In this document: piece after piece, positions 1 through 40,119 of the stretch
How positions within the stretch are numbered: the stretch's first letter is position 1
Layout of the letters: every line of letters begins with the position of its first letter
Made by a program: the position numbers and the translations under genes
Virus record (IMG/VR): IMGVR_UViG_3300036862_000024
Span: 1-40,119 of that record
Reading direction: 5' to 3' (one strand)
Length of the DNA stretch: 40,119 bases
Source: a virus
Notes under the pieces: generated by a model
The model's database searches: none
Told to the model about the DNA's origin: nothing
The model's input: the letters and a program-made list of their open reading frames with translations, nothing else

Positions 1-417
1 TGGGGTGGCCGTGAACGCTACAAGGAAGGACTCTACGTCGCCGCCGCGCTCCTGAACGACTGCATTCGCATGGTGCGGATGCTGACCGGCGAGAAGATCA
101 TCGGCGGCGAGCTGCGGTGGGAAGGCAACACGAAGTCCAGCGGTCTCGGCGGCACCGGCACCGCGCTCTTCGTCGGCGACCAGTTCGATTGCTCGCGCTA
201 CATGACGCGCGCGGATGGCACGACGGCTTCGGGTGTCGCCAGCGGCATCACGGGCTGGGGCTGCGGTCGCTTCAATGTGCTCTACAACCCGACCTCGCTG
301 CTCGGCGGCGTCGGCTACGTCTACACGTGCGATCAGGACATCCTCGTGTCGTGCCTCGCCACGGCGACCGGGGCCACGGGAACGATCTATTTGCGAGTGG
401 ACTACTCGGTCGAATAA
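1..417 (+). CDS. C-terminal part of a capsid-region (head decoration-like) protein, cut by the window start
   Basis: The reading frame is open from the first base and stops at TAA 415-417, giving 138 residues without a start. The first visible part (WGGRERYKEGLYVAAALLNDC) continues into a Gly/Thr-rich beta-type region and ends in LRVDYSVE. This pattern, a short Tyr-rich head, an AALLND-type segment and a beta-rich tail, is what I associate with small proteins encoded just after major capsid genes in podovirus-like phages; that family link is from memory. The last gene of the window (start at 40074) lies directly after the major capsid gene and supplies a plausible N-terminus. The two ends differ by 3n+2 bases in frame, so they do not join directly and some sequence is missing between them. 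Confidence 0.6.
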   Translation, partial: WGGRERYKEGLYVAAALLNDCIRMVRMLTGEKIIGGELRWEGNTKSSGLGGTGTALFVGDQFDCSRYMTRADGTTASGVASGITGWGCGRFNVLYNPTSLLGGVGYVYTCDQDILVSCLATATGATGTIYLRVDYSVE

Positions 418-444
418 CGCCCTTAGCCACCGCGGGGCGGGCGT
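417..444 (+). terminator. Stem-loop just after the first gene (possible attenuator)
   Basis: ACGCCC (417-422) can pair with GGGCGT (439-444) around a 16-nt loop, immediately at the stop codon. There is no T-run after it, so a strong intrinsic terminator is unlikely. It could instead be an attenuator or mRNA 3'-end stabiliser between the capsid and tail genes. Confidence 0.3.
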
Positions 445-476
445 CTTCGGGCGCTCGCTCCGCGTGAGGGAGACGC

Positions 477-725
477 ATGAGTCACTGCTTTTCGGCGGGC
501 GTGAACATCAACGGCGAGGACAAAGAGGTGTGCCTCGTCACGCCCGGAAACGAGGACATCAAGAAGGCGCTCGACGCTGGCGAGAAGCCAAAGATCACGA
601 AGGAGCACATTGATCGCGCGGTGAACTACTACCTCGAGCATCAGCACGAGGAAGACAAGAAGATCCGCGAGAACCCCTCACGGAGTCAGCACCAGAAGGG
701 CGGCACCTTGCTGCACGGCGACTAG
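477..725 (+). CDS. Small hypothetical protein with GTLLHG C-terminus
   Basis: An 82-residue highly charged protein with no membrane segment or known motif. The start ATG is preceded by GAGGGAG at good spacing. It sits between the capsid-region gene and tail tube A, abutting the latter, so it is probably co-expressed with virion genes. Its end (KGGTLLHGD) closely matches the end of the 62-residue product at 33350-33538 (KKGTLLHGGK), although the rest of the two proteins does not look alike. Function unknown; a minor virion or assembly role is inference from position only. Confidence 0.7.
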   Translation: MSHCFSAGVNINGEDKEVCLVTPGNEDIKKALDAGEKPKITKEHIDRAVNYYLEHQHEEDKKIRENPSRSQHQKGGTLLHGD

Positions 726-1319
726 ATGGCGACCTCAGACGTAGACATTTGCAACGGCGCGCTGATCCTCCTCGGGCAAGCGCCGATCACGTCGCTGGAC
801 GACAACAGCGACGCCGCGCGCACGATGACGCAGCTCTACACCACCACCTTGCGCGCGAAACTGCGCGAGGCCGTCTGGAACTTCACGCAGCTCCGCGCCT
901 CGCTCGTGGAAGTCTCCGCCACACCGGCGTGGGGGCCAGCGCATCAGTTTCAACTCCCGCAAGACCCCTATTGCCTGCGGATCATCGAGACGAACCTCGA
1001 TGAAGACGAGCCGTGGCGCATCGAAAGCTACGTCACGGACTCCGCGAAGTACCGCGTGATCGTCACGGATGCCGCGAACGTGTCGATTCTGTACATCGGT
1101 CTCGTGACCGACGTGACGCTGTGGGACGACGCGTTTGCGCTCGCGATGGAGCAGGAACTGGCGTTCCGCGCCTGCTACGCGCTCACGCGCAACGGCGAAC
1201 TGACCAACGCGCTGCGTGAAGAGAAGAAGGAGCAGTGGGCGCGTGCGAAGTCGCTGAACCAGCAGGAAGGTCGCGCGCTGAAAAAGATATTGTCCGATTC
1301 GTTAACGATCGTGCGTTAG
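726..1319 (+). CDS. Tail tubular protein A (T7 gp11-like adaptor)
   Basis: A 197-residue protein of the T7 gp11 family, which forms the ring that joins the portal to the nozzle in short-tailed phages. The N-terminus (VDICNGALILLGQAPI, then DDNSDAARTM) and the following R-x-x-VWNF segment are the usual signature of this family, and the length is typical. It begins right after the preceding stop and is followed directly by the tail tube B gene, the conserved order in podoviruses. No defect is visible. Confidence 0.9.
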   Translation: MATSDVDICNGALILLGQAPITSLDDNSDAARTMTQLYTTTLRAKLREAVWNFTQLRASLVEVSATPAWGPAHQFQLPQDPYCLRIIETNLDEDEPWRIESYVTDSAKYRVIVTDAANVSILYIGLVTDVTLWDDAFALAMEQELAFRACYALTRNGELTNALREEKKEQWARAKSLNQQEGRALKKILSDSLTIVR

Positions 1320-3614
1320 ATGCCGCGCCTCCATCCGATCGTCTCCTCGTTCACCTCCGGCGAGTGGTCGCCGAAACTCAAGGGCCGCGTCGATCTCGCC
1401 AAGTACTTCATGGCCTGCCAGACGCTGGAGAACTACATCGTCATGCCGCAGGGCGGGGTCACGCGGCGTCCTGGCTTGCGCTACGTCGCCGAGGTGAAGG
1501 ACTCGACCAAGACCACGATCCTGATTCCCTTCGAGTTCTCGACGGCGCAGGCGTACATGCTGGAAGTCGGCGACCAGTACATCCGCTTCTACAAGAACGG
1601 CGCGCGCATCGAAGTGGCGGGCGTGCCGGTGGAAGTGAGCACGCCCTACCTCTCGACCGATCTGCGCACGCTCAGTGTGCGGCTCAACCGCACGCAGAGC
1701 GCCGACGTGCTCTATTTCGCGCACGCGAATTACGCGCCGCGCAAGCTGGAGCGCTACTCCGACACGATCTGGAAACTCCGCACGATCACGTTCATCCCGT
1801 CGCCGTCCTACGAATACGGGATGCGGACGAACGTGAACGTCGGCGGGCTAGGCGTCAACACGACAATCACACCAGCGGCTACCAGCGGGACCGGCATCGT
1901 GTTCACGGCAGGCGCGGCGGCGTTCCTCGCCTCCGACGTGGGGCGCGACATCAAGATCATCGGCGGCGCGAACGCGGGCGCGCGCGCCACGATCACGATC
2001 TTCACCGATACGACGCACGTGACCGCCGACATCACCGTGAACTTCGCGGACCTGACGGCGAATGCGGCGGGTAACTGGATCATCACGGCCTCGCCCAAGA
2101 GCGCGGCCACGCCCTCGCAGAAGAGCCCCGCGGGTCTCGCGGCCACGGTCACGCTTGCCGCTGATGGCTGGCGTGATCCCGACGACTGCCACAAGTTCGT
2201 CGTCCTCAACGGCGGGTCGATCGAGCTCACCGGCTTCACGTCCACCACGGTCGCCAACGGGACCATCCGCGGCGAACTGAACGCGACAACGGCTGCCCCA
2301 TCCGGCGCGTGGTCGCTCGAGGAATCCTCGTGGAGTTCGCCGAACGGCTACCCGTCAGCGGTCTGCTTCGACGGCGCGGGGCGGCTCGTATGGGCGGGCA
2401 CGATCGCGCAACCGGACAGCGTGTGGGAATCGAAGACCGAGGACTTCGAAAACTACGGCCTCGGCATCCTCGATGACGACGCGGTGTCGATCACGCTCAG
2501 CGACAACAAGGTGAACGCCGTGCGGTGGATTCAGCCGATCAGAAATCTCATGATCGGGACCACGGGCGGCGAGTTCGAAATGACGGGCGGCACGGCCGGG
2601 CCGATCACGCCGTCGAACGTGCAAGTCACCTCGCGCGCCGCTTACGGCTCCTCGACCGTTTCGCCCGTGCGGATCGGCAACGTCATCATCTTCGTCACGC
2701 GCTCCGGGCGCCGCGTGCGGGAACTCACGTTCGACTTCTACACCGACACCTACACCGCGCCCGATCTCCTGCAGCTCGCCGAGCATCTGACGGCTCCGCT
2801 GACCAATGGCGGTGCACCGCCCACGATCACGGACATCGCCTACCAGAAGGAACCGCGCGATCCCGATTCCCGCATCTGGGCGGTACGCTCCGACGGCACG
2901 CTGCTCTGCTGCACGTACCTGCGCGCGGAGAACGTCATTGCGTGGTCCCGGCAGACGACGTGCGGGACGTTCGAAGCCATTGCCTGCATCCCGCATCCGA
3001 ACGGCGACCGGGATCAGGCGTGGACGATCACGAACCGCACGGTCAACGGCGCGACCAAGCGCTTTGTCGAAATCTTCGATGACTGCGCGCACTACTACGG
3101 CACGATCAACACGGATGCCGCGTGGACGTGCGATAGCGCGACCGCGATCACGAGCATCACCGTGGGGCACATGCCGAACGCCACGGTGCAGGTGGTCGGC
3201 GACGGCGCGGTATTTCCAGACGTGACACTCGACGCCAGTGGCGCCGGGACGATCAGCTACGCCGCGAAGAAGATCGAAGTCGGGCTCGGCTACGTCTCCA
3301 CGCTCACGACGATGCCGCCCGAAGTCGCCGGCGGCGACGGCACCTCGCAGGGCAAGAAGCGGCGGTGGGCGGAAATCTTGATCCGGTTCTTTCAGACGGT
3401 GGGCGCGGCGGTCAGCGCGTCAGGGCGGGACGTGGATGAACTCTCGTTCCGCGCCTCCGGCGACCTTATGGACGCGCCGCCGCCGCTGTTCACGGGCGAC
3501 CGGCGCAAGGAGAACCTTGGCTGGGGCGATGGCGCGATCACGATCCAGCAGACGCAGCCGTTGCCGAACACGGTGCTGATGATCTCGGGAATTCTCGACC
3601 TTGGAGGTGGGTAG
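1320..3614 (+). CDS. Tail tubular protein B (T7 gp12-like nozzle protein)
   Basis: A 764-residue protein matching the T7 gp12 family, whose hexamer forms the tail nozzle. The first 90 residues carry the family pattern: a start like FTSGEWSPKLKGRVDLAKY, then NYIVMPQGGVTRRPGLRYV and a segment ending in YMLEVGDQYIRFYKNG. The rest is rich in beta-strand, Gly and Thr. A Gly/Ala/Thr-rich stretch at about residues 180-260 looks like an extra surface domain. The start abuts the tail tube A stop. The stop overlaps the next start by one base (TAGTG). Confidence 0.9.
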   Translation: MPRLHPIVSSFTSGEWSPKLKGRVDLAKYFMACQTLENYIVMPQGGVTRRPGLRYVAEVKDSTKTTILIPFEFSTAQAYMLEVGDQYIRFYKNGARIEVAGVPVEVSTPYLSTDLRTLSVRLNRTQSADVLYFAHANYAPRKLERYSDTIWKLRTITFIPSPSYEYGMRTNVNVGGLGVNTTITPAATSGTGIVFTAGAAAFLASDVGRDIKIIGGANAGARATITIFTDTTHVTADITVNFADLTANAAGNWIITASPKSAATPSQKSPAGLAATVTLAADGWRDPDDCHKFVVLNGGSIELTGFTSTTVANGTIRGELNATTAAPSGAWSLEESSWSSPNGYPSAVCFDGAGRLVWAGTIAQPDSVWESKTEDFENYGLGILDDDAVSITLSDNKVNAVRWIQPIRNLMIGTTGGEFEMTGGTAGPITPSNVQVTSRAAYGSSTVSPVRIGNVIIFVTRSGRRVRELTFDFYTDTYTAPDLLQLAEHLTAPLTNGGAPPTITDIAYQKEPRDPDSRIWAVRSDGTLLCCTYLRAENVIAWSRQTTCGTFEAIACIPHPNGDRDQAWTITNRTVNGATKRFVEIFDDCAHYYGTINTDAAWTCDSATAITSITVGHMPNATVQVVGDGAVFPDVTLDASGAGTISYAAKKIEVGLGYVSTLTTMPPEVAGGDGTSQGKKRRWAEILIRFFQTVGAAVSASGRDVDELSFRASGDLMDAPPPLFTGDRRKENLGWGDGAITIQQTQPLPNTVLMISGILDLGGG

Positions 3615-4081
3615 TGACTCACGCCGAGGGGGTATCGATCCCCCAGAAGCCGAGCGCAGCGAATGCGGAAGCTGGTGGAGCTGGGCTTATCGTGTCAGCG
3701 CCTCCGCACCGATTCGACGCGGCTATCGCTTCGTCGCCAGACCGGCGTGAGTCAACCGAATCCTACCACGTCGCCACCGGCCGCTACGTCTTCACCTTCT
3801 CCCCTCGAGGCTGGCCCGTGGGCGTGCTCACCGGCTACGACCAGGGACGCACGTTTGTTCTGGAGCACGTGATCGCGTTCCCGCATGCTTCCCCGACCGA
3901 CCTCCGCGCAATGGCCTTGGCGGGGCTCCACGAGGCTCAGGCGCGCGGTTTTCAGTCGGTCGTGTTTCACGTGCCACACGCTCACCCGCTGGCGGCGCGG
4001 CTGGTCAGACTCGGTAGGCGGCTAGGATTCACCCAGTACGAAGAGGACGGGGAACGCGGATGGTGGGTCAAGTGGCTGTGA
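3614..4081 (+). CDS. GNAT-fold-like protein in the T7 gp13 position
   Basis: A 155-residue product starting at GTG in the overlap TAGTG with tail tube B. Residues 55-155 show the alternating pattern of a GNAT fold: YVFTFSPRGWPVGVL, a central strand with FVLEHVIAF, a helix, SVVFHVPHAHPLAARL, then LGRRLGF and a closing strand. That terminal helix plus LGF is typical of acetyltransferases, but the pyrophosphate-binding loop (Q/R-x-x-G-x-G/A) is not visible. It may be a degenerate or structural relative. In T7-like phages the gene between gp12 and gp14 is the internal protein gp13, so a virion role is as likely as catalysis. Confidence 0.5.
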   Translation: MTHAEGVSIPQKPSAANAEAGGAGLIVSAPPHRFDAAIASSPDRRESTESYHVATGRYVFTFSPRGWPVGVLTGYDQGRTFVLEHVIAFPHASPTDLRAMALAGLHEAQARGFQSVVFHVPHAHPLAARLVRLGRRLGFTQYEEDGERGWWVKWL

Positions 4082-4103
4082 ACCTCTCACCGACAGGAGC
4101 GGT

Positions 4104-4691
4104 ATGAGCATCAAGATTCGTCAGATGGACCCGACACGCGACATGGAGCGGCTGCGCGAGCTCTCGCCGGAAGCCGAGGGCCAAGCGCCGGGATCGGCCG
4201 CGCACAAGGACCCGACCGATTTTGTCGTATATCCCACGATCGTGGCCGTGGCCGATCTCGCCACCGCGCGCAGGATGGTCAAGGCGGGTGAGGTGCCGAA
4301 GAGCGCCGTGTCGCCGGATGGTCTCGTCGTCGGTTACGCGCAATTTTCGCTCGGCGTCGATTCGATCTTGCACAGCCGCGCCATCCGCGTCAGCCGCAAG
4401 TTCAAGAACCAGGGGATCGGCGCGCTGCTCTGCGCCGAGCGCGTGCGGCTGGCCCGGCTCGCCGGCGCGACGTTCCACCTCTACGGCATCCATCCCGAGC
4501 AGCGCGCGCTGCAGACCGTGGTCGAAAAGCTCGGCATGCACTGCTGCCGCAAGCTGCCGACCATCTGGCTCTACGCGCAAGATCTCGGCGCCGACGTGCT
4601 CGAGGAAGACGATCCCGGCTACACCGAACCGGAGTGGGAGACGCTGACCGACATGCCGGAACATCCGCCCGAGATCGGCGGCGGCGTTTGA
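4104..4691 (+). CDS. GNAT-family N-acetyltransferase-like protein
   Basis: A 195-residue protein with a clear GNAT core. The strand VVGYAQFSL is followed by RAIRVSRKFKNQGIGALL, where KNQGIG (residues 101-106) matches the acetyl-CoA loop with Lys in the first position. The helix AERVRLARLAGA and the terminal segment VVEKLGM complete the fold. The ATG is preceded by AGGAGC. It follows another GNAT-like gene and precedes internal virion proteins. Substrate unknown: it may acetylate a host or phage protein, or have been recruited as an internal head protein. The tail after residue 165 is acidic and extra to the family. Confidence 0.7.
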   Translation: MSIKIRQMDPTRDMERLRELSPEAEGQAPGSAAHKDPTDFVVYPTIVAVADLATARRMVKAGEVPKSAVSPDGLVVGYAQFSLGVDSILHSRAIRVSRKFKNQGIGALLCAERVRLARLAGATFHLYGIHPEQRALQTVVEKLGMHCCRKLPTIWLYAQDLGADVLEEDDPGYTEPEWETLTDMPEHPPEIGGGV

Positions 4692-5332
4692 TCCAGCGCG
4701 ACTCCCTCGGCGGCGCGGTCCCGACGCGTGGGCATCGCCACGTCGGCCTGCCGTCGCCGCCGCAGCGCGAACGTCACTGGGCCATTGCCGGCGCGGTCGC
4801 CGCGGTCGTCAGCGCCGCGGTCGCCGCTGCCGCCAGCGCCTACGCGATGTACGAGCAAGGTCAGTCACAGGCGCAGGCGTACAAATACCAGTCGGAGCTC
4901 GCCGAGAATCAGGGTATTGCCGCGCGCCAGGCGTCCGAAGTCGCGGCCGCGCAGGCGCAGGAGAAGAATCGGCGGCTCATGGCGATGGCGCGCACGCGCG
5001 CGGGCGCCTCCGGCATCGAGACCACCGAGGGCTCGCCTCTGCTCGTGCTGATGGACAACGCCGCCGAGGCCGAACTCGAGACGCGCCGGATCAAGTACGC
5101 GGGCGCGGTGCAGGAGCAGGGGTTCCGGGCCGAAAGCCGCCTTCTCACGTTCGAGGGCGCGAACGCGCGGCGCGCGGGGAATATCGGCGCAGGCGCCACG
5201 CTGCTCGGCGGTGCCGCCCAGGCGTATGCCGGATATCAGCGCGGCCAGTCGCGCACACCGACCACGACAACCGGGAGCAGCACGTACGGCACAGGCGCGG
5301 CGAGCAAAGTGCCGACGTATGGATACGACTAG
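4688..5332 (+). CDS. Internal virion protein B (T7 gp14-like)
   Basis: About 214 residues if translation starts at TTG 4688, which overlaps the previous stop (TTGA). A GTG at 4634 in the same frame is the alternative. An N-terminal hydrophobic Ala/Val segment leads into a long helix beginning YEQGQSQAQAYKYQSE, then MARTRAGASGIETTEGSP and a helix with Ala/Glu. This layout (membrane-prone N-terminus, Gln/Ala coil, GASG turn) is characteristic of gp14-like proteins, which are ejected and help form the channel across the host envelope. It is followed without a gap by the gp15-like gene. The start choice is uncertain. Confidence 0.75.
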   Translation: MIQRDSLGGAVPTRGHRHVGLPSPPQRERHWAIAGAVAAVVSAAVAAAASAYAMYEQGQSQAQAYKYQSELAENQGIAARQASEVAAAQAQEKNRRLMAMARTRAGASGIETTEGSPLLVLMDNAAEAELETRRIKYAGAVQEQGFRAESRLLTFEGANARRAGNIGAGATLLGGAAQAYAGYQRGQSRTPTTTTGSSTYGTGAASKVPTYGYD

Positions 5333-7015
5333 GTGAAGATTCCGCAAGTCCTCGCGGACGCGGGTATCCCGACCTCGATTCCAGCCGGCCGTGCGTCGCC
5401 CGGTGCCTACGGTGCGCCCGCGGAAGCCGCCGCCCGGGGTTTCGCGCACGTCGCCACGCGCCTGGAACAACTCTCCGGCGTCATCGCCGAGCGGGACCGC
5501 GTGCTGCGCGACCAGCAGGCGAAGTCGGACGCAGCGCTCGTGGAGTCGCAGATCGAGATGGGGCTCGTCACCGCGGACTCGACGCTCAAGCAGTCGATTC
5601 GCGATCCGCAGGATTACGCGAAGAGCTGGCAAGACGTGAGCCAGCAGGTGACGCAGGACGCGCTGAAGAACGTGAAGTACCCCGAGACGGCGGCGATGGT
5701 GCAGCAGCGCCTGCCCGCGATCCTGACGCGCCACTACGCGCAGATGGTCAATCACCGCGACGCGCTGGTGTTGCAGAAGTCCGAGGCGAATCTCGTGACG
5801 ACGATCGAAACGCGGCGGCAGATCGGCTCGTCCATCCCGGTCGAGGACGTGGCGACAGCCGCCGCGAATCTCGACCGCACGCGCGACGCCATCATGACGG
5901 AAGCGCAAGTGATCGGGCTCGACAAGGCCGCGGTGAAGGTGAAGCAGGAAGAGCAGTACCAGATTGACGAGCGCGCGCGCCGCGACATCGCGCAGAACGC
6001 GCAGGGCTTTCTCGATCGCGTGCCCACCGATCCGCTCTATCGCCAGCTCGACCCGAAAGTCCGCGACGAACTCATCAAGCAGGCCAAGACACTGACACTC
6101 GCGCAGCAGAAGGACGTGCTAGCGCGTCAGGAGAAATTCCAGACCGACCTTCACGCGAAGCTCGTGCAGGAACAGAAGTACGCGGCGCTGGATCTCGACC
6201 GTGCGCTCGCGAGCGGGACGCTCACGCGCGAGCAGTTGGAACTGAGCGCCGAGATGCGGCGGATCGATGACACCGCCTACCGTCGTCTGGACGAAGGACT
6301 TCGCAATCCCAAGCAAGGGCCATCGACACCGGACATCCTCACCCGCTTCTCGATCAAGGCGCATCGCTCGGTGCCGCAGGTGACGGAAGACGAACTCGCG
6401 GCGTCGTATCAGGCGTTCCAGCGCGGGCAGCCAGGATTGAATCATCAGGATTACGTCTCACTCGCCGACAAGGTGGTCTCGCGTAATGAGAGTCTCCGGG
6501 CTGAGGCGCGCACGGAAGACAGCCGCACGCGCGCGATTGCGAACAGCGAACAGGCGCAGGCCGAGCAAGTGCTCTTCAAGGGCCTCGGCATCCCGACGCT
6601 CTACGACAAACTCGACCCACTCAAGGAAAAGCTTCTCGATTCCGGGCTGCGCGAACTCACTGCCCGGTCGCGCGCCTTTAAGAAGCCGGATGGCACCGGA
6701 GGCACCGAAGCGCCGATCGACGTGACCAACGACATCTTGAAGCGCTTTCAGCCGCTGCTCGCGCGCGAGGCGCAGATGAACTATCGCCAGGTCGAGGGCA
6801 CGCTGCGCTACAAGACGACGCAAGCGCTGGAAGCCGCCGCCGCTGCGGGACTCATCCGGGGCGAGGCGTACAAGAAAGAAAAGGACAAATTCATCGAACT
6901 CGATCGGCTGCGCCGCGAAAACAGCCTTGCGATCGGCGAGGCCGCAAGAAAGAACACGCCGAGCACGCCCGCGCCTACGGGAAGCGAACCAGAGCGCGAG
7001 ATCGGGATGCCGTAA
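5333..7015 (+). CDS. Internal virion protein C (T7 gp15-like)
   Basis: A 560-residue, almost entirely alpha-helical protein with charged heptad-like stretches and no membrane segment. It starts at GTG directly after the previous stop and ends directly before the next start. The order gp14-like, this gene, then a very large helical protein matches the internal core block of T7-type podoviruses, where gp15 and gp16 form the ejected conduit. An opening like IPTSIPAGRASPGAYG followed by a long helix is usual for these proteins. Assignment rests on position, size and composition more than on a catalytic motif. Confidence 0.7.
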   Translation: MKIPQVLADAGIPTSIPAGRASPGAYGAPAEAAARGFAHVATRLEQLSGVIAERDRVLRDQQAKSDAALVESQIEMGLVTADSTLKQSIRDPQDYAKSWQDVSQQVTQDALKNVKYPETAAMVQQRLPAILTRHYAQMVNHRDALVLQKSEANLVTTIETRRQIGSSIPVEDVATAAANLDRTRDAIMTEAQVIGLDKAAVKVKQEEQYQIDERARRDIAQNAQGFLDRVPTDPLYRQLDPKVRDELIKQAKTLTLAQQKDVLARQEKFQTDLHAKLVQEQKYAALDLDRALASGTLTREQLELSAEMRRIDDTAYRRLDEGLRNPKQGPSTPDILTRFSIKAHRSVPQVTEDELAASYQAFQRGQPGLNHQDYVSLADKVVSRNESLRAEARTEDSRTRAIANSEQAQAEQVLFKGLGIPTLYDKLDPLKEKLLDSGLRELTARSRAFKKPDGTGGTEAPIDVTNDILKRFQPLLAREAQMNYRQVEGTLRYKTTQALEAAAAAGLIRGEAYKKEKDKFIELDRLRRENSLAIGEAARKNTPSTPAPTGSEPEREIGMP

Positions 7016-10000
7016 GTGGCCGACGCCGACATCACGATCGAGCAGGGCGCGAAGCCGCCGCCAGAAGACCGTCAGCGCGCGTTCTTCGAAAGCCTCTACT
7101 TCCCTGCCAAGCAGCGCGGCGAAGGACCGAGCCAGCGCGACTACCAGACGACGGAGGATGTGTACGCCGAGCGTCAGCGCGCGAAGGACGAGCAGGCGTA
7201 TCAGAACCTGCTGCCCGTGCCGAAGCCTGCCGCCGAGAAGCCGAGCGCCATCGTGGAGGGCATCAAGGCGACGGTTCAAGGCTTCACCAGCGGCGGGCGG
7301 GCCATCGCGGACGGACTCGCGGAACTCGTCACCGGCTCCAAGATCGAGGGCGGTGACACCAGCCGCGTGCAGGGCGCGCGCCGCGTCGTGATCGACGGGC
7401 TGCTGTCGATGGGCCTGTCACCCTTCGCGGGTCTCGGTGTGGCGGGCGGGCAGGCGCTCGAGAACGCCTATCCCGAAACCGCGAAGATGGGGCTCACGGA
7501 CGCGGGCGTGCCGTCGCTCGCGTTGCGCGCGCTGATCGCGGGCAAGAGCATCGCGGAGATTCCTTCGGACGAACGCGCGGCGATGATGAAGCCGATCACG
7601 ATGCGAGAGGCCGTGGAGCTCGCCGCGCAATTCGGGATTCCGGCGCTCATCCCGCGCGCGGTGAAGATGGCGAAGGAACTGCCGCAAGCGCACCGCGAGG
7701 CCGTGCAGGCGATGCGCGGCACGATGGGCGCGATGCAGGCGGCGGTGACCGAGGGCGCGGGCGAGATGCGCCTGAACGTCGAGCGCGTGGCCGCTGACGC
7801 GCGCACGAAGCAGCTCATGGCCGACGTGAATCAGGCGCAGTCAGAACGGCTCGCCGAACACCGCCGCGTGCAGACGCACGAGACCACGGTCGAGCAATCG
7901 CGGGGCGCGTTCGCCACGCTGGAAGACGCGCTGGCCGCGCCGGTCGAAGACCTCGCCGCCGACAAGGCGAAGGCGCTCGCGTTCCGCGATTACTACAACG
8001 CCGTGGCCGCGAAGGTGAGCGACCTGCAACGCCGCACGCTCAAGGGCGACGCTGAAGCGGCAGACGCGCTGCCCACGGCGTTCGCGATGCTCGGCGACAT
8101 GGCCGTGAAGGACGAGATGGCGGGCGCGACGATCGCGCGCGGACTGGAAGCGCGCAAGATCATGTCCGAGGCCGGGCGCGTCGATGTCTCGGCGCTCGAT
8201 CGCCAGTATCAGCGCCTGACCGTCACGCTCGCGCAGGAACGCGCCGCGGTCGCCGATCTCACCGCGCAGCTTGCGGAGACGCGCGCGAATGCGGGCGTGG
8301 ACAAACTCGGCGCGGAAGTCGAGAAGGCGACCAAGCAGGCGGACACGCTCACGCAGCAACTCGGCGAGGCCAAGGCCGACACGAAGGCCGCGGAGATGCT
8401 GACCAAGCAACTCGCGGACGAGCAGAAGACCGTGAGCGCGCTCAAGGATCAGATCGCCGCTGCGAAGGACAGCGGCACCGTGACGGCGAAGATGCAGCGC
8501 GAGATGGAAAAGGCGCAAGAGAAGGTGGACGCGCTTGCGCAGCAACTGAAGGACGCGCAGGCCGAGCAGAAGCAGTCAGAGATGGTGCAGCAACAGATCG
8601 CGGACGAGAAGGCGCGCGCCGCCGAGATGAAGCAGCAGATCGACGCCATCGAATCGACGCATCCCGGCATCGACATGCTGAGCAACCGCCTCATGCGCCA
8701 GCAGGCGAAGGTCGAAGCGCTGGAAGCGCAGGTGCGCGACGCGGGCGAGACCGCGCAATTCGCGCGCAATCTGCAAGCGGCAGGCGGGCTCGGCGTCAAG
8801 CAGATCGCCGAACTCCGGCGACAGCTCGCGGATACGGAATTCCGCGCGCGGATGCGCGACGAAGGCATCGACCCGCTGACGCTCGCGAACATGCTGGCCG
8901 CGCTGCCGAAGGACAAGCGTCCCGGCTTCGCCAAGTCGCTGCTGTCGCGCACGACTGGCACGATCTATCAACTCTGGCAGTGGGCGATCCTCTCGGGGCC
9001 GATCGGCCACGCCGCCAACGTCGGCACCAACATGATCGTGACCGCGTGGACCGTGCCGGAGCGCATCTTCTCGGCGACCTACGCCGCCGCTGAGAGCGCG
9101 GTCACGGGGCTTCCCGCCGCCGTGCGCTTCGGCGAGACCGTGGCGCAGTTGCAAGCCGTGACAGGCGGGGTCAGAGACGCCGTGCGCTTGCTCGGGCAGC
9201 AACTTAAGGAAGAATCGAAACTGCTGCGCGGCCAGGTCCCGGACCTCGTGGCCGGCACGGAGTCGAAGAAAGCCGAGCGCGCCGGCGCGATCTCTTCCGA
9301 AGCTTACGGCCTCAATCCTGAGTCTCCGCTTGGCGCGTTCATCGACTACATCGCCGCCATCGGCAACACGACATATCGCGCGCTCGGTACCGAAGACGCG
9401 CTGTCGAATACCGTTCTCAAGCGCATGGAGACGGGCGCGCTCGCGTGGCGCGACACCGCGATTGCCGGACTGGAAGGCGAAGCGTTCGCGCGGGAGTACC
9501 GCAGACTCGCGGACAATCCTACGCCCGCGATCGAGAAAGCCGCCGAGACGTTCGCGCTCACGAACACGTTCAACCGGGAACTGTACGACCTCGGCGCGAT
9601 CGGGACGGCAGGACGCGGCGTGATGATGGCGGCGAACGCGGTGCCGATGGGGCGCGTCGTGGTGACCTTCATCGTGACGCCCACGAACATGCTGCACTGG
9701 GCGCTCGAACGCACGCCGATCATCAATCTTGCGATGGACACCGTGCGCGCGGATCTCGCAGCCGGTGGCGCGCGGAGGGCGCAGGCGATGGGCAAGATCA
9801 TGACGAGCGCGCTGATCGGCGGAGCCATCGCGGAACTCGCCTCCACGCCGATCAGTCAGGACGGCGAGCCGATCCCGTACATGACGATGATTACCGGCAG
9901 CGGGCCGAAAGACCCGAAGCGGCGTCGTGATCTTCTCGCGAACGGCTGGCTGCCCTACGCGGTCTACGATCCCGTCAACAAGCGGTACATCAGCATGCAG

Positions 10001-10930
10001 CGGCTTCAGGGCGGCATCGTGGACGTGATTATGGGCGTGGCGCAGGCGACGGAGATCATGGGCCAGCTTGGCGGGACCGATGCGATCTTCAACAACGCGC
10101 GCATGGCCGACGTGCTGGCGGGGCTCACCGTCGCGACCGGGCAGTACTTCAAAGACAAGGCGATGCTCAAGGGCCTCTCCGATCTCTTCGACGCCATGAA
10201 CGACAAGAGCGGCCACGCCGTCGAGCGGTGGGTCGACAACATGGCGGGCAGCGTCGTGCCGGGGCTCGTGCGCCAGGTGAATCAGAAAGAATTCGATCCC
10301 GTGATGCGCGAGACGCGCGGCGCGCTCGACCGCGTGAAGGCGGGACTGCCGGGCTGGTCGGACACGCTGCCGCCGCAGATCAATCCGGTCACGGGCGAAG
10401 AACGACACTACCCCGCTGGCTGGGGACCGGATATCGCCTCGCCGGTCGCGTTCTCGCTCCTCAAGAACGATCCCGTGCTGAACGAGATCAACCGCAACCG
10501 GATCGTGATCGCGGACATTCCGAAGGCGCTCGGCGGTGCCGTCCCACCCGATCCACAGCTCGAGCCCGAGCGCGTCGGGCAAGGCATCTTGCTCAAGCCG
10601 GAGGAACGGCACCGCCTCGCAATCTTGCAGACGCGCGAGGTGAAAGATGGCGAGGGGCGCACGCTGCACGAGCGGCTGCGTGATCTCGTGGCGTCGGAGG
10701 AGTATCAGCGTCAGTCGAAGGGACCAGACGGCGAGCGCGCGGTGAAGATTCGCGAGATGATCGGGAATTACCAGAAGATCGCCATCGTAGAACTCCGCAA
10801 AGAATTCCCGCAACTCGACCGCGCCATCTCGCTCACGTTCGAGCGGCGGCGGCGCGAGAAGCAGCCGGAAGCGAATCGCCCGCCCGATGCCGCTGGCATG
10901 GGCGAACTCATCAAGAGTCTGAGGAGGTGA
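7016..10930 (+). CDS. Large internal virion protein (T7 gp16-position)
   Basis: A 1304-residue protein, GTG start directly after the gp15-like stop. Residues 1-100 are charged; 110-235 are helical with small hydrophobic segments; about 250-580 form one long coiled coil rich in Ala, Gln, Lys and Glu; around 649-680 a hydrophobic segment (YQLWQWAILSGPIGHAANVG) has the LSGP-x-x-x-AN signature seen in large phage polyvalent or internal proteins. The C-terminus has a conserved-looking LKNDPVLNEINR segment. T7 gp16 carries an N-terminal lytic transglycosylase; I see no such Glu-Ser-x-x-x motif here, so the wall-degrading function may be lost or elsewhere. Likely ejected into the host with DNA. Confidence 0.7.
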   Translation: MADADITIEQGAKPPPEDRQRAFFESLYFPAKQRGEGPSQRDYQTTEDVYAERQRAKDEQAYQNLLPVPKPAAEKPSAIVEGIKATVQGFTSGGRAIADGLAELVTGSKIEGGDTSRVQGARRVVIDGLLSMGLSPFAGLGVAGGQALENAYPETAKMGLTDAGVPSLALRALIAGKSIAEIPSDERAAMMKPITMREAVELAAQFGIPALIPRAVKMAKELPQAHREAVQAMRGTMGAMQAAVTEGAGEMRLNVERVAADARTKQLMADVNQAQSERLAEHRRVQTHETTVEQSRGAFATLEDALAAPVEDLAADKAKALAFRDYYNAVAAKVSDLQRRTLKGDAEAADALPTAFAMLGDMAVKDEMAGATIARGLEARKIMSEAGRVDVSALDRQYQRLTVTLAQERAAVADLTAQLAETRANAGVDKLGAEVEKATKQADTLTQQLGEAKADTKAAEMLTKQLADEQKTVSALKDQIAAAKDSGTVTAKMQREMEKAQEKVDALAQQLKDAQAEQKQSEMVQQQIADEKARAAEMKQQIDAIESTHPGIDMLSNRLMRQQAKVEALEAQVRDAGETAQFARNLQAAGGLGVKQIAELRRQLADTEFRARMRDEGIDPLTLANMLAALPKDKRPGFAKSLLSRTTGTIYQLWQWAILSGPIGHAANVGTNMIVTAWTVPERIFSATYAAAESAVTGLPAAVRFGETVAQLQAVTGGVRDAVRLLGQQLKEESKLLRGQVPDLVAGTESKKAERAGAISSEAYGLNPESPLGAFIDYIAAIGNTTYRALGTEDALSNTVLKRMETGALAWRDTAIAGLEGEAFAREYRRLADNPTPAIEKAAETFALTNTFNRELYDLGAIGTAGRGVMMAANAVPMGRVVVTFIVTPTNMLHWALERTPIINLAMDTVRADLAAGGARRAQAMGKIMTSALIGGAIAELASTPISQDGEPIPYMTMITGSGPKDPKRRRDLLANGWLPYAVYDPVNKRYISMQRLQGGIVDVIMGVAQATEIMGQLGGTDAIFNNARMADVLAGLTVATGQYFKDKAMLKGLSDLFDAMNDKSGHAVERWVDNMAGSVVPGLVRQVNQKEFDPVMRETRGALDRVKAGLPGWSDTLPPQINPVTGEERHYPAGWGPDIASPVAFSLLKNDPVLNEINRNRIVIADIPKALGGAVPPDPQLEPERVGQGILLKPEERHRLAILQTREVKDGEGRTLHERLRDLVASEEYQRQSKGPDGERAVKIREMIGNYQKIAIVELRKEFPQLDRAISLTFERRRREKQPEANRPPDAAGMGELIKSLRR

Positions 10931-10937
10931 TCGCACC

Positions 10938-12572
10938 ATGACCATCGCGTCCACGGCTTACCGAGCGGATTACTACTCGAACGGCGTCACGGTGGCCTAT
11001 CCGTTCACGTTCAGGATCTTCGCGGCCACGGATCTCTCCGTTCTGCTCAACAACATTCCGACGACGAACTTCACCGTTACGGGCATCGATGTGGACGCAG
11101 GCGGCACGGTCACGCTCGGGGTAGCTCCGGCGTCAGGCGTTCTGGTCTCCATCATCAGCAACGTCCCGGCCACGCAATCCGTCCACTATCCGACGAACGA
11201 TCCATTTCCCGCCGCGACGCACGAGAAAGCGCTCGACAAGCTGACGCGGCTCGTGACGCAGGCTATCGGTATCGCCACGCGCTCGGTGAGGTTCGCGGCG
11301 GGCAGCGTGAACGCCGCGGCAGGCGCGATCATGCCGGATCTCGTGGCCTCGACCTATCCGCGCGTCAAGGCCGATTGCTCCGGCTTCGATCTCGTCACGC
11401 TGCAGGTCACCACCGGCACCTACGTCAATCCGGTCACGACGAAGGGTGACCTCATCATCGGCGACTCCACGGGCACGCAGGCGCGGCTCAGCTACGCCGT
11501 GGATGGTGACTACCTCGGCGCGACGGCGGGACTCCCCGCGTGGCGCACGCCCGCGCAGGTGCGGAGTGACGTGTCCGTCCAGCCCGACAACTGCGACGTG
11601 ATCGCGTCGGCTGCGACCCTCCCTGTCACATGTTCGAAGTACCAGACGGTCACCGGTTCAACGGGGGTCACGGCGCTGGCGCCGCAGCCGCCCGGCACCG
11701 CCATCACGCTGACGTTCGCCTCGACGCCGAAGCTGACGAACGGCTCGACGCTCCTGCTGGAAGGCTGCGGATCGTTCACCGCCGTTGGCTGCGACACGAT
11801 GACGCTGGTCAGCGAGAGTTACGCGGGGACGTGGCGTGAGCTGTCGCGGAGTACGCGCCCCGCCGAGCGTCCTCTGAATCTGCGGATCCAGCGCAACGCG
11901 GCGACGCCGGCGACCAAACTCGATGTCACGGCCGATCAACTCATCGTCGGCGGCGTTTCGGTGCCGAGTTTCGCCGTGACGATCGACGCGAGCGTGGTGG
12001 GCGCGAACGGCATCGACGCGGGCGCGCTGACGACGTGCACGCTCTACTACGTCCACGCGATCTACAATTCGTCCCTCCATACGGCAGCGGGGCTGATCTC
12101 GACCTCGGAGAGCGCGCCGACGGTGCCCGGCAGCTTCACGCGCTCGCAATTGCTCGGGGCCATGCGGACGGATGCCTCGAGCAACTTCCTCGACGGCTAC
12201 CAGCAGGACGACGAGTTTTTCTACACGGTGCCGATCGTCATCTGCACGTCGAACGTCGCCACGCTGCGGGCGCAGGACTGCGACCTCTACGCGATCCACA
12301 AGCTCGTGCCGCAGACTACGGCGAAGGGCTATACGCTGGAAATCGTGCCCGCCAACACGCAGATCATCTATCTGCACTGGACGAACTTCTCCCCGGGTGA
12401 TGGCAAGGCCATCGCGCGCGCGGGCAGCCAAGACAACACCGGCAACGGGATGCGTGGGCACGTCTACCTTCCAGCCAATTGCGCGACAGCCACGAAGTTC
12501 TCGTGGGGATCGAACCTCGCCGGCGCGGCCACCATCTACGTCACGGGCTGGAAGATGCGGTTCAAGGGGTAG
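10938..12572 (+). CDS. Tail fibre protein with T7 gp17-like head-binding N-terminus
   Basis: A 544-residue protein, ATG preceded by a strong GAGGAGGTGA at proper spacing. Residues 1-125 match the T7 tail fibre N-terminal domain: Y-x-x-NGVTVAYPFTFRIF, a strand with LLNNIPTTNFTVTGID, then PATHEKALDKL-type residues and a short helix. This part attaches to the tail; the remaining beta-rich, Thr/Ser/Gly/Ala-rich part should bind the receptor. It has no visible esterase or depolymerase motif and no collagen-like repeats. It closes the virion block and precedes the lysis genes. Confidence 0.85.
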   Translation: MTIASTAYRADYYSNGVTVAYPFTFRIFAATDLSVLLNNIPTTNFTVTGIDVDAGGTVTLGVAPASGVLVSIISNVPATQSVHYPTNDPFPAATHEKALDKLTRLVTQAIGIATRSVRFAAGSVNAAAGAIMPDLVASTYPRVKADCSGFDLVTLQVTTGTYVNPVTTKGDLIIGDSTGTQARLSYAVDGDYLGATAGLPAWRTPAQVRSDVSVQPDNCDVIASAATLPVTCSKYQTVTGSTGVTALAPQPPGTAITLTFASTPKLTNGSTLLLEGCGSFTAVGCDTMTLVSESYAGTWRELSRSTRPAERPLNLRIQRNAATPATKLDVTADQLIVGGVSVPSFAVTIDASVVGANGIDAGALTTCTLYYVHAIYNSSLHTAAGLISTSESAPTVPGSFTRSQLLGAMRTDASSNFLDGYQQDDEFFYTVPIVICTSNVATLRAQDCDLYAIHKLVPQTTAKGYTLEIVPANTQIIYLHWTNFSPGDGKAIARAGSQDNTGNGMRGHVYLPANCATATKFSWGSNLAGAATIYVTGWKMRFKG

Positions 12573-12591
12573 CGGTGGCCCATGACACGCC

Positions 12592-12927
12592 GTGAGCACG
12601 CCGGATACGCCGCCCGAGACCGCCGCCGATCGGGATCGCACGCGGTCGCACGAAGAGCATGCCCTCGTCACGGCCGGTCAGCGGCGCATCAACTCCATCT
12701 GGGAGGTCACGCAGGCGCTCATCGCCATCGGCGTCACGGGCTCGACGCTCACCGCCAGCGTGTCGATCATCCTCCGCGTCGCGAACGTGGACGGTCCGAT
12801 TCCAGGGATCGCTACCGCGTCGTTCCTTTTGCTCTCCAACGCGTTCTTTTTGGTAATCGGATTTTATTTTGGAAGGACCAACCATACGAAGATGGGAGGC
12901 ATCAGCGATGAACGGCGCCGGGACTAG
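12592..12927 (+). CDS. Holin candidate (two transmembrane segments)
   Basis: A 111-residue protein starting at GTG. A charged N-terminus is followed by two hydrophobic helices at about residues 39-62 and 70-93 and a basic tail. The second helix ends in FFLVIGFYFGRTNHTK; I recall similar FGRTNH endings in small membrane proteins of lysis cassettes. Position between the tail fibre and a peptidoglycan peptidase, as for T7 gp17.5, supports a class II holin. A second candidate lies at 13416, so which one triggers lysis is open. Confidence 0.65.
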   Translation: MSTPDTPPETAADRDRTRSHEEHALVTAGQRRINSIWEVTQALIAIGVTGSTLTASVSIILRVANVDGPIPGIATASFLLLSNAFFLVIGFYFGRTNHTKMGGISDERRRD

Positions 12928-12933
12928 CGCGGC

Positions 12934-13269
12934 ATGACGATCGAAGAATTCGCACGCGCGTGTTACGACTACGGGATGAAGTATCACGCCTCGGTCACGT
13001 CGTGGGGTCGGTCCCCTGCGCGCGAACGCACGCTGTCAGGCGGCATCGTCGGTGGGCCGCATAGCTGGTGGCGCGGGCTCGACGTGGTGTACGACTCCGG
13101 CCCGAATCGCGGCGATGCCACGCATCCGCAGATGCCGCACTCGTGTCCCGCGTGCTCTGACTTCGGCCTCAAGGTCATTCACGAGAAGGGGCACGATCAT
13201 CTTCAACCTGCTAACTTTCCCGCTGGCCCACAGGTCAGCTACGATGGGGAGACAAAGACATGGGTTTGA
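12934..13269 (+). CDS. Endolysin, M15-type zinc D-Ala/L-Ala peptidase
   Basis: A 111-residue protein with the active-site layout of compact M15-like (D-Ala-D-Ala carboxypeptidase or L-Ala-D-Glu endopeptidase) enzymes. GPHSWWRGLDVVYD gives His43 and Asp50 with the seven-residue spacing of the S-x-H-x-x-G-x-A-x-D motif; HEKGHDHLQ gives catalytic Glu84 and zinc ligands at His87 or His89 in the E-x-x-H arrangement. It would cut peptide stems of peptidoglycan. No signal sequence or wall-binding domain is present, so release depends on a holin. A CPAC pair at 71-74 could add a structural metal site. Confidence 0.75.
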   Translation: MTIEEFARACYDYGMKYHASVTSWGRSPARERTLSGGIVGGPHSWWRGLDVVYDSGPNRGDATHPQMPHSCPACSDFGLKVIHEKGHDHLQPANFPAGPQVSYDGETKTWV

Positions 13270-13281
13270 AAGGAAGGCACC

Positions 13282-13416
13282 ATGAACGCTAGCGCCATCA
13301 TGCGATTGGTCGCCACGGTCTGCTTCGTCCTCGCCATGTTCGGCGTCAATCCGGGCGGGGTCGCGATGGTCCCGCTCGGCCTCGCGCTCTGGTGCGGGTC
13401 CACGCTGGTGCCGTAA
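13282..13416 (+). CDS. Small membrane protein, 44 residues
   Basis: ATG at 13282 follows AGGAAGG at ideal spacing. The 44-residue product is almost wholly hydrophobic, with two short helices (about 9-21 and 27-38) separated by a Gly/Asn/Pro turn. It lies between the endolysin and another membrane protein and its stop overlaps the next start (TAATG). A lysis accessory role (pinholin, antiholin or lysis timing) is inference from context. Confidence 0.55.
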   Translation: MNASAIMRLVATVCFVLAMFGVNPGGVAMVPLGLALWCGSTLVP

Positions 13417-13709
13417 TGTCGATGACGATGAAGTTGACGCTGACGTGCATCGGCGTGTTCTTCGGCGGCACGTACAGCTACTATCAGGCGCACCTCGACG
13501 CGATCATCAACGGCCATTACTGGCTCGCGCTCGTGATGGCCGGGCTCGCGCCGCTCGTGTCATACTTCGTCGGGCTCTCGCAGCAGGCACCGTGGTCACC
13601 GCCGACATTGCCGACGACGACGATCAAGACCACGGAGACCATCACCGACCCGCCACCCACGGCACCGAAACCGAATGTCACTGCCACCACGGAGATCACC
13701 AAGCCATGA
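13416..13709 (+). CDS. Membrane protein with Pro/Thr-rich tail (holin or inner-membrane spanin candidate)
   Basis: A 97-residue product using ATG 13416 in the overlap TAATG. Two hydrophobic helices (about 5-20 and 38-57) are followed by a 35-residue tail of Pro, Thr and Lys that could span part of the periplasm. It overlaps a lipoprotein gene by ATGA, the arrangement seen for membrane-plus-lipoprotein lysis pairs. The tail lacks the coiled coil usual for Rz-type i-spanins, so holin is an equal possibility. Confidence 0.6.
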   Translation: MSMTMKLTLTCIGVFFGGTYSYYQAHLDAIINGHYWLALVMAGLAPLVSYFVGLSQQAPWSPPTLPTTTIKTTETITDPPPTAPKPNVTATTEITKP

Positions 13710-13903
13710 GGCTCGCGATTGCCGCCCTTCTGCTCTTCGCCGCATGCTCCCCGGTGACGCCTCCGACTCCACCACCACCCCCGCCGCCCAACACTCACGC
13801 GCCCAATCTCCCGAAGGAATGCGCCGCACGCGGCGGCACGTGGTCGCCGGTCATGTCCGATACCGGACGCGTCGTCGGTCACGCCTGCGTGACGCCACAA
13901 TGA
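13706..13903 (+). CDS. Small lipoprotein (o-spanin candidate)
   Basis: A 65-residue protein with a textbook lipoprotein signal: MRLAIAALLLFAACS, lipobox LFAAC with Cys14 and Ser at +2, which favours outer-membrane sorting. The mature part starts with a Pro-rich run (TPPTPPPPPPP) and ends in a small Cys-containing domain. Proline-rich outer-membrane lipoproteins next to lysis genes are typical Rz1-like o-spanins, which complete lysis of Gram-negative cells. Start and stop both overlap neighbours by ATGA. The C-terminal domain is longer than in many Rz1 proteins. Confidence 0.65.
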   Translation: MRLAIAALLLFAACSPVTPPTPPPPPPPNTHAPNLPKECAARGGTWSPVMSDTGRVVGHACVTPQ

Positions 13904-14727
13904 GCCGCTACGGCTGGCGCCGACAGAATCCCGACCTCCGCGACTACACGGTGCGGCATCCGCTCGTGGCCGCGATGCTGCGACGCACGCGCGTGGGCGA
14001 ACCGCTGCCGTCCTCGGTTGATCTCCGCGAAGGGTGTGCACCGATTCAGGACCAGGGGCACCTCGGGAGTTGTACCGCGTTCGCGGCGGCGGGCGTGCTG
14101 ACTTTCATGGAGTACCGGGCGACTGGAAAGTATGTCGATCCGTCGACCCTCGCGATCTACAAGTGGACCCGCGACGCAATGGGATTGATCGGCGATTCGG
14201 GGGCCGACATCAGAACAACGATTCAGACGATCGTCAACCCCGGTGCCCCACCGGAGTCACTCTGGCCTTACGACATCGCCCGCTTTGACGAAGAGCCCCC
14301 GGACGATGTGAAACTCGCGGCACACAACTACCGCGCGCTGACCTACGTGTCGATCGACCCGCCCGACGTGCCTGCGGTCCTCGCGCTCGGCAACGTCAAG
14401 CGTCTGCTCGCCAGCGGCATTCCCGTGATGTACGGATTCACCGTCTACAAGAACGCGATCGACGCCGCTGAGCGATCCGGGCAGATTCCGTTTCCGTCAA
14501 AGAACGATTCCGTGGAAGGTGGCCACGGGAATAGCTGGGTTGGCTACGACGACGATCTCGTGATCGCCGGTGACCAAGGCGCACTGCTCTCGCGTAATCA
14601 ATGGGGCACCGGCTGGGGCGAGGACGGCTACGGCTGGCTCCCGTACCGCTATCTGCTCGACGGACTCGCGTCCGATCTCTGGGCCGTGCTCAGCGAGTCG
14701 TGGGTCGAGACGGGGCGGTTCTCGTAG
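13900..14727 (+). CDS. Papain-like (family C1) cysteine peptidase
   Basis: A 275-residue protein with all C1 catalytic elements in order: Gln52 and Cys58 in IQDQGHLGSCTAFAAAG (oxyanion Gln and nucleophile), His209 in EGGHGNSWVGYDDD, and Asn233 in SRNQWGTGWGEDGYGWLPY. The opening YGWRRQNPDLRDY is the usual start of prokaryotic C1 enzymes. No signal peptide and no long inhibitory propeptide is seen, so it probably acts in the cytoplasm or is carried in the virion. ATG overlaps the lipoprotein stop (ATGA), and it is the last gene of the late operon. Targets are unknown: maturation of a phage protein, attack on host or competitor proteins, or lysis. Confidence 0.85.
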   Translation: MSRYGWRRQNPDLRDYTVRHPLVAAMLRRTRVGEPLPSSVDLREGCAPIQDQGHLGSCTAFAAAGVLTFMEYRATGKYVDPSTLAIYKWTRDAMGLIGDSGADIRTTIQTIVNPGAPPESLWPYDIARFDEEPPDDVKLAAHNYRALTYVSIDPPDVPAVLALGNVKRLLASGIPVMYGFTVYKNAIDAAERSGQIPFPSKNDSVEGGHGNSWVGYDDDLVIAGDQGALLSRNQWGTGWGEDGYGWLPYRYLLDGLASDLWAVLSESWVETGRFS

Positions 14728-14731
14728 TCGC

Positions 14732-14807
14732 GCGTCGTCGCCCTTAGCTCAGGTTACCGGCGCGAGCCGGGCCGCTCAGGCGGCAACTATCTACGGGGCG
14801 ACGACGC
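14732..14807. other. Structured element: 12-bp inverted repeat enclosing two tetraloop hairpins
   Basis: GCGTCGTCGCCC (14732-14743) is perfectly complementary to GGGCGACGACGC (14796-14807). Inside are two more perfect hairpins: CCGGC-GCGA-GCCGG (14757-14770, a GNRA tetraloop) and GCCGC-TCAG-GCGGC (14771-14784). The result is a three-way-junction-like RNA of 76 nt. It occupies exactly the space between the last late stop codon and the stop codon of the convergent operon, whose final base lies in the right arm. No T-run follows on either strand, so it is not a textbook intrinsic terminator, but it could end or protect both transcripts. Confidence 0.6.
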
Positions 14808-15001
14808 TAGCGACGAAAGCATTGAAGCGCTTCGCGCACCTCGCGGCTAGAGCAGTAGCGTTCTAGCCATTCTCGCAGTCGCTCGCGTGTCGCGCGCATC
14901 TTACGCCGCGCTTCCCACCACGCGAGGGCGTAGCCGGTGACTGCGCCGAGGGCGAGGAGGAGGAGCGGCGTCAGAGCGCGGCCTCGACCTTGCGACTCCA
15001 T
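14807..15001 (-). CDS. Small single-pass membrane protein
   Basis: A 64-residue product when started at the ATG at 15001. Residues 10-29 (TPLLLLALGAVTGYALAWWE) form one membrane helix, followed by a strongly basic amphipathic tail. GGAG directly touches the ATG, which is close for a ribosome site, and translation may be coupled to the overlapping upstream gene. It is the last gene of the leftward operon. No function can be assigned. Confidence 0.5.
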   Translation of the reverse strand: MESQGRGRALTPLLLLALGAVTGYALAWWEARRKMRATRERLREWLERYCSSREVREALQCFRR

Positions 15002-15114
15002 CTCCAATATCGATCGTCGTTGATTCCTTCCTTCGCCGGCCGCGCCTTCAGCAGCGCCGTGAGCTCGTCCACGCGCGCCTTCAGCTTGTCGAGTTCCGTC
15101 GCTTCCTTCGCCAT
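14971..15114 (-). CDS. Micro-protein with short coiled coil
   Basis: A 47-residue ORF with ATG at 15114 preceded by AAGGAAGG at good spacing. The first half (KEATELDKLKARVDELTALL) has a leucine heptad pattern, the rest is basic. It starts just after the stop of the upstream gene and overlaps the following membrane gene by 31 nt. Function unknown; a DNA-linked or oligomerisation role would be guesswork. Confidence 0.5.
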   Translation of the reverse strand: MAKEATELDKLKARVDELTALLKARPAKEGINDDRYWRWSRKVEAAL

Positions 15115-15117
15115 CAC

Positions 15118-15339
15118 TCACGTTCCTTCCTTCATCCACTTCGTCCACAAGTCGATCATGTGGCCGAAGATCTCGTAGCGCTCCTCGATCGTGAATTCCA
15201 TGTCGATGGAGCCGTCGCAACCGTAGGTCAGTTCACATCCACGCCCAACACCGGGACCGAGACCGATGATCCCAAGATTCGTCGCGAATGATTTCCCCGA
15301 CGACAGGATGTAACGGTCCTTCTCAGCGTCGTACTCCAT
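15118..15339 (-). CDS. Hypothetical protein, 73 residues
   Basis: Starts at ATG 15339 in a TGATG overlap, with GGAGGGAAG as ribosome site; a GTG one codon upstream is also possible. A Gly-rich middle (NLGIIGLGPGVGRGCELTYG) is followed by a helix ending in WTKWMKEGT. I do not recognise the family. It is part of the coupled leftward operon. Confidence 0.6.
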   Translation of the reverse strand: MEYDAEKDRYILSSGKSFATNLGIIGLGPGVGRGCELTYGCDGSIDMEFTIEERYEIFGHMIDLWTKWMKEGT

Positions 15340-15572
15340 CACTTCCCTCCCACGCTGATCTTGATTCCGTGCTGATTCGCCAACTCCATCACGCAGCCGA
15401 GCATCGCCTCGACTATCTGACGCGGGTCCGCCTCGCTCTTGCTCACGTACATTTGCCGCTTTCCGTCCTGGCGCACGTGAATCACGATCTCCGCGATCAG
15501 GGGCGGGGCGAGGAGATTCAGACCTTCACGACCACGGAGCGCGAGGAAGCGCGCGAGGAAGGAGCGGATCAT
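15339..15572 (-). CDS. Hypothetical protein, 77 residues
   Basis: Starts at ATG 15572 in the ATGA overlap with the upstream gene. A basic helix (residues 1-15) is followed by a strand pair (IVIHVRQDGKRQMYV) and a helix with a Cys. A two-strand plus helix layout of this size is common among small phage proteins, but I cannot name the family. Downstream gene overlaps by TGATG. Confidence 0.6.
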   Translation of the reverse strand: MIRSFLARFLALRGREGLNLLAPPLIAEIVIHVRQDGKRQMYVSKSEADPRQIVEAMLGCVMELANQHGIKISVGGK

Positions 15573-15721
15573 CGCTCTTTCATGAGAACGCCGATCCATT
15601 CGCACCCGTGACCTTCGCTGTCACAGACGCATTCGGTCACGCACCAGTGCTGGCAGCGATGACACCAGCGTTCTTCCGTCCTCACGCGACGGCAATAGAT
15701 TGGCGTTTTCTCGTCACTCAT
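15569..15721 (-). CDS. Cys-rich zinc-knuckle micro-protein
   Basis: A 50-residue product with seven Cys: YC, then WCHRCQHWCVTECVCDSEGH and CEW. The C-x-x-C and C-x-C pairs plus two His suggest one or two structural zinc sites. Its ATG (15721) lies in the ATGA overlap with the O-antigen ligase-like gene. An in-frame longer start exists but would overlap that gene further. Function unknown. Confidence 0.6.
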   Translation of the reverse strand: MSDEKTPIYCRRVRTEERWCHRCQHWCVTECVCDSEGHGCEWIGVLMKER

Positions 15722-16749
15722 CGCACAATCTCCGCTGATATCGCGAGGAACGTCAAGCCGATCGGTGGATTCCGAAACGGGTTGTGACCGAGCGAAAGCA
15801 CGAGGCCCGTGATCCACGCCGCTGACCACGGGTCACCGAGTCTCAGGTGTGGCGCGACCGTCGCCACGAAGGCGAGACCGCCGAGGAAGCCGACCACGCC
15901 GTACTCGTATAGCAACTGCAGCGGCTCGCAGAACGCATCCCCGCACGGGAGTTCGATCCCGCCGTACTGGCTCATCCAGCGCATCGAAGAGCGCTTCATG
16001 CTGTCCGGTCCCATGCCGAGCAGCCACGTGCCGGTGCGCGTCAGTTCGCGCGGAATCATCCGCCAGACCCACAGGCGCGAGAGGATCGAGTCCATGGAGT
16101 CGCTGCGCGGCGTCCAGTTGAACAGGCGGCGACCGGCGACGCTCGGCGACCAGAGCCAGAGAATCGCGACGCTGAGGCCGCTGGCTGCCACGTAGGGCCA
16201 CGCGGAGGGGTAGAGCCAGACGAGACCAGCGGCCACGCCGAGGAACGCCAGCCAGGACCACGTGAGGTAGAGGCCGATGCTGAGGAGCAGCCAGCCAGGG
16301 CCGGGCATGAACGGCGCGACCAGCGCGATGTACATCGCGGTATTCGCCGGGGAGCCAAACGAGCCCTTGGGGCGTGTCGTGCGCTGGCGGTCGATGACGA
16401 GCAGGAGCACCTGAACCAGCGCGAAGCCGATCCAGACCGCAGCGATGGCGTCGAAGTAGAACGGGAAGCCTCGAGGAATCGACCGCAGTACCCACCACGT
16501 CGCGCCGATCGCCGACCACGTGACCACGGACGAGCGGATCGTCCACGGCGCCGGCATGCGGGGCCACGCGCAGAGGTGCCAGAACGCGAGGACCGCGAGC
16601 CAGAGGTGCGCCGGCGCGAGGATCACGACGCCGAGCGCGAGCACGACCATGAGCCAACGGTCTCGCGCGTAGGACAGCTCGGCGCCGGAGATGTAGCGGA
16701 GCGCGAGGGCGGGCGCGAGCGCTGCGGCGAGCACGAGGACTAGCGTCAT
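15718..16749 (-). CDS. Polytopic membrane protein, O-antigen ligase/polymerase-like (Wzy/WaaL superfamily)
   Basis: A 343-residue, multi-span membrane protein. Two regions match the O-antigen ligase superfamily: FGSPANTAMYIALVAPF (131-147), like the conserved G-x-x-x-N-x-x-A segment, and SRLWVWRMIPREL then WLLGMGPDSM (224-251), with CEPLQLLYEYGVVGFLGGLA (274-293) in place of the usual H-N-x-x-L-Q-x-x-x-E-x-G-x-x-G. The classical His is a Cys-Glu here. Family members polymerise or ligate O-antigen units on the periplasmic face. In a phage, this could alter the host surface to block superinfection or re-adsorption. It overlaps the zinc gene by ATGA and follows the methyltransferase by 4 nt. Confidence 0.7.
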   Translation of the reverse strand: MTLVLVLAAALAPALALRYISGAELSYARDRWLMVVLALGVVILAPAHLWLAVLAFWHLCAWPRMPAPWTIRSSVVTWSAIGATWWVLRSIPRGFPFYFDAIAAVWIGFALVQVLLLVIDRQRTTRPKGSFGSPANTAMYIALVAPFMPGPGWLLLSIGLYLTWSWLAFLGVAAGLVWLYPSAWPYVAASGLSVAILWLWSPSVAGRRLFNWTPRSDSMDSILSRLWVWRMIPRELTRTGTWLLGMGPDSMKRSSMRWMSQYGGIELPCGDAFCEPLQLLYEYGVVGFLGGLAFVATVAPHLRLGDPWSAAWITGLVLSLGHNPFRNPPIGLTFLAISAEIVR

Positions 16750-16753
16750 CCCC

Positions 16754-17464
16754 TCACGCTCGCCCTACGGACGACGGCGCGAGATGCGCGAGCAACCGCT
16801 GCCCGATCCATTTAGTGAACGCCGGCGGGATTGCTTGCACGAGTTCTCGCCTGTCCATCCAGTCGATGCCCATGAGTCGAGCGGCGAGGTCGAACGGACC
16901 TTGACGGCTGTGACCAGGGAAGTCGCGCGCCTCGCGAATGAATCCGTGGCCGGTCACGAGCAGCGCGCTCCGATTCTTGCGGTGATCGCACGCCGGCTGA
17001 AACATCAGCCACGATGTCTCGAAATTTCGGTGACGCTGTATCCACTCGTCGCCTTCCGTCAGGTTGAACATGGACCCGCAGAGCACGATGCCGCTCTGAT
17101 ACGGAGCGCCGATGACGTTCTCGATGACGTAGGGTCGTTGCGTCGCACGAGCCGCGGCTCGAGTCGGCGCATAGAGATCGGGGTGCGCTGAGCGATTGAG
17201 CGACATGGGGCTGTACGCCTGACACGGCGGGCTCGCATGCACCGCATCGAACTCGTGGCCGTGGGCCGCGAGGTAGTCGAGCGCGTCGGCTTGGACGAAG
17301 CGACAGCCGCCGTGAGGCACGTACCGGGGTTGCGGCTTGATATCGACACCGAGGACGCAGAAGCCCGCGTTTCGGTATCCGCGTGCGGCGCCTCCTGCGC
17401 CGGCGAAAAGATCAAGCAAAGTCGGGCGTCCGCACGCGCTAGCGCACACGATGCAGTCCCTCAT
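16754..17464 (-). CDS. C5-cytosine DNA methyltransferase-like protein
   Basis: A 236-residue protein with the ordered C5-methyltransferase motifs: AdoMet site LLDLFAGAGGAARGY (16-30), an acidic DIKPQ (41-45), catalytic HASPPCQAYS with Cys81, ENV at 115-117, QRHRNFE (143-149) as motif VIII, and a closing QAIPPAFTKWIGQ (210-222). It would methylate cytosine C5, probably to protect phage DNA from restriction. It is shorter than bacterial enzymes, with little room for a target-recognition domain between motifs VIII and IX. No restriction endonuclease partner is seen. The N-terminus has three extra Cys (CIVCASAC). Confidence 0.85.
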   Translation of the reverse strand: MRDCIVCASACGRPTLLDLFAGAGGAARGYRNAGFCVLGVDIKPQPRYVPHGGCRFVQADALDYLAAHGHEFDAVHASPPCQAYSPMSLNRSAHPDLYAPTRAAARATQRPYVIENVIGAPYQSGIVLCGSMFNLTEGDEWIQRHRNFETSWLMFQPACDHRKNRSALLVTGHGFIREARDFPGHSRQGPFDLAARLMGIDWMDRRELVQAIPPAFTKWIGQRLLAHLAPSSVGRA

Positions 17465-17498
17465 GGCTCCCCTGGGTCCGCGTCGCCGCCACGCCGGG

Positions 17499-17591
17499 TC
17501 ACATCCCCTCCGCTTCGTCGCGCGACCCCGCCCGTGGGGGAGCCGGAGCCTCGGAGGGCGGCACGCGCCTCACCGGAGTTCTACGACGCAT
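17499..17591 (-). CDS. Possible 30-residue basic peptide
   Basis: A short ORF in the otherwise empty gap upstream of the methyltransferase. The ATG at 17591 is preceded by GAGAGGTGAGG. The product is Arg- and Pro-rich (MRRRTPVRRVPPSEAP...) with no motif. The ribosome site is the only support; the gap is also rich in GC hairpins, so it could equally be non-coding leader. Confidence 0.25.
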   Translation of the reverse strand: MRRRTPVRRVPPSEAPAPPRAGSRDEAEGM

Positions 17592-17628
17592 CCTCACCTC
17601 TCGTCTCTCCTCGCCCGCCGCCCCGCAC

Positions 17629-17727
17629 CTATCGCCACGGTTTCTCAATCAGCACGATGCCGATGAGCAGGGCGTGAATCGCTACTTGCATGACGAGATA
17701 CCATCCGCCGATCAGTGACCAACTCAC
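17629..17727 (-). CDS. Single-pass membrane micro-protein, 32 residues
   Basis: GTG start in a GTGA overlap with the upstream stop. The product is a single hydrophobic helix (LIGGWYLVMQVAIHALLIGI) with a short basic end (EKPWR). The coupling and clean membrane helix make it credible despite its length. It resembles in size the 32-residue membrane peptide at 22267. Function unknown. Confidence 0.5.
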   Translation of the reverse strand: MSWSLIGGWYLVMQVAIHALLIGIVLIEKPWR

Positions 17728-17951
17728 GTGGTGGTGTCCCGCCCGTGGCCCGTGGTGGTGTCCCGGAGGGCGGCGACGGCCCGCACGAGTTCGCGAAGGT
17801 TCTTGGCGTGCGCTCCGTGCATTTCCCGCTCTGCGGCAGACCAATGCTGCGTCTCTGACGCTTTGCGCTCGAAGTCCGTGGCCTCGGCGAGCAGCCACCT
17901 CGCGCTGATTGCTTTCGCCGCATCGACCACGGCGTCTCGGTGAACCTCCAT
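17724..17951 (-). CDS. Small helical protein, start uncertain
   Basis: 75 residues from ATG 17951, mainly helical and charged, ending in a Thr-rich tail. The frame is open back to 18179 in an ATGA overlap, which would give 151 residues. I prefer the short form because the extra 76 residues are low-complexity Ala/Pro/Ser/Gly and the DNA there contains a perfect hairpin (18025-18046) and a better zinc-knuckle reading in another frame. Downstream coupling is by GTGA. Confidence 0.5.
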   Translation of the reverse strand: MEVHRDAVVDAAKAISARWLLAEATDFERKASETQHWSAAEREMHGAHAKNLRELVRAVAALRDTTTGHGRDTTT

Positions 17952-18024
17952 CCACGCGCTACCTTTCAGTCCCAACAGAACGCGCGATCCGTCAACGAGC
18001 GGGCGCGCCTCCGGTCCTCGGGCC

Positions 18025-18046
18025 ACGCCCCCGGATGGGGGGGCGT
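18025..18046 (-). terminator. Perfect 8-bp GC hairpin in the leftward operon
   Basis: ACGCCCCC (18025-18032) pairs with GGGGGCGT (18039-18046) across a 6-nt loop. It lies in the 136-nt stretch between two leftward genes, where tight overlaps are otherwise the rule. No T-run follows on the minus strand, so partial termination or mRNA processing is more likely than a full stop. Confidence 0.4.
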
Positions 18047-18087
18047 CGCAGGGCTCCGGGGAAGCCGGAGAAGAACCGGAGGCGGCG

Positions 18088-18153
18088 TCAGATGCTCCGG
18101 CACACCTCATACTGGCCGTGGATTCCTTTGCATTTGGTGCAGTAGGTGTCGAT
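18088..18153 (-). other. Zinc-knuckle reading frame with a Shine-Dalgarno but no normal start codon
   Basis: On the minus strand GAGGAGGTGA (18169-18160) is a near-perfect ribosome site. At the right distance below it the frame reads IDTYCTKCKGIHGQYEVCRSI then TGA, a convincing zinc-knuckle peptide with CTKC and a third Cys. The codon at the expected start is ATC (18153-18151); the nearby ATG is in a different frame and opens only 17 codons. Either a rare ATC start is used, or one base is wrong or lost and this is a frameshifted gene. Confidence 0.35.
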
Positions 18154-18175
18154 TGGGCATCACCTCCTCGTGTCG

Positions 18176-18367
18176 TCATGATGTCAACCATGAGGCAAAG
18201 GCGATCACTCGCCGCGCGAGCTTGAAACGGAGTCGCTTCTTCACGCCGCGCCAGCGGTCCCAATCCCACGCCGACGCTCCGCGCGCCATCTCGCCGCACC
18301 AGCACGGCTCCGCTGGCTCAAGATTCGACTGCGGGTAAAACTCCTCGTCACAGACCACGCACGTCAT
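18176..18367 (-). CDS. Zinc-knuckle protein, 63 residues
   Basis: Begins MTCVVCDEEFYPQSN and continues EPCWCGEMARG, giving CVVC and CWC pairs for a single zinc ribbon, followed by a basic Arg/Lys/Trp-rich helix that could contact nucleic acid. ATG in a 4-nt ATGA overlap with the upstream zinc protein. Role unknown; small host-takeover proteins of this type are common in early operons. Confidence 0.6.
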   Translation of the reverse strand: MTCVVCDEEFYPQSNLEPAEPCWCGEMARGASAWDWDRWRGVKKRLRFKLARRVIAFASWLTS

Positions 18368-18708
18368 GATTTCTCCTGGCCCTCGCGGGCCGCACCGGAT
18401 TCGTATTCGTCCAGACAGCGGCGGATGTCGTCAATGAACGCGCGGTCCTCGACGCTGAGCGCGAAGAGATCCACTTCTGCCGACACCTTGACTTGCCCCG
18501 CGCCGCTTTTGAGTCTCACCGAGCGCACGGCTAGCGGCTTCGCCTGCGGCGCGCACTTCGGACACAGATGCTCCGTGTGGCCAACCTTCGGGCGGAATCG
18601 CTTCCACCAGCCGAACACGGCCCCGTGATGCTCCACGCCGCACCGCTCGCACCGAAGGTGGGATATGAATGCTCTGTCGGTGTACGGATGCCATTCGCCG
18701 ACATTCAC
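18364..18708 (-). CDS. Zinc-ribbon protein, 114 residues
   Basis: GTG start in the GTGA overlap with the MazG-like gene. The N-terminal half has CERCGVEHHG and HLCPKCAP, two C-x-x-C knuckles 30 residues apart, as in a zinc ribbon. The C-terminal half holds a strand-rich segment and a final helix (EDRAFIDDIRRCLDEYES). A transcription-related or nucleic-acid-binding role is inferred from the ribbon only. Confidence 0.6.
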   Translation of the reverse strand: MNVGEWHPYTDRAFISHLRCERCGVEHHGAVFGWWKRFRPKVGHTEHLCPKCAPQAKPLAVRSVRLKSGAGQVKVSAEVDLFALSVEDRAFIDDIRRCLDEYESGAAREGQEKS

Positions 18709-19022
18709 GGCTCCTCCTTCGGCGCGGGAGCCTCTGCAACGCTGGCGATCTCCTTCAATTGCTCGGCAAATTCGCGCACGTTGTCCGCGATCATCATCGC
18801 GAAGTTCGCCACGTCAGCAGCCTCGCTCACGATCGTCTCCGGCGATTTGACCGCCGCGATAGCGCGCGTCAGTTCCGCCGTCTCTTGCCGCAGCCGCGCA
18901 AGCAACTGCGCGTGCGTCATGTCTGACCATCCGGTCTTGTGATCGTTGTCGCGTAACTCGCGCTCCATGCACTGCGCGAACCACAGCACCGTGTCGCTGA
19001 GACCGATCGTCTTACGTCTCAT
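18705..19022 (-). CDS. MazG-like nucleotide pyrophosphohydrolase
   Basis: A 105-residue all-helical protein with the MazG-type metal site: E47-x-x-E50 in LRQETAELTRA, 16 residues, then E67-x-x-D70 in SEAADVANFAMM. This spacing fits the E-x-x-E-12-28-E-x-x-D signature of all-alpha NTP pyrophosphohydrolases. Such enzymes hydrolyse (d)NTPs or modified nucleotides; in phages they are thought to adjust nucleotide pools or the host alarmone response. ATG in ATGA overlap with the upstream gene. The acidic tail (APAPKEEP) is extra. Confidence 0.75.
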   Translation of the reverse strand: MRRKTIGLSDTVLWFAQCMERELRDNDHKTGWSDMTHAQLLARLRQETAELTRAIAAVKSPETIVSEAADVANFAMMIADNVREFAEQLKEIASVAEAPAPKEEP

Positions 19023-19435
19023 GCTTGCCCCTTCGGCGCGGGAGAGGGGAGAGCACGAAGCTCAGCTATCGCCGCTTCCCATCCCGCGAGCCATAGGACA
19101 GAATCGGACCGGTAGATCGCGAAAGCGAAGCGACGCTTACTGAGCGCCTTCATCAACGCCTCGACCGTGCGTCGCCGCTCGTCGGCGCGGACCTCGGTGG
19201 CGTAGCGCTCAAGCGACTCGATCAGCATTTGGCGACGACACCACGGGGCGTGCGGCGGATTCAGCTCCTTCGTCAGACAGCCGCAGGAGACGTAGGCCAC
19301 TGCAATCTCTCGTGGCCCGATGTCGGGCGCCCGTTCCTCTGGCGTCGTCACGCTGGGACTCGCTTCAGTCAGCCCTTCGCCTCGGAGGCGAGCGACGCCA
19401 CACGGTTCATCTCCAGACAAATCACGGTCTGACAT
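19019..19435 (-). CDS. Hypothetical protein, up to 138 residues
   Basis: Starts at ATG 19435, or more likely at GTG 19351 just after the upstream stop, which would avoid a 67-nt overlap and give 110 residues. The segment VSCGCLTKELNPPHAPWC has three Cys and a His; then a helix with RADERRRTVEALMKAL. C-terminus helical with two Trp. I do not recognise the family. Confidence 0.5.
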   Translation of the reverse strand: MSDRDLSGDEPCGVARLRGEGLTEASPSVTTPEERAPDIGPREIAVAYVSCGCLTKELNPPHAPWCRRQMLIESLERYATEVRADERRRTVEALMKALSKRRFAFAIYRSDSVLWLAGWEAAIAELRALPSPAPKGQA

Positions 19436-19767
19436 TCCATGCTTCTGTCGTTACCGCCGTGCACGACCCCGTGATAACGCTCCAGCAGTTCCTTTAGCGC
19501 CTCCCGCAATCGCGTGACGGTGGCCGCTGCTCTGTTCCGCGCAGCTAGCGCGTCTCCCGCGTCAGACAACGCCCGCGCTAACTTCTCGCGGTCTTCGACG
19601 ATCTCTTCGTCAAGCGCTTCACGACGACGTACTTCCGCTTCCGCTCGTTCGGCTCGTTCCTCGGCGTCGCGGAGGGCGACGTCGATCTGTTCAGCTAGAG
19701 ACTCGCGGTCAGCAGAATTCAGCACGACACGCCATGTCCCCGCGATCTCCGCTCCGGTCGTGGTCAC
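19369..19767 (-). CDS. Coiled-coil protein, 132 residues
   Basis: GTG start in a GTGA overlap. Residues 20-95 form a continuous charged coiled coil rich in Glu, Arg and Ala, with an additional ERYHGVVHGGND loop and two Cys near the end. No enzymatic motif. Coiled-coil proteins of this size in early operons are often oligomeric adaptors, but no role can be set from the sequence. Confidence 0.6.
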   Translation of the reverse strand: MTTTGAEIAGTWRVVLNSADRESLAEQIDVALRDAEERAERAEAEVRRREALDEEIVEDREKLARALSDAGDALAARNRAAATVTRLREALKELLERYHGVVHGGNDRSMECQTVICLEMNRVASLASEAKG

Positions 19768-20042
19768 GACTTCCTCTTCGCCGCGCGCACGAGTTCCAGC
19801 GTCCTTTTTCTGATCGCTGTGAGAACGCGCGCGGCCTCGGCAACGTCATCGTTGCTCACGGCGCTTGTAAAGTCGCAGCACTCAGCCTGTAGCCAGCGCT
19901 CGCACACGATCTCAGGACGCAGGTGAAGAAGCTTCCCGACCTCGCTCATCGCACATGTGTCGTGGCTCGCGACAAGCTTCTTTTCTCGGGAGGTAAACCC
20001 TCCGCGCGCTTTTGCTTTGATGCATCGCTGTAACCAAGTCAT
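19764..20042 (-). CDS. Hypothetical protein with HTH-like helix, 92 residues
   Basis: Starts at ATG 20042 in an ATGA overlap. The middle (REKKLVASHDTCAMSEVGKLL then PEIVCERWLQAEC) resembles a helix-turn-helix followed by a recognition-type helix, ending in a basic tail AAKRKS. Four Cys are present without C-x-x-C spacing except ECC. DNA binding is a tentative inference. Confidence 0.5.
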   Translation of the reverse strand: MTWLQRCIKAKARGGFTSREKKLVASHDTCAMSEVGKLLHLRPEIVCERWLQAECCDFTSAVSNDDVAEAARVLTAIRKRTLELVRAAKRKS

Positions 20043-20308
20043 GCGGGCTCCTCCGTGGGGCGGGACGCGGCCAGCAAGGGTTCGCACTTGTTGCAGTTGA
20101 ACGGCACGGGCGCGTGATAGCCGTCGCGAATCAGCACGTCACGGAATGCGTCCCGCTCTCGCTCCACGCGGGCGAGCTCGGCGAGGAGATCGCCGACTTC
20201 GCGGGCGACGAGAAACGGGTCTTCTTCCATCGGCAGAGCCGATGCGTTAAAAGCTTCTCGGCGCTGATCTTGTCGCTTCGTGATCTCCGCGCGTCGTTCC
20301 GGCGTCAT
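20039..20308 (-). CDS. Small helical protein with CNKC pair
   Basis: 89 residues: basic N-terminal helix, acidic linker (PMEEDPF), a coil (VGDLLAELARVERERDAF), then FNCNKCEPLL. The pattern of coil plus CxxC is also seen in other early proteins here. ATG preceded by AAAGGGG. Function unknown. Confidence 0.55.
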   Translation of the reverse strand: MTPERRAEITKRQDQRREAFNASALPMEEDPFLVAREVGDLLAELARVERERDAFRDVLIRDGYHAPVPFNCNKCEPLLAASRPTEEPA

Positions 20309-20317
20309 CGCGCCCCT

Positions 20318-20512
20318 TTAGCGTCTTCGGCGAGGTTCGTCGCCCTTGCCGTTGGTCGCGACGACGAGCCAACCCGCGCGCTTCCGTCCCGGCGCTGGCT
20401 TGAATCCGAGATACTTGTGTCGGCCGGAGACGCCGAAGATGCCGAGGTCTCCGAGGGTGATCGAAGACCCGTGCTCGATCGGAATGAACTTCACCGTGCG
20501 CTTGATTGCCAT
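20318..20512 (-). CDS. Small basic beta-rich protein, 64 residues
   Basis: ATG 20512 with AGAGGAACGC ahead; longer in-frame starts would run into the neighbouring gene. The fold seems beta-rich (RTVKFIPIEHGSSITLG, HKYLGFKPAPGRKRAGWLVV) with a basic end (EPRRRR). Small basic beta proteins can bind nucleic acid, but there is no recognisable motif. Confidence 0.6.
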   Translation of the reverse strand: MAIKRTVKFIPIEHGSSITLGDLGIFGVSGRHKYLGFKPAPGRKRAGWLVVATNGKGDEPRRRR

Positions 20513-20525
20513 GCGTTCCTCTCTT

Positions 20526-20747
20526 TCATCGCGCCCCCTTGGGAGTCGTCGGAGGCGTCGCCGCCAGAAAGCGAATCGGTGTCCAGTCGCACGTCCGGCT
20601 CTCTGCCTCCGCTCCGAACAGGAATTCGCAACGCGGAAACCAATCACAGTCGCCGCACGTCATCCCGTCAGGCAACGTCGCGTCGTCCTGTTTCTCGTCG
20701 CGCAGCGACGGACCCGGACGGCGGGTCACTTCGGCACCTGATCGCAT
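20526..20747 (-). CDS. Conserved-type Cys-rich phage protein, 73 residues
   Basis: Contains GMTCGDCDWFPRCEFLFG then SRTCDWTPIRF. The C-x-x-C-x5-C ... C-D-W-x-P-x-R-F layout is one I have seen in small proteins of many tailed phages, probably a zinc or Fe-S knuckle of unknown role. ATG 20747 overlaps the upstream gene by 22 nt. Two thirds of the protein is low-complexity. Confidence 0.6.
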   Translation of the reverse strand: MRSGAEVTRRPGPSLRDEKQDDATLPDGMTCGDCDWFPRCEFLFGAEAESRTCDWTPIRFLAATPPTTPKGAR

Positions 20748-20896
20748 CCGTTCAGCGCCTTGCGGATTCTGGCGCGCACCTCGGCATGCACCACGGGTTG
20801 ATCGCGCAGATAGAGCGCCGCTTCCAGCGCCGTCATGCTCAGCGTCACGCGATGTTCCGGCTCGGGGCCGTCATCGTCCACGTGTCGTGACTTCAT
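20726..20896 (-). CDS. Small hypothetical protein, 56 residues
   Basis: ATG 20896 is preceded by GGAGGGGTAG at good spacing. The product begins with an acidic His/Asp region, then a helix (MTALEAALYLRDQPVVHAEV) and a basic helix (RARIRKALNGC). Its strong ribosome site and coupling to the next gene make it credible. Family not recognised. Confidence 0.55.
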   Translation of the reverse strand: MKSRHVDDDGPEPEHRVTLSMTALEAALYLRDQPVVHAEVRARIRKALNGCDQVPK

Positions 20897-20899
20897 GCC

Positions 20900-21100
20900 C
20901 TACCCCTCCGTCCGGGCGCGCCGGAAGATGTCCGTGCGTTCCGTAACGAGAACTGAGGTGTACCGGACGCTGTCTCTGAATCCGAGCCACCGCGCCACGT
21001 CACCGAGCGACCTGTCAGCGATGCTGCTTGATTCGGGGTCATACGGCTCGTAGTAGCCTGCGTACACGGTGAACTTCGCGCCGCGCAACCGCGCGACCAT
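20900..21100 (-). CDS. Hypothetical protein, 66 residues
   Basis: A mixed alpha/beta product with YAGYYEPYDPES, a helix LGDVARWLGF, and a strand YTSVLVTERT. ATG start 9 nt after the stop of the 27-residue gene. No motif recognised. Confidence 0.55.
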   Translation of the reverse strand: MVARLRGAKFTVYAGYYEPYDPESSSIADRSLGDVARWLGFRDSVRYTSVLVTERTDIFRRARTEG

Positions 21101-21109
21101 CGCGGCCGG

Positions 21110-21193
21110 TCAGTAGTGGCGTCCCTTGCCCCATGAGTCCTCGGCGAACCACGTCGCCTTCATCGCCGCCCGCTTCTCTTTGTCGGTCAGCAT
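21110..21193 (-). CDS. Micro-protein, 27 residues
   Basis: ATG in a TGATG overlap with the HTH protein, preceded by GGAGGAG. The product is MLTDKEKRAAMKATWFAE followed by DSWGKGRHY. The coupling and ribosome site are strong for its size. No function known. Confidence 0.5.
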   Translation of the reverse strand: MLTDKEKRAAMKATWFAEDSWGKGRHY

Positions 21194-21588
21194 CACTCCT
21201 CCGTCCGGTGGAACCGGTGGAACCCCTCGCGGATTCGCTCCTCGATCTTCCGTCGCGTCGTCTTGTACTTCCGCGCCAACGCCAGGAACGTCTTGCCGGA
21301 TTGGAACTCGCGGAGCAGCACGCGCGTTGTGACGCGGATCACGCGCTTCGGAATCTTGCAGCCCGTTCCCGGTCGGCACCAGAACGGCACGTGATCGTAG
21401 AACACCTGCACCGTCAGGTTCTTCGCCGGCCGACGCTTGTAGCAGCAACTCGTCGGAAGCAATCGACCCGGTTTGTACCGGGTCCAATGGCGCTCGTCCT
21501 TCCAGCCGCCGGGCACCGGAATGTTGAGCGTTGTGACGAACCGCGTGGCCGGTTGATGCGGTCGCGTGTAGACGTGCAACGCGCTCAT
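21193..21588 (-). CDS. Basic protein with C-terminal helix-turn-helix
   Basis: 131 residues, very basic. Residues 90-125 (REFQSGKTFLALARKYKTTRRKIEERIREG) resemble a sigma-region-4 or resolvase-type HTH: helix, turn at KYKT, recognition helix with Arg. The N-terminal part has scattered Cys (SCCYKR, WC, GC) and beta segments. A role in transcription control or DNA processing is plausible. Starts in ATGA overlap with the VRR-NUC gene. Confidence 0.6.
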   Translation of the reverse strand: MSALHVYTRPHQPATRFVTTLNIPVPGGWKDERHWTRYKPGRLLPTSCCYKRRPAKNLTVQVFYDHVPFWCRPGTGCKIPKRVIRVTTRVLLREFQSGKTFLALARKYKTTRRKIEERIREGFHRFHRTEE

Positions 21589-22058
21589 GTCGAGTCCGTC
21601 CGGTGGACCCCGCCACCACGGGCGAGCGCGGCCTGTACGTCCTCTACGCTTGTCGCCAAGATCGCGATCCCGCCCGCGCGCGTTACGTTTGCCAAGAACG
21701 CGATCTGTTCCGGCGTCGGCTGCTTACCGGGGCGCTTCACCTCGATCGCGAGGAAGCGGGCGTTCTCTGCTCCGGAGCATGTGCAGCGCCCACCACTCGC
21801 CGCAGTCGCGCACATGCCACAGGAAACCGTCACCGTGCGCCATCCGAGAATGTCACTCACGCCGCGCTTGCCGATCCGCACGAAGCGCTCTTTGCCTTTG
21901 TACGTCGCGCGGTAGGATGCGGTCCCGTTCTTCCACGCGACCACACCGGGCACGAGCTTGAGATACCCAAGGATCGCAGCCTGAATGACGGACTCACGCC
22001 GCGGTGTCGGCTTGCGCTTTCTCCCGAGCGCCGCGGCTTCCGCCTTGGTGATGTTCAT
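21585..22058 (-). CDS. VRR-NUC domain nuclease
   Basis: 157 residues. The PD-(D/E)xK core of the VRR-NUC family is visible: Glu22 in RESVIQAAILGYL, Asp69 in GVSDILGW, Glu106-x-Lys108 in FLAIEVKRPGKQPTPEQ, and Gln118. VRR-NUC proteins are structure-specific nucleases, several cutting Holliday or flap structures. Between the Asp and ExK strands lies an insertion with four Cys (C80, C83, C92, C94) that could bind zinc and is not usual for the minimal phage family. It belongs to the recombination gene set, coupled by ATGA to both neighbours. Confidence 0.8.
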   Translation of the reverse strand: MNITKAEAAALGRKRKPTPRRESVIQAAILGYLKLVPGVVAWKNGTASYRATYKGKERFVRIGKRGVSDILGWRTVTVSCGMCATAASGGRCTCSGAENARFLAIEVKRPGKQPTPEQIAFLANVTRAGGIAILATSVEDVQAALARGGGVHRTDST

Positions 22059-22270
22059 GACTGCCGGAGTATTTCTATCGCGCGAGAATGGTCATTGCGC
22101 ACGAGGTCGATGCAGCGGCGCACCGCCAGCGAGCGATTTGGGCCGAGGGTATTGAGCCACGCGAGTTGGTCGGGCGTGAGTTTCACCGAGGTCCGTGTCG
22201 AGGCTGGGCCAGCAACTTCCTCGGCGTGCTGATACTCGTAGTGCTTCTTGCGCCACCACGCTGGCTTCAT
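22055..22270 (-). CDS. Ribbon-helix-helix-like regulator candidate
   Basis: 71 residues from ATG 22270 (ATGA overlap). A Trp/Lys/His-rich N-terminus leads to RTSVKLTPDQLAWLNTLGP and then NRSLAVRRCIDLVR. A strand with alternating residues followed by two helices separated by a Gly turn fits the ribbon-helix-helix (CopG/Arc) fold. Such proteins are usually dimeric repressors. It could act on the palindromes near 27180, which is inference. Confidence 0.5.
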   Translation of the reverse strand: MKPAWWRKKHYEYQHAEEVAGPASTRTSVKLTPDQLAWLNTLGPNRSLAVRRCIDLVRNDHSRAIEILRQS

Positions 22271-22365
22271 CCCGTCATCAACCCGAGCGCGAGTAACACG
22301 AGCCCGCACGTGACTAGCCACGCGAACAGCTCCCCGAGAATCTTCACGCGGAAGCCGAGAGTCAC
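22267..22365 (-). CDS. Single-pass membrane micro-protein, 32 residues
   Basis: GTG in a GTGA overlap with the ATPase stop; its own stop overlaps the next ATG. One hydrophobic helix (LFAWLVTCGLVLLALGLM). Coupling on both sides argues that it is translated. Role unknown. Confidence 0.5.
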   Translation of the reverse strand: MTLGFRVKILGELFAWLVTCGLVLLALGLMTG

Positions 22366-23396
22366 GACGGAATCACCGCGCCCGGTGGGCACTGCTTCGT
22401 CAGCGCGTCCAGCAGCGCCGTGAGCGCGGACGGGTCCACGTGCGTTTCCGTCGCCTCGCCGCAGTGCTCGCGCCACAGCGTGCGCCAGTCGCCCTTCTTC
22501 ATCCCGAGATAGCGCGCGGTCGCTTGGCACTTCGTCAGGAGCGCGGCGCGTTCTGCTTGCGCCGGTTCTGCTTCCTCCGACGGAGGTAGCGTTGATTCGC
22601 GTTTCAGAGTTTCTTGCGGCGCTTGACGTTCTGACTCACGCGCGGGCTCCTTACCAGCAGCCCACGCGGCGAGCTGCTTCCCTGCATTCTCGTCAATCGG
22701 GTGCGTCGTCGGGAATAGGTGGCGCACTTGATCCTGCAACTTGATCGGCTGCGGGATGCCAGGACGATCAGGCGTCAGCAGAAACGACGCCGTGAGTTCG
22801 TAGAGGATGTTCTTTTCCGCGACGGGGATCCAGTCAGAGAAGCCGCTCGCGATCCGCTTTGGTACGATCTCCATCTTTCCGTTCGCGCCACGCATCATCT
22901 CAACCTTTTGCTCGGCGCGGAACGCGAGGATGAGATGTGCGCGGACTTGCAGAAGTCGCTGCACCCACGCCTTGTGCGACATCTTCGGACGTACCCATGC
23001 CGCCATCGCGCACGTCTCGCGCTTCTTCCAGTCGTTCCCGGCCATGCGGTCTAACTCCTCCTCGTGCCAATCGAGGAGCCCGCCTTCGCCCGCGTGCTCG
23101 TGAGAACACGAGTCCACCACGATCACGGGATAGCCCGCGTCGTCAGCGGCCTTGATCGCTTCGGCGTAGGCGTCAGGTCGGAACGGCGGTTTCAGGTCTG
23201 CGTGATCGAACACGAAGCGATCCGCGTAATGCTTCCCGCGGCCTGCTTCTGTGTCGATGACCGCGAACGGTTTGCTTCCTGCGATTCCAGCGGCGAGACG
23301 GAACGCGGATAGGGTTTTCCCGCCGCCAGATGGGCCAACGACGCCAATGACGAGCCCGATGTTCTCGCGGATCGCGCGCCGGAACGTGATCGTCAT
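22362..23396 (-). CDS. RecA-fold P-loop ATPase (phage recombination type)
   Basis: A 344-residue protein starting at ATG 23396 (ATGA overlap). Walker A is GPSGGGKT (21-28); the acidic VIDTEAGRGKHYAD follows; Walker B is YPVIVVDSCSH. A Trp-rich helical region and VQRLLQVRAHLILAFRAEQK complete an AAA_24/Sak4-like RecA core; residues 245-344 are a Glu-rich linker plus a small helical domain. Such proteins work beside a 5'-3' exonuclease as single-strand annealing or recombinase ATPases. Position next to the RecE-like exonuclease supports this; sequence motifs alone cannot separate recombinase from other P-loop roles. Confidence 0.7.
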   Translation of the reverse strand: MTITFRRAIRENIGLVIGVVGPSGGGKTLSAFRLAAGIAGSKPFAVIDTEAGRGKHYADRFVFDHADLKPPFRPDAYAEAIKAADDAGYPVIVVDSCSHEHAGEGGLLDWHEEELDRMAGNDWKKRETCAMAAWVRPKMSHKAWVQRLLQVRAHLILAFRAEQKVEMMRGANGKMEIVPKRIASGFSDWIPVAEKNILYELTASFLLTPDRPGIPQPIKLQDQVRHLFPTTHPIDENAGKQLAAWAAGKEPARESERQAPQETLKRESTLPPSEEAEPAQAERAALLTKCQATARYLGMKKGDWRTLWREHCGEATETHVDPSALTALLDALTKQCPPGAVIPS

Positions 23397-23911
23397 ACGT
23401 GGCTCCATCGGCGACCGGAAAGGATCTGCTGCACGGCAGAAACGGTAACGCCGTATTCACGAGCAATTGGGATCATGCATCCCTTGCGGTAGCGTGCGCC
23501 ACCGGACGAGCGCGGAAGCGATGAAGCCAACCGCCGGATGCGAACCACAGCATCCTCGGTCAGTTTCGCTTGGCCGTTGCGGTCCCCGATGTTCGCGCGA
23601 CCGAGCGCCCGCTTGTCGTATTCATTCTCGGCGCGCGTGGCCCACCGCAAGTTTTCTGGCCGATTGTCTTGACGATCACCGTTGCGGTGCGCCGCGTCCA
23701 TCCTCGGTTCAGGTGGTGCTCCGTGGAACGCCTCGCAGACTAGGCGATGCAGCCACAACGTGTGCCCGCGCCCCTCTCGCCACAGGCCGATCTTCAGATA
23801 TCCTGACGGCTGTAGCGAGGGCCGCAGAGGATTCTCAAATCCCACGCGCCTGATTTGCCCGAGCGCATTCACTTCATACTCCGGCCACGATGGAATCGGT
23901 CGCCATTCCAT
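23393..23911 (-). CDS. HNH homing endonuclease (NUMOD4 + HNH + HTH)
   Basis: 172 residues from ATG 23911. Residues 1-25 (EWRPIPSWPEYEVNALGQI) match NUMOD4. Then LWLHRLVCEAFHG, DAAHRNGDRQDNRPENLRWA and NEYDKR form the HNH nuclease. The C-terminal region has ITAREYG-type turn (PIAREYGVTVSAVQQILSG), a helix-turn-helix for site binding. Homing endonucleases are mobile, yet this one is fused by 4-nt overlaps into the operon between the exonuclease and ATPase genes, so insertion was clean or has adapted. Confidence 0.85.
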   Translation of the reverse strand: MEWRPIPSWPEYEVNALGQIRRVGFENPLRPSLQPSGYLKIGLWREGRGHTLWLHRLVCEAFHGAPPEPRMDAAHRNGDRQDNRPENLRWATRAENEYDKRALGRANIGDRNGQAKLTEDAVVRIRRLASSLPRSSGGARYRKGCMIPIAREYGVTVSAVQQILSGRRWSHV

Positions 23912-24804
23912 TACAACGCCTCCACGCTGTCGTCTTGCGGCGGCTCCGGCATCGGAATCCCATGCCGCGCCTGCCACGCATAGATCGCGTACTCAGGAGG
24001 CTCCGCATACGCGATGCGCTGCGGGTACGCGGGCCACGTGTTCGCGCTCAGGCACTCCGACCAGAGCGCCAGCGAGCGGGTGAACTTCTCGTCGGCCCAC
24101 GCCGTGAACGACGGCGCGAGCGAGACGAACGAACACGCGAAGGGCGCTTCGACTTCCTGCACGAGGAACACGACCGTGATGTCACGCGGCGCATAGAGCG
24201 CCTGCACGGCGCGCGTCACGAACGCGGCCTGCAGATCGTAGCCGCTCGACAGTAGCGGGCCGCGTGACCACGTGTTCGGTTCCGCGCTGGTCGCCGTGGT
24301 CTTGTAATCGACCACGATGCGCCGGTCATCGCTGAGCCAGTCGGGACGGCAGCGACACATTGCCGAGACGCCCGGTTGGATAGGTTCTCCCCACACGAGC
24401 GTTTGCTCGACCTCGCCAGTCGCCATGTCAGGGAGTTCGCTCGTGGCCCACGCCGCGTAAGCGACCTCGACCATCGTGCGAGCTGCGGCCAGCTTGTGTG
24501 ACAGCACGGGGAGCATGCCAGCGGATCTCGCGGCCTCCCGCGCTTCCTTCGCTGCCTTCGTGCGCCAGTCGTCCGCGAGCACTTCCACGATGCGCGAGGA
24601 GTCGCGCTCGAGCAGCAGTGCGTGGGCAATCGTGCCGATCTCTGCGGCTTCGTTCGTCTCCGGCGCCCACGCGGGATTGAGGCGCGGGTGACGATGCCAC
24701 GCATGCGCAGGTGACTTCGTGAGCAGGACGTGCGCGATGCTCGCTGACAGACTCGGCACGTCAAGCCCCACGTTGTCGGCGATGTAGTCGGCAAGGGAGG
24801 TCAC
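23911..24804 (-). CDS. RecE-like PD-(D/E)xK exonuclease
   Basis: 297 residues, GTG start (GTGA overlap). The lambda-exonuclease/RecE-type fold motifs are in order: EIGTIAHALLLE with His61, Glu at 131 or 133 in ATGEVEQTL, CRCRPDWL with Asp155, VVDYKTT with Asp166-x-Lys168, and GYDLQAAFV with Gln192. This enzyme would degrade one strand of duplex ends to start recombination. Two Cys (150, 152) next to the catalytic Asp hint at an extra metal site. It pairs with the RecA-fold ATPase downstream, separated by the HNH gene. Confidence 0.85.
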   Translation of the reverse strand: MTSLADYIADNVGLDVPSLSASIAHVLLTKSPAHAWHRHPRLNPAWAPETNEAAEIGTIAHALLLERDSSRIVEVLADDWRTKAAKEAREAARSAGMLPVLSHKLAAARTMVEVAYAAWATSELPDMATGEVEQTLVWGEPIQPGVSAMCRCRPDWLSDDRRIVVDYKTTATSAEPNTWSRGPLLSSGYDLQAAFVTRAVQALYAPRDITVVFLVQEVEAPFACSFVSLAPSFTAWADEKFTRSLALWSECLSANTWPAYPQRIAYAEPPEYAIYAWQARHGIPMPEPPQDDSVEAL

Positions 24805-25001
24805 GCCACGGGCTCCTTCGGCGCTTTCTTCCCCGCGCCCGCAGCCTTCGGCTTTCTCACGCGCTTCGTCTCCTGAATGGCCGCGACCTGAGCGTCGGCG
24901 AAGGCCAGCGCCGTGAGAATCAAGTCCTTGTCGAGCCCGGACGCCATGCCCTCCGCGGTCTTGTAGGCCCTCTGGATCGCGTTCAGTGCGTCAGCTTTCA
25001 A
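24801..25001 (-). CDS. Small helical protein, TTG start
   Basis: 66 residues from TTG 25001, which overlaps the previous stop (TTGA) and sits right after GGAAGGAACGA. The product has a helix (ADALNAIQRAYKTAEGMASG), a second helix (DLILTALAFADAQVAAIQE) and a basic Lys/Pro/Ala tail that could bind DNA. It abuts the exonuclease by GTGA; an accessory role in recombination is inference. Confidence 0.55.
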   Translation of the reverse strand: MKADALNAIQRAYKTAEGMASGLDKDLILTALAFADAQVAAIQETKRVRKPKAAGAGKKAPKEPVA

Positions 25002-25429
25002 ATCGTTCCTTCCTTTCCGAAGTCCGGTAGTCCGTCGCTCGCGTCCAATCGCGCCCACAGATGTAGGCACGTTGGCATGATGTTCACGTGACGCTCGCGT
25101 CGAGGAAACACCTGCACGGCTTGCACGTCGTCGCCGACGAAGACGCGCTTGACCTCGGCGAGATCGTCATAGCTCGGCACATACGCGCGCCGCGAGACGG
25201 AAACGTGAAGCCACCATCCGTCGCTCTCGTGCGCGCCCACCGTCACGACCACATGCCGCCCGTCGCGGTGGTCGTAGCAGCGCTGTCCAGCGAGTTCAGG
25301 GTGGCGGCGTAGCGTCTCGATCGGGATTGGATGTTCAATCCAGCCATTCGGCAACGCCATCGCATCACACCATGCGTTCGTGCGGCGCAGCGACTCCTGA
25401 TACTCGGCCTCGCTGATGACGAGCGTCAT
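24998..25429 (-). CDS. Conserved phage protein of unknown function (DUF7694-like pattern)
   Basis: 143 residues from ATG 25429 (ATGA overlap). The end VPSYDDLAEVKRVFVGDD, then AVQVFPRRERHVNIMPTCLHLWARLD, closely follows a pattern common to many phages: S-Y-x-D-L-x-x-V-K-x-x-F-x-G-x-D ... V-N-x-x-x-x-C-L-H-L-W. The family name is from memory. The first half has a strand with HVVVTVGAHES. No catalytic site is evident. Confidence 0.65.
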   Translation of the reverse strand: MTLVISEAEYQESLRRTNAWCDAMALPNGWIEHPIPIETLRRHPELAGQRCYDHRDGRHVVVTVGAHESDGWWLHVSVSRRAYVPSYDDLAEVKRVFVGDDVQAVQVFPRRERHVNIMPTCLHLWARLDASDGLPDFGKEGTI

Positions 25430-25737
25430 GGTCCGTCCTTGCTGATCCGATCGGCCTCGGCGCTGGAGATCCAGGTCCCGGCGAACGGAATCGTCTTGGG
25501 GTTGCCGTCGGCGTCGGTGCCATGCAGGTAGTTCAGCACCATGTTGTCGACGCGGTTCAGCACCACGTCGTCGGTCTCGCGATGCGAAAAGGCGTGTGAC
25601 TTGTCCTCGCGGAAGTGGAACCCGCGGCAGTCGCAATAGGTTCGCGCGCGTCCGTCACTGAGACACGTCCCGCCCTCGTGGTGAATCGCCGGATGGCCGC
25701 AGCAGCAGAGGAATCCTGCCGTCTGTCCGGCACTCAT
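25426..25737 (-). CDS. Zinc-binding protein, 103 residues
   Basis: Starts at ATG 25737 (ATGA overlap). The motif CCCGHPAIHHEGGTCLSDG then TYCDCRGF has five to six Cys and three His, a known arrangement for a compact zinc site in phage early proteins. The rest has a helix with DDVVLNRVDNMVLNYL. Function unknown. Confidence 0.6.
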   Translation of the reverse strand: MSAGQTAGFLCCCGHPAIHHEGGTCLSDGRARTYCDCRGFHFREDKSHAFSHRETDDVVLNRVDNMVLNYLHGTDADGNPKTIPFAGTWISSAEADRISKDGP

Positions 25738-26069
25738 GACTTCGGCTCGTAGCCAGCGGGCCAGCACTGGTACTTGGCGGTCTCTCGCACGCGAGCCCAT
25801 CCCCCACCGGGGTTATCGTTTTTCACCGACGAGAAATAAAGCGTCCACGGATCTAGCGTTCTGGTCTTGCCGTTGTCGCCGAAGTGTTGCTGACCATGTA
25901 CGAGCGCTGCTTGCTGGCACGTCACGAGTTTTTCGTGCGCGCCGATCGCTTTGTAGCCTTGCGCACCGATAGACTGCGCGTCGCCGGTCTTCGACATCGA
26001 CCCGAACACGATCATCTCTTGCCAGAGAATCCACGCACAGAGAAGCGTGCGGGCCGTCTGTCCGGTCAT
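25734..26069 (-). CDS. Hypothetical protein, 111 residues
   Basis: From ATG 26069 (ATGA). It opens with a partly hydrophobic helix (TARTLLCAWILWQEMIVFGS), possibly membrane-associated or a weak signal, then a soluble Gln/His/Trp-rich domain (CQQAALVHGQQHFGDN). Ends KYQCWPAGYEP. I cannot assign it. Confidence 0.55.
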   Translation of the reverse strand: MTGQTARTLLCAWILWQEMIVFGSMSKTGDAQSIGAQGYKAIGAHEKLVTCQQAALVHGQQHFGDNGKTRTLDPWTLYFSSVKNDNPGGGWARVRETAKYQCWPAGYEPKS

Positions 26070-26494
26070 GACGCACGCTCCGGGTCGTATTCGGCAGCGA
26101 GGCGGCAAGCCTCGTAAATTTCGCGATAGTTGACCGGGAGATGATCGATGATTTTGACGGCGCTTTCCAGAATGACAAGGTGCGCTCTCAATTGGAACAT
26201 CTGAATGCGTCGCGAGGCGATGCCGCGCAGCAGTTCATCAGCGCCGATCCGCTGCGCCGCCGCCTCTATGGGTTCTAAGTCTTCAGGCGCGGGGCCGACT
26301 TCAGCAGCGGAGTTCTGCGATCTGAGCGCGTCGGCCTCGACTTCGCGAGCTCGCGCAAGGGCATTGTCCTCGGGCCAGTCATGCATGATGCTAAGGTGTT
26401 CGGCAAGCTCCTCCACATCGGGAATATCGGCATCCGAACACTGCGGGCACCACAGGCTAACCTGAGGCGGTGTGTGCTGTCCGTGGTCGGTCAT
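26066..26494 (-). CDS. C2H2-type zinc finger protein, 142 residues
   Basis: The N-terminus WCPQCSDADIPDVEELAEH then LSIMH fits a C2H2 zinc finger: C-x2-C, 13-14 residues, H-x4-H. After an acidic linker (EVGPAPEDLEPIE) comes a helical domain. Phage C2H2 fingers are uncommon but known. Possibly DNA- or protein-binding. Coupled to both neighbours by ATGA. Confidence 0.6.
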   Translation of the reverse strand: MTDHGQHTPPQVSLWCPQCSDADIPDVEELAEHLSIMHDWPEDNALARAREVEADALRSQNSAAEVGPAPEDLEPIEAAAQRIGADELLRGIASRRIQMFQLRAHLVILESAVKIIDHLPVNYREIYEACRLAAEYDPERAS

Positions 26495-26670
26495 CGCGGC
26501 GTCTCCGTGATCGTGACCGTGTGGCCGGTCAGGCCGATGTGCTGCTGGAAGAAACCGAGGAAGTACATCCTCGCGCGTCCTTCGGTATCAAACCGCTCGC
26601 GCGACTCACCGCACTCGCACTTTCCCTCGAACAGGAACGCATCGGGATAATCAGCTTGCGTGATGGTCAT
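26491..26670 (-). CDS. Small CxC protein, first gene after an internal promoter
   Basis: 59 residues from ATG 26670, which has GGAGGGACAGCCG ahead; a longer frame to 26721 would run back into the promoter. The product has GKCECGESRERF and a Phe/Tyr-rich helix ending GFFQQHIGLT. Function unknown. It would head the shorter transcript started at 26693-26721. Confidence 0.6.
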   Translation of the reverse strand: MTITQADYPDAFLFEGKCECGESRERFDTEGRARMYFLGFFQQHIGLTGHTVTITETPR

Positions 26671-26692
26671 CGGCTGTCCCTCCATGTGAGGG

Positions 26693-26721
26693 AGATTACC
26701 CATCATGGGGAAGGTTGTCAA
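26693..26721 (-). promoter_or_regulatory. Sigma70-type promoter inside the leftward operon
   Basis: On the minus strand TTGACA (26721-26716), 17-nt spacer, TAATCT (26698-26693). The -35 is perfect and the -10 good, and the start point falls about 16 nt before the ribosome site of the next gene. The spacer holds CATGATG in the same place as the promoter at 27157-27186, so both may bind the same regulator. Confidence 0.65.
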
Positions 26722-27149
26722 GCCTTTTCCGAGGTGGCCATCAGGCGCTTACACTTCGGACACTTCACCGGCTTTGCGGTTCTGATGATCCATCGGTGAT
26801 TGCAGTGACGGCACCGCTCCATCGCAAGGCGTAGCGCTCGGGCATTCGGCACAGTAAGAACTCCTTTCAGCAAGTCAACGAGTTTCCACGCATCGACCTT
26901 GGCCGGACCACGCCGCGCATTATGCGTCTGACACACTGGGACCACGAGATCAGGACGCAGATAGTCGCGGTGATCGTACATCGTGGCGAGATCCGGGCAG
27001 TCGGCGCAGATAACGCCAGAGGTTTTGAGACGCGGCAACTTTCCAGCATGGACCAGCTTCTCTGTGTAGGCGATGGCGCGGGCACGGAGATAGTAATAGA
27101 TTGGCCCGCCGAGCATCGCGTGGTGATTGTCCTTCCACTTTCTATGCAT
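26718..27149 (-). CDS. HNH-like nuclease with C-terminal zinc ribbon
   Basis: 143 residues. Residues 45-80 carry GVICADCPDLATMYDHRDY, then VVPVCQTHNARRG: an HNH/recombination endonuclease VII-like metal site with paired CxxC and C...H-N. The end has CRHCNHRW and CPKCKRL, a second zinc ribbon. It would be a small structure- or site-specific nuclease. It is the first gene of the leftward operon, and its ATG lies only a few bases from the predicted transcript start, so the mRNA may be leaderless; ATG 27116 is an alternative. Confidence 0.7.
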   Translation of the reverse strand: MHRKWKDNHHAMLGGPIYYYLRARAIAYTEKLVHAGKLPRLKTSGVICADCPDLATMYDHRDYLRPDLVVPVCQTHNARRGPAKVDAWKLVDLLKGVLTVPNARALRLAMERCRHCNHRWIIRTAKPVKCPKCKRLMATSEKA

Positions 27150-27156
27150 CGGTCGG

Positions 27157-27186
27157 AGACTACCGCATCATGATAACCGTTGTCAA
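27157..27186 (-). promoter_or_regulatory. Main leftward early promoter
   Basis: Minus strand: TTGACA (27186-27181), 18-nt spacer, TAGTCT (27162-27157). The -35 is perfect, the -10 weak. The element shares TTGACAAC, CATGATG and GGTA-TCTCC with the promoter at 26693-26721, so the two are repeats of one design. It should drive the HNH gene and the whole leftward operon. Confidence 0.6.
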
Positions 27187-27189
27187 CGG
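27177..27189. promoter_or_regulatory. Palindrome at the divergent promoter region
   Basis: CCGTTG-T-CAACGG is a perfect palindrome with 6-bp arms. It covers the leftward -35 and the likely rightward -35 (TTGTCA, 27180-27185), so a protein bound here would control both directions. The ribbon-helix-helix-like protein at 22055 is one possible ligand, but this is inference. Confidence 0.5.
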
Positions 27190-27209
27190 CGGCGTGACTG
27201 TGCTACCGT
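27180..27209 (+). promoter_or_regulatory. Possible rightward promoter
   Basis: TTGTCA (27180-27185), 18-nt spacer, TACCGT (27204-27209) with a TG three bases upstream of the -10. It matches a sigma70 promoter only loosely. It lies just before the 39-residue zinc gene (start 27220). Support is positional. Confidence 0.3.
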
Positions 27210-27219
27210 CGCCGCGGCA

Positions 27220-27339
27220 ATGAAGCTCTGTCATCCGTGCGAGCTGATGCGCTGCGAACGCTGCGGGCGGCTCTCGTGGGCCGATCCGCACCACGGGATC
27301 AGGTGCGTGTTCTGTCGCATTCCGCTCGTGCTAAAGTAG
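27220..27339 (+). CDS. Zinc-knuckle micro-protein, 39 residues
   Basis: ATG 27220. Three C-x-x-C pairs: C4HPC7, C12ERC15 and C29VFC32, with HH at 24-25, so it probably holds one treble zinc ribbon. It is the first rightward gene and precedes the replication initiator. The ribosome site is weak. Its position opposite the early operon suggests an early regulator, but that is inference. Confidence 0.6.
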   Translation: MKLCHPCELMRCERCGRLSWADPHHGIRCVFCRIPLVLK

Positions 27340-27435
27340 CGGAGCCGGGTGATGGCGGCGGTCATCCGATGAGTCTCTGCGGCCTGCACCGCGGAGAGCC
27401 CGGCTCTACTTCAAGCCTTGCAGGAGGCTGAACCG

Positions 27436-28161
27436 TTGAGCGATCAAGGTACATGGTTCAAGCTCTGGATCTCCGCGCTCCACGATCCTGACCTCTCGAA
27501 TCTCTCGCTCGAGGACTTCGCGCGCTGGGCGATCCTCGGGACCTACATCAAGGCGCACGGGACTGAGGGCAAACTCACCGTCCGGGCGCCGGCGCGCTCT
27601 CTCTGTGACCTGTTTCGTGTAACGGATCTCGCGTCGTTACGCGACGCGTTTCATCGCCTGCCGAACGTCGTTGAGGAGATGCAAAAGTGTAACGGTGAGG
27701 GTGAAACGATTCTGTCCGTTTCACTACGTAACTGGGCGAGATACCAAGGGGATTACAGTACGTACCGTGTGCGCAAATTCCGCGAAATGAAACGGTCTAA
27801 GAGGAGAGGAGAAGAGAAGAGAGGAGAAGAGACAAGAAAAGAAGTAACTACACTGTCGGGCGCGGGCGCCACGACCCCGAATGGACATAACCCGAACCGG
27901 GTGAAAGCCAGATCAATCCTGACCTGGCTCAACACGAAGGCCGGGCGGAATTTCCCCGCAAACGAGACCAACCTTCGCATGATCGAGGCCCGGCTGAAAG
28001 ACGGCGCCGCGGACTGGCAGATGAAGGCCGTGATCTCGAAACGCGTGGACGCTTGGAAGGGCGATCCGAAGATGGCGCCGTACCTTCGTCCAAAAACGCT
28101 GTTCAATGCGACGAACTTCTCAAGCTACGTCGGCGAGCTGCCGAAACCGAGGGATGAATGA
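27436..28161 (+). CDS. Replication initiator-like protein (DnaD-type, phage C-terminal domain)
   Basis: 241 residues if TTG 27436 is used (GGAGG 8 nt ahead); TTG 27418 is an alternative. The N-terminal 110 residues look like a winged-helix region (TWFKLWISALHDPDLSNLSLE). A basic linker SKRRGEEKRGEETRKEV follows. The C-terminal domain (SILTWLNTKAGRNFPANETN..., DAWKGDPKMAPYLRPKTLF, NFSSYVGEL) matches the conserved phage domain seen in replication initiators (Phg_2220_C type). It would open the origin and recruit the host helicase. The gene itself contains repeats and a purine tract (see separate entry). Confidence 0.75.
   Translation: MSDQGTWFKLWISALHDPDLSNLSLEDFARWAILGTYIKAHGTEGKLTVRAPARSLCDLFRVTDLASLRDAFHRLPNVVEEMQKCNGEGETILSVSLRNWARYQGDYSTYRVRKFREMKRSKRRGEEKRGEETRKEVTTLSGAGATTPNGHNPNRVKARSILTWLNTKAGRNFPANETNLRMIEARLKDGAADWQMKAVISKRVDAWKGDPKMAPYLRPKTLFNATNFSSYVGELPKPRDE
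27616..27844 (+). repeat. Inverted repeats and polypurine tract inside the initiator gene (origin candidate)
   Basis: Within the gene: CGCGTCG-TTACG-CGACGCG (27630-27648), GTGAAACG-N8-CGTTTCAC (27701-27724), two TGTAACGG direct repeats nearby (at about 27618 and 27688), and a purine run from 27799 to 27844 broken by one C. In lambda-type phages the origin lies within the O initiator gene, between its two domains. Here the purine tract encodes the linker and is AT-richer than its surroundings. Confidence 0.45.
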
Positions 28162-28589
28162 GCGACGACGCCGGCAACGACTGCCCCACGTGCGGCAAGC
28201 GGCTCAGTATCTTCGGCGACTGCACCGGCTGCGGCTGGAAGCCTCACGATCAGCTTCCCGAAGATCCGACGAAGCCCAAAGGCTGCATCGAATGCGCGCG
28301 GATTCGACGGCTGAACAACCGCGACGATGATTTCGTGATCGCGGCGCATTGTGATCGGTGCTCGACGCATTCGAATAGCACGAGCCCGTTCTACGACGAT
28401 GGCGACGCGAGCGACCGCGGCATGCGGCTCTGTCCCTCGTGCTGGATTCCCGCGCTTGAGCGTCGGATGCACCTCGACCAGCGCGAGCACGGGCACCGCT
28501 GCGCCTGTGGCTCGACCGTGCGCGACCACATCCGCGAAGGCAAGGAACTCATGGCGCGGATCGAAGCGCGTGCGCTCCTGAGTCTCTGA
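28158..28589 (+). CDS. Multi-zinc-knuckle protein, 143 residues
   Basis: ATG in ATGA overlap with the initiator. Contains CPTCGKRLSIFGDCTGCGW, then GCIECARI, HCDRCSTH, LCPSCWIP and CACGST: five C-x-x-C-type units. Probably several small zinc ribbons in one protein. Its coupling to the initiator suggests a replication-related nucleic-acid-binding role, but that is inference. Confidence 0.65.
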   Translation: MSDDAGNDCPTCGKRLSIFGDCTGCGWKPHDQLPEDPTKPKGCIECARIRRLNNRDDDFVIAAHCDRCSTHSNSTSPFYDDGDASDRGMRLCPSCWIPALERRMHLDQREHGHRCACGSTVRDHIREGKELMARIEARALLSL

Positions 28590-28674
28590 TCTCGTGCTAG
28601 GCTACGCGGCGGCAGGGCGGGGGTGAGGGCGGCGAGCGAAGCGAGGATTCTCCGGGAATTCACCACGTGCAGAC

Positions 28675-28683
28675 TTATCCACA
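28675..28683 (+). promoter_or_regulatory. DnaA box (TTATCCACA)
   Basis: An exact match to TTATNCACA in the 202-nt gap (28590-28791) after the initiator and zinc genes. Only one box is seen there. It could mark the origin or a host DnaA-controlled promoter for the terminase operon. Confidence 0.5.
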
Positions 28684-28737
28684 CCCGATCTGACTGGCTC
28701 GCGCTCACATCTCGGAACTCCTCCACCAAGATTTTCC

Positions 28738-28768
28738 TTGACTCGTTCTTGACCAGCAGGCGTATTCT
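28738..28768 (+). promoter_or_regulatory. Possible late promoter before the terminase genes
   Basis: TTGACT (28738-28743), 19-nt spacer, TATTCT (28763-28768), then a strong ribosome site GGGAAGGGAGGGG before the GTG start at 28792. The spacer is one or two bases long, so the match is imperfect. No phage-type conserved promoter is repeated elsewhere. Confidence 0.35.
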
Positions 28769-28791
28769 CGCGGGGGAGGGAAGGGAGGGGC

Positions 28792-29121
28792 GTGGCTGAT
28801 ACGCTCACACCTCGTCACGGTGTTGACGCTGTTCCGCCGAGAGATGCGCGTCTCGGCAATCTGCGTTTCGAAGACCTTCGCCAGATGGCGCTATCCGAGC
28901 TCGAATGGATCGCGCGGCACGCCAGCCGCGCCGCCACCCGCCTCAACGCGATCAAGGAAATCGTCGCGCGCACTGACCCGGTGCCGAAGGTCGTGAATGA
29001 CGATCCCCAGCGCCCCATCGCCGTCGCCATCTTCCTCGCCCCAGCCGCAGCGCCTCGAGCTTTATCCGACACCAACGGTGTCGTCGTTCATCGAAGCGGT
29101 CAGAACGGGCACGAAGCGTGA
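28792..29121 (+). CDS. Putative terminase small subunit
   Basis: 109 residues, GTG start with a strong ribosome site. The core is helical (RFEDLRQMALSELEWIARHA then ATRLNAIKEIVART), which could be the DNA-binding helices, followed by a Pro/Ala tail. It immediately precedes and overlaps terminase large by 125 nt. No clear family signature; the call relies on position. Confidence 0.5.
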   Translation: MADTLTPRHGVDAVPPRDARLGNLRFEDLRQMALSELEWIARHASRAATRLNAIKEIVARTDPVPKVVNDDPQRPIAVAIFLAPAAAPRALSDTNGVVVHRSGQNGHEA

Positions 29122-30487
29122 GGTTGCCGCGTTCGGCGCCCGCGGCGATGGCAAGACCTGGGGCGCGCTCACCGCGATGATCGCGCACGCGCAGCAGCAC
29201 CACGCGTCCGGTTTTCCTCTGCCAGTGAAATGGCTGGGCGCGACCGGCACCTTCGAAGGCCACAAGAGCAAGACGCACGATTCGCTGCAGGCTGCGGGCT
29301 GGCGTGGCTGCTGGACCCTCCACGACCAGGGCCATCAGGCGACGTTCGACATCAACGGGCAACGCTTGGTTGATCTCCGGCTCTTCGGCGTCGAAGACGA
29401 AAAGGGGATGGAACGGCTGCGCGCAGAAGCGCATTGCGTGTGGTTCGAAGAGGCGGCACCGGCCGAAGAGATCGGCTCGCGCGGCATGAGCGAGAATCAC
29501 TGGGGCATGGCCATCACGTCCATGCGCTTGCCCTCGCACGCGAACGTGGCCATCGCCACGCAGAACTATCCCGACGAAGAGCACTGGACGTGGCAGCGCT
29601 GGCACGAGCGCGAGCATCCGGGCTCCCTCATGTTCGAAATTCCGCCCGGCGAGCGCGCAACGGCCGAGCAACGGTCATCGTGGGCGGAAGCGATCAAAGA
29701 TCCCGTCATGCGCAAGCGACTCATCGACGGCAAGCCGGGCACGATTGTGCCGGGGCGACCCGTCGCGCACGGGTTCAACGAAGCGGTGCACGTCAGCCGC
29801 GTGCCGCTGCATCCGCGTCCAGGCGGGCAGCTCTGGCTCGGACAAGATGGCGGGCTCATGCCTGCGACGGTGATCGGTCAGCGATCGGGAGGCCGGATCG
29901 AAATCCTCGCAGGCATGACCTCGCACCACGCGGGCATCCGGCAGCACTTCAAGTACGTGCTCATCCCGTGGCTCGGCGAGCACGCGCCGTGGATCCTCGA
30001 GATCGACCGGCCGAATACCCTGCTGCACGTTTGCTACGACGAAACGATGGACACCGACTCGCAGGCCGACTCCGAGACGAATCCGCTCCAGGTCATGCAC
30101 CAGTTGCTCCCAGGGATTTATCGCCCCGGCCAGAACAACCCGTGGTCGTGGCGTCGTGATCCGCTGCTCGCAGCGCTGAGTTCGATGGACGACGGCGTGC
30201 CGATGGTCGTCGTGGACCGAAGCTGCAAGCAGCTCATCCGCGCATGGAACGGGATGTGGCACTACGCGATCACGAGCGTCGGCGACGTGCGCAAGGAAGA
30301 GCCGAAGAAGCCATATGCGCCGTGGGCCGACCTCGGGGATGCCTCGGCGTACCTCATCGCGGACATGGCGCCGACGCGCGGGATGCGCACGCGAGGCCCG
30401 AAGAAACCGGCGACGCTCGCCTTCGACCCCTACGCCTACGACCGCACGCCGCAGCGCCGCCCGGCGACGATCGAGTTCACGCCGTGA
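28997..30487 (+). CDS. Terminase large subunit
   Basis: 496 residues, ATG with GAAGG ahead. The ATPase domain has Walker A in FGARGDGKTWGAL (47-54) and Walker B in VWFEEA (148-153), with a Q-N at 189-190 as coupling motif. The RNase H-like nuclease has Asp284 in LWLGQDGGLMPA, further acids at 352-358 and Asp in DLGDASAYLIAD near the end. It pumps DNA into the prohead and cuts concatemers. The full set of catalytic residues is present. GTGA overlap with the next gene. Confidence 0.9.
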   Translation: MTIPSAPSPSPSSSPQPQRLELYPTPTVSSFIEAVRTGTKREVAAFGARGDGKTWGALTAMIAHAQQHHASGFPLPVKWLGATGTFEGHKSKTHDSLQAAGWRGCWTLHDQGHQATFDINGQRLVDLRLFGVEDEKGMERLRAEAHCVWFEEAAPAEEIGSRGMSENHWGMAITSMRLPSHANVAIATQNYPDEEHWTWQRWHEREHPGSLMFEIPPGERATAEQRSSWAEAIKDPVMRKRLIDGKPGTIVPGRPVAHGFNEAVHVSRVPLHPRPGGQLWLGQDGGLMPATVIGQRSGGRIEILAGMTSHHAGIRQHFKYVLIPWLGEHAPWILEIDRPNTLLHVCYDETMDTDSQADSETNPLQVMHQLLPGIYRPGQNNPWSWRRDPLLAALSSMDDGVPMVVVDRSCKQLIRAWNGMWHYAITSVGDVRKEEPKKPYAPWADLGDASAYLIADMAPTRGMRTRGPKKPATLAFDPYAYDRTPQRRPATIEFTP

Positions 30488-30669
30488 GCCTCTTCCGCGG
30501 CGACGTGTTCGATCCGCCGATTCCGCCACCGCGCAAGCACGCGACGCCGGGCGCCGAGATCAGCGGCTTCTTCGTCGCCATCGTCGTCATGTTCGGACTC
30601 GCGGCCGATGTCGCGCTCTGCGTGCTCGCGTTCAAACTCCTGCGGCACTACCTCGGAGGTGGTGACTGA
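30484..30669 (+). CDS. Small membrane protein, 61 residues
   Basis: GTG start in a GTGA overlap with terminase large. A Pro/Arg-rich head (DPPIPPPRKHATPG) leads to a membrane helix (ISGFFVAIVVMFGLAADVAL) and a basic/Gly tail. It overlaps the first secreted-protein gene by TGATG. It could be a partner of the secreted proteins or a lysis gene, as T7 has Rz beside its terminase. Confidence 0.6.
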   Translation: MSLFRGDVFDPPIPPPRKHATPGAEISGFFVAIVVMFGLAADVALCVLAFKLLRHYLGGGD

Positions 30670-31652
30670 TGCGTCGATGGCTCCTCGCGCTCCTGCTGCT
30701 TCTGCTGCCTGCCGTCGCCTCGGCGCAGACGACGTTCACGCTGAGCGTCGCGTCCACGAACTGCGAATTCGCGCTCTCGTGCGCGGGCATCTCGACCACG
30801 AACGCGCCGAACGGCACGATCCAGATCAGCGCGAACGCCTCGGGCAACACGATCAGCTTCGAGACGAGCACGAACGGGAGCACGTGGGTCGCGATCAGCG
30901 TCACGCCGGTCGCCTCCACGACCACGGTGACCAGCACGACCGGGACCGGCGTGTGGACGTTCCAGGCGCAGCCGCTGTTCCGTGCGCGGCTGTCCACGCT
31001 CGCAGGCGGGACCACGACGGTCACGCTTATCAGCACGAGCGCGCGGATGGGCGGCTCCGGCAGTGGCGCGGGCCTCTCGCCGCCACTGACGACGGACGGC
31101 ACGAACCTGACGAACACAGGGCAGTATCTCGGCCCCGCAGGCGCCGTCGGCACGCCCACCTTCGCCGACGTGAACGAACCCACGAAGAAGGGCTGGTGGT
31201 TCAGCGGGACCGGCACCTCTGGGCGCATTCGCTCGGCGATCAACGGCGTGAGCTACGTCGACATCACGCAGAACGGCATCGAGATGGCCGCAAGCAATCT
31301 CGGCGTGCTCTGGTCGGGCACGGCGTCCGATCCGACCGCCGCGAAGGTACTGCGCGCGTACATGGCGAGCAACGGCGTGCTCACGCTCGACAACGCCGCG
31401 GGCGGCGCTGGGACGCTCAAGGTCGTCGGCATGGCCCAAGTCGGCGGGACAACGGCCTTGACGCTGACACAGGGCGCATTCGGGTTCACGGCGATCACGG
31501 CGTCTGCCTCTGCGCCGGGTGCGTCGGGTGGCAAGCTGGAGCTCGTCTGCGGCACGAATCCGGGCACAGCGAAGTTGATCATCTACGCGGGCACGAGCGG
31601 GACAGCCGTCCCGGTGACGGACAACATCGGCGCGGGGGTCACGGGATGCTGA
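30669..31652 (+). CDS. Secreted fibre-like protein with signal peptide
   Basis: 327 residues. Residues 1-20 (MRRWLLALLLLLLPAVASAQ) are a classic Sec signal with A-x-A cleavage before Gln20. The mature part is Thr/Ser/Gly/Ala-rich and beta-type with the look of a phage tail-fibre tip: a GLSPPLTTDGTNLTNTGQYLG segment, repeated NGI/GVL strands, and a closing KLELVCGTNPGTAKLIIYAG. A signal peptide is not expected on a virion fibre, because it would export it from the cytoplasm. Ends in Cys. Confidence 0.7.
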   Translation: MRRWLLALLLLLLPAVASAQTTFTLSVASTNCEFALSCAGISTTNAPNGTIQISANASGNTISFETSTNGSTWVAISVTPVASTTTVTSTTGTGVWTFQAQPLFRARLSTLAGGTTTVTLISTSARMGGSGSGAGLSPPLTTDGTNLTNTGQYLGPAGAVGTPTFADVNEPTKKGWWFSGTGTSGRIRSAINGVSYVDITQNGIEMAASNLGVLWSGTASDPTAAKVLRAYMASNGVLTLDNAAGGAGTLKVVGMAQVGGTTALTLTQGAFGFTAITASASAPGASGGKLELVCGTNPGTAKLIIYAGTSGTAVPVTDNIGAGVTGC

Positions 31653-31981
31653 GTCGTTTCGCGCTCATCGCGCTGTTGCTCCTCGGCGCCGGATGGCCTC
31701 CCTCGAACTGGCTGAGCGGTACGCCGACCATCGGGGCGTGTGGAACCGGCTCGCCGACCGTAACCGCTGGTAGCACCAACGGGTCAGGCTCGGTCACGAC
31801 CGGCACCGTAACGACCTCGTGCTCGATCAACTTCTCCGCAACGCTCGCCGCGCCGCCGACCTGTGTGGTGTCAAGCTCCTCGAGCGCGATCGGGCTCGGC
31901 TGGTCAACGTCAACCTCCGCGCTGACCGTCGTGCTCTCCGCAAGTCTCGGCGGCGGGAAGATCAGCTACCTGTGCTGGTAA
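31646..31981 (+). CDS. Secreted single-domain protein resembling a fibre-tip domain
   Basis: 111 residues, ATG 7 nt before the previous stop. A hydrophobic N-terminus (SRFALIALLLLGAG) acts as signal or anchor. The rest is Thr/Ser/Gly-rich with four Cys: GACGTG, SCSIN, TCVVSS and the end GGGKISYLCW. That order of C, SCT/S-strand, P-x-CVVSS and GGGKI-x-Y-x-C is one I know from C-terminal tips of environmental phage fibres. Here it stands alone with a signal. Confidence 0.65.
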   Translation: MLSRFALIALLLLGAGWPPSNWLSGTPTIGACGTGSPTVTAGSTNGSGSVTTGTVTTSCSINFSATLAAPPTCVVSSSSSAIGLGWSTSTSALTVVLSASLGGGKISYLCW

Positions 31982-32574
31982 GGTTCGCGTTCGTCCTCGC
32001 GCTCCTGCTTCTGCCGTTCGCCGCCGAGGCGCAGATGTCCTTCACTCGCCTCGATGACGGCCTCGGGCACACGTGCAGGGAGTGGCTGGCTACTGACCCG
32101 GACGGTATCATCCGCGCCCACGTCTTCTGTAACGTGCCGACGATCTATCACGGCACCGGCCAGTCGCAGGCAATCGTCTTCGATCCTTACGTGTGCTTCG
32201 GCGGCCAGTACGCCGACTGCAACAAGCGCCGCGTGACGATCAACGAGTATCAGGCGGAAGACTTCGCGATCATCGGCACGAACGGCGCGCACGCCATGAT
32301 GTTTCTTGCGAGTCCAATCGGCGCGACGGGCCATGAGAAAAACAAGGCCATCAAGTTCGCCGAGAACTACGATCCCGTCACGGGGTCGAAGACCTACGTC
32401 GCGGGCGTCTTTGTCAACTGGTGTTCGGCCGATCAAGGCGGCTGCGACCAGTATCCTCTCGGCCTGCCGTCGAACACGCTCGCGCTGTTCAACTACTGGC
32501 TCGCGAAGGCGTATGGGATCTTCGATCCGGCCACGAATATCCCGATCTGCGGGCTCGGGACGATCCCGTGCTGA
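31972..32574 (+). CDS. Secreted Cys-rich protein of unknown function
   Basis: 200 residues; starts at GTG 31972, overlapping the previous stop. Signal peptide MLVRFAFVLALLLLPFAAEAQ with A-x-A cleavage. The mature 180 residues contain eight Cys (HTC, FCN, VCFGG, DCNK, WC, GCDQ, ICG, IPC), which suggests disulphides formed in the periplasm. No enzymatic motif is recognisable. Third signal-peptide gene in a row. Confidence 0.65.
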   Translation: MLVRFAFVLALLLLPFAAEAQMSFTRLDDGLGHTCREWLATDPDGIIRAHVFCNVPTIYHGTGQSQAIVFDPYVCFGGQYADCNKRRVTINEYQAEDFAIIGTNGAHAMMFLASPIGATGHEKNKAIKFAENYDPVTGSKTYVAGVFVNWCSADQGGCDQYPLGLPSNTLALFNYWLAKAYGIFDPATNIPICGLGTIPC

Positions 32575-32627
32575 CCGGCCCCTACGCGTTCTTCCGCGTG
32601 AATCGCTACTACAGCATGGAGCGCCAC

Positions 32628-32711
32628 ATGATGCGCTGGCTCTGCCGCAACGTCCTCGGCCACGACTGGCACGAGGGCGAGTGTCGGCGCTGCACGGACA
32701 CGCTGTGGTGA
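32628..32711 (+). CDS. Zinc-knuckle micro-protein, 27 residues
   Basis: ATG 32628 with GGAGCGCCAC ahead. MMRWLCRNVLGHDWHEGE then CRRCTDTLW: C-x5-H-x2-H-x3-C-x2-C fits one zinc site. GTG 32568 upstream gives 47 residues. Coupled to the next gene by GTGA. Confidence 0.5.
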   Translation: MMRWLCRNVLGHDWHEGECRRCTDTLW

Positions 32712-32935
32712 GCGCGTTTGATCGGCGCATCCGCGCGTTCTTTTGTCAGCACGCGATCTATTCGTCGTGTCCGTGGTTCAGCGTCGAGACGCGCTCCGGC
32801 TTCGACTCGAAGGGCCGTCCTGGCTGGACGACGATCATCTCGATCGGGCCGTGGGAAGTCTCATCCTTCCGGCGCGAGCCGACGCGAAGGATCGGTAGAG
32901 CCGCCGCCGAGCGCCTGATCGAGGTGGACGCGTGA
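32708..32935 (+). CDS. Hypothetical protein, 75 residues
   Basis: GTG in GTGA overlap, and its stop overlaps the next GTG. Two Cys near the N-terminus (FFCQHAIYSSCPWF), a strand region (GWTTIISIGPWEV), then a basic helix. Unknown family. Confidence 0.55.
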   Translation: MSAFDRRIRAFFCQHAIYSSCPWFSVETRSGFDSKGRPGWTTIISIGPWEVSSFRREPTRRIGRAAAERLIEVDA

Positions 32936-33177
32936 AGATCGTCTGGATTCTCCTCATGCTCCTGATGTTCGCCTCGCTCGCGTGGGCGGTGGGCGGCGCT
33001 GAGACACCGGACCTTCGCCTGATCGTGGCGCAGCAGGAGACGCGCATGTGCCGCGAGTATCAGGACCAGATGGTGAACGCGCTGGCCCGTGCGCGGCTGC
33101 AGATGGATCTGATGGCCGAGCGCATCAAGCTGCTCGAGACCAAGCCGCTGGCCGCGCCCGCTCCGGTGACGCCGTGA
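32932..33177 (+). CDS. Signal-anchored coiled-coil protein (i-spanin-like)
   Basis: 81 residues, GTG in GTGA overlap. The N-terminus KIVWILLMLLMFASLAWAVGG is a signal or anchor; next a helix RLIVAQQETRMCREYQDQ and a coil (ALARARLQMDLMAERIKLLE), ending in a Pro tail. A membrane anchor plus periplasmic coiled coil resembles the inner-membrane Rz spanin that T7 encodes beside its terminase. The o-spanin candidate lies far away at 13706, so the pairing is uncertain. Confidence 0.55.
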   Translation: MKIVWILLMLLMFASLAWAVGGAETPDLRLIVAQQETRMCREYQDQMVNALARARLQMDLMAERIKLLETKPLAAPAPVTP

Positions 33178-33350
33178 ACGGCATCGAGTCGCACCGGATG
33201 CAGACCGTGCGCGAGCTCCGGCGCATCGTGCTGACCACGTGTCCGCGCTGCGGCGTGCTCGGGCCACGCGCGCTTCTACGGCGACACCTCATGACCGATC
33301 ACGCGCTCACGGACTGGCAGGCGGCGCAGGCCGCGCGCGAGAGGGCGTGA
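33174..33350 (+). CDS. C2H2 zinc-finger micro-protein, 58 residues
   Basis: GTG in GTGA overlap. TTCPRCGVLGPRALLRRH then LMTDH gives C23-x2-C26-x11-H38-x4-H43, a C2H2 finger. The remainder is a charged N-terminal helix and an Ala/Arg tail. It is one of two C2H2 candidates (with 26066). Role unknown. Confidence 0.6.
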   Translation: MNGIESHRMQTVRELRRIVLTTCPRCGVLGPRALLRRHLMTDHALTDWQAAQAARERA

Positions 33351-33538
33351 TGCCGCTCGCCAGTGGCGGCAAGTATCGCTATGCTCCGGGCGGGAAGGTG
33401 CGCCTGCATTTCAACCGCACGGGTAAGGTCGATGAAGCGAAGAACATGAAAACCGGCAAGACGCACACGCCGTCGGAATTCGCGGCCGACCGCAAGAAGC
33501 ACGCGAAGAAAGGCACGCTCCTCCATGGCGGAAAATAA
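33350..33538 (+). CDS. Basic protein with GTLLHG C-terminus, 62 residues
   Basis: ATG in TGATG overlap. A Gly/Lys-rich beta head (GGKYRYAPGGKVRLHFNRTG) is followed by a basic helix and ends KKGTLLHGGK, almost the same end as the 82-residue protein at 477-725. A nucleic-acid-binding or virion role is possible; nothing decisive is visible. Confidence 0.6.
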   Translation: MPLASGGKYRYAPGGKVRLHFNRTGKVDEAKNMKTGKTHTPSEFAADRKKHAKKGTLLHGGK

Positions 33539-33794
33539 GCCGTTCGATCCCAACGAGAAGATCCCCGGCGTGAACACGAACTATCGCCACACGCGCGACC
33601 ACATCGAGGACTGCGAGGCCGGTGACGGGCATCTCGTGCAGCCGACGGTGTGGCCGCCCACGTCGAGCGACGGGAGCATGGGGCTCCAGTGCGTGATCTG
33701 CAAGTGCCACGTGGTCGTGTACGCGGACGAGGCGAAGCACTCCGGCATCCGCATCGACCTCAGCAAGACGCGCAAGGTCGCGAAGGCGAGCTGA
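33525..33794 (+). CDS. CxxC protein, 89 residues
   Basis: ATG 14 nt inside the previous gene. Contains RDHIEDCEAGDGHLV and LQCVICKCHVVVY, a Cys cluster able to bind one zinc, then a basic tail. No family recognised. Confidence 0.55.
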   Translation: MAENKPFDPNEKIPGVNTNYRHTRDHIEDCEAGDGHLVQPTVWPPTSSDGSMGLQCVICKCHVVVYADEAKHSGIRIDLSKTRKVAKAS

Positions 33795-33973
33795 TGCAAA
33801 TCATCGAATCCAGCGACGGCACCATCCGACTGATCGAACTCGATCCCGCGAAACATCACGTGCTGATCGTGGACGAGGGCGCGACTGATCCGGAGAGCGT
33901 GAAATTGATCGACGGCGCAATCATCGTGAAGCGACCGGGCGCCAGCGTCGAGATCATCGAGGCCAACGCCTGA
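33794..33973 (+). CDS. Small beta-rich protein, 59 residues
   Basis: ATG in TGATG overlaps at both ends. Sequence alternates strands (IIESSDGTIRLIELD, HHVLIVDEG, AIIVKRPGASVEIIEA) as in a small beta-sandwich or barrel. Function unknown. Confidence 0.55.
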   Translation: MQIIESSDGTIRLIELDPAKHHVLIVDEGATDPESVKLIDGAIIVKRPGASVEIIEANA

Positions 33974-34452
33974 TGGCCCTGACCTGGCGCGGTCACGCCG
34001 CGCGCGCCCACAACTACTTCGACGCTGGCGAAGGCATCTGCCAGAAGGCGAAGAACCTGCTCGTCATCGGTGCGGCGCTGAAGATCCTCGGCGCATCGCT
34101 GACGACGGTCATCATCGCGACGCCGTTCATCGGGCTCGCGTACGTGCTGGTTGGGATCGCGTGGATCCGCTGGGGCTGGTATCGCCAGATCAGCGAGACC
34201 GCGGTGATCGACACGTGGAATCCGGTGACGACGTACACGCTGCACGCGCTCGTGCGGCTGCTGATCGCGCAAGGGCAGAGCGCCAACGGCTTCGATCTCC
34301 GGCGCATCCCGCCCGAGTTGCAGGACACGCTGCTGAGCACGAGGAAAGAGAGGTGCATCGAGTGTGGTGCGCCTGCCGATATCCGCTACCAACTCCGGTG
34401 GTGCGAGTCCTGCGGGAAGCGCGACGTGCCACTCGCGGCGAGGTTCAAGTGA
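33973..34452 (+). CDS. Membrane protein with C-terminal zinc ribbon, 159 residues
   Basis: Two neighbouring membrane helices (about 29-49 and 51-70: LLVIGAALKILGASLTTVII and GLAYVLVGIAWIRWG) precede a soluble helical region and a zinc ribbon (ERCIECGAPADIRY, WCESCGKRD). A topology with the ribbon in the cytosol would fit a membrane-tethered adaptor. Unknown role. Coupled to neighbours by TGATG and GTGA. Confidence 0.6.
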   Translation: MALTWRGHAARAHNYFDAGEGICQKAKNLLVIGAALKILGASLTTVIIATPFIGLAYVLVGIAWIRWGWYRQISETAVIDTWNPVTTYTLHALVRLLIAQGQSANGFDLRRIPPELQDTLLSTRKERCIECGAPADIRYQLRWCESCGKRDVPLAARFK

Positions 34453-34670
34453 GCGGCGGCAGCGCTCCGTCCGCCCCGCCTCCCCCGCCGCCGCCTCCGC
34501 TGAAGTCCGACGCGGAGATTCAGGCCGAGACCGCGAAGGCGCGCGCGATCCAGGCCAAGCGCATGGGCCGCGCGGCCACGATCCTGACCGGCCAGCGCGC
34601 GAACGCCGAGACGCTCGGCTCTCCCGGCAGCGGCCAAGGGATGCAGAACACGATGCTCGGAGGTACGTAG
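34449..34670 (+). CDS. Pro-rich small virion-region protein, 73 residues
   Basis: GTG in GTGA overlap. It has a poly-Pro run, then KSDAEIQAETAKARAIQAKR, MGRAATILTGQ, and ends GMQNTMLGGT. Short proteins with a Pro run, a helix containing R-x-G-R-A-x-T-I-L-T and a final LLG or MLGG commonly sit near the portal gene of podo- and siphoviruses. Role unknown, likely structural. Confidence 0.6.
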   Translation: MSGGSAPSAPPPPPPPPLKSDAEIQAETAKARAIQAKRMGRAATILTGQRANAETLGSPGSGQGMQNTMLGGT

Positions 34671-34879
34671 TGCACGCGGCCGAAGATCCGATCGAGGTCA
34701 CGCGGGAGCGGATATGGGTCTCCGGTCTTGGCTCTGCTGACGCCTGGATCGCGACCTCACGGCGGCACCGTGATCCGCAAACTCTGAAGCCGACCCGATT
34801 CGTTCGCGAGCCGTGCGTTCCCGATACCGACGAGCATTACGCGGCGTTCCTCGAACACGCGCGAGCGATTCTTGGCTGA
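34670..34879 (+). CDS. Hypothetical protein, 69 residues
   Basis: GTG in a TAGTG overlap; its end overlaps the connector start by 8 nt. Composition is mixed alpha/beta (VTRERIWVSGLGSADAWIAT) with an end helix (DEHYAAFLEHARAIL). No recognised family. Confidence 0.55.
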   Translation: MHAAEDPIEVTRERIWVSGLGSADAWIATSRRHRDPQTLKPTRFVREPCVPDTDEHYAAFLEHARAILG

Positions 34880-36557
34880 ATCCGCGTCGCAGATCCTCAA
34901 GCGGTGGACCGAGCTCGTGAACGAGCGTCGGTACTACGAGGCGCTCTGGCAGGACATCAGCGAGTTCGTCATCCCGTACAAGTCCACGATCCTGCGCAAG
35001 CTCTCGCCGGGCACGAAAAAGACCGCGCGCCTGTTCGACGCGACCGCCATCCACTCCGCGCAATTGCTCGCCGCGTCCCTGCACGGCACGCTCACGCCGA
35101 CCACGCAGCCGTGGCTCTCGCTCAAGGTGCGGCAAGAGGAACTGAACGAGATCAAGGCCGTGCGCGACTGGTTCGAAGACTGCGCGCGCCGGATGCACCT
35201 CGCGCTCAGGCAATCGAACTTCGCCACGAGCGTCCACGAGATGTACCTCGACCTCGTGGGACCGAGCGCGACGGGCTGCCTGTTCGTGGAGGAAAAGGAC
35301 CCAACGGCCACTGGCGCGTTTCGCGGTCTCCGCTTCCGCGCGCATTCGCCCGGTGAGTACGCGATTGCCGAAGACGCGGACGGGCTCGCGGATACGCTGT
35401 TCCGCTCGCTCAAGATGCCGGTGCGTGCCATCGTGCAGAAGTGGCCGACGACGGTGACCGACCGCATCGAGCAGGAAGCGAGGACCAAACCCGACGCACG
35501 GCGGGAAGTCGTGCACGCGATCTATCCGCGCACGGACTACAACGTCAAGGCCCGTGGCGGCCGCAACATGCCGTGGGCGTCCTGCTACGTGCTCGTGGAC
35601 GAGAAGAAGAAACTGGACGAGGGCGGGTATCAGGAATTCCCGTTCATGGTCCCGCGGTGGGCGAAGAACTCCGACGAGATCTACGGCAGCGGGCCGAGCC
35701 ACACCGCCTATCCCGACGTGAAGAGCCTGAACGCGGCCAAGGAATTCGTCCTCAAGGCGGCGCCGCTGGCGATGCAGCCGCCCACGGTAGAGCGCGACGG
35801 CTCGCTCGAAGGCGACCCCGACCTGACGCCGGGCGGGCGCAACGTCGTCAACGGCAGCGGGCCGCTCGCCGATCACTTCGGTTTCATGGACACGAAGAAT
35901 CGGCCGGACCTCTCGCAGCTCGTGCTGAACGATCTTCAGCAGGGCGTGCGGCGCATGTACTACACCGACCAGTTGCAGCTTCAGGAGTCGCCGCAGATGA
36001 CGGCGACCGAAGTGCAGGTCCGCTACGAACTCATGCAGCGGCTCCTCGGTCCCTCGCTCTCGCGCCAGGAATCGGAATTCCTCAATCCGCTGGTGGCGCG
36101 CGTCTTCGCGATCATGGCCCGTGCGCGGGCGTTCCTTCCCGCACCGATGGAACTCGTGCAAGCGATGCGGATCGAGAACGCGGACGCGCCGGATATCGAC
36201 GTGGAGTACGAAGGCCCGATGGCGCGGGCGCAGCGGACGATCGAGTTGACTGCGCAGGAGCGCGTGACTGGCTTCGTCGCGCAGGTGGCGCAGGCCAAGA
36301 GTCAATTCCCGACGCAAGAGTGGGACGTGCTCGACACCGACCAGATGATTCGCGACCGCGCGGAGATCACGGGCCTGTCGAGCAAGTCCGTGCGCGATGA
36401 CGACGCGGTGAAGGGCATTCGTGAGGACCGCAAGCAGCAGGAAGCCGAGAAGGCCAAGCTGCAGCAGATGGAGCAGATGGCGACGATGGCGGGCAAGGCC
36501 GCGCCCGCGCTGAAGGCCATTCAGGGCGCGCAGCAGCCGCAGGGAGCCGCGGCGTGA
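34872..36557 (+). CDS. Head-tail connector / portal protein (T7 gp8-like)
   Basis: 561 residues from TTG 34872. The family pattern is clear: an N-terminal YYEALWQDISEFVIPYKS, FDATAIHSAQLLAASLHGTL, a long central body with YGSGPSHTAYPDVKSLN and TATEVQVRYELMQRLLGPSL, then a coiled tail of Glu/Gln/Lys. Twelve copies form the ring through which DNA enters and leaves and to which tail tube A binds. Length is typical of this family. The TTG start is unusual for a major structural gene and may limit its level. Confidence 0.9.
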   Translation: MAESASQILKRWTELVNERRYYEALWQDISEFVIPYKSTILRKLSPGTKKTARLFDATAIHSAQLLAASLHGTLTPTTQPWLSLKVRQEELNEIKAVRDWFEDCARRMHLALRQSNFATSVHEMYLDLVGPSATGCLFVEEKDPTATGAFRGLRFRAHSPGEYAIAEDADGLADTLFRSLKMPVRAIVQKWPTTVTDRIEQEARTKPDARREVVHAIYPRTDYNVKARGGRNMPWASCYVLVDEKKKLDEGGYQEFPFMVPRWAKNSDEIYGSGPSHTAYPDVKSLNAAKEFVLKAAPLAMQPPTVERDGSLEGDPDLTPGGRNVVNGSGPLADHFGFMDTKNRPDLSQLVLNDLQQGVRRMYYTDQLQLQESPQMTATEVQVRYELMQRLLGPSLSRQESEFLNPLVARVFAIMARARAFLPAPMELVQAMRIENADAPDIDVEYEGPMARAQRTIELTAQERVTGFVAQVAQAKSQFPTQEWDVLDTDQMIRDRAEITGLSSKSVRDDDAVKGIREDRKQQEAEKAKLQQMEQMATMAGKAAPALKAIQGAQQPQGAAA

Positions 36558-36685
36558 TTACGACTCCGTGCAAGGAATGCGGTGCGCCGATCGACATCAC
36601 GCGGATGCTCTCGTCGCGCTGGTGGGATCTGCGATGGCTGAGCCAGTCGCTGCACGTGTGCGAGCGGCGGTCGGTGTGTCGATGA
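36554..36685 (+). CDS. CxxC micro-protein, 43 residues
   Basis: GTG in GTGA overlap with the connector. TPCKECGAPIDITR and later HVCERRSVC supply four Cys, enough for one zinc ribbon. Its stop overlaps the next ATG. Function unknown. Confidence 0.5.
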   Translation: MITTPCKECGAPIDITRMLSSRWWDLRWLSQSLHVCERRSVCR

Positions 36686-36849
36686 ACGCCTGCCCGATGA
36701 TCTGGGCGGGCGCACAGCATCAGGACGTGGCGCCAGAGTACATGGGACCGCAGCGGTTCAACGAGATACCAGAGCGCGGTGCCGTCGCCGAGCGAGAAGA
36801 CTGCGGTATCGAGGGCCACGTGAAGCTGGAGCCATGTCCGATCGCGTAA
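36682..36849 (+). CDS. Hypothetical protein, 55 residues
   Basis: ATG in ATGA overlap. Three Cys (NACPM, EDCGI, EPCP), no membrane segment. The next gene starts 16 nt before its end. No family recognised. Confidence 0.45.
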   Translation: MNACPMIWAGAQHQDVAPEYMGPQRFNEIPERGAVAEREDCGIEGHVKLEPCPIA

Positions 36850-37442
36850 CCGAGATCATCGCGTCCTATCCCGGCACCGAGCGCGCGGACAAGGTGTGTG
36901 CGGCGGTGCGCGGGCTCGCGGAACAGACGACGTATGCGCGCATTATCCTGTGCGAACTCGCGTGGGAGATCCGCGAGCGCGCGTACTGGACGGTCGTGCG
37001 CCGTGCGGATGGCAGCGCGTATGCCGACTACTACGACCTCATGCGCGACGTGCTCGGGCGTGACCTGAAAAAGTCGGCGCTGGACAATCTCTCGCAACTC
37101 GGGCACGCGCTGATCGACTGGCCGCCGACTTCTCGGGAATGGGCGCGGCAGCAACTCGTAGCGCTCGGCTGGTCCCGCGCGCGGCATTTCGTGACGCCGC
37201 TGAAGCAGCAGCGCGGCGATTGCCGGGCGCTGATCCTCACGGCGGCCCACGTGAAGGATCTTCCGACGTGGCGACAGGCCACGCGCTACATCGCGCGCAC
37301 GTTCGGCACGCAGCGCCAGGGCGGTAAGCATACGGTGGCCGCGTGTCCGACGTGCGGGCGCGTGCTCCGCAATCGCCGTCTGCGAATTCAGCGACCGGCT
37401 GGCGAAGTCGCCGAGCGGCTGCTGAAGGAAGTGACGGCGTGA
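36834..37442 (+). CDS. Helical protein with C-terminal zinc pair, 202 residues
   Basis: ATG preceded by GGAG. The N-terminal 140 residues are helical (YARIILCELAWEIRERAYW, LMRDVLGRDLKKSALDNL), then a basic stretch and AACPTCGRVLRNRRLRIQR with one CxxC. It lies between connector and scaffold genes but is not a usual head protein of T7-like phages. Possible nucleic-acid-binding protein; family unknown. Confidence 0.55.
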   Translation: MSDRVTEIIASYPGTERADKVCAAVRGLAEQTTYARIILCELAWEIRERAYWTVVRRADGSAYADYYDLMRDVLGRDLKKSALDNLSQLGHALIDWPPTSREWARQQLVALGWSRARHFVTPLKQQRGDCRALILTAAHVKDLPTWRQATRYIARTFGTQRQGGKHTVAACPTCGRVLRNRRLRIQRPAGEVAERLLKEVTA

Positions 37443-37642
37443 ACGACGACCAGCGCCAGCGCGCCGAAGCCTTCGCGTCCATCGGAGCCACCGAGCGCGA
37501 AGTCATCACGGATGCGCTGCTCGACCACGTGAACAGCCTGAACCTAGAAGACCGCCGCGGCGCGACGATGATCGTGCACTACTTCATGCGGCAATGCCGC
37601 GCGTTGAAACGGGCGAGAACGAGGACACCCAAGGATGGCTGA
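37439..37642 (+). CDS. Small helical protein, 67 residues
   Basis: GTG in GTGA overlap. Predominantly helical (QRAEAFASIGATEREVITDA, LNLEDRRGATMIVHYF) with a basic end. Sits upstream of the scaffold. Unknown. Confidence 0.55.
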   Translation: MNDDQRQRAEAFASIGATEREVITDALLDHVNSLNLEDRRGATMIVHYFMRQCRALKRARTRTPKDG

Positions 37643-37871
37643 GATCACGCTCGATGTGTACGGCACGCCGTATACACGTGAATCGGCCAAGGCGTTCGGC
37701 ACCGGCGTATTCATTGGAGCCTATGCCCTCATCGGGCAATGTTCAGCGCGCTGTCATCGGTTCCTTGAGGTTGCCGAAACCGACGCCGAGGCGTTCGACC
37801 ACCAAGAGGAATATCTCGAAAGCCTCTTGGCGGCATTCCATCGTCATCACCCGGAGAATCTGAATGGCTGA
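37635..37871 (+). CDS. Hypothetical protein, 78 residues
   Basis: ATG after ACCCAAGG; 8-nt overlap at each end. A Gly/Ala-rich hydrophobic turn (GTGVFIGAYALIGQCS) is followed by an acidic helix and a His cluster (HRHHPEN). No family recognised. Confidence 0.5.
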   Translation: MAEITLDVYGTPYTRESAKAFGTGVFIGAYALIGQCSARCHRFLEVAETDAEAFDHQEEYLESLLAAFHRHHPENLNG

Positions 37872-38676
37872 ACCGGAAACCGCTGTAATCGACACACCAC
37901 CTGCCGACGACTGGCGCACGAGCCTGCCGGAAGACCTCCGTGCGGACAAGACGCTGGCGACGATCAAAGACATTCCGTCGCTCGCGAAGATGCTCGTGGA
38001 GTCGCAGAAGCTCATCGGCTCCTCCATTCGCCTGCCGAACAAGGACGCGAAGCCCGACGAGCTCACGAAGTGGAAGACGGACGTGCTCGGCAAGCTGCGC
38101 ACGGTGCCCGGCTTCGACACGTACCCGGAGTCACCGGACAAGTACCAGATCACGCGCCCCGAGATCGCGGCGTCAGGCTGGAATGCCGAAGCGGAAACCG
38201 CGTTCCTCACGGAGATGCACAAGGTCGGGGCGACGGGGCCGGTGGTGCAGGCCGCGCTGAACTTCTACGGCAAACTCGAGGCCGAACGCCTCGGCGCGGC
38301 GCAGCGTGAAGCGCAAGCGGTCGAGGCGGCGCTGCGGCAGGAGTGGGGGCCAAACTACGCCGCGCACCTCGGACGCGCCAACCGCGCGATCTCGGAATTC
38401 GGCGGCGAGGGACTGGTCGATCTCTTCCGCGAGAACGGCATGGGCCGTCACCCGGTCGTGGTCAAGGCGTTCGCCGCGATCGGCAACGCGCTGGTGGAAC
38501 ACGGCGCGATTGCGCCTGACGGCAACCAAGGCATGAGCGCCGACGAAGCGCAGGAGAAGCTGCGCACGATCCGGAGCGACAAGACGCATCCGTTCAACGA
38601 TCCGAACTCGCCGCATCATTCGGCAGCGCTCGATGAAGTGCTGGCGCTCACGCGGATCGCGCGACAGGCCGCGTAG
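37864..38676 (+). CDS. Capsid scaffolding / assembly protein
   Basis: 270 residues. It begins acidic, then DDWRTSLPEDLRADKTLATI and IPSLAKMLVESQKLIGSSI, a signature I associate with scaffold proteins encoded just before the major capsid gene in podovirus-like phages. The middle is coiled coil (KLEAERLGAAQREAQAVEAAL) and the C-terminus helical. It would guide prohead assembly and then leave. Typical size. Codon use matches its neighbours. Confidence 0.8.
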   Translation: MAEPETAVIDTPPADDWRTSLPEDLRADKTLATIKDIPSLAKMLVESQKLIGSSIRLPNKDAKPDELTKWKTDVLGKLRTVPGFDTYPESPDKYQITRPEIAASGWNAEAETAFLTEMHKVGATGPVVQAALNFYGKLEAERLGAAQREAQAVEAALRQEWGPNYAAHLGRANRAISEFGGEGLVDLFRENGMGRHPVVVKAFAAIGNALVEHGAIAPDGNQGMSADEAQEKLRTIRSDKTHPFNDPNSPHHSAALDEVLALTRIARQAA

Positions 38677-38688
38677 AAAGGAGACACG

Positions 38689-38898
38689 ATGGCCGAGATT
38701 CAGCGCCGGTTTTACGCGGCAATCTACGGCAACAACGCCGTGCAACTCTCGCCCGAAGTCGGCTCGGAGACGTACCCGAACGATCTCGGGATCACGCAGA
38801 TCAACATCGTGACGAGTGCGACCACGCCGCCCACGTCGTTCTGGAACGCGTCGGGTTCGTGCGGGCGCTACAACGTCATCATCCAGAAGATCAGCTAA
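38689..38898 (+). CDS. Small capsid-region protein, 69 residues
   Basis: ATG with AAAGGAGACACG ahead, a strong ribosome site. Mostly beta: FYAAIYGNNAVQLSPEVGSE, then NIVTSATTPPTSFWNASGSC. It may be a head decoration or a small helper of the capsid protein; the position between scaffold and capsid supports a head role. Its stop lies inside the first hairpin of the following leader. Confidence 0.6.
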   Translation: MAEIQRRFYAAIYGNNAVQLSPEVGSETYPNDLGITQINIVTSATTPPTSFWNASGSCGRYNVIIQKIS

Positions 38899-39050
38899 GC
38901 GCTGATCGCCGGTAGCACAGCGCCGGGGAGTCCGCGAGGATCCGGCGGCGTCGGGGGATAGACCCGGCGATAGGAGCCCGCGCGTAAGGCGGGCGAGGGG
39001 CGTCCAGGTTGGCTGGGCAGCGTCCCGCGAAGTCAGTCACCGCACTGATT
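38889..39050 (+). ncRNA. Structured leader upstream of the major capsid gene
   Basis: The 168-nt gap 38899-39066 is the longest non-coding stretch in the virion operon and is rich in complementary pairs: GATCAGC/GCTGATC (38889-38895 with 38901-38907, across the previous stop), CGCCGG/CCGGCG (38921-38926 with 38942-38947), GCCCGC/GCGGGC (38976-38981 with 38989-38994), and AGTCAGT/ACTGATT (39031-39037 with 39044-39050, one G-U pair). No ORF fits. It could regulate capsid synthesis, for example by boosting translation or by capsid autoregulation. Confidence 0.45.
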
Positions 39051-39066
39051 CTCGTGGGAGATGCAC

Positions 39067-39993
39067 ATGGCCTGGACGGTCGATGTCAATTTCGTCAACG
39101 CGTACACCGATACCCTCGTTCACCTGTTCTCCGAAGACCCGCAGCAAGTCCGCAACGCCGTCCGTCTCAAGACCGGCGTCGTCGGCAAGACGCTCGCCTT
39201 CGACCGCCTCGGCGGCGTCAACATGGAGCCCGTCAACTCGCGGCACGCCGACACGCCGCTCACGCCGCTGACGCAGACGCGCCGGCGCGCCAACCTCGCC
39301 GACTGGGCGACCGCCGAGCTGATCGACAAGCTCGATGAAGTGAAGATGCTGATCGCGCCGCAGAACGACTACACGCGGCGCTTCGTGGAGGCGTATCACC
39401 GCCGCGTCGCCCGCACGGTTTTGAACGCGGCGACCGGCACCGCCAGCGCCGTGGGCAACGACGACACGGTGACCTCCGTCTCGCTGCCGTCCTCGCAGGC
39501 CATCGCCAACGGCGGCACCGGCTTCACGGTCGCGAAGGTGCGGCAGACGAATCGCATCATGGACAACGCAGGCGTCCCGCACGACGGCAATCGCTGGTGG
39601 GCCGTCAGCGCCTACGCGATCGAGGATCTGCTCGCGGACTCCCAGGTCACGTCCTCGGACTTCTCGACCCTCAACGCGCTGATGAACGGCGGCATCCCGA
39701 TGGGCTCGTCGTGGATGGGCTTCCGCTGGATCGTCATCAGCGACGCCGATCCGGACAGCGGCAGCGCGTCTGCGCCTGCCTCTCCGATCCTCAGCAAAAG
39801 CGGCAACATTCGCACCACGGTCGCGTGGCACAAGGAGGCGGTGGGTCTCGCCATCGCGAAGGATCTCTCCGTCGAGGTGGACCGCCGCCCCGACAAGATG
39901 AACGCGCAGCAGGTGCTCGTGCAGGTGTCACTCGGTGCCGTCCGCATCGAGGACACGGGCGTCGTCACCGTGGACCTGGACGAGTCGGTCTGA
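39067..39993 (+). CDS. Major capsid protein
   Basis: 308 residues; start at ATG 39067, six bases after GGAG, rather than ATG 39061 which is too close. The N-terminus (AWTVDVNFVNAYTDTLVHL), VVGKTLAFDRLGGV, SRHADTPLTPLTQTRRRANL and LIDKLDEVKMLIAPQNDYTR fit the phage capsid family with HK97 fold found in podo- and siphoviruses (Phage_capsid_2-like, from memory). The end LGAVRIEDTGVVTVDLDES is also typical. It forms the icosahedral shell with the scaffold encoded just upstream. Confidence 0.85.
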   Translation: MAWTVDVNFVNAYTDTLVHLFSEDPQQVRNAVRLKTGVVGKTLAFDRLGGVNMEPVNSRHADTPLTPLTQTRRRANLADWATAELIDKLDEVKMLIAPQNDYTRRFVEAYHRRVARTVLNAATGTASAVGNDDTVTSVSLPSSQAIANGGTGFTVAKVRQTNRIMDNAGVPHDGNRWWAVSAYAIEDLLADSQVTSSDFSTLNALMNGGIPMGSSWMGFRWIVISDADPDSGSASAPASPILSKSGNIRTTVAWHKEAVGLAIAKDLSVEVDRRPDKMNAQQVLVQVSLGAVRIEDTGVVTVDLDESV

Positions 39994-39998
39994 TCGAC

Positions 39999-40073
39999 GT
40001 GAACCTCCAGCCCGGCGATCTCAATCCTGCATGGGTAGATCAGGTGTCGCCGGTATCGCTCAGGGAGAACTAG
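39999..40073 (+). CDS. Possible 24-residue ORF between capsid and next gene
   Basis: GTG 39999 opens 24 codons (NLQPGDLNPAWVDQVSPVSL...) ending in TAG just before the next ATG. No ribosome site precedes it, and the end contains CAGGGAG for the next gene. It may be only leader. Confidence 0.2.
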   Translation: MNLQPGDLNPAWVDQVSPVSLREN

Positions 40074-40119
40074 ATGCCTGTCAACAGTACGCAGTACGCG
40101 AACTACGCGGCCACGCCGC
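40074..40119 (+). CDS. Start of the capsid-region protein gene, cut by the window end
   Basis: ATG 40074 follows CAGGGAGAACTAG and reads MPVNSTQYANYAATP before the window ends. This Asn/Tyr/Ala-rich opening is what I expect ahead of the segment found at the start of the window (WGGRERYKEGLYV). Taken together they would make one protein of about 155 residues plus a missing piece of 3n+2 bases. Confidence 0.5.
   Translation, partial: MPVNSTQYANYAATP

What the first reader, a model, noticed from the sequence alone, without database searches (positions are those of the whole stretch)
30669..33177. A cassette of signal-peptide proteins directly behind terminase large
Seen: three consecutive genes (30669, 31646, 31972) have a Sec-type signal or hydrophobic N-terminus and beta-rich or Cys-rich mature parts; a membrane protein precedes them (30484) and an anchored coiled-coil protein follows (32932). 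Two resemble pieces of phage fibre tips, one as a free single domain. Known: virion proteins assemble in the cytoplasm and normally lack signals. Inference: these products are exported during infection, perhaps coating receptors to block superinfection or re-adsorption, or decorating the envelope. This is the strongest candidate here for an undescribed system.
Basis: partly seen in the sequence, partly recalled or inferred. Interest (0 to 1): 0.7.

Follow-up and report, generated by a model that had tools for sequence, protein, structure and literature searches.

The report
Exported fibre-like proteins behind phage terminase
A virus of bacteria carries, right behind its DNA-packaging gene, a run of genes for fibre-tip-like proteins that appear to be sent out of the host cytoplasm, and other phages have added the same kind of export signal to their fibre and surface proteins, which suggests a hidden export route for phage adhesion proteins.

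Summary
Of 61 called genes, the four most hydrophobic N-termini with a positive n-region are exactly those at 30669, 31646, 31972 and 32932; three have A-x-A cleavage sites. The first three overlap stop-to-start in the late operon behind TerL.

The cassette is not unique. A phage with a different TerL (L174) has TerL, small membrane protein, signal-bearing protein sharing the 30669 C-terminus (63% identity), second signal-bearing small protein. L175 has a signal-bearing 868-aa protein with that C-terminus, followed by a signal-bearing homologue of the 31646 product (E 8e-7). Two relatives of the window phage (L005; a Proteobacteria prophage) carry other signal-bearing blocks (FN3/BACON, LamG) before tail tube A.

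Signals were added to existing virion-type modules: to the "KQST" domain in 4 of about 80 cases, not one clade, three sharing an extra cysteine pair absent from 77 others; and to two T7/epsilon15-type fibres that keep the virion-docking domain.

Export is therefore well supported. Superinfection blocking is untested and not the leading reading. I favour late, periplasm-folded adhesion proteins released at lysis, probably joining particles. SignalP and experiments were not available; structure models failed.

The parts
28997..30487 (+). TerL, large terminase subunit; upstream gene of the same operon
   Evidence: phrog_2 E 6.7e-10; alignment with relatives at 50-54% identity
30484..30669 (+). 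P1, 61 aa, single TM segment, GTG start overlapping the TerL stop
   Evidence: L174 has a 46-aa TM protein at the same place; homology not shown
30669..31652 (+). P2, 327 aa, signal peptide (ASA^Q, residues 1-19), Ser/Thr-rich mature part with 4 Cys
   Evidence: weak PHROG matches of unknown function (E 0.004 and 0.014)
31425..31652 (+). P2 C-terminal domain, shared with signal-bearing proteins in L174 and L175
   Evidence: 72% and 64% best segments; pairwise 63% over 87 aa and 64% over 50 aa
31646..31981 (+). P3, 111 aa, hydrophobic signal-type N-terminus, single 4-Cys domain
   Evidence: 28% identity over full length to the signal-bearing L175 117-aa protein, E 8e-7, 1.3e-6 in the record search; coding score weak
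31972..32574 (+). P4, 200 aa, signal peptide (AEA^Q, residues 1-20), mature part with 8 Cys, no homologue found
   Evidence: no relatives; AF2 pLDDT 36
32568..32711 (+). 47-aa ORF with 3 Cys between P4 and P5
   Evidence: role unknown
32932..33177 (+). P5, 81 aa, signal peptide or N-terminal anchor (AWA^V) followed by a helical, coiled-coil-like part
   Evidence: weak Rz-spanin match (phrog_2975, E 0.019); L175 has an unalignable protein of the same layout
10938..12572 (+). The phage's own T7-like fibre, without signal peptide; reference for comparison, not part of the cassette
   Evidence: phrog_1640 E 4e-30; starts at the docking domain

Best explanation
The cassette encodes late-made adhesion-type proteins that the host Sec pathway exports. 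Shown by sequence: signal peptides on P2, P4 and P5 (P3 by homology), overlapping genes in the late stretch, recurrence of P2/P3-type signal-bearing pairs in other phages, and repeated addition of signals in front of pre-existing virion-type modules together with an extra Cys pair. Inferred: signal peptidase I releases the products into the periplasm, where they form disulphides; they wait there while virions assemble in the cytoplasm, and at lysis both mix. The exported proteins then act at the particle or cell surface, most likely by docking onto particles as accessory fibre, spike or lectin parts. P1 and P5 would be membrane-side partners (weakest inference).
For: Signals and clustering. 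Same order TerL - TM - signal-bearing P2 relative - signal-bearing small protein in L174, a phage with another TerL. Signal-bearing P2-C-terminus protein plus P3 homologue in L175. Signal-bearing blocks before tail tube A in the relatives L005 and the Proteobacteria prophage. Four separate signal gains on the KQST domain, three with an extra Cys pair seen in none of 77 signal-free domains at the first position and in 2 at the second. Signal gain on a small neighbour protein with cleavage at the domain start. Two T7/epsilon15-type fibres with docking domain and signal, none in the other sampled homologues.
Against: No SignalP run and no experiment. The window's own fibre has no signal. No known tailed phage assembles fibres after export. 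P2-P4 lack a recognisable docking domain. P4 has no relatives. Several TerL relatives lack the cassette. The step 'joins particles' is inference from other phages' fibres.
Confidence: 0.45

Rival explanations
1. Superinfection exclusion or anti-re-adsorption: exported fibre-tip-like domains bind the receptor or surface glycan of the infected cell or its debris and so block other phages or keep progeny free.
For: P2 and P3 have fibre-type C-terminal domains but no virion-docking domain, and a separate signal-free fibre exists in the window. Known exclusion proteins are exported: T5 Llp lies next to the receptor-binding gene and acts from the periplasm (PMC9586334); T4 Spackle is periplasmic with a disulphide (PMC7677548).
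Against: Late-operon position, whereas Llp and Spackle are early; no usable lipobox; soluble periplasmic proteins do not reach the outer face of a Gram-negative cell before lysis; two virion-type fibres carry signals too; no homology of P2-P4 to the phage's own fibre.
Confidence: 0.2
2. Free secreted lectins or polysaccharide-active proteins released by the infected or lysing cell, which loosen or bind surface glycans and help progeny spread; never part of the particle.
For: Related blocks contain LamG (E 7e-22 and 1e-17), FN3/BACON and a weak polysaccharide-lyase match.
Against: The window proteins themselves match no enzyme or lectin family; signals also occur on docking-domain fibres.
Confidence: 0.15
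3. The N-terminal segments are not export signals but hydrophobic virion-assembly or membrane-contact segments that stay on the protein.
For: Two virion-type fibres with an intact docking domain carry them; the P3 segment lacks a canonical cleavage site.
Against: Canonical n-h-c layout with A-x-A sites; predicted cleavage falls at the start of known domains; an extra Cys pair goes with the segment.
Confidence: 0.1

Closest known systems
T5 Llp and T1-group Cor superinfection-exclusion lipoproteins
   Same: Small exported phage proteins; Llp lies next to the receptor-binding gene and acts from the periplasm (PMC9586334)
   Different: Lipoproteins with lipobox, Llp expressed early; here no usable lipobox, late operon, several consecutive fibre-like proteins
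T4 Spackle (gp61.3)
   Same: Cleaved export signal, periplasmic, disulphide-bonded phage protein (PMC7677548)
   Different: Early gene, 75-aa helical bundle that inhibits the tail lysozyme; here late, Ser/Thr-rich or Cys-rich, no sequence relation
T7/epsilon15-type tail fibres and spikes (phrog_1640 N-terminal domain)
   Same: Late adhesion proteins; two members found here carry a signal peptide
   Different: Known members start at the docking domain without signal; P2-P4 have no docking domain
Sec-signal proteins of unknown function in Porphyromonas gingivalis phages
   Same: Phage genes with Sec signals adapted to the host (PMC10367356)
   Different: Other phages and hosts; no fibre-type cassette or domain comparison reported in the passages read
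Filamentous phage coat proteins (pIII, pVIII)
   Same: Virion proteins that pass through the inner membrane with a signal peptide (own knowledge)
   Different: Different virus class, assembled by extrusion at the membrane, no tail

Membership tests
Sec-exported (SPI) proteins | Positive n-region, hydrophobic h-region, A-x-A type cleavage site | tested here: met
   P2, P4, P5 by rule-based score; P3 only through its homologue; SignalP not run
Sec-exported (SPI) proteins | Demonstrated translocation and cleavage | not testable with these tools
   needs experiment
Llp/Cor-type exclusion lipoproteins | Lipobox with Cys directly after the h-region | tested here: not met
   P2, P4 and P5 lack a lipobox; the only pattern match in P3 (TIGAC, residues 28-32) lies beyond the h-region
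Llp/Cor-type exclusion lipoproteins | Blocks receptor binding of the same phage | not testable with these tools
   needs experiment
T7/epsilon15-type fibre (phrog_1640) | N-terminal virion-docking domain | tested here: not met
   no match for P2, P3 or P4; one match in the window record, at 10938
T7/epsilon15-type fibre (phrog_1640) | Docking domain present in G022 and L198 fibres that carry a signal | tested here: met
   E 2e-33 and 1e-29 starting at residues 38 and 33
Rz-like inner-membrane spanin (for P5) | N-terminal anchor, coiled coil, partner Rz1 lipoprotein overlapping or adjacent | tested here: inconclusive
   phrog_2975 E 0.019 only; adjacent ORF has no lipobox; not followed further
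P3 family (defined here) | Signal-type N-terminus plus single Cys domain beside a P2-C-terminus protein | tested here: met
   window and L175; the L174 neighbour aligns only weakly (E 0.026)

The most novel reading that the evidence does not exclude
Some tailed phages send part of their adhesion apparatus (accessory fibres, spikes, lectin-like domains, in some lineages the main tail fibre itself) through the host Sec pathway, so that it folds with disulphides in the periplasm and meets the DNA-filled particles only at lysis: a two-compartment assembly route not described for tailed phages.
Probability: 0.3. Interest if true: 0.9.

Novelty: new variant of a known kind. Interest (0 to 1): 0.7.

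Why it matters
Textbook tailed phages build fibres in the cytoplasm, and exported phage proteins are mostly lysis or exclusion factors. A recurrent block of signal-bearing fibre-type proteins, and signals repeatedly placed in front of virion domains together with an extra cysteine pair, points either to a new class of exported surface-active phage proteins or to a fibre assembly step outside the cytoplasm. Both are directly testable, and both would change how such genes are annotated in environmental phages.

Tried and rejected
Direct homology for P2-P4 in PHROGs, Pfam, phage records, PDB and full-length IMG/VR scans, and for P4 also in plasmids: nothing significant; only the P2 C-terminal query worked. 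AF2 without an alignment for P4 and P2: pLDDT 36 and 34, discarded, no fold search run. Homology of P2-P4 to the phage's own fibre: none convincing. phmmer hits of P3 to other loci (E 0.09 and worse): chance-like alignments. P5 against the L175 coiled-coil protein: no alignment. KQST signal in L141: false positive of my rule, the domain begins at the start codon. Cysteine content alone as proof of export: rejected, because another Cys pair also occurs without signals (19 and 38 of 77); only the extra pair is informative. Wrong start codons as the source of the signals: rejected for P2 (strong Shine-Dalgarno, overlapping start) and for the G022 fibre (RBS, no usable start after the signal).

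Full report
WHAT IS THERE. The window is a 40,119-base virus record. Gene content is that of a T7-like podophage: TerL 28997-30487 (phrog_2), a portal-like gene 34872-36557, a scaffold-like gene 37864, an MCP-like gene 39061, then across the record ends tail tube genes 726 and 1320, internal proteins 5333 and 7016, and a fibre 10938-12572 with the phrog_1640 docking domain. Roles other than TerL and fibre rest on synteny, comparison with relatives and my reading. The cassette lies between TerL and portal: P1 30484 (TM), P2 30669, P3 31646, P4 31972, a 47-aa ORF, P5 32932. P1-P4 overlap stop-to-start.

SIGNALS. SignalP was not available, so I scored n-region charge, h-region hydrophobicity and the -3/-1 rule with my own script over a codon-based gene set. 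P2, P3, P4 and P5 have the four highest h-scores among genes with a positive n-region; P2, P4 and P5 have A-x-A sites. Over 1750 genes of the loci fetched by then, the base rate of strong signals is 1.8%. Four named genes within six consecutive of 61 has chance about 0.002; three strong signals within five genes has about 0.003 at the base rate. These figures were computed after seeing the cluster, so they are a guide only. Coding evidence is strong for P2, P4 and P5 and weak for P3.

RELATIVES OF THE PHAGE. TerL relatives L002, L003 and L006 (50-54% identity) have only small genes, several of them membrane proteins, between TerL and portal and no such cassette. The MCP relative L005 (59%) has a block of signal-bearing proteins before tail tube A: 114 aa, 312 aa (signal-like), 529 aa with FN3 and viral BACON matches, 371 aa without signal, and 724 aa with a KQST-type N-terminal domain. 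One relative lies in a bacterial genome, a prophage in a Proteobacteria MAG (Centralia_MAG_52). It is split over two contigs whose ends share about 57 identical bases; that they adjoin is inference. Its TerL, portal, MCP, tail tube A and tail tube B are 37, 30, 38, 35 and 38% identical to the window's. It carries three consecutive signal-bearing genes before tail tube A (395 aa; 252 aa with LamG E 7e-22; 152 aa), a signal-bearing LprI-like 69-aa protein in the TerL-portal gap (E 0.016, below Pfam's cut-off), and a signal peptide on its own fibre. Hence the host side is probably Gram-negative and 'exported' means periplasm (inference for the window).

RELATIVES OF THE CASSETTE. The P2 C-terminus found two loci. 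L174 has a different TerL and GC 52%, yet the order is TerL, 46-aa TM protein, 64 aa, signal-bearing 308-aa protein (63% identity to P2 over 87 aa), 149-aa protein with a signal-like N-terminus (these two score lower on my rule than the window's). L175 (record G022, GC 50%) has a signal-bearing 868-aa protein with the same C-terminus, then a 117-aa signal-bearing protein homologous to P3 over its full length (E 8e-7), and a signal/coiled-coil protein before tail tube A. The 868-aa protein looks like a beta-helix spike by eye, but Pfam and PHROGs gave no match. The middle parts of the P2 relatives differ while signal and C-terminus persist, and in L175 the P3 neighbour too; this argues that the signal is kept by selection.

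SIGNALS ADDED TO VIRION-TYPE MODULES. (a) KQST domain: 80 loci. Almost all proteins begin at the domain; four (L093 = L005, L120, L150, L158) have a cleavable signal in front. They do not form one clade: 0 of 200 bootstrap trees, at least two changes forced, four on the best tree (short alignment, bootstrap not settled). Three of the four carry an extra Cys pair, one just after the cleavage site (0 of 77 without signal) and one near the domain end (2 of 77). All four have another signal-bearing gene close by, against 7 of 65 loci without (p 0.0004 after a manual correction for L150; 0.003 on the raw script calls). (b) The small DTxxKRAS protein: L150 has a signal whose cleavage site meets the domain start; about a dozen homologues start at the domain. 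(c) The T7/epsilon15-type docking domain: G022's 1253-aa fibre has a 33-residue signal, an RBS and no usable start after it; the prophage fibre L198 has MKQWIPLLLLLFLLTPGRSPA before the domain. The window fibre, eight sampled phage homologues and the other 17 fibre loci from 395 genomes show none. Each of these two records gave a single phrog_1640 match, so no second, signal-free copy of that fibre type is in view (G022 may be incomplete).

MECHANISM. Shown by sequence: signal-type N-termini, clustering, recurrence, repeated gain together with an extra Cys pair. Inferred: Sec export, cleavage and disulphide folding in the periplasm, late timing from operon position. Not shown: what the proteins do. 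I favour accessory adhesion proteins that meet particles at lysis, because signals also sit on fibres that keep their docking domain. Superinfection blocking remains possible for P2-P4, which lack that domain. A free lectin/enzyme role and non-exported hydrophobic N-termini are the other rivals.

KNOWN SYSTEMS. T5 Llp (PMC9586334) and T4 Spackle (PMC7677548) are exported exclusion proteins but early, and Llp is a lipoprotein. P. gingivalis phages encode Sec-signal proteins of unknown function (PMC10367356). A study of phage DGR target proteins reports that they lack signals (PMC6199706). Paper searches found no report of signal peptides on tailed-phage fibres, within the limits of an open-access library.

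LIMITS. Rule-based signal calling, home-made gene calling, few signal-bearing cases, metagenomic records of unknown completeness, no usable structure models.

Noticed in passing
window 15718-16749 (-): 343-aa protein with many TM segments (at least 5 by my scan), O-antigen ligase/polymerase-like by eye; Pfam and PHROGs give no match. Possibly a surface-modifying gene.
   Followed up: partly
window 13900-14727 (+): Papain-family (Peptidase_C1, E 1.6e-12) protein of 275 aa in a phage genome.
   Followed up: partly
L173:14301-14510 (prophage in Proteobacteria MAG): 69-aa signal-bearing LprI-like (lysozyme-inhibitor-like) protein in the TerL-portal gap; Pfam match below cut-off (E 0.016).
   Followed up: partly
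L173 right end and L219 right end (G026:C48): The two contig ends share about 57 identical bases, so the prophage of this MAG is probably one element split by the assembler.
   Followed up: partly
L004 (OQ414635) and L195 (OQ414636): Public records of Pelagibacter phages Hodr and Baldr appear to carry each other's locus-tag prefixes.
   Followed up: no
window 36098-36190 (+): ARAGORN call with no assigned amino acid and a 4-base anticodon inside the portal-like gene; probably a false positive.
   Followed up: no
L091:3886-4989 (Manatee Spring siphophage MW202621): 367-aa signal-bearing ORF called by my script, largely unannotated, between portal and capsid genes of another phage.
   Followed up: no
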